A stretch of 15,657 nucleotides of DNA from Desulfobacteraceae bacterium (lineage in GTDB: Bacteria > Desulfobacterota > Desulfobacteria > Desulfobacterales > Desulfosalsimonadaceae): assembly GCA_003551985.1 (NCBI GenBank), contig PUOB01000012.1:1-15657 (forward strand). Direction: 5' to 3'. Below, piece by piece: positions 1-15,657 of the stretch; positions within the stretch are counted from its first letter, which is position 1, and each line of letters begins with the position of its first letter. The position numbers were made by a program, and so were the translations under genes. The notes under the pieces are model-generated. The model ran no database searches and was not told the origin of the DNA. It saw only the letters and a program-made list of their open reading frames with translations.

Positions 1-1036
1 CGGCCTGCCCGTAAAAGCTATATACCCCTGCACCCGGAAACCGTTTCTTCAACGCCTCCAGCAGCTCCGTCGGCATTGCCGATGCGCCGCAGCAAATCTT
101 TGTCAGGCTGGAAAGATCATATCCGCCGAAATCCGGATGACGAAGAATGTCAATCCACAGCGTTGGCGTTGCAAACAACGTGGTCGCTTTGTATGCCTCG
201 ATGGCTTTCAGGATTTCATTGATATCCGGGCCCATCAGCACATTGGTTCCGCCGATATAAAAAACCGGGTTTAAAAAAGCATCCCGCTGCATGCTGTGAT
301 AAACGGGAAGCGCATTGATGCTGACATCCGATGAATCATACTTCCCATCGATGATGCAGCTCATGTATCCGGCAATCAGTGCCTGATTGCTCATTACCAC
401 TGCCTTGGGGCCGACCTCGGTACCGCTTGTATAAACCATCTGGCAGGGCTCCTCGATCCGCAAAACCGTATCGGGCTCCGTATCCGAATATTGTCGGTGC
501 CAGGCATCAAACTCCGTGAACCTGTCATCGGGCGGAAGCTGCCCCATTCCCTGACCGGACCAGATAAGGGCCCTCACGGAAGGCATTGCCCGATAATGGC
601 CGCGAACCAGGTCGTAGAGAGAATCCTCCACAACAAGAACCTTGCTGCGGCAATGATTGATACAATTCTGGATCTCGGATCCGGTGAGCATATAGTTTAA
701 CGGCACATAGACGGCCCCGGCCTTGCAGCACCCGATCCAGGCCAGTATATGATGGAGGGTGTTGTGGGCCAAAACCGCCACGCGGTCAAATTTTTTAACC
801 CCAAGACCGATCAGTGCATTTGCAGTCCGGTTGCATGCCTTTTCAAGCGCCGTGTACGACACGCAGCTGCCCTGAAAAATCAGGGCGGTTTTCTCCGGAT
901 AATGATAGGCGCTTCTACGGATCATATCCGCAACCACCCACCGGTTGGCGCGATTGTAACGATCAGCCAGAAAATCAACACCCTCCCGGCTGAAAGCGTC
1001 AAAAGAAGACGGATCGTTCCCCCTGCCTGTCTGCAT
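1..1036 (-). CDS. AMP-forming acyl-CoA synthetase / fatty-acid-CoA ligase, N-terminal part (truncated by window edge)
   Basis: Class I adenylate-forming enzyme, expected to activate a carboxylic acid (probably a fatty or aromatic acid) with ATP and CoA to acyl-CoA, AMP and PPi. Reading the minus strand from ATG at 1036 gives 345 codons with no stop before the edge. A typical N-domain is visible: YPEKTALIF near residue 47, the phosphate-loop (A3) motif YTSGTEVGPKAVVMSN near residues 203-218, LPVYHSM near 246, TPTLW near 293, and SFYGQA at the very end, which is the start of the A5 YGxTE motif. The missing part should hold the rest of A5 and the C-terminal lid. The A3 loop departs from the usual TSGTTGxPKG, in the manner of the TSGTESxPKG subgroup. 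Start choice: AGGAGGGC at 1051-1044 sits about 8 nt upstream of the ATG. Substrate cannot be told from the sequence. Confidence 0.9.
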   Translation of the reverse strand, partial: MQTGRGNDPSSFDAFSREGVDFLADRYNRANRWVVADMIRRSAYHYPEKTALIFQGSCVSYTALEKACNRTANALIGLGVKKFDRVAVLAHNTLHHILAWIGCCKAGAVYVPLNYMLTGSEIQNCINHCRSKVLVVEDSLYDLVRGHYRAMPSVRALIWSGQGMGQLPPDDRFTEFDAWHRQYSDTEPDTVLRIEEPCQMVYTSGTEVGPKAVVMSNQALIAGYMSCIIDGKYDSSDVSINALPVYHSMQRDAFLNPVFYIGGTNVLMGPDINEILKAIEAYKATTLFATPTLWIDILRHPDFGGYDLSSLTKICCGASAMPTELLEALKKRFPGAGVYSFYGQA

Positions 1037-1458
1037 TATCGAAGCCCTCCTGATATCCAGCACTATTTTAGTTTCATCCCACCGGGTATACGAAATTCCT
1101 GAACAAACCGATCTATGGCGCAGACATTTCGTTTTCCGACAAAAAAACCCGCAGTTGGTTCATCATATATACCCGATAGCATAGTCATTGCAAACAATTC
1201 AATGCTTCCCGACCCCTTTGACCTGATCCGAATACCCGGCGAAGTATGCAAATCCTTCTACAACGACCTTGACTCTCCGTGGAAACAGGAGTAGAAATGT
1301 AGAAAAGATTCCTCCGCTGACGCAAACCGGGCTGCTGCCGAGTAAGTCCACAATGCATAGTGTCCGTACCATACCGGAATTAAAAAAGGCCTTGAAAAAC
1401 AAGAACGCATTGCCTGATGGCGTACAAGGAACAGGAAAACAACTCCGGAAAGAATTTT
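1037..1458. other. Non-coding gap between divergent genes
   Basis: About 420 nt between the minus-strand acyl-CoA synthetase and the plus-strand DHp mini-protein. Short open frames here have no recognisable protein character and no good ribosome binding site. The stretch near 1160-1195 is AT-rich and holds a possible sigma-70 promoter for the synthetase. I see no RNA gene or strong hairpin. Confidence 0.5.
1166..1193 (-). promoter_or_regulatory. Possible sigma-70 promoter of the acyl-CoA synthetase gene
   Basis: On the minus strand TTGCAA (1193-1188) is followed after 16 nt by TATATA (1171-1166). That resembles -35 and -10 boxes and would give a leader of roughly 120 nt before the ATG at 1036. 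The spacing is one short of the ideal 17 and AT-rich gaps often give such matches by chance. Confidence 0.3.
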
Positions 1459-1890
1459 ATGGATCCGTCAACCAGAGAATTGGCTCACGAGATGAACAGC
1501 ATACTGGCCATTATCCGGGAAGAGGCTGGATGGATAGAGGATATCCTTGGCAGAAAAGACATGCACAATCTTGCAAACTACGGGGAGCTTACACGCTCGC
1601 TAACCGAGATCATCCGGCAGACACTTTGCTGCAAGGAAATCGTTCAGGGGTTGCGCAGCTACCCTTCCGCTGACAAAGTGCCCCGGCAGACGCGGCACGA
1701 CCTGAACAACCCGCTTGCGGTCATCCGTGAAGAGGCCGGGTGGATGCAGGATCTTCTGGGAAAAAACGATATAATAAAAAACGCGGATAATGATGAACTG
1801 ACGAACTCTTTATCTGAAATCAAAAGACAGGCAATCCGTTGCAAAGAAACGACACAATGCATTGGAAGGGGTTCCGGGGACCCGGAATAG
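1459..1890 (+). CDS. Tandem histidine-kinase DHp (HisKA-like) mini-protein without ATPase domain
   Basis: A 143-residue protein built almost entirely of two copies of one module. Each copy starts with an H-box-like segment (HEMNSILAIIREEAGW and HDLNNPLAVIREEAGW) followed by a second helix ending in a conserved RQ..xCKE. I count 29 identities over 56 aligned residues between copies. The histidines fall at residues 10 and 80, 70 residues apart. This matches the dimerisation/phospho-acceptor region of sensor histidine kinases (HxxNNPL type), but there is no sensor domain and no HATPase (no N, G1 or G2 box). It may act as a phosphotransfer or decoy partner for a response regulator; that is inference. 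Start: ATG 1459 has GGAAAG 6 nt upstream; an in-frame ATG at 1417 would add 14 residues but has a poor binding site. It converges on the response-regulator operon across a large hairpin. Confidence 0.75.
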   Translation: MDPSTRELAHEMNSILAIIREEAGWIEDILGRKDMHNLANYGELTRSLTEIIRQTLCCKEIVQGLRSYPSADKVPRQTRHDLNNPLAVIREEAGWMQDLLGKNDIIKNADNDELTNSLSEIKRQAIRCKETTQCIGRGSGDPE

Positions 1891-1925
1891 CCCCTGCCCC
1901 GGGCATTCCTCGAGAAATGTAAGGT

Positions 1926-1978
1926 AATACCATTAAAGGGGTGTGCCGGCTATCCCGGCACACCCCTTTAATGGTATT
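1926..1978. terminator. Perfect 24-bp hairpin between convergent genes, likely bidirectional terminator
   Basis: Left arm 1926-1949 and right arm 1955-1978 are exact reverse complements, with a 5-nt loop (CTATC). The stem has a GC-rich core next to the loop and an AT-rich base. It starts 35 nt after the stop of the DHp mini-protein and ends 23 nt before the stop of the opposite-strand membrane-protein gene, where a shared terminator belongs. There is no clean U-tract on either side, so termination would be atypical; the symmetry could also reflect a mobile palindrome. Confidence 0.7.
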
Positions 1979-2001
1979 GGTCATTTATCGGGAAAATAGA
2001 T

Positions 2002-2271
2002 TTATCCGGCAAAATAATCCAGGATAAGCGGGTATATATAAAACAAAACGATTAAAACAGCGGCGCTCAGCGGCCAGAACCACCAGTTCTTTATAAATTG
2101 CGGATCCCAGGTGTTTTTACCCCGCGGCAGGTTGTGCAACGGCTTGAGCATCTGATACACAGGGTCTGTATTTTTGCCGCCATCTTCTTCAGGAGACGGA
2201 TCTTTTACTCCGCCTTCAGGTTCAACGCCCGCATCCGTTTTATTTTCTGCCGAATCCCTTTTCTGGTGCAT
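2002..2271 (-). CDS. Small single-pass membrane protein, unknown function
   Basis: An 89-residue protein. Residues 1-35 are polar and charged (many D, E, K, G, P). Residues about 58-85 form one long hydrophobic segment rich in W, F, L, I and Y (WWFWPLSAAVLIVLFYIYPL), so one transmembrane helix near the C-terminus with a cytoplasmic N-terminal tail is likely. No family recognised. The ATG at 2271 has GGAA 5 nt upstream. It follows the receiver-only response regulator by 56 nt on the same strand, so the two are probably co-transcribed, and a role in tethering or membrane signalling is possible but unproven. It ends next to the 24-bp hairpin. Confidence 0.65.
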   Translation of the reverse strand: MHQKRDSAENKTDAGVEPEGGVKDPSPEEDGGKNTDPVYQMLKPLHNLPRGKNTWDPQFIKNWWFWPLSAAVLIVLFYIYPLILDYFAG

Positions 2272-2327
2272 TACGTTTCCAAAACATCCCTAAAATGTGT
2301 ACACAGTATGCCCGCCTGCCGTGAGTG

Positions 2328-2786
2328 TCAGAACCGGACCGATTTTTCAAGCTTGTCAAGCCGGCTCCGCTCTTCAGCTTTTTTCAATCTTTCGTCCCGC
2401 TCATTTTTCACTTCAAAGGCACCGTTGATTTTTAAAACCAGGTTGTCGATTTCACAAGGCTTCATGAGATAATCATATGCGCCGGTTCGCATTCCTTCGA
2501 TAGCCGTATCAACGGTTCCGTGGCCGGTCAGCAGAACAACCTCGATACCGGGGTTCGATTTTTTGATTTCTGTAAGCGTTTCTATCCCGTCCAGCCCCGG
2601 CATCTTGATGTCCAGAACAATAATATCGACGCTGTTTTCCTTTACATAATCAATCGCTTCCATGCCACTGCCCAGATCCGCCACCTCAAAACCCTTTTCC
2701 CTGAGCCTTTTGGCAAGGGTTGTACGGAATCGTTCTTCGTCGTCCACCAGAAGCAGCCTGGGCCCGCTTTTTTGTCGACTATACAT
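2328..2786 (-). CDS. Receiver-only response regulator with C-terminal helical tail
   Basis: A 152-residue protein with one complete CheY-like receiver domain (residues about 9-125). All phosphorylation-site residues are present: acidic pair D15/D16, phospho-acceptor D59 in VLDIKMPG, T87 in LLTGHG, and K109 in MKPCE. The domain is followed by about 27 highly charged residues (KNERDERLKKAEERSRLDK), likely a short helix or coiled coil, and no DNA-binding or enzymatic output domain. It therefore probably acts by protein contact or as a phosphorelay intermediate. The start at 2786 is supported by AAAGGGGGAT just upstream. A MITE-like repeat lies 64 nt upstream. The adjacent tandem DHp protein, on the opposite strand, is a natural candidate partner. 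Confidence 0.92.
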   Translation of the reverse strand: MYSRQKSGPRLLLVDDEERFRTTLAKRLREKGFEVADLGSGMEAIDYVKENSVDIIVLDIKMPGLDGIETLTEIKKSNPGIEVVLLTGHGTVDTAIEGMRTGAYDYLMKPCEIDNLVLKINGAFEVKNERDERLKKAEERSRLDKLEKSVRF

Positions 2787-2849
2787 CTCATCCCCCTTTA
2801 CGTGGTTTTAAAAATGACGCTTTCGTAAAACGCCCGATGCCTGCCCATT

Positions 2850-3003
2850 AATTAGTGCCTGAGCGAAAACCGTCTTTTTAGCCATTTTCTGTGTCAGACT
2901 CAAATTTTGAAGCATTCGCAAAACGTCGCGATCTGAAGGCTTTGTAAAAATTCCAACATCCGCGCCGACTCGAAAAATCCCGATTTTCGTTCAGCCACTA
3001 ATT
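2850..3003. repeat. MITE-like element with imperfect terminal inverted repeats
   Basis: Left end 2850-2879 and right end 2973-3003 are imperfect inverted repeats of about 30 nt. Both read outside-in as AATTAGTG, then CTGA, CGAAAA, CG and a T-run, with scattered mismatches. The 90 nt between them hold no open reading frame. The size (about 154 bp) and ends fit a small non-autonomous palindromic element. It sits upstream of the minus-strand response regulator, where it could carry or disturb that gene's promoter. No direct target duplication is obvious by eye. Confidence 0.5.
2934..2960 (+). repeat. Dispersed repeat core, copy 1
   Basis: A 27-nt segment beginning TGAAGGCTTTGTAAAAAT. It matches 24 of 27 positions of a segment at 11694-11720 in the same orientation. 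Both lie in non-coding DNA next to palindromic elements, so this is probably part of an interspersed repeat family. Here it is nested within the MITE-like element. Confidence 0.5.
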
Positions 3004-3457
3004 CGGATCACCCTTAAAAAGAATATATTTTGCAAAACATTGCCGGTCAAGGAAAAAGACTTTCTGCCGTCATGAACGAAAAACGGCTTGCAGTGGTTTT
3101 GTCAATGGCAGCCGGTCTGCAAAACAACTATCTTCTCCATCTTGTTAAATTATTGCAAAAACAATGCCTGAAAATCAAGAACGCAATTAAGTGGCTGTAT
3201 CCGCATTCCAAAGGCCGGGTTCAAAACGAAGCCAAACCCGGGGAGTCATTCATTCCCGCATCTGTCATTTTCCTGTGCAACCTCGTTGCTTACACCTGTA
3301 ACCGAATACCGGACACTTTCTGCCCTCCGGGCCCAGTGAAAACAGGACCGCCCCCTGAAACCGGCGCCTCATGAATTCATCCCCCGCTCCGATCACCCGG
3401 CACCGCGTGCGTATTACCGGGAACAAGGCCATCAGGCAAACCTGCTTAACGAAACGA
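3004..3457. other. Non-coding gap upstream of the sigma-54 operon
   Basis: About 450 nt without a convincing gene. An open frame at 3030-3374 (114 codons) has no domain character, a proline-rich tail and no good ribosome binding site. The stretch would be the natural place for upstream binding sites of a sigma-54 enhancer-binding protein. A weak hairpin (CCGGGTT/AACCCGG near 3216-3242) is the only structure noticed. Confidence 0.45.
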
Positions 3458-3473
3458 TGGCATGTACATTGCA
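3458..3473 (+). promoter_or_regulatory. Sigma-54 (-24/-12) promoter of the STAS operon
   Basis: TGGCATGTACATTGCA matches the sigma-54 consensus TGGCACG-N4-TTGCW except for one base, with the required 10 nt between the GG and GC dinucleotides. Transcription would start near 3484, giving a 40-nt leader to the ATG at 3525. This implies that the operon needs RpoN and an enhancer-binding activator, which is not encoded in this window. Confidence 0.72.
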
Positions 3474-3524
3474 CTGCAGACAATAAAAGCCCCTTTCTCC
3501 AAACCCATAACAGGAGATAGCTTT

Positions 3525-3809
3525 ATGGCGGTCAATTTTCGCATTCAGCGCCACAGGAAAAACGATGAGCTTCACCTGAACCTGATCGGCGATTTTGACG
3601 GCAGTTCCGCGATGGAGCTGCTTCATGAACTTCGCCGGCATGTTGGCAAAGCCCGAAAAATATACGTACATACCTGTTTTATATCCTCCATGATACCATT
3701 CGGCGAAGAGGTATTCCAAAAACAATTCCGCCTTTCGGGTAAAAACCCGGACAAACTGGTTTTCACAGGCCGATACGGAAACAGGATGGCATTTCAGAAA
3801 TGTGCCTGA
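3525..3809 (+). CDS. STAS-like small protein (anti-sigma-antagonist-like)
   Basis: A 94-residue soluble protein. The pattern of short beta strands and helices (ELHLNLIGDFDGSSAMELLHEL, then KIYVHTCFISSMIPFGEEVF, then DKLVFTG) resembles the STAS fold of anti-sigma factor antagonists. The usual phospho-serine loop (DSSG) is not evident: HTCFISSMIPFG occupies that region. Regulation by serine phosphorylation is therefore uncertain. Start: ATG 3525 follows CAGGAGATAGCTTT, a good ribosome binding site; an in-frame ATG at 3462 is rejected because it overlaps the promoter's -12 box. First gene after the sigma-54 promoter, 42 nt ahead of the pseudo-receiver gene. Probably a protein-protein switch in the same pathway; a remote fold match only. 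Confidence 0.6.
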   Translation: MAVNFRIQRHRKNDELHLNLIGDFDGSSAMELLHELRRHVGKARKIYVHTCFISSMIPFGEEVFQKQFRLSGKNPDKLVFTGRYGNRMAFQKCA

Positions 3810-3851
3810 CAGGCAGCCAAACCAAAACCTTACCCGGCAGAAGTACGGAAA

Positions 3852-4196
3852 ATGGACCGCATACTGATATTGGATGATCAGCCGCACCGGAGGGAGAAAT
3901 TGTGGCGCTATCTTCGGGAGGCAGGCTATGAGACCGCCGCTTCAGGGACACCGGAACACATTGATCAGGATAGTCTATCCGGCATCGATCTTCTGTTGGT
4001 CAACTTTCACCCCGATGCGGAGCGCACATGGGACGCATATTTCCTCGCCAGGCAGGTACGCCCGAACCTGCCAGTCGTTGTCTATGCGGAAAACAACTAC
4101 CAGGCATTCAGAAGTCTGAAACAGGTGGCGGATTCCGTTTGCAAAAGGGAAACGGAAGGCGGATGTGATTCCGGCCGGTGCATTCGCCGGTCCTGA
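3852..4196 (+). CDS. Degenerate (pseudo-)receiver domain protein
   Basis: A 114-residue protein with the start of a CheY-like fold: MDRILILDDQ gives the acidic pair D8/D9, IDLLLVNFHPD occupies strand 3, PVVVYAEN strand 4, and K98 lies where the conserved lysine belongs. The phospho-acceptor position carries asparagine (N51) and the conserved Thr/Ser position alanine (A79). Phosphorylation in the normal way is therefore not expected; it may be a phosphorylation-independent adaptor. The last 15 residues are polar and look unstructured. It lies 42 nt after the STAS-like gene and 42 nt before the PHP/membrane gene, on the same strand. The ribosome binding site is weak (CGGAAA close to ATG). Confidence 0.65.
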   Translation: MDRILILDDQPHRREKLWRYLREAGYETAASGTPEHIDQDSLSGIDLLLVNFHPDAERTWDAYFLARQVRPNLPVVVYAENNYQAFRSLKQVADSVCKRETEGGCDSGRCIRRS

Positions 4197-4238
4197 CCGG
4201 TTCAAAAAGCATCGGCGCCGTCCGGGGTTCAGGCATGA

Positions 4239-7200
4239 TTGACAACGGTGACCATATTGGAAAACACCACGAACCCGGATTTTTCCCGCTTTTTCTTTGA
4301 CGCGCGGGACCATGAGCTGCTTTCGATCGTCAACGAGATGGTCGAGGGAGACAAGTCCGTTTTGCACGAACAGCGGCGCTTCTTCCACCAGCTCCATCCG
4401 CGTGGAATCAAGGAAATGGCAGAATCCAGGGGGCTCAGAATCGCATATGCCGTGGCCCACCTGCTCGAATCCCTGGACACGGGCGAAGTGTCCCAGCGCA
4501 TAAACGCTCTCAGGGCGCTGCGGGACGAGGCTCTGTTCAGTACGGACCAGGACCTGCAGATGAACACTGCCCGGGTCCTGATCGAAATCATGAAAGACCT
4601 CGTGCGTGCCGCCGGCAGCTATCCCCGCCAGCTTGAACTGGCCCATGATTTTCGCATGGCGGCTTCGGGCAAGCCCCGGATTGTCCGACTTTTCCTGAAA
4701 AAATACCGGCTGCTGGAAATGCCGGAAGAATGGAACCACCTTGCATTTGATGATCATGTGCATGACGCCAACACCAAGGGTCGAAAATCGGCAACCCACC
4801 TGATTATGGATGCATGGATCAAGGGAATCCGAAGGCTGCGGGTAATCTACTACAACTTTATCCGCCCGGACAGCGCCTCCGAACTCATGGAAGCAGCGGC
4901 CGTAATGGGAATCGAGGTCCGCATCGGCATCGAGTTTTCGGTTTCCTTTTACGACGGATTTGCACAGATCATATGGGTTCCCCGCGGATTTGCCGATGCC
5001 GGCGATTTCATCCGATTTTTATCGGACGATGCCGCAGACGCCCTCATGAACGACGGGGGTGAGGTATCGGATTTTCAGCGCAACCAGGTACTCGGCGTCC
5101 TGGAAACCTTTAATCGGGTTCACCGGCCCCTTATCGCCGAAAAATTTGAAATCGACCTTCCGGAACTCGAGGTTGCCGAATTTCTCTCCGGAATCGGCAG
5201 CGGCCAGGCATCCCTGCTCCACCTGGCCAAATTCATCCACCGCAAACTCATGCCGGCGTTTCAAGCGAAAACCGAAACGCTGCAAACAGTTTACGAAAGC
5301 TGCGAAAATGAGGAAAAAAGCCGCATCGAAGCCGTTATCCGGGAAATGGACCGCTTTGACATGGATGCCATCCATGATGTTTACCTGAAACCGGCGTTCG
5401 AAAAACAGCCGACGGAAGAACCGCCGGCCCTGATGCGCTCTTCGGCGCAGGAATTGATCGAACGGCTGGACCGGCTCCGGTCCGGCTATCGCATCACCCT
5501 GAACCTGACCCACATGAAGGTGGAGGATGTACTCGAGATTCTGTATGACTGCAAAGGGGTCATTACGCGCCTGGAAATCTTTAACCTCAAGGATCATGCC
5601 GACGGGATGACCGGGCATATCCCGGCGATCCACGAACTACAGCAGTCCATCAACACCGGCAACGTTATCCATCTGAAACGGATTATCACCGATATCATCC
5701 GAAGACTCGAGGCCGACCCAGAACCTGCCGCTAAAGCGCGCGTCCGCAAAATCAAAGAAATCCTGGCGGACATCGGGTCTTTTAAAGCTATGTATAAAAA
5801 CAAATCGATCAAGGGCCGGATCGGCAGTGATTCAACGGGATATTCGCCACGGCTCTACGGAATGGGACTCGCCGTTCTGGACTCCCTGCCGCGGCGGGCC
5901 CGGAAACAGGTATTACGGGAACATGAAATGCCCCGCCTCGTTATCCCGTTCCATGTGGGCATTTCCTTCCGGGAAACCTGCCGTCTGGACAGCAGCCCAA
6001 CCGGCTTCTTTTCTTTCCTGGCAGAGCAGGTGCGAAAAATACCGGGATGCCGACATTTCGGACTACCCTGCCACGAAGAGTGGGTTGCCCGGGTGGATTC
6101 CATCCGGATGTCAGAAAAGGGCAATATCATAACGCTGGGGGGAGTACACAAGGAAGCGTCAAACAACCTCGTTCCGGAGCCAAAGCCCGAAAAAACGCAG
6201 CCGCGCCGTCAGCCGTGGCGTTACCTGCAAACCCGATGGAAAAATCTGTTAAAGCTGACTGCCGGATTCCTGCCCGCATTTTTCACTTTTCTGCTGACCC
6301 ATGAATGGTGGGTGCTCATGTTTTTCGGAGCATTCCTCTGGTTCGGCATTACCGGGATCCGAAACATTCTTCAGGCCGTTGTCGCAGGCGGCGGCATCCA
6401 CCGATCCTCCCTGCTGCGCTGGAATGATTATATCAGTTGGGAACGACTGGTTGACTCGCTCATGCTTACCGGCTTCTCCGTCCCCCTTCTCGACTATCTT
6501 GTCAAAACGGTGATCATGGACAACGGGCTTGGTGTAACGACAGAGACCGGCCCCCTGATTTTGTATTCGACCATGGCGCTTGTCAACGGGATCTACCTGA
6601 CCGGCCACAACCTTTTCCGCGGCCTTCCGCGGGAAACGGCGTTTGCCAATTTTTATAGAAGCGCCCTGTCCATCCCCGTTGCTTACGCATTGAGCCGTTC
6701 ACTGGGAGTTTTACTGGCTTTTGCCGGGGTGACGAGCGTCAGCATGATTCTGCAGAGCTGGGCTGCAGTGATTTCGAAATTTTCTTCCGACCTGGTTGCC
6801 GGTTTTATAGAAGGCGCGGTCGACCGGGCAAAAAATATCCGGAACCGGGTAAAGGATTACCAGCAGCGCATGAACCAATTTTCGGAGGTATACGCGAAAC
6901 TGGAAATGCTTTTTCCCGAAACCGATGTCCATGAGATGCTCGAAAGACCCCGGCAATGGTTCGAATTACCGGATCCGGCCTTAAAGGACCTGCTCCGGAT
7001 CATGATCATCAATGCCCTGGATCTTTTGTACTTCTGGATGTATCAGCCGCGGGCCAGGACGGCTTTTTCCAGCCTGCTGGCGAATATGCCGGCGGAACAG
7101 CGCCGCGTCATTATCCAGGCCCAGAAAATCCTCGGCATGGAAAGAGAAATCAGCCAGATGTTTATCGACGGCATCGCCGGACGGAATTTCTCAAGACCTC

Positions 7201-7310
7201 TTGCATTTTATCTCGCGCAGTCCGGGAACTATCTCGATGCCGTTGACCAGCTTAACCAATCGATTGAAAGCATTATGCCCCCCAAAAAAAGGAGACCCTG
7301 CAATGAATAA
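4239..7310 (+). CDS. Large protein with split PHP-like metallo-phosphoesterase domain and C-terminal polytopic membrane domain
   Basis: A 1023-residue protein. Residues 1-165 are mostly helical. Residues 168-235 look like the first half of a PHP domain: DDHVHDANTKG (H173, H175), a helix, the VIYYN strand where PHP proteins have TDHN, and VRIGIEFS (E232). The second half seems to resume at 415-540: LNLTH (H425), RLEIFN (E446, N449) and GSDSTG at 529-534, where PHP proteins have GSDxH. The DH pair is Y204/Y205 and the last His is T533, so metal binding may be partial. About 180 residues are inserted between the halves. After a basic linker (645-668) come five or six hydrophobic segments (about 672-708, 737-757, 769-789, 806-846), then an amphipathic helical tail. 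Start: TTG 4239 is assumed, with GTG 4248 as alternative; no in-frame ATG precedes residue 34. The 3' end overlaps the Usp gene by 8 nt. Family not recognised; function unknown. Confidence 0.72.
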   Translation: MTTVTILENTTNPDFSRFFFDARDHELLSIVNEMVEGDKSVLHEQRRFFHQLHPRGIKEMAESRGLRIAYAVAHLLESLDTGEVSQRINALRALRDEALFSTDQDLQMNTARVLIEIMKDLVRAAGSYPRQLELAHDFRMAASGKPRIVRLFLKKYRLLEMPEEWNHLAFDDHVHDANTKGRKSATHLIMDAWIKGIRRLRVIYYNFIRPDSASELMEAAAVMGIEVRIGIEFSVSFYDGFAQIIWVPRGFADAGDFIRFLSDDAADALMNDGGEVSDFQRNQVLGVLETFNRVHRPLIAEKFEIDLPELEVAEFLSGIGSGQASLLHLAKFIHRKLMPAFQAKTETLQTVYESCENEEKSRIEAVIREMDRFDMDAIHDVYLKPAFEKQPTEEPPALMRSSAQELIERLDRLRSGYRITLNLTHMKVEDVLEILYDCKGVITRLEIFNLKDHADGMTGHIPAIHELQQSINTGNVIHLKRIITDIIRRLEADPEPAAKARVRKIKEILADIGSFKAMYKNKSIKGRIGSDSTGYSPRLYGMGLAVLDSLPRRARKQVLREHEMPRLVIPFHVGISFRETCRLDSSPTGFFSFLAEQVRKIPGCRHFGLPCHEEWVARVDSIRMSEKGNIITLGGVHKEASNNLVPEPKPEKTQPRRQPWRYLQTRWKNLLKLTAGFLPAFFTFLLTHEWWVLMFFGAFLWFGITGIRNILQAVVAGGGIHRSSLLRWNDYISWERLVDSLMLTGFSVPLLDYLVKTVIMDNGLGVTTETGPLILYSTMALVNGIYLTGHNLFRGLPRETAFANFYRSALSIPVAYALSRSLGVLLAFAGVTSVSMILQSWAAVISKFSSDLVAGFIEGAVDRAKNIRNRVKDYQQRMNQFSEVYAKLEMLFPETDVHEMLERPRQWFELPDPALKDLLRIMIINALDLLYFWMYQPRARTAFSSLLANMPAEQRRVIIQAQKILGMEREISQMFIDGIAGRNFSRPLAFYLAQSGNYLDAVDQLNQSIESIMPPKKRRPCNE

Positions 7311-8208
7311 TCAAAACAAGCTGCTGGTACTGCTGGACGGGTCCGAACGCGCACTGGATGCCATACGATATATCGCATCCATGAAAAACCTGACATCCAT
7401 GAGTGTTGTTGTACTTTATAACGTATATGCCCATCTCCCCCAGGGCTATCTCGATATGGAAAGACAACCCGAAACCCATGAGGAAAAAACCCGGATCGAC
7501 TCCTGGCGCAATCTCCAGGAAACGGGGCGAATGCAGTACATGAAGCGTGCCGAGAAAATGTTGAAAGACGTCGGCATCGCAGACGTTGAAATCCAGGTGC
7601 GAAAAATCGTCCGGGGCGTTGCCAGGGACATCCTGGCGGAAATCCATGAAGAGTATCTCGCTGTGGTAATGACAAAGCGCGGAATGGGCCTTCTCGCCGG
7701 TCTTCCCGTCGGCAGCGTCGCCAACAAACTGCTGCAGAACATATCCGTTACGCCGGTGATCCTGGTTGCCGAAGGCGCGGATCCGAAGCGGCTGCTACTG
7801 GGCGTTGACGGATCCGAGAATTCCATGCGGGCGGTTTCCTTTGCAGGCAAGGTACTGGACAGCGGACATGCCATCGAATTGGTTCATGTTATCAGAAACA
7901 CGCCCGACCCGGATATCATGATGTCTCAGACGGATATCGAGCGCATAAAAACCGATATGGAAGCAACCTTTGAAAAAATGCGGGAGGAACTCATAAAAAA
8001 AGGAATACCCGCCGAAAATATATCCCAGGAAATCATTGAGGGCGAGTCCAGCCGTGCGGGAGCCCTCCTCCTGGCAGCCGGCCGGAACGGCTGTGGCACG
8101 ATTGTTATCGGAAGGAAAGGTCTTTCTATGACCCGAGACTTCTCCATGGGACGGGTCTCTACCAAGATCACCCAGATGAGCAGCAACCATGCGGTATGGA
8201 TAGTATAG
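7303..8208 (+). CDS. Tandem universal stress protein (two UspA domains)
   Basis: A 301-residue protein with two UspA-type Rossmann-like domains, residues about 6-157 and 162-301, each opening with a strand and DGSE (LLVLLDGSE; LLLGVDGSE). The nucleotide-binding GxxG-9x-G(S/T) motif is imperfect in both: domain 1 has T124xxG-9x-G137S138, domain 2 has G270xxG-9x-G283 followed by Arg. ATP binding could thus be shared or weakened. Usp proteins are cytoplasmic stress or energy sensors. The start at 7303 has AAAGGAGA 8 nt upstream and lies inside the last codons of the preceding gene (8-nt overlap), indicating translational coupling with the PHP/membrane protein. It is the last gene of the sigma-54 operon and converges on the protease-like gene 26 nt away. 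Confidence 0.9.
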   Translation: MNNQNKLLVLLDGSERALDAIRYIASMKNLTSMSVVVLYNVYAHLPQGYLDMERQPETHEEKTRIDSWRNLQETGRMQYMKRAEKMLKDVGIADVEIQVRKIVRGVARDILAEIHEEYLAVVMTKRGMGLLAGLPVGSVANKLLQNISVTPVILVAEGADPKRLLLGVDGSENSMRAVSFAGKVLDSGHAIELVHVIRNTPDPDIMMSQTDIERIKTDMEATFEKMREELIKKGIPAENISQEIIEGESSRAGALLLAAGRNGCGTIVIGRKGLSMTRDFSMGRVSTKITQMSSNHAVWIV

Positions 8209-8234
8209 GCCAGTCTGCCATGCGCGAGCAGCCA

Positions 8235-8750
8235 TCATAAAACTTTTGCATGAATCTCCAAAACAGCCTCGACAATCATTAGAAACATCTTGTCTATCCT
8301 TTTTCGGGCCGCGGGGGTAATCCCGAAACCGGGGCCAAAGGCGTCCCCCTGAACGGAAAAAACCCACGCCGGCAGCTTTTTGTAATACGATGACCGGGCC
8401 AGACCAACAATGGATTCCGGATTCAGAAAATCCGTTTTTACATGGTTTTCAAGCGCTTCCGGCAGAACACGACTGCAGCGCCACCCCCCCTCCAGAACAT
8501 CTCCTGTGGCAACAACAAAAATAACCGAATGCGCATACTTTAGCTCCATGGCAATTTCCGGGCTCAATCGGGGTTTTGTCAGAAACCGGAAACAATCGGA
8601 GACATGGAGTACGCCCGCCAGCCTCTCGACAACAAACGGCCCGATTCCGTCATCCCGGCGCTGTTTGTCGCCACAACCGACAATCAGTATCCGGGCCGCT
8701 TCCGGTCCGTGATTGTCCTGGTTTTGCTGACGGCTTACAGGAATGTTCAT
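8235..8750 (-). CDS. Hydrogenase maturation protease-like protein (M52/HybD family) with altered metal ligands
   Basis: A 171-residue protein. The N-terminus ILIVGCGDKQRRDDGIGP matches the HybD/HyaD-type core (ILxxGxGNxLxxDExxG), and FGITPAARKRIDKM matches the family's GLTP region. These proteases clip the C-terminus of [NiFe]-hydrogenase large subunits after nickel insertion, using Glu, Asp and His to sense nickel. By alignment the Glu is D34 here, the Asp is V79, and the His is E112 (NPESIVGLA versus SPHxLGL), so it may not work as a normal nickel-sensing protease. Start: ATG 8750 follows GGAGGAGCGCCCG; the upstream ATG at 8789 lies inside the preceding gene and lacks a binding site. The gap to the Pat-like gene is 19 nt, so the two form one operon. 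Nearby hyd genes are for [FeFe] enzymes, which do not need this cleavage. Confidence 0.75.
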   Translation of the reverse strand: MNIPVSRQQNQDNHGPEAARILIVGCGDKQRRDDGIGPFVVERLAGVLHVSDCFRFLTKPRLSPEIAMELKYAHSVIFVVATGDVLEGGWRCSRVLPEALENHVKTDFLNPESIVGLARSSYYKKLPAWVFSVQGDAFGPGFGITPAARKRIDKMFLMIVEAVLEIHAKVL

Positions 8751-8769
8751 CGGGCGCTCCTCCATCCCG

Positions 8770-11439
8770 CTAACAACCATCAAAGTCAAGCTTCAGTTCA
8801 TATTCCCGGCTGCCGCGGTGTTGCTTTATGTCAAACCCCATTTTTTCCGCCATCGCCAGCATCTTGGTATTGCCGGGCAGAACGATCGCCCACACGGTTT
8901 TAAAGCGTTTCTCGCGGGCAAAGGCCAGGCAGCGTTTCAGCAGCGCGGCACCGATCCCCTTACCCTGCCACTGATCGGCCACTACCACAGCGAACTCGGC
9001 GGATTTCCGGTTTCCTTCAGTCATGATCCGGCTGACCCCCAGCATTTTCTCCCCGCCTTCGGGTGATGGTGCGATCGCCACCATGGCGATCTCCCGGTCA
9101 TAGTCGATCTGGGTATACCGGGCAAGCATGGCGGGCGGGAGCCGCTTGATGATATTAAAAAAACGGTAATAGACACTTTCCGATGACAAGGCATTGAACA
9201 TCTCTTCCAGCAGGGGGGCATCTTCCGGGCGAATGGGACGAAGCGTCAGCCGTCCCACGCTTTCAATATCCACTTCTTCTTCGTATTGATTCGGATAGGG
9301 GCTGATAACGAGATGGAAAGGGGATTCCGTTTCAGGCAGAGCGACAACCGCCCGGGCATCCGCGGCAACCACCCGGCCGTTGTCCACTGCCAGCGGATTG
9401 ATTTCCACTTCCCTGATTTCCGGAAAATCGATAACCAGGTGAGAAAGCCGGATCAAAATCGATTCGAGCTGCACGATATCCAGCGCATGACGGTTCCTGT
9501 AGCCGCCCAGCAACCGGTAAACTTTCGTTTCCTCGATCATACGCCGGGCCAGCAGACGGTTCAGGGGAGGCAGTCCAACACATCGATCCTTCAGTATCTC
9601 GGCCAACGTGCCGCCCAGGCCGAAAAGCAATACCGGCCCGAAATTTGCGTCCTTCCTGGCGCCGGCCATCAACTCGAATTCCCCCTGCGGCAGCATTTTC
9701 TGTACGCTGACGCCAACACGGGGCGACGGATTATTTCCGGCCGCTATCCCCCGGATTTGCTTATATGCCGCACGAACGGCTTCCGGACGCCGTATATCAA
9801 GCACGACCCCGCCCATGTCGCTCTTATGAGCGATATCCGAAGAAACGATTTTCAATACAACGGGATACCCGATCTTTTCGGCAATGCGTACCGCTGCCTC
9901 GGCATCTGAGACCTGAACGGGAAGGTTGACGGGGATACCGTAAGCCGCCAGAAGCCGCTTGGCTTCAATCTCATCCAGAAGCCCCTCTTTTCTTGCCAGG
10001 CCGGCACCGACAATCCGGCGCGCGGCCTGGCGGTCAAAATCAAGCCGGTCCGGCAGCTTTCGGGGAACCTGCTGCAACGCCTCGATATTGCGGCGATAGT
10101 GATAGAGATCGATAAACGCCCGGACGGCCCGCTCAGGAGAATCGAAAACAGGAATACCCGAGCGGTTGAATATCACCCGGCCGGCATCCGCATCCTTTCC
10201 GCCCAGCCAGGCGGTAAAAACCGGAAATGAGAGGTCTTTCAAAAAGGCTGAAAGGATATGCGCCGTTCCGGCGGGTTGGGCAGGGGCATAAGGGACCTGC
10301 ATGATAAGCAGACCATCGACTTCTTTTGCGTGAACAAGAATGTCAACAGAGCGCTTGTAGCGCTCCGGGGTAGCATCGTCAAGGATATCCAACGGATTGG
10401 AGCGGCTCCAGCCAATCGGCAGCACCGCGTCCAGCTTTATAATGGTCTCCGGAGACAGACTTGCAGGAGCCAACCCGTAATCCAGCAAGGCATCGACGGC
10501 CATAATGCCGGGGCCGCCCGCGTTTGTGACGATTGCCAATCCGCTGCCCTTCGGGCCGGTCCGCCTGCCGATAAACGCCGTGCAGTCGAAAAGCTCGGCA
10601 AACGTTTTGACCCGGACAATCCCGGCGCGTTTAAAGGCCGCATCATAGACAGCGTCTTCGCTGGTCAGCGATCCGGTGTGTGTGACTGCGGCAGCGGCCC
10701 CCTCTTCGGAGCGGCCGGATTTGAGAACTATGATTGGCTTGACGCGGGATACGGCACGCGCAGCGCTCATAAAACTGCGTATGCGGGAAAGATTTTCCAT
10801 ATACATCACAATACTGCCAACTTCCGGTTCGCTGCCCAGGTAATCGATGAAATCTGCGAAATCCACGTCGAGCATTGTGCCCGTATTGATAAAATAGCTG
10901 AAACCGATATGTTCCTTGACGGCAAAATCCAAAATGGCCTCGCTTATGGCGCCGCTTTGGGACAGAAAGGCCATTTTCCCGGCCGCCGGCATCCGGCTGG
11001 ACAGGCCGGCATTCAGCTTATACAGGGGCGAGATGATGCCTGGGCAATCTGACCCGATGACCCGCAGCCCGCTTTTACGAAGCACGTTATGGGTATCTGC
11101 ACGAAAAACCGCTTTTTCAGCACGCCTGCTGCTGTGAGGCAGCAAAACCACCCCGCCAACCCCTTTTCCCGCACACAATGCGATTAATTCAGGGACGGTG
11201 AACGGGGGTGCGTCAATCAAGGCCAGGTCAACCGCATCCGGCATGTCCCGAATCGACTTAAAAGCCCTGCATCCCAGCACCGCATCAGCGTCGGGATGAA
11301 CGGGATGAATGCGGCCTGAAAACCCACCGCCGATGAGATGTTTCAGGACAGTCTGCCCATGGCCCGAATCCTCCTTTCCGAAGCCGACAATTGCAACGGC
11401 GTCCGGTGAAAAAATTCTTTGGAGGCTTTCAACGCTCAT
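8770..11439 (-). CDS. ADP-forming acyl-CoA synthetase fused to GNAT acetyltransferase (Pat/YfiQ-like architecture)
   Basis: An 889-residue protein. In order: CoA-binding Rossmann domain (about 7-130), succinyl-CoA-ligase-like domains (about 145-450), ATP-grasp domain (about 485-705) and GNAT N-acetyltransferase (about 728-885, acetyl-CoA loop QGKGIG at 825-830). Size and order match protein acetyltransferase Pat/YfiQ, which acetylates lysines of proteins such as acetyl-CoA synthetase. Residues used for catalysis by ADP-forming acetyl-CoA synthetases all appear present: phospho-histidine H254 in THTGS, E215 in MYMEN, and the ATP-grasp H538 in DIAHKSDMGG. The ligase half may therefore be active (acyl-CoA + ADP + Pi to acid + ATP + CoA) rather than only regulatory. 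The start at 11439 has AGGAGAGGGTC immediately upstream; a consensus sigma-54 promoter lies about 65 nt further up. First gene of an operon with the protease-like gene. Confidence 0.92.
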   Translation of the reverse strand: MSVESLQRIFSPDAVAIVGFGKEDSGHGQTVLKHLIGGGFSGRIHPVHPDADAVLGCRAFKSIRDMPDAVDLALIDAPPFTVPELIALCAGKGVGGVVLLPHSSRRAEKAVFRADTHNVLRKSGLRVIGSDCPGIISPLYKLNAGLSSRMPAAGKMAFLSQSGAISEAILDFAVKEHIGFSYFINTGTMLDVDFADFIDYLGSEPEVGSIVMYMENLSRIRSFMSAARAVSRVKPIIVLKSGRSEEGAAAAVTHTGSLTSEDAVYDAAFKRAGIVRVKTFAELFDCTAFIGRRTGPKGSGLAIVTNAGGPGIMAVDALLDYGLAPASLSPETIIKLDAVLPIGWSRSNPLDILDDATPERYKRSVDILVHAKEVDGLLIMQVPYAPAQPAGTAHILSAFLKDLSFPVFTAWLGGKDADAGRVIFNRSGIPVFDSPERAVRAFIDLYHYRRNIEALQQVPRKLPDRLDFDRQAARRIVGAGLARKEGLLDEIEAKRLLAAYGIPVNLPVQVSDAEAAVRIAEKIGYPVVLKIVSSDIAHKSDMGGVVLDIRRPEAVRAAYKQIRGIAAGNNPSPRVGVSVQKMLPQGEFELMAGARKDANFGPVLLFGLGGTLAEILKDRCVGLPPLNRLLARRMIEETKVYRLLGGYRNRHALDIVQLESILIRLSHLVIDFPEIREVEINPLAVDNGRVVAADARAVVALPETESPFHLVISPYPNQYEEEVDIESVGRLTLRPIRPEDAPLLEEMFNALSSESVYYRFFNIIKRLPPAMLARYTQIDYDREIAMVAIAPSPEGGEKMLGVSRIMTEGNRKSAEFAVVVADQWQGKGIGAALLKRCLAFAREKRFKTVWAIVLPGNTKMLAMAEKMGFDIKQHRGSREYELKLDFDGC

Positions 11440-11504
11440 GACCCTCTCCTGCAGCGCTTCCCACCGCGGATGCCCGCGACATTAAAAAAGGTTAACAACT
11501 AATT

Positions 11505-11520
11505 AGCAAGTTACGTGCCA
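11505..11520 (-). promoter_or_regulatory. Consensus sigma-54 (-24/-12) promoter of the acyl-CoA synthetase/GNAT operon
   Basis: The minus strand reads TGGCACGTAACTTGCT, a full match to TGGCACG-N4-TTGCW with correct spacing. Transcription would start near 11494, leaving about 55 nt of leader before the ATG at 11439. Expression should depend on RpoN and an enhancer-binding protein acting from about 11560-11700. Confidence 0.85.
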
Positions 11521-11693
11521 TCAAAGGAGATGCACCCGCAAGGCTGGTTTTATGCTGAATGCCCGTCGCAATATGACGCGGCAATGCGGCGCTTGCAAAA
11601 CAACCCCTGCCTGATGTCAACTGCGCGGAGACATTGTGTCTTCTTTCATATGACATCCGTGGGCCACATTCGTTTCCCGGCAGCACCGAATAT
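11521..11693. other. Non-coding stretch upstream of the sigma-54 promoter
   Basis: About 170 nt with no credible gene; short frames on both strands lack domain character. GATGTCA (11613-11619) and its reverse complement TGACATC (11651-11657) lie 38 nt apart, about 120-160 nt upstream of the predicted sigma-54 start. That is a plausible but weak enhancer-site arrangement. Confidence 0.3.
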
Positions 11694-11720
11694 TGAAGGC
11701 TTCGTAAAAATCCCAATATC
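11694..11720 (+). repeat. Dispersed repeat core, copy 2
   Basis: A 27-nt segment beginning TGAAGGCTTCGTAAAAAT, matching the segment at 2934-2960 at 24 of 27 positions. It continues into CTTCGTTGCGCGCAA and ends just before the REPIN-like palindrome, so the whole 11694-11847 stretch may be a composite repeat insertion in the hydG leader. Confidence 0.5.
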
Positions 11721-11745
11721 TTCGTTGCGCGCAATTTTTGAAGAA

Positions 11746-11847
11746 CATAGGATGCGCTGACGAAGGAAGCGCATCATAAATGCCTTTCTCCTGCGGGATT
11801 TGCGGCGGTGCTTAAACGATGCGCTTCCTTCGTCAGCGCATCCTATG
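11746..11847. repeat. REPIN-like nested palindrome (two inverted REP-type units)
   Basis: Arms 11746-11775 and 11818-11847 are perfect 30-nt reverse complements around a 42-nt spacer. Each arm is itself a hairpin: GATGCGCT, a 9-nt loop, then AGCGCATC. Two palindromic units in inverted order joined by a short spacer is the layout of REP doublets (REPINs), which are moved by REP-associated transposases. It lies 165 nt upstream of the hydG start. Transcripts through it would form a very stable structure. No transposase gene is in the window. Confidence 0.75.
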
Positions 11848-12012
11848 GCGATGGCAGGTGATACGACTTTTACGCCGGTTTTAAAAGCCTGTGAGCGTCT
11901 CCGGATCCGGCGGGAGAGGCCATGGCGCCCGTGTCGGCCCGGTTTATGCAATATAGTTTTCAACAGACAGAAAAACCGCTGCATTTCAATTGATCCAAAT
12001 GGGGGTGGCGCT

Positions 12013-13413
12013 ATGAAAAATATGGATGCCGGTGCTGTCAATGAAGCACAAATTGCGGAAGTGCTGAAGCACAAGGCGAGTGCTGATGCCGGCCGGGTAC
12101 GTGACGTATTGGACAAGGCACTGGCGCTCAAAGGGCTCAGCAGCAGCGATGTGGCCGTGCTGTGCGGCGTCAGCGACCCGGTTCTATTAATGGAAATGTT
12201 CGCCGCAGCCAAGTCCGTCAAGGAAACGATCTACGGCCGGAGACTGGTGCTTTTTGCGCCGCTGTATGTATCCAACCTGTGCGCCAACGATTGCCTGTAT
12301 TGCGCCTTTCGCGCGCGCAACACCCCCCTGCGGCGCCGCGCCCTGACGCAAAGCGAAATCCGGCGTGAAACGGAAATCCTTGTCTCCCAGGGACACAAGC
12401 GCGTGCTTTTGGTTGCCGGGGAATCCTATCCGGCAGAAGGCTTCGACTACATCACAGACAGCATCGCCACGATTTATGATACCCGGGTGGACAACGGTGA
12501 AATACGCCGCATCAATGTCAACATTGCCCCGCTTTCGGTGGATGAATTCCGCAGGCTGAAGGCCGCAAAAATCGGCACCTACCAGTTGTTCCAGGAAACC
12601 TACCACCGGGAAACCTATGCCAGAATGCACCCTTCCGGCCCCAAAGCAGATTACGACTGGCGAATAACCGCCATGGACCGCGCCATGATGGCGGGTATCG
12701 ACGACGTGGGCATCGGCGTCCTGTTCGGCTTGACGGACTGGCGCTTTGAAATCCTGGCGCTGATGCAGCACGCCGAACACCTGGAGAAACATTTTGGCGT
12801 GGGACCGCATACCATAAGCGTTCCCCGCCTGGAGCCGGCCGCCGGCTCGGAAATCGCGGCGCATCCGCCGCACCCGGTCAGCGATGTGGATTTCCGGAAA
12901 ATCGTCGCCATACTCCGCCTGGCCGTGCCCTACACCGGCATGATCATGAGCACGCGGGAAACGGCCAACCTTCGGCGGGAGACATTCGCACTGGGCGTCT
13001 CCCAGATATCGGCCGGCAGCCGGACCAACCCCGGCGGCTACCTGGAAAACGAAGCCGAAGATGCCGACGGTTCCCAGTTCCAGCTTGGCGATCACCGCTG
13101 TCTCGACGAGGTGATCCGGGATGTTGCCACCCTCGGCTACATCCCCTCCTTTTGCACTGCATGCTACCGGCTTGGCCGTACGGGCGGGGATTTCATGGAT
13201 CTTGCAAAACCGGGCAAAATCAAGGAGCACTGCGATCCCAACGCCCTGTCAACGTTCACGGAATACCTTCTCGATTACGGTTCGGAGGAAACCCGCGGGG
13301 CAGGAGACCAGTTGATCCGCAGCGCGCTTGCATCCATGGAAAACCGTCCGAAAAGAACTTCAGAGCGCCTGATGCGTATGGTTCACGAAGGAAAACGGGA
13401 CTGTTTATGCTAA
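12013..13413 (+). CDS. hydG: [FeFe]-hydrogenase H-cluster maturase HydG (radical SAM tyrosine lyase)
   Basis: A 466-residue protein, normal length for HydG. HydG cleaves tyrosine to p-cresol and dehydroglycine and converts the latter to the CO and cyanide ligands of the H-cluster, delivered as an Fe(CO)2CN synthon. Seen: radical-SAM cluster motif CX3CX2C at C90, C94, C97 (CANDCLYC), and the C-terminal CX2CX22C motif at C381, C384, C407 (CTAC...HC) that holds the auxiliary iron-sulfur cluster with the dangler iron and separates HydG from ThiH. Start: ATG 12013 follows GGGGGTGGCGCT; the frame stays open back to 11800, but that part is repeat DNA and is not counted. The gap to hydF is 43 nt, so these are co-transcribed. 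No clear promoter was found in the leader. Confidence 0.96.
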   Translation: MKNMDAGAVNEAQIAEVLKHKASADAGRVRDVLDKALALKGLSSSDVAVLCGVSDPVLLMEMFAAAKSVKETIYGRRLVLFAPLYVSNLCANDCLYCAFRARNTPLRRRALTQSEIRRETEILVSQGHKRVLLVAGESYPAEGFDYITDSIATIYDTRVDNGEIRRINVNIAPLSVDEFRRLKAAKIGTYQLFQETYHRETYARMHPSGPKADYDWRITAMDRAMMAGIDDVGIGVLFGLTDWRFEILALMQHAEHLEKHFGVGPHTISVPRLEPAAGSEIAAHPPHPVSDVDFRKIVAILRLAVPYTGMIMSTRETANLRRETFALGVSQISAGSRTNPGGYLENEAEDADGSQFQLGDHRCLDEVIRDVATLGYIPSFCTACYRLGRTGGDFMDLAKPGKIKEHCDPNALSTFTEYLLDYGSEETRGAGDQLIRSALASMENRPKRTSERLMRMVHEGKRDCLC

Positions 13414-13456
13414 TGGCAGCAACGCTATTATTTTTCGAAGAAAGGAAACGGGTGTT

Positions 13457-14746
13457 ATGAGACAAGCGCCTAAGAGCTTCCGCCTTCACATCGGCATATT
13501 CGGCCGCCGCAACGTGGGCAAATCGAGCCTTGTCAACGCCATTTTCCGCCAACAGGTATCCGTTGTCTCGGCGATTGCCGGCACCACCACCGACCCCGTG
13601 GAAAAACCCATGGAGCTGCTTCCTCTGGGGCCGGTCCTGTTCATCGATACCGGCGGTATCGACGACGAGGGCGAGCTTGGCAACCTGCGGGTGGACAAGA
13701 CCCGCCGGGTGTTCGACCGTACCGATATCGGGGTGGTGGTCACTGATGAAGGCCGGTGGGAAACGTTCGAAGAGGCCATTTGTGGTGAGCTTCAAAGTCG
13801 TGGCATTCCATTGGTGGTGGTTTTCAACAAGGCCGACGTCAAAGCGCCTGCCCCCGATATGCCAGAAAAGCTACGCGAATCGGGGATCCCCGTGGTCGAA
13901 ACAGACGCCCTCACCGGCCGCGGTCTTTCCGATTTACGGCAGGCCCTGATCGACACCGCACCGGATTCCTATATCGATCATGCTGGAATTTTTTCAGATC
14001 TCGCCGGCCCGGGGGACATAGTCGTCCTGGTGGTCCCCATCGACAGTGAGGCGCCAAAGGGCCGGCTTATCATGCCGCAGGTCCAGTCGATCCGGGACCT
14101 GCTCGACAACGACGCTTACTGCATTGTCGTCCGGGAGCACGGCCTGAAAAAGGTGTTCGGGTCGCTGAAAACAACGCCCAGGCTGGTGGTAACCGATTCC
14201 CAGGCGTTTGCACAGGTCGCCGCAGACACCCCGCCCGGGATACCGCTCACCTCGTTTTCCATTCTTTTTGCCCGCTTCCGGGGAAACCTGCCTGCCCAGG
14301 TGGAAGGGACAATGGCTATCGATGAGCTGCGGCCCGGCGACCGGATACTGGTGGCCGAGCACTGCAGCCACCACCCCATCGGCGAAGATATCGGCCGCGT
14401 CAAAATTCCCAGGTGGCTGATCCGGTACACGGGGGGGAAACTGCGATTCGACCATGTACAGGGGCACGACTTTCCCGACGATGTATCGCCCTATAGCCTT
14501 GTCGTTCACTGTGGGGCCTGCACCGCCAATCGCCGGGCAATGTTGACGCGGATCATGCGGTGCCGCCGCGCGGGCGTTCCCATCACCAACTACGGGCTGA
14601 CCATCGCTTTCAGCCTGGGCATTTTCGAACGGGCCCTGGCGCCTTTTCCCGCTGCACTCGAAATTTACAGGGCCAAAAAACATAAGAAAAAATACCTGGC
14701 TTTCAAAGGATATGCCAGCGCCACCGACGCTTCCATTATTGAGTAA
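13457..14746 (+). CDS. hydF: [FeFe]-hydrogenase maturation GTPase and scaffold HydF
   Basis: A 429-residue protein. HydF carries the assembled diiron subcluster and transfers it to apo-hydrogenase HydA. Seen: N-terminal Era/TrmE-like GTPase domain with P-loop GRRNVGKS (16-23), switch threonines AGTTTDP (41-47), DTGG (64-67) and NKAD (124-127); a middle dimerisation region; and a C-terminal iron-sulfur domain with CSH (C303, H305) and HCGAC (H351, C352, C355), the conserved CxH...HCxxC cluster-binding pattern. All hallmark residues are present, so it should be functional. The start at 13457 has AAAGGAAACGGG upstream. It sits between hydG (43 nt) and hydE (25 nt) in one apparent operon. Confidence 0.96.
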   Translation: MRQAPKSFRLHIGIFGRRNVGKSSLVNAIFRQQVSVVSAIAGTTTDPVEKPMELLPLGPVLFIDTGGIDDEGELGNLRVDKTRRVFDRTDIGVVVTDEGRWETFEEAICGELQSRGIPLVVVFNKADVKAPAPDMPEKLRESGIPVVETDALTGRGLSDLRQALIDTAPDSYIDHAGIFSDLAGPGDIVVLVVPIDSEAPKGRLIMPQVQSIRDLLDNDAYCIVVREHGLKKVFGSLKTTPRLVVTDSQAFAQVAADTPPGIPLTSFSILFARFRGNLPAQVEGTMAIDELRPGDRILVAEHCSHHPIGEDIGRVKIPRWLIRYTGGKLRFDHVQGHDFPDDVSPYSLVVHCGACTANRRAMLTRIMRCRRAGVPITNYGLTIAFSLGIFERALAPFPAALEIYRAKKHKKKYLAFKGYASATDASIIE

Positions 14747-14771
14747 ATTTAATTGAATATCAGGGACTTCG

Positions 14772-15657
14772 ATGAGATACGAAGAAATCTTATCCTGGCT
14801 TATGGAAGACGATCCCGGGCGACTTAAACAGCTCTGGGACCGGGCGGATGACGTCCGGCGCGAAACAGTCGGTGAGGCCGTTCATTTGCGCGGACTTCTG
14901 GAAATCTCCAACCACTGCTGCCGGATGTGCACCTATTGCGGGCTGCGTGCGGGAAACCGGAATCTGGAACGCTACCGCATGGACGAAAATGAAATCATGG
15001 ACTGCGTTTTTCAGGCCGTTGCCGCCGGCTACGGAACGGTTGTTCTGCAGTCGGGCGAAGATTACGGTATCGAAAGCCGCTGGCTTGCCGGTATCGTTCG
15101 CCGGATCAAATCGGAAACGCCGCTGGCCGTCACGCTCAGCATGGGGGAAAGACCCGGAAAAGATCTTGCCCGGTGGCAAAAAGCCGGTGCGGACCGGTAT
15201 CTTTTGCGATTTGAAACATCCGATAAAGCGCTCTACCATCGGATCCATCCGGCCAAACCGGGCGGACGCCCGCACCGGCTTGACATCCTGCCCATGCTGA
15301 AACAGCTTGGATATGAAACCGGCAGCGGTGTCATGATCGGCATTCCCGGGCAGCACTACGATACCCTCGCCCGCGACATTCTTCTTTTCGGGCAGCTCGA
15401 CCTGGATATGGTGGGTGTGGGCCCCTTTATCCCGCATCCGGAAACCCCGATGGGACAGGATCGATCCCTGATGAAACCGGCGGGGGAGCATCAGGTACCC
15501 GCAACCGAGGTGATGACCTGCAAGGTTATCGCCCTTACGCGCCTGGTCTGCCCGGAAGCCAATATTCCGGCGACGACCGCCCTGGCCACGATCAGCGCCG
15601 CTGACGGCATAAAGAAAGGGCTTACGCGGGGGGCAAATGTCGTGATGCCAAACCTGA
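14772..15657 (+). CDS. hydE: [FeFe]-hydrogenase H-cluster maturase HydE (radical SAM), 3' end missing at window edge
   Basis: 295 codons are visible of an expected length near 350. HydE is the radical SAM enzyme that processes the HydG iron product on the way to the dithiomethylamine-bridged diiron unit. Seen: radical-SAM motif at C49, C53, C56 (CCRMCTYCG), followed by the GYGTVVLQSGED strand, LSMGERP, LLRFETS, GVMIGIPGQ and VGPFIPHPETP, all typical of HydE rather than BioB, PylB or HydG. The visible end MPNL fits the family's MPN loop near the C-terminus. Start: ATG 14772 has AGGGA about 6 nt upstream and follows hydF by 25 nt. The reading frame is open to the right edge. Confidence 0.95.
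   Translation, partial: MRYEEILSWLMEDDPGRLKQLWDRADDVRRETVGEAVHLRGLLEISNHCCRMCTYCGLRAGNRNLERYRMDENEIMDCVFQAVAAGYGTVVLQSGEDYGIESRWLAGIVRRIKSETPLAVTLSMGERPGKDLARWQKAGADRYLLRFETSDKALYHRIHPAKPGGRPHRLDILPMLKQLGYETGSGVMIGIPGQHYDTLARDILLFGQLDLDMVGVGPFIPHPETPMGQDRSLMKPAGEHQVPATEVMTCKVIALTRLVCPEANIPATTALATISAADGIKKGLTRGANVVMPNL

Follow-up and report, generated by a model that had tools for sequence, protein, structure and literature searches.

The window analysed here, a stretch of 15,657 nucleotides from a Desulfobacteraceae bacterium, contains four co-directional genes, A to D, preceded by a promoter-like site:

3458..3473 (+): -24/-12 (sigma-54-type) promoter-like site, TGGCATGTACATTGCA, 51 nt 5' of gene A
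3525..3809 (+): gene A, 94-aa STAS-like protein without a phosphorylatable Ser motif
3852..4196 (+): gene B, 114-aa receiver-like protein with Asn in the phospho-acceptor place
4239..7310 (+): gene C, 1023-aa PHP-membrane protein with a TTG start
7303..8208 (+): gene D, 301-aa tandem universal stress protein (Usp; PF00582)

The A-B, B-C and C-D spacings are 42, 42 and -8 nt, C and D overlapping by 8 nt. The site upstream of A has TGG at -24, GC at -12 and the correct spacing, and departs at 1 of the 12 specified bases from TGGCACG-N4-TTGCW, which we take to be the sigma-54 consensus. The window has two matches with at most one mismatch, whereas 200 shuffles gave 0.15 on average and only one of them reached two, and the site is kept before the A genes of two related loci with weighted scores of 14/16 (L004) and 15/16 (L213). 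The shuffle counts and this retention argue that the site is more than a chance match, and its sequence suggests that it would be used by sigma-54. The reading frames, their order, strand and spacings, and the near-consensus site before A are thus as the initial annotation described them.

The same annotation had remarked that A and B seem to be devoid of the usual phosphorylation residues, and had recognized D as a tandem Usp; the closer analysis agrees on each point. Gene A itself has no Pfam match, and among 20 members of its family that were scanned a STAS or STAS_2 match was found in four (best E 7e-5). A first alignment of the family (20 members, out of the 30 loci with a match then available) mostly shows PFG at the position of DSxG, the phosphorylatable Ser motif of STAS anti-anti-sigma factors, and gene A has no DSxG. 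The match of gene B to Response_reg (E 0.06) is below the cut-off, and the phospho-acceptor position is occupied by Asn (N51) instead of Asp, as read from the sequence in L004 too. A search of 99 phylum genomes with B gave, among the matches listed (E ≤1e-3), 27 in 22 genomes, in frames of 151-1096 aa; close relatives (48-52% identity) are found in L211, L213 and L214, and L220 and L252 have weaker relatives. Gene D matches PF00582 over two stretches (E 9e-25, 88.3 bits against a cut-off of 24). The ATP-binding motif of Usp proteins is G-x2-G-x9-G-[ST]; inspection by eye indicates that the first half of D is without the first Gly and that in the second half Arg replaces Ser/Thr.

Gene C scores above cut-off with none of the Pfam or NCBIfam families and has no Pfam PHP match. 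It belongs to a large family for which no description was found: 2357 clusters, among which C2 proteins (see below) may be included, were matched at E ≤1e-3 when the 7994 candidates sharing most words were scored. Close relatives of the window have proteins 98% and 85% identical to C. The AF2 model (pLDDT 83, pTM 0.80) and the fold matches show that a PHP barrel is present, and two domains can be delimited:

4737..6107 (+): PHP domain of RNase AM type with a helical insertion (C residues 167-623), alpha metal residues kept
6216..7274 (+): conserved helical membrane domain (C residues 660-1012), with about six hydrophobic helices by our own reading of the model and of hydropathy

The membrane domain gave no PDB match at E <0.1 and so has no solved counterpart. 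The PHP domain resembles the PHP family phosphoesterases RNase AM/YciV (E. coli rnm), a 5'-3' exoribonuclease, and Cv1693 (2yb1), by both profile and fold matches, in combining the barrel with a helical insertion. Compared with these proteins, C has about 150 aa of additional N-terminal helices, longer insertions and the membrane domain. Alignment with RNase AM profiles by hhalign, run with controls, gave E 7e-5 directly and 6e-13 through C2, a related family (L122; P0241-P0360) that has the same architecture as C from end to end (26-42% identity in pieces; E 4e-51 for the PHP parts). The direct match is modest (probability 62%) and does not extend beyond the first part of the domain; for the second part, equivalences were taken from C2 and from motif reading. 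A single RNase AM sequence gave no hhalign match with C. Source names given to C2 proteins are 'PHP domain-containing protein' (P0243) and 'predicted metal-dependent phosphoesterase TrpH' (P0276, P0277). C thus probably belongs, as a divergent member, to the RNase AM branch of PHP proteins, and the helical domain, which matches no solved structure, would hold it at the membrane. Its initial description as a large membrane protein with a degenerate metallo-phosphoesterase-like domain was apt, as the PHP fold is there and the metal site is degenerate.

The equivalents of H13, H15, E72, D255 and the insertion residue H143 of RNase AM/YciV and Cv1693 are kept in C, whereas the beta- and gamma-site ligands and, in most sequences, R141 are not. 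We take H15, the second His of the HxH motif, to be an alpha ligand in RNase AM. Among 233 C sequences (229 distinct, many of them close relatives), the alpha set is represented by H173 in 233, H175 in 226, E232 in 226 and D531 in 222, and H328, the equivalent of H143, is kept in 232. At the gamma positions D20 is replaced by Lys in 231 sequences, H45 by Tyr in 223 and H257 by Thr in 217; at the beta positions His is found in 9 sequences for H83 and in none for H198, whichever of two candidate columns is taken. Arg occupies the place of the phosphate-pocket residue R141 in 4 of the 233. The C2 family (n=118), unlike C, mostly keeps the beta-site residues and R141 (H83 in 114, R141 in 113, His in 83 and Arg in 29 at the H198 column), with Asp at the D255 position in 81. 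The E. coli RNase AM study assigns H13, E72 and D255 to the alpha site, E72, H83 and H198 to the beta site and D20, H45 and H257 to the gamma site (PMC9410882). This three-metal site is not found in C, in which alpha is kept and beta and gamma are lost, and the residue counts suggest that a single metal site is all that the PHP domain of C has left.

With two of the three metal sites gone and R141 almost always replaced, C could be a pseudoenzyme, its PHP domain sensing a ligand such as a nucleotide or a lipid head group without catalysis; the disruption of E. coli RNase AM activity by D20A, a change at the gamma site (PMC9410882), would fit such a view. However, the near-universal conservation of the four alpha residues and of H328 is more than would be expected of a dead site. 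We regard a purely sensory role as quite possible, if somewhat on the doubtful side.

Thirty of the 247 phylum genomes searched have C-type matches, counting G146, whose match is of the C2 type, and some genomes carry two or three copies. In one such arrangement (L054, 54-6790) two C-type genes are convergent and 23 nt apart, the second being 46% identical to the query. Entry names of C2 proteins include Desulfococcus, Desulfonema, Riflebacteria, Ozemobacteraceae, Acidobacteriota and Spirochaetia. A search for RNase AM itself found matches in 53 of 59 phylum genomes at E ≤1e-3, many of them weak, and in 34 at E ≤1e-25. Four sampled genomes (G001, G038, G042 and G053) have an RNase AM-like gene (E 1e-28 or better) alongside C; there, C is consequently an addition to RNase AM rather than a replacement for it.

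A comparison of the neighbours of C covered 130 distinct loci of the C and C2 families outside the window, with 224 adjacent and 808 other slots, some of which are not genes, as gene calls were the longest ORFs. Genes for glycerophosphodiester phosphodiesterase (GDPD) occupy 6 of the 224 adjacent slots and none of the 808 others (p 1e-4). Of 67 co-directional neighbours, 58 were scanned with Pfam after nine had been dropped by eye as spurious short ORFs; GDPD was the commonest family with six, every other family reaching two at most. Four of the six GDPD genes are downstream of C in a single clade and two are upstream in C2 clades (directly so in L122 and L187), so that the few cases may represent only two or three independent events. 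In L122 (6425-10060) the GDPD gene ends at the base before the C2 start, and dnaN- and gyrB-like genes were noticed by eye a few kb further on. These neighbours are the best functional hint available for C, and hint at a link with glycerophospholipid head-group turnover. Usp genes were found beside C in 5 of the 224 adjacent slots (two of them at L149) and in 3 of the 808 others (p 0.015), a weaker signal than that of GDPD, and C may also be linked to Usp proteins.

The initial annotation had gone further and suggested that A, B, C and D could form one system, a membrane-tied energy or stress sensor, for which conserved co-occurrence across Desulfobacterota genomes was among the proposed checks. 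The genes are indeed co-directional, share a promoter-like site and end in the 8-nt C/D overlap, and the A-B-C order with its site is common to the window and two relatives, L004 and L213 (genomes G003 and G356; C 70% identical in G003 and 76% identical over a piece in G356). The modest enrichment of Usp genes beside C points the same way. However, a contig scan that confirmed 367 C relatives and kept 80 loci found A and B beside C in one of them, L004, which is also the only one among the 71 with at least 720 nt upstream. A second, overlapping set of relatives of that genome gave the same genome once more, 1 of 30 loci (28 with at least 700 nt upstream). None of the 73 among the 80 loci with at least 300 nt downstream has a tandem Usp directly 3' of C, so that D directly follows C in the window alone, and none of the 30 loci, 25 of them with at least 300 nt downstream, has a Usp match near C at E ≤1e-3. 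Looser arrangements are a tandem Usp downstream of C with one gene between (L040), a single-domain Usp gene 17 nt 5' of C on the same strand (L031), and single-domain Usp genes flanking C on the same strand, 24 nt before and 210 nt after it (L149).

The partners of C also occur without it. In G002, whose C is 71% identical and lies on another contig, A (67%) directly precedes the D orthologue (61%), and the D orthologues of G003 and G356 are on contigs other than those of C, the one in G356 following an F gene (see below). Among 98 relatives of G003, C is present in 50 (E ≤1e-100) and A-family genes in 45, and the two are rarely adjacent. The four genes are not a conserved neighbour set, and a single sensor built from all of them is improbable. 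What stands is a local sigma-54-type unit, kept as A-B-C with its site in two relatives; the operon was read correctly, and over-read as a system. The opposite extreme, that C was placed in the operon by a chance rearrangement and is functionally unconnected with A, B and D, would explain why C loci share no common neighbour family (within 1.5 kb, the most frequent was found at 5 of 81 loci); the retention of A-B-C and the site in both G003 and G356 speaks against it, and leaves it somewhat unlikely.

Genes of the A, B and D families do recur, together with two genes that lie on either side of the operon, one of which has a second site:

2328..2786 (-): gene I, receiver protein divergent from A (PF00072, E 2e-31), with relatives recurring near A and D
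8770..11439 (-): gene F, NDP-forming acyl-CoA synthetase-like protein with a C-terminal GNAT domain (Pat-like, by domain matches), a recurrent neighbour of the A or D families
11505..11520 (-): perfect -24/-12 consensus match, 65 nt 5' of the first ATG in gene F

The synthetase-GNAT domain order of F is what we take as Pat-like. The order A-B-F is found in L214, A-D-F behind an apparent NtrC-type activator in L215, and A-D pairs in L212, L222 and L226; D occurs with F, with receiver I or with both in L233, L238, L239, L241, L250 and L251. Sites scoring at least 14/16 within 250 nt upstream were found for 11 of 28 D rows (two G293 genes appearing twice, through L245 and L255, and the L242 gene being counted through L254) compared with 2 of 50 control ORFs (p 1e-4). 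For A the figures are 10 of 37 rows and 4 of 83 (p 0.001). The majority of the A and D rows are without a sigma-54-like site of this kind. Before C there is no clear enrichment: such sites precede 7 of 142 rows, a count that includes repeats (L081 is L040, and L196/L030 and L051/L058 look like near-identical loci), and 18 of 844 other genes (p 0.056). C may be under sigma-54 control in other genomes too. The window holds I, A, B and D, plus F with its own site. As it carries all of these pieces, the regulon can be taken to comprise A, B, D, F and I, and C to be a guest in it.

Further genes were noted around this set. A short protein with a HisKA match (1417-1890, +) consists of two similar segments, judged by eye, and has no ATPase domain in its ORF; a similar protein is found near A in L004. 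On the minus strand, 8235-8789 encodes a protein resembling hydrogenase maturation proteases (TIGR00072, E 1.6e-10, below the cut-off) and overlaps the end of F, which has the same orientation; in L004 a relative follows C at a distance of 12 nt. HydG and HydF, [FeFe] hydrogenase maturation proteins, are encoded side by side at 11800-13413 (+) and 13457-14746 (+).

Thus, the explanation that we favour, with a probability of roughly 0.6, is that the local sigma-54-type unit has two separable parts, a recurring A/B/D/F set of Desulfobacterota and an independent family of membrane-held PHP proteins represented by C. Built on anatomy, homology, metal-site residue loss and neighbour recurrence, it extends conditionally to expression, activity, substrate and joint action. 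Under stress, an enhancer-binding protein would switch on both -24/-12 sites, and A and B would serve as phosphorylation-independent adaptors. The phosphoester that C would bind or cleave beside the membrane would most likely stem from the turnover of glycerophospholipids. F, with its synthetase-GNAT order, and D, a Usp, recall Pat-type acetyltransferases and Usp proteins, although the build of Mycobacterium smegmatis Pat (MsPat) presumably differs from that of F. D would bind nucleotide and might be acetylated by F, by analogy with cAMP-activated MsPat, which acetylates a USP (PMC8556138). In the related bacterium Desulfovibrio vulgaris stress genes are under sigma-54 control, and the main text of that regulome study makes no mention of an acetyltransferase, an acyl-CoA synthetase, DVU0261 or a 'universal stress protein' (PMC4641369).

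A bolder version of the favoured explanation would make C the founder of a previously undescribed PHP family, membrane-embedded and with one metal, that is widespread in Desulfobacterota and works with GDPD in glycerophospholipid turnover at the inner membrane face, the C of the window having been recruited to a sigma-54 Usp-Pat regulon. In this full form it is rather unlikely; if true, recruitment of C to such a stress regulon would tie lipid turnover to protein acetylation.

The rewarding parts of this locus are C, as a new PHP variant, and the recurring set of Usp, Pat-like, STAS-like and receiver genes. The C family unites a known enzyme fold with an unmatched membrane domain, in a protein that in the window escapes the Pfam and NCBIfam models, and the difference between C and C2 in the metal-site residues kept makes it testable what one PHP metal can do. 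The recurring genes, with their sigma-54-type sites, suggest a stress regulon of sulfate reducers, which would predict a Usp-Pat partnership in these bacteria.
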